In this document: positions 1 through 5,913 of the stretch, one piece after another
Position numbering within the stretch: position 1 is the first letter of the stretch
How the letters are laid out: each line of letters starts with the position of its first letter
NCBI GenBank assembly: GCA_014189675.1
Contig: DVAE01000020.1
Location: 1 to 5,913 of the forward strand
Direction: 5' to 3'
DNA: 5,913 bases
Source: Candidatus Undinarchaeales archaeon SRR5007147.bin71
GTDB taxonomy: Archaea; Undinarchaeota; Undinarchaeia; Undinarchaeales; Undinarchaeaceae
Notes under the pieces: generated by a model
Told to the model about the DNA's origin: nothing
What the model saw: only the letters and a program-made list of their open reading frames with translations
Databases searched by the model: none
Translations under genes and position numbers: made by a program

Positions 1-2
1 AA

Positions 3-1298
3 AATGATATTCAGGTGCATCAAGGTATGGTGGATATTTTTACAAGCCAGGTACGTTTTTTAGTCCCTATTCATGAGCTGGGACACTGGCTTGGTGCAGG
101 AGAGCGTTATGATGCACCTGCGTGGAGGTGGAACATGTGGTGGCAGGCCGGCATAGATCAATATTCTATAATGGGAACAGACGCAGGTAACCCTTTCCCA
201 AACACATTCGACGCTCCAACTTTGATGAGGGTTGAGAAAATGGAAGGCTGGATTACTCCACTGGTTCTGACCAATTACTGGACAGCACCAGTTGGAACTT
301 ACGACCTCAGACCATTGCTCCAAGGAGATGCTATCCATATAAAGCACTGGATCGCTTCGGACTATGTTCTTGAATACCGGACAAATCATCCTGTAGTTTC
401 GGTTTGGGAGAGAAATATAGAACCTGCTGTGCTTGTCACTAAATGGGTAACTTCGTGGGATACCACTACAATAGTGGCCCTCTTGACGGAAGAAGGAGAT
501 AGCATTACACTTGTGGACTTAAAGATCACACTTGACGAAATTACAGAAAGCATGGGCTCGGGATGGACAACACGAATTAAAATAGAAGAACAAAGCTCCG
601 GCAATGGAGCAATATTGAAAGCAACGGCAATTACATATGAAGGGGAAGACGCTATTGATGGCTATGACGAGATATCTCGCCACCTAAATGTTTATCCAAA
701 TTTGGACTTACACGCAACAGTAACTTACAACGGAAATGAGTATCATGTAGGACCGGATTATGATAACTTTGTGTATGATTGCCCGGACTTTGCACAATGC
801 TCAAGAGATTCATACGCAGTCGAATGGATGTTCTTCCCAGACGATGCGGAGGCGGAGTACTATGTAACTGATCACGACACAGGAGCTCTAAATCTTGATA
901 ATCCCGTAGATATTGGATATACAATACAATATTTTGATCTTGACGAAGAGGGCAGACACATGACCAAAGAATATGAGGGTGACATAACAAACAACGCAGG
1001 CAAATACACAAGCAAGTTCTACACAACACCAGACACAGACAGCTTCATACTAGCGTATGACAAGCAAGCGGATAGCCCAGCAAACCAGAAAGATTTTGAA
1101 ACCACCCTTGTAGATATTGAAATCCTAGACAGACTAGACCTTTACAACATGGGCGAAAGTATCATAGTTGATACAATGATGACTCCTGGCGAAGAACAAC
1201 TGCCTCTTGGGGAAGCCCCAGAAGGCGATGAAGAAGGTGAGCCAACTGACGGCTTGGGTGGATTTGACACCGGCGGCGTGGGCGGCGGCTTGCAATAA
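3..1298 (+). CDS. M6/gametolysin-like zinc metallopeptidase, 5' end missing
   Basis: The frame is open to the left edge (N-D-I-Q precede the GTG at 15), so the N-terminus, with any signal peptide and propeptide, lies outside the window. Numbering from the GTG, the catalytic helix is HELGH (20-24), continuing WLGAGERYD to residue 33. This fits HEXGHXXGXX(D)XYD of M6-type peptidases, except that the third ligand position is Glu30 rather than Asp. QYSIMG (49-54) is a plausible Met-turn. Next come an APTLMRVEKMEGW segment and DYVLEYR, both like the region after the catalytic site in M6/M11 proteins. The remaining ~300 residues look like secreted beta domains, rich in Asp, Tyr and Thr, with one C-X5-C pair (around 780-800) that could be a disulfide. 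The last 36 residues are acidic, then Gly-rich, with no visible anchor. It is probably extracellular. The family is inferred from motifs; the substrate is unknown. Confidence 0.7.
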   Translation, partial: NDIQVHQGMVDIFTSQVRFLVPIHELGHWLGAGERYDAPAWRWNMWWQAGIDQYSIMGTDAGNPFPNTFDAPTLMRVEKMEGWITPLVLTNYWTAPVGTYDLRPLLQGDAIHIKHWIASDYVLEYRTNHPVVSVWERNIEPAVLVTKWVTSWDTTTIVALLTEEGDSITLVDLKITLDEITESMGSGWTTRIKIEEQSSGNGAILKATAITYEGEDAIDGYDEISRHLNVYPNLDLHATVTYNGNEYHVGPDYDNFVYDCPDFAQCSRDSYAVEWMFFPDDAEAEYYVTDHDTGALNLDNPVDIGYTIQYFDLDEEGRHMTKEYEGDITNNAGKYTSKFYTTPDTDSFILAYDKQADSPANQKDFETTLVDIEILDRLDLYNMGESIIVDTMMTPGEEQLPLGEAPEGDEEGEPTDGLGGFDTGGVGGGLQ

Positions 1299-1308
1299 GT
1301 TCTTAACA

Positions 1309-1320
1309 TAAACTATAAAA
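1309..1320 (+). promoter_or_regulatory. Probable archaeal TATA box for serS
   Basis: The 45-nt gap before serS contains TAAACTATAAAA. The ACTATAAAAC core is centred near 1316, about 27 nt before the serS ATG. That is the usual archaeal distance from TATA centre to transcription start, so the message would be leaderless or nearly so. The stretch just before the ATG is pyrimidine-rich (CTCTCCCTCC) and has no Shine-Dalgarno, which agrees with a leaderless start. The box departs from the strong TTTATATA form, so the call rests on position as much as on sequence. Confidence 0.5.
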
Positions 1321-1343
1321 CTCTCCCTCCTAAAACATTTTCT

Positions 1344-2615
1344 ATGATTGATATCAGCTTTCTCAGAGACAATCCTGAGCTTTTCAAGGACGACCTCCGC
1401 AAGAGAAAAGAGCCACAGAACATCGTTGATGATGTCCTAAAACTCGACAAGGAATGGAGAAATCTTCTCACAGGCCGAGACAATCTCAAAGCAGAGAGGA
1501 ACAGCGTAAATCTTGAGATAGCGAAGCTCAAACAGGCCAAAAAGCCAGCAGAAAAGGAAATAAAGGCAATGCAGGCTATCGCCTCTAAAATCAAGAAGGC
1601 AGATGAAAAAACCGAGAAAAAACTCACAGAACGCGATGAACTTCTCTGCACACTTCCAAATCTGATGCACGATTCCGTCCCTCCCGGAGAAGACGACAAG
1701 GACAATGTAGTCATAAAAACAGTCGGCAAAAAAACTGCATTAAAAAACCCCCTAGACCACATAGACCTTGGTCTGAAACACGATCTTTTCGACACAGAAA
1801 GAGCCGCAAAAACTTCTGGGGCAAGATTCTACTTCCTAAAAAACGAAGGAGCCGAACTTGAAATGGCTCTTGCCCAGTACGCAATGAAAGTCATGATAAA
1901 AGAGGGCTTCACTCCAATGATTCCACCCGTCCTCGTAAGAGAAGAGGTAATGTACGGTGTCGGAATGCTTCCTAAATCCAGAAATGAGATTTTCAAAATA
2001 GAAAATGAAGACCTCTACTTAGTTTTGACAGCAGAGCACTCCATCGGCGGCTACTTAATGAACGAAACCTTCGAAAAGACGGAGCTCCCAATTCGTCTTG
2101 CCGGTCTCTCCAGCTGTTTCCGCACAGAAGCGGGAAGCCACGGTCGCGATACAAAAGGAATCTTCAGAGTTCACCAGTTTCAGAAAGTTGAGATGTTTTC
2201 ATTTACAGAGCCCGAAAAGTCCTGGGATGAACATGAAAAACTCCTGGAAGTAGCCGAAAAACTCGTAAAGGACCTTGAAATCCCTTACAGAGTTGTAAAC
2301 ATCTGCACAGGAGATTTGGGAAATGTTGCATCAAAGAAATACGACATAGAAGCATGGCTTCCTGGACAGGGCAAGTACAGAGAAATAATTTCCTGCTCTA
2401 ACTGCACAGACTACCAGGCACGTCGCCTCAATATCAAATACAGACCACAAGCTGGAGAAAAGGGAATTCCACTTCATACCCTTAACAGTACAGCTCTCGC
2501 CCTCGGAAGAACAATCGTCGCAATTCTTGAAAACCACCAGCAAGCAGATGGAACAATAAAAGTTCCAAAAGTTCTGCATCCATACATGTCTACAAAAGTA
2601 ATTGGCAAGAAATAA
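1344..2615 (+). CDS. serS: Seryl-tRNA synthetase (class II)
   Basis: Cytoplasmic enzyme that activates serine with ATP and loads it on tRNA-Ser (also tRNA-Sec where present). At 423 residues it has normal full length. The N-terminus MIDISFLRDNPELF is the standard SerRS start and supports the ATG. Residues ~30-100 form the long Lys/Glu-rich antiparallel coiled-coil arm that grips the tRNA long variable arm. Motif 1 lies around 182-198 (GFTPMIPPVLV), the serine-binding TAEH at 229-232, motif 2 at 259-283 (FRTEAGSHGRDTKGIF, then VHQFQKVE), and motif 3 at 380-396 (LNSTALALGRTIVAILE). SCSNCTDYQARR at 350-361 is the usual conserved segment. LNSTA in place of bacterial LNGSG fits an archaeal enzyme. 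It is the ordinary SerRS, not the rare methanogen type. It heads a possible two- or three-gene unit with the glycosylase 22 nt downstream. Confidence 0.97.
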   Translation: MIDISFLRDNPELFKDDLRKRKEPQNIVDDVLKLDKEWRNLLTGRDNLKAERNSVNLEIAKLKQAKKPAEKEIKAMQAIASKIKKADEKTEKKLTERDELLCTLPNLMHDSVPPGEDDKDNVVIKTVGKKTALKNPLDHIDLGLKHDLFDTERAAKTSGARFYFLKNEGAELEMALAQYAMKVMIKEGFTPMIPPVLVREEVMYGVGMLPKSRNEIFKIENEDLYLVLTAEHSIGGYLMNETFEKTELPIRLAGLSSCFRTEAGSHGRDTKGIFRVHQFQKVEMFSFTEPEKSWDEHEKLLEVAEKLVKDLEIPYRVVNICTGDLGNVASKKYDIEAWLPGQGKYREIISCSNCTDYQARRLNIKYRPQAGEKGIPLHTLNSTALALGRTIVAILENHQQADGTIKVPKVLHPYMSTKVIGKK

Positions 2616-2620
2616 AAATT
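2610..2620 (+). promoter_or_regulatory. Possible weak TATA-like box before udg
   Basis: AAATAAAAATT spans the serS stop codon and is centred about 23 nt before the udg ATG at 2638. The position would suit a leaderless internal promoter. AT-rich runs are common here, however, and read-through from serS explains expression equally well. Confidence 0.2.
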
Positions 2621-2637
2621 CTCCACTTTTGAGAAAA

Positions 2638-3255
2638 ATGAACAATCAAGAAAAATTAGATCAGATACGCAAAAACATTCTTGAAAACACAAACTTGGCT
2701 CTCAGAGAAAGCGCCACAAATCTCGTTTTCGGAAAAGGAAATTCAGATGCTGAAATACTTCTAATCGGCGAAGCCCCCGGAGAAAAAGAAGACCTGCAGG
2801 GAATTCCCTTCGTCGGTCGAGCTGGAAAAGAGCTCGACAAACTTCTTCACATGATAAATCTCTCTCTCGAAGAGGTTTACATCGCTAATATTCTAAAATA
2901 CAGACCTCCAAAGAACCGAGATCCGAAGCAAAGCGAAATAGAAGAACATACTCCTTACTTAATAGAACAAATAATGGCAATCCAACCAAAAATTATCGTA
3001 ACTCTCGGCAATTTCGCAACAAAATTCGTCCTCGCCGGCTTTGACTCAAATAAAATGAAGGAAATAGATGGAATCTCAAAACTCCGGGGAAATCCTGTCA
3101 AAGTTTCCGTCGATAGCGCTAAATTCACAGTAATCCCAATTTACCATCCTGCTGCCATACTCTACAGACCGGCCTGGCGAGAACAGCTTGAAGAAGATTT
3201 CCAAAAAATTGGACAAGTCCTCCAGGAAAAAGATAAGTACAGTGGTGAACAATAA
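2638..3255 (+). CDS. udg: Family-4-type uracil-DNA glycosylase lacking the Fe-S cysteines
   Basis: Removes uracil, mainly from cytosine deamination, from DNA to start base excision repair. The protein has 205 residues, near the family size. Visible family-4 motifs are GEAPG (44-48) followed by EKEDLQGIPFVGRAG, the NILKYRPPKNRDP segment, the core strand IIVTLG, and YHPAAIL (169-175) with the conserved His. Canonical members hold a 4Fe-4S cluster with four cysteines. Here the matching positions read Asn17, Leu20, Tyr88 and His104, and the protein has no cysteine at all. The ATG at 2638 is chosen because its N-terminus matches the family start. An in-frame TTG at 2602 would add 12 residues and overlap serS. 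No strong ribosome binding site is seen. It probably shares a transcript with serS, though an AT-rich box at 2610-2620 could be its own promoter. Activity is inferred, not shown. Confidence 0.9.
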   Translation: MNNQEKLDQIRKNILENTNLALRESATNLVFGKGNSDAEILLIGEAPGEKEDLQGIPFVGRAGKELDKLLHMINLSLEEVYIANILKYRPPKNRDPKQSEIEEHTPYLIEQIMAIQPKIIVTLGNFATKFVLAGFDSNKMKEIDGISKLRGNPVKVSVDSAKFTVIPIYHPAAILYRPAWREQLEEDFQKIGQVLQEKDKYSGEQ

Positions 3256-3260
3256 AAATT

Positions 3261-3362
3261 ATGAGCATCGACCTGCTTGCCTACGCAATATTTTCAGTAA
3301 AAGTAATTCTCTTCGTTCTTTTTTTCGCTATCGGACTCTCTATTTTAAAACGTTTCAAATAA
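3261..3362 (+). CDS. Small single-span membrane protein, unknown function
   Basis: A 33-residue reading frame starts with ATG five nucleotides after the udg stop. It opens MSIDLLAYAIF, has a strongly hydrophobic segment from about residue 5 to 29 (including VILFVLFFAIGL), and ends in the basic tail KRFK. This is the pattern of one transmembrane helix with a positive cytosolic end. A GGTGA at 3244-3248 inside the end of udg lies 12 nt before the ATG, a rather long Shine-Dalgarno spacing. The close spacing suggests co-transcription with udg. I recognise no family. The T-rich strand that encodes Phe and Leu also contains a T7 tract that may be a terminator, so the frame could be chance hydrophobic coding in a terminator region. 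Confidence 0.45.
   Translation: MSIDLLAYAIFSVKVILFVLFFAIGLSILKRFK
3319..3325 (+). terminator. Possible oligo-T terminator for serS-udg
   Basis: A run of seven T, preceded by TTC, lies about 65 nt after the udg stop. Archaeal RNA polymerase terminates intrinsically at short U tracts without needing a hairpin, and no clear hairpin is seen here. The tract lies inside the 33-residue frame, so termination here would cut that gene off. Confidence 0.35.
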
Positions 3363-3370
3363 ATAAAATT
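3358..3370 (-). terminator. T-rich terminator candidate for the minus-strand metallopeptidase
   Basis: Read on the minus strand, the sequence just past the metallopeptidase TAA is AAATTTTATTTATTT, a T-rich stretch of the kind that ends archaeal transcripts. It lies in the 11-nt space between two convergent genes and over the end of the small membrane frame. Confidence 0.35.
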
Positions 3371-3373
3371 TCC

Positions 3374-3721
3374 TTACTTCCGCAAATGCTTCGGATTTTC
3401 CTTATGGTGAGTTCTTAAACCACCACTAAATTTCTTCGGAATATGCTTTAGTTCATGTATCAAAACATTGTCTTGTTTCTCCTTTGAAAGTTTGTCATAT
3501 CTTTCAGAGAGAACTTCTATTACATAGCGGGGCGGCATGAAGAGAGCCATCTGCCAAATTTTCGGAAAACTCCAAATTCTAGCTAATATTCTCTTCGATT
3601 TTGATCCGTGACTCCGAAAACAGTATATTTTGCTCGGATCTACATTAGAAAAACCATTCTCCGTTATAAGCTCAACAAGGCGTTTTTTTACGTCAGGAGC
3701 CGGCTCGTACTTAATAACCAT
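3374..3721 (-). CDS. Small predicted zinc metallopeptidase (COG4900-like)
   Basis: A 115-residue protein with a zinc-peptidase signature at the C-terminal end: VLIHELKHIP, with HELKH at 89-93, followed by FSGGLRTHH, where His105 or His106 could be the third ligand. The preceding stretch PRYVIEVLSERYDKLSKEKQ matches the usual layout of the small archaeal and phage putative metallopeptidase family (COG4900 / Put_Metallopep, from memory). The protein has no signal peptide or membrane span and is probably cytosolic. I chose the ATG at 3721, which gives MVIKYEPAPDVKKRL. An in-frame TTG at 3736 would add five residues, but the TATA box 26 nt before the ATG favours the shorter form with a leaderless message. 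It is divergent from mscS and convergent with the udg unit. The substrate is unknown, and no peptidase activity is established from sequence alone. Confidence 0.75.
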   Translation of the reverse strand: MVIKYEPAPDVKKRLVELITENGFSNVDPSKIYCFRSHGSKSKRILARIWSFPKIWQMALFMPPRYVIEVLSERYDKLSKEKQDNVLIHELKHIPKKFSGGLRTHHKENPKHLRK

Positions 3722-3741
3722 ACTAGCGATTAGCAATACTG

Positions 3742-3751
3742 AAATATATAA
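3742..3751. promoter_or_regulatory. Shared bidirectional TATA box between metallopeptidase and mscS
   Basis: The 53-nt divergent gap holds AAATATATAA. Its TATATA core (3745-3750) is a perfect palindrome, so it reads as a good TATA box on both strands (GAAATATATAAG and CTTATATATTTC). The core centre is about 27.5 nt from the mscS ATG at 3775 and about 26.5 nt from the minus-strand ATG at 3721. Both distances are the archaeal norm for leaderless transcripts. No second TATA candidate of similar quality is seen in the gap. Confidence 0.65.
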
Positions 3752-3774
3752 GTGAGGAATCTATAGTCCTAGCT

Positions 3775-4815
3775 ATGGTAGTAGCCTCGGACTTAGTATT
3801 GGCGGCTGGTAATGAATACATACAGTCCGCTTTTTATGCGATGATAACTATCATCGCCGCGATAGCTATGCGATACCTTACCGGAACTCTCTTAGGTACT
3901 ATTCTCGGAAAGTTCGGCAGAGGTCGTGTCCTCGTGGCCAAAGTCGGTTCAATTCTCTCGTTTATCATTCTCCTCTTTGGTCTTAGCGCGGCACTTTCAC
4001 CACTAACAATACTTGCGCCATATCTTTCACTAATCAACAAAGTACTCCACACAATAATTATAATAATTGCCATCAGAGTTGCGATGCTCCTCACAGACAA
4101 AGCGATAGATCGCTGGGTAAAGAAGTGGGCAGAAAAAACAGAGGACACAACAGACGACCAGATAATAGCACTTCTTCATAAACTGACAAAAGCTATTGGA
4201 ATAATAATCGCTGGTGTAATAATACTTGATATATGGGGAGCAGACATAGGTCCTCTACTGGCATCTCTTGGAATAGCCGGTCTTGCAATTGCCTTCGCAA
4301 TGCAGAGCACCCTTGGAAATCTCTTCGGTGGCGTTTCAATTATAGTTGACAGGTCTGTCAGACCTGGAGACGTTGTTGAAATTGACACAACAATGGGAAC
4401 TGTCGAGGACGTCGGACTGAGAAGCACAAGAATAAGGACTTTCACAAACGAGCTTATTGTAATTCCAAACGGACAGGTAGCTGACGCAAAAATCATAAAT
4501 CACATACTTCCAAGCAAGAGAGTTCGTCTTGACATCCCCTTCGGTGTGGCATACGGAAGTGATGTTGACAAAGTAAAGAAAACAGTTATCAAAGCTGTTG
4601 AAAAAATTGAAAACGTCCTAAAAGAGCCAAAGCCAATGGTCAGGTTCACCAATATGGGAGACAGCGCCCTCGAATTCAAAGTTTACATCTGGATAAACCG
4701 CTTCCAAAACAAATTCTTTGTGAAAGACATTGCTAATACAACAATATACAAAGCTCTCAATAAGTCAAAGATTGGAATACCATTCCCTCAAATGGACGTA
4801 CATCTGAAAAAATGA
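3775..4815 (+). CDS. mscS: MscS-family small-conductance mechanosensitive channel
   Basis: Homo-oligomeric membrane channel that opens under membrane tension and releases solutes on hypo-osmotic shock. The 346 residues include hydrophobic spans at about 18-43, 53-76 and 78-106, then a charged loop (107-137, KKWAEKTEDTTDDQ). A further span follows at about 138-158. The glycine/alanine-rich pore helix is at 160-190 (ASLGIAGLAIAFAMQSTLGN, then LFGGVSII). The beta domain follows with RPGDVVEI (196-203), GTVEDVGLRSTRIRTF (208-223) and the IPNG loop (230-233). The protein ends at the conserved IPFPQMDVHL just past the cytosolic domain, with no extra C-terminal module. It contains no cysteine. It is the first gene of a packed operon, and its TGA overlaps the next ATG as ATGA. 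The start is supported by the TATA box 27 nt upstream. The MscS versus other MscS-like subtype is not resolved. Confidence 0.93.
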   Translation: MVVASDLVLAAGNEYIQSAFYAMITIIAAIAMRYLTGTLLGTILGKFGRGRVLVAKVGSILSFIILLFGLSAALSPLTILAPYLSLINKVLHTIIIIIAIRVAMLLTDKAIDRWVKKWAEKTEDTTDDQIIALLHKLTKAIGIIIAGVIILDIWGADIGPLLASLGIAGLAIAFAMQSTLGNLFGGVSIIVDRSVRPGDVVEIDTTMGTVEDVGLRSTRIRTFTNELIVIPNGQVADAKIINHILPSKRVRLDIPFGVAYGSDVDKVKKTVIKAVEKIENVLKEPKPMVRFTNMGDSALEFKVYIWINRFQNKFFVKDIANTTIYKALNKSKIGIPFPQMDVHLKK

Positions 4816-5609
4816 GTCCAAACAATAAGGCAGAAGATTTCATGACAAAGAATCCGGAGACTGTAAGTCCGGATGCAGTCTTAGAAGATATTCTTCTTAA
4901 AATGAAAGAACGAAGACGCGACGGACTTCTTGTGGTCAAGGAAAAAAGCCTCGTCGGAATCCTCTTTTACGTTGACACACTTCTTCAGAGTCCAAAAACA
5001 AAAGTCAATGAAGTTATGGAGAAAAAAGTTATTGCAGTTCCACCTGAAATGGATATGCAAGGAGTTGCAAGGCTCATGTTTAGACGAGGCTTTTCAAGAC
5101 TTCCAGTCGTTGATAAACAGGGAAAACTTCTTGGACTTCTGAGAAACTACGATGTCATAAGAGCAAGTATAGAGCGCGTAACACCAAAGAAGATAGAAAC
5201 AACGAAAAAAATGATTTCAGCCATTCACAAAGTTGGCATATCAACAAAAAGAGAAGAAATAAAAATTCAAACACTAATCCCGACCCAGCCAAAAGTATAT
5301 TTAGATGAGCTCCGTGCCAGAGAATACGAATTACAGAAGGGTCTTGCAGAACCAATCCTCATTATCAGAAATGGTTCCAGAGAAATATTAGTTGACGGTC
5401 ATCACAGAGTCGTTGCCGCCGGAAACCTAAAAATACAAAAGATGAAAGCCTATGTTATCACTCTCGACAAAGAGATATCTCTGGGTCTCGAAAAAAACGC
5501 CGAAAAACAAGGACTAAAAAACCCGAAAGATATTGAAATTGTTGACGGATATTCTCCTTATGCCTTGCCAATTGTTCTTGAAAATGGCGAGGTGAAGAAA
5601 CTTGTCTAA
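4812..5609 (+). CDS. CBS-pair protein with C-terminal ParB/SerK-like domain
   Basis: A 265-residue, cysteine-free, apparently cytosolic protein. Two CBS domains lie at about 7-60 (AEDFMTKNPETVSPDAVLED, then DGLLVV and LVGILF) and 65-120 (VNEVMEKKVIAVPPE, then FSRLPVVDKQGKLLGLLRN). CBS pairs usually bind AMP, ADP, ATP or SAM. A linker (121-155) leads to a ParB/sulfiredoxin-fold domain at about 156-220. It includes VYLDELRAREYELQKGLAEP, the strand EILVDGHHRVVAA with DGHHR at 195-199, and AYVITLD. The CBS-ParB order is a known archaeal architecture of unknown function. The same fold and DGHHR motif occur in SerK, the ADP-dependent serine kinase, so a nucleotide-regulated phosphotransferase is at least as likely as a nuclease or partition role. 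The ATG overlaps the mscS stop by 4 nt with no good ribosome binding site, which implies coupled translation. dtdA overlaps its end. Confidence 0.88.
   Translation: MSPNNKAEDFMTKNPETVSPDAVLEDILLKMKERRRDGLLVVKEKSLVGILFYVDTLLQSPKTKVNEVMEKKVIAVPPEMDMQGVARLMFRRGFSRLPVVDKQGKLLGLLRNYDVIRASIERVTPKKIETTKKMISAIHKVGISTKREEIKIQTLIPTQPKVYLDELRAREYELQKGLAEPILIIRNGSREILVDGHHRVVAAGNLKIQKMKAYVITLDKEISLGLEKNAEKQGLKNPKDIEIVDGYSPYALPIVLENGEVKKLV
5589..5595 (+). promoter_or_regulatory. Shine-Dalgarno that fixes the dtdA TTG start
   Basis: GAGGTGA matches seven bases of the archaeal/bacterial anti-Shine-Dalgarno partner GGAGGTGAT. It lies inside the end of the CBS gene, six nucleotides before the TTG at 5602. 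Its last three bases are an in-frame TGA for dtdA, so no earlier start is possible. Confidence 0.75.
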
Positions 5610-5913
5610 ATTCTCTATACTCTACTGGGACAATACTGCGTCGATGAATATTTTTGAGCATTGCTCAGAGATAGGGCTCGAAGATATATGCCTAAAATTA
5701 GAAAAAGAGGCTATGTTTCTTGATGAGCCTGATTCCAAGACCGAAGTTTTCATAGCCGCTTCCAGTCACTATAGCTCGGCAGGAAAACCCGCTCTTGTAA
5801 CTCATCCAACAGGAAAGTGGGGGAAAGCGGAGCTCGGAGGAGAAGAGCGAACACTCTCTATGTCGTGTCCAGCAGGCCAGAAAAAAGGACTCCAATACCT
5901 TGCGCTAACTGCC
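5602..5913 (+). CDS. dtdA: D-aminoacyl-tRNA deacylase, DTD2/GEK1 type, 3' end missing
   Basis: Hydrolyses D-amino acids, and reportedly aldehyde-modified ones, from mischarged tRNAs as translation quality control. The frame is open to the right edge; 104 codons are present, roughly 40% of a typical ~270-residue protein. It starts at a TTG 8 nt before the end of the CBS gene, fixed by a GAGGTGA six bases upstream and an in-frame TGA just before. The N-terminus KFSILYWDNTASMNI aligns with the Pyrococcus DTD2 start (from memory), which supports the TTG. The diagnostic block ASSHYSSAGKPALVTHPTGK, then WGKAELGG, matches the family pattern SRHSS, PALTTH, TGNWGKA, GG. The span between ASMNI and the SSH block is about 44 residues, about 25 fewer than I recall for Pyrococcus, so the N-terminal part looks compact. 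It is the third gene of the mscS operon, and its placement implies coupled translation. Confidence 0.9.
   Translation, partial: MSKFSILYWDNTASMNIFEHCSEIGLEDICLKLEKEAMFLDEPDSKTEVFIAASSHYSSAGKPALVTHPTGKWGKAELGGEERTLSMSCPAGQKKGLQYLALTA

Follow-up and report, generated by a model that had tools for sequence, protein, structure and literature searches.

The uracil-DNA glycosylase (UDG) gene in the window, meaning here the whole 5,913-nucleotide stretch of DNA that was analyzed, very probably encodes a working family-4 enzyme that, judging from its sequence and predicted structure, would no longer bind a [4Fe-4S] cluster. To our knowledge, family-4 UDGs are thought to carry an Fe-S cluster without exception, and the four cysteine ligands of the [4Fe-4S] cluster are often counted in the definition of the family. 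Here a family-4 UDG that appears to be active has lost these ligands, and the loss is real, clade-wide, and recurrent; the absence of the metal together with the retention of activity is the most likely state of the protein encoded in the window.

Translation of the open reading frame (Table 1) gives a protein of 205 residues with no cysteine and no internal stop. At the cysteine rate of the other proteins in the window (0.65%), the chance of finding no cysteine in 205 residues is 0.26, so the cysteine-free sequence alone is unremarkable and the total absence of cysteine was rejected as evidence; the meaningful fact lies in four specific positions. When the protein is aligned with the family-4 UDG of S. 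tokodaii (PDB 4zbx; E 3.6e-43), the ligand cysteines correspond to Asn17, Leu20, Tyr88, and His104. This confirms, at the same coordinates, the original prediction of a cysteine-free protein with Asn, Leu, Tyr, and His at the ligand positions. None of the four cysteines that ligate the [4Fe-4S] cluster of family-4 UDGs is present, and the protein is thus a cluster-less family-4 homolog by descent rather than a canonical Fe-S member. In profile searches, it scores 196 bits with the family-4 model TIGR00758 (UDG_fam4; cut-off 125.3) and 120.8 bits with PF03167. The narrower archaeal equivalog model NF040953 (Arch_udg) gives 210.4 bits, below its cut-off of 250, and 198-216 bits for other members of the cluster-less clade, while the UdgX model TIGR03914 gives 101.1 bits, below its cut-off of 189.95. 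No cluster-free UDG family (1, 2, 3, or TDG) was the best profile, and the NCBIfam matches are all to family-4 or UdgX models.

Table 1. Features of the cluster-less UDG gene, in coordinates of the window.
Feature	Position	Strand	Remarks
Cluster-less family-4 uracil-DNA glycosylase CDS	2638..3255	+	205 aa, ATG start, in-frame TTG at 2602
Asn17, codon AAC	2686..2688	+	First ligand position; Cys in 129/129 intact relatives
Leu20, codon TTG	2695..2697	+	Second ligand position; clade mostly Leu or leftover Cys
Ala26	2713..2715	+	Arg/Lys in 126/129 intact relatives; basic residue gone in every cluster-less group
GEAPG motif with catalytic-site Glu45	2767..2781	+	Invariant
Asn84, active-site column	2887..2889	+	Invariant in clade
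Tyr88, codon TAC	2899..2901	+	Third ligand position; Tyr in 33/33 clade sequences
His104, codon CAT	2947..2949	+	Fourth ligand position; His in 33/33 clade sequences and 20/20 of nested group B
HPAAIL motif with catalytic His170	3145..3162	+	Invariant

The AlphaFold2 model of the protein, predicted from an input alignment of 44 natural sequences, has a mean pLDDT of 94.4, and the high confidence extends to the N-terminal helix and the KYRPP loop. The model is confident across the whole former cluster site, with a confidence that is partly inherited from the homologs in the alignment. Its best matches in the PDB are all family-4 enzymes (4zbx, Z 29.6; 1ui1, Z 28.4, 1.3 A over 182 aa), compared with a Z of about 16 for human TDG, and at Z 28-30 to family-4 structures the predicted fold is that of the family. 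UdgX, which retains its cluster, has a closely related fold (Z about 25), but the window protein falls below the cut-off of the UdgX model. The claim of a cluster-free family-4 UDG therefore holds on the ligands gone at aligned positions, the TIGR00758 score, and the family-4 structures as best matches. In comparison with the canonical enzymes of S. tokodaii (4zbx), T. thermophilus (1ui0/1ui1), and T. maritima (1vk2), to which it is 36-43% identical, the protein has the same fold, length, catalytic motifs, and KxRPPxNRxP loop, but it has none of the four cluster cysteines and no basic residue at position 26, Tyr88 and His104 being invariant instead.

The loss is common to a clade of close relatives, as the original prediction had envisaged. 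Identical residues stand at all four positions in two further genomes of the genus (92-94% identical), and a contig scan found six further archaeal relatives at 57-64% identity without the ligand set (four named Woesearchaeota, AR5, and PL23a), two of which keep the second-position cysteine. Searches of the family, order, class, and phylum from the window genome covered six genomes; a wider survey, centered on another archaeal genome, covered 371 genomes of one relative's phylum, in which 79 further regions were read. It brought together 33 distinct window-type sequences, with Tyr88 and His104 invariant, and the family alignment holds 129 relatives with cysteine at all four ligand columns (CCCC). 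Position 17 varies freely within the clade. Thirteen of the 33 window-type sequences have cysteine at position 20, together with His104 and a Glu, Asn, or His residue at position 17, and this Cys20 is likely a relic of the lost site. A nested group of 20 sequences, group B (L112, L113, L115-L118, and L120-L133), has Cys88 with His104, an invariant Cys26, and a shortened N-terminal linker, the shortened segment being the one after the N-terminal cysteine region. Three other sequences (L176, L035, and L043) have one ligand swapped (CCHC, CCDC, and CCSC, respectively) in an otherwise intact UDG.

For the trees, the columns of the four ligands were blanked out. A single clade (support 100/100; 99 in a second tree) unites the window type with group B and three CCCC sequences; within it, both group B (support 100/99) and the CCCC sequences L108, L114, and L119 are nested in the window type, suggesting repeated loss or else a regain. 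The nested CCCC sequences suggest a more complicated history than a single loss in the archaeal clade; one loss stays compatible with the data, as a tree that keeps the clade's cluster-less sequences in one group is not rejected (AU p 0.249). Residues Cys26, Cys88, and His104 of group B could form a new metal site, which is possible from their conservation in sequence. It is rather unlikely that the loss was reversed there, an ancestor that had Tyr88 and His104 but no cluster giving rise to a site of Cys26 (frequently accompanied by Cys23 in a displaced CxxC), Cys88, and His104 that holds either a metal or a cluster evolved anew; if true, one clade would first have lost a cofactor and then regained a metal site. 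Other ligand losses are single sequences elsewhere on the tree, namely L136 (CHLF), L157 (DLRY), and L193 (DLFA), the placement of the last being unsure because of its long branch.

A further loss is found in the bacterial order Balneolales, where one sequence without cluster ligands (L065) is placed by the tree among bacterial sequences. Matches were present in 110 of 128 Balneolales genomes, and 50 loci spread down the ranking were sampled, of which 49 aligned clearly. None of these 49 has cysteine at any of the four ligand positions; the replacements are Leu20 (49/49), His88 (49/49), and Ser104 (48/49). Because this replacement is unlike the archaeal one and L065 falls among bacteria, it represents a separate loss event. 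The loss is order-wide in Balneolales, independent of the archaeal loss, and ligand loss is recurrent overall.

A basic residue at position 26 is found in 126 of 129 CCCC sequences, versus 0/33 of the window type, 0/20 of group B, and 0/49 of the Balneolales loci, a parallel second-shell change in cluster-less groups. Its disappearance from all of them would be expected if the negatively charged cluster is truly gone, since Arg26 of canonical enzymes probably balances the charge of the anionic cluster. Canonical enzymes use the cluster as a structural clip for a DNA-facing loop, held by two cysteines in the N-terminal segment and two on either side of the KCRPPxNR loop. In the window protein, Asn17, Leu20, Tyr88, and His104 stand in place of these cysteines, with Arg26 gone as well, and what most likely holds the loop is direct packing, or hydrogen bonds, about the invariant pair Tyr88 and His104. 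That packing has taken over from the cluster is plausible, and catalysis through Glu45, Asn84, and His170 would be unchanged. In the family-4 UDGs of P. furiosus and A. fulgidus, Cys-to-Ser mutants lost only about 40% of activity, so loss of the cluster appears tolerable, and the cluster is thought mainly to stabilize a loop (PMC5295032).

Could the protein be catalytically dead, or a repurposed uracil-binding protein that lost its cluster under relaxed constraint? The UDG-like domain of phage SPO1 DNA polymerase, with S-D-Y-S at the ligand columns and no GEAPG, indicates that loss of the cluster can go with loss of catalysis, but this reading is quite improbable for the window protein. All 33 clade members conserve the catalytic columns in GEAPG, Asn84, KxRPPxNRxP, and HPAAIL, and Glu45, Asn84, Lys87, Arg89, Asn93, Arg94, and His170 are invariant. 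All the catalytic motifs of the family (GEAPG, the Asn of the NxxKxRPP segment, and HPxxxL) are therefore in place, the Asn84 column presumably being the site of uracil recognition. Within the genus, dN/dS is 0.11-0.16, indicating purifying selection, and the gene is the sole PF03167 (UDG-superfamily) gene found in the window genome (G000, 83% complete), in G001 and G002, and in 30 of the 33 genomes of the clade. Intact catalytic residues, low dN/dS, and the only UDG-superfamily gene found together make a non-functional protein unlikely, and the earlier judgment that a dead paralog is the less likely case stands. Binding of another metal, such as Zn, or of an incomplete cluster through the remaining histidine and neighboring residues is highly improbable: the 13 clade members in which Glu17, Asn17, or His17 is combined with Cys20 and His104, as well as the conserved Cys26, Cys88, and His104 of group B, would fit such a site, but the window protein, with no cysteine, has His104 as its only possible soft-metal ligand, and position 17 is free to vary across the clade. 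The probability of an artefact, whether sequencing error, misalignment, or confusion with a naturally cluster-free UDG family, is negligible, and no point supporting it was found among the data gathered here. Three assemblies of the genus concur on all four replacements and differ by a synonymous change (CAT/CAC) in the His104 codon; the alignment is free of gaps around KxRPP and the fourth ligand; and family-4 models and structures score clearly best. Each of these three routes to refuting a cluster-free family-4 UDG thus fails.

A working family-4 UDG without a cluster is also compatible with iron limitation, or missing Fe-S assembly, as the cause of the loss. The original prediction had suggested iron limitation as a driver, and in its favor SufB/D is absent from some genomes of the wider group, and some have an endonuclease III that is without its cluster cysteines. 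Such a cause is nevertheless unlikely. Two SUFBD genes are present in each of G000, G001, and G002, and among these incomplete genomes Suf is commoner in those with the window type (25/33) than in those with CCCC sequences (10/21), with 8/20 for group B. Moreover, endonuclease III of G001 and G002 keeps its cluster motif (C-x6-C-x2-C-x5-C). Since Suf is present and this motif is kept, scarcity of Fe-S clusters is not a sufficient cause, and the suggestion is disfavored by both the SufB/D census and the endonuclease III motifs. A drift toward low cysteine, as discussed for haloarchaeal proteins (PMC5861453), is possible as a background, because the local proteome is cysteine-poor. Elsewhere in the archaeal group, endonuclease III homologs of seven genomes (L215, L217, L218, L219, L221, L222, and L224) are without the C-terminal four-cysteine motif, and a second base-excision glycosylase thus appears cluster-less in part of the group. 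The endonuclease III of the window genome (L198; G000:C18:623-1198) has three of the four cluster cysteines (CKSPKAKCTEC) followed by a divergent end, and the fourth is not restored in any other reading frame.

Loss of a structural cluster has precedents in other proteins. A clusterless MutY was reportedly described by Trasvina-Arenas in 2016 (cited in PMC5295032) and is mentioned in PMC11078426. It is likewise a DNA glycosylase lineage with natural loss of a [4Fe-4S] cluster, already known as such, but it has the HhH superfamily fold and another cluster domain. Haloarchaeal TFE-beta and RNA polymerase subunit D are also archaeal proteins that have lost a structural Fe-S cluster, with complex formation kept in cluster-less TFE-beta (PMC5861453); they differ in being transcription proteins with folds unrelated to that of the UDG. 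The SPO1 polymerase domain belongs to the UDG superfamily and is also without cluster ligands, but its catalytic motif is degenerate and it is fused to a polymerase. Other phage UDG copies examined keep CCCC. In Brevibacterium phage Cantare, a protein annotated as uracil-DNA glycosylase (L280) reads S-M-Y-V at the ligand columns, and its active-site motif is degenerate. Among the open-access papers searched, none was found to report family-4 UDGs that lack the cluster by nature yet are catalytically intact.

For the presence of Fe-S clusters in DNA repair enzymes, two reasons are under discussion, a structural clip and redox sensing through DNA charge transport, and redox and charge-transport behavior has been reported for the A. 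fulgidus family-4 enzyme (PMC9266487). Working cluster-less orthologs that are the sole UDG found, with at least two origins and a different replacement in each, would show that the enzyme can fill its cellular role without the cluster, and cluster-bearing and cluster-less orthologs provide matched pairs for testing the charge-transport idea. A cluster-free way of life would have been tried by nature several times in family-4 UDGs, in archaea and, separately, in Balneolales, and family annotation is no safe basis for assuming Fe-S content. Two other genes of the window may be mentioned. An open-ended protein of 431 aa (3-1298, +) contains HELGHWLG, a metallopeptidase-like motif, and has no Pfam match; beside the UDG gene, at 3374-3736 (-), a match to PF18894, 'putative phage metallopeptidase', is found in this archaeal genome.
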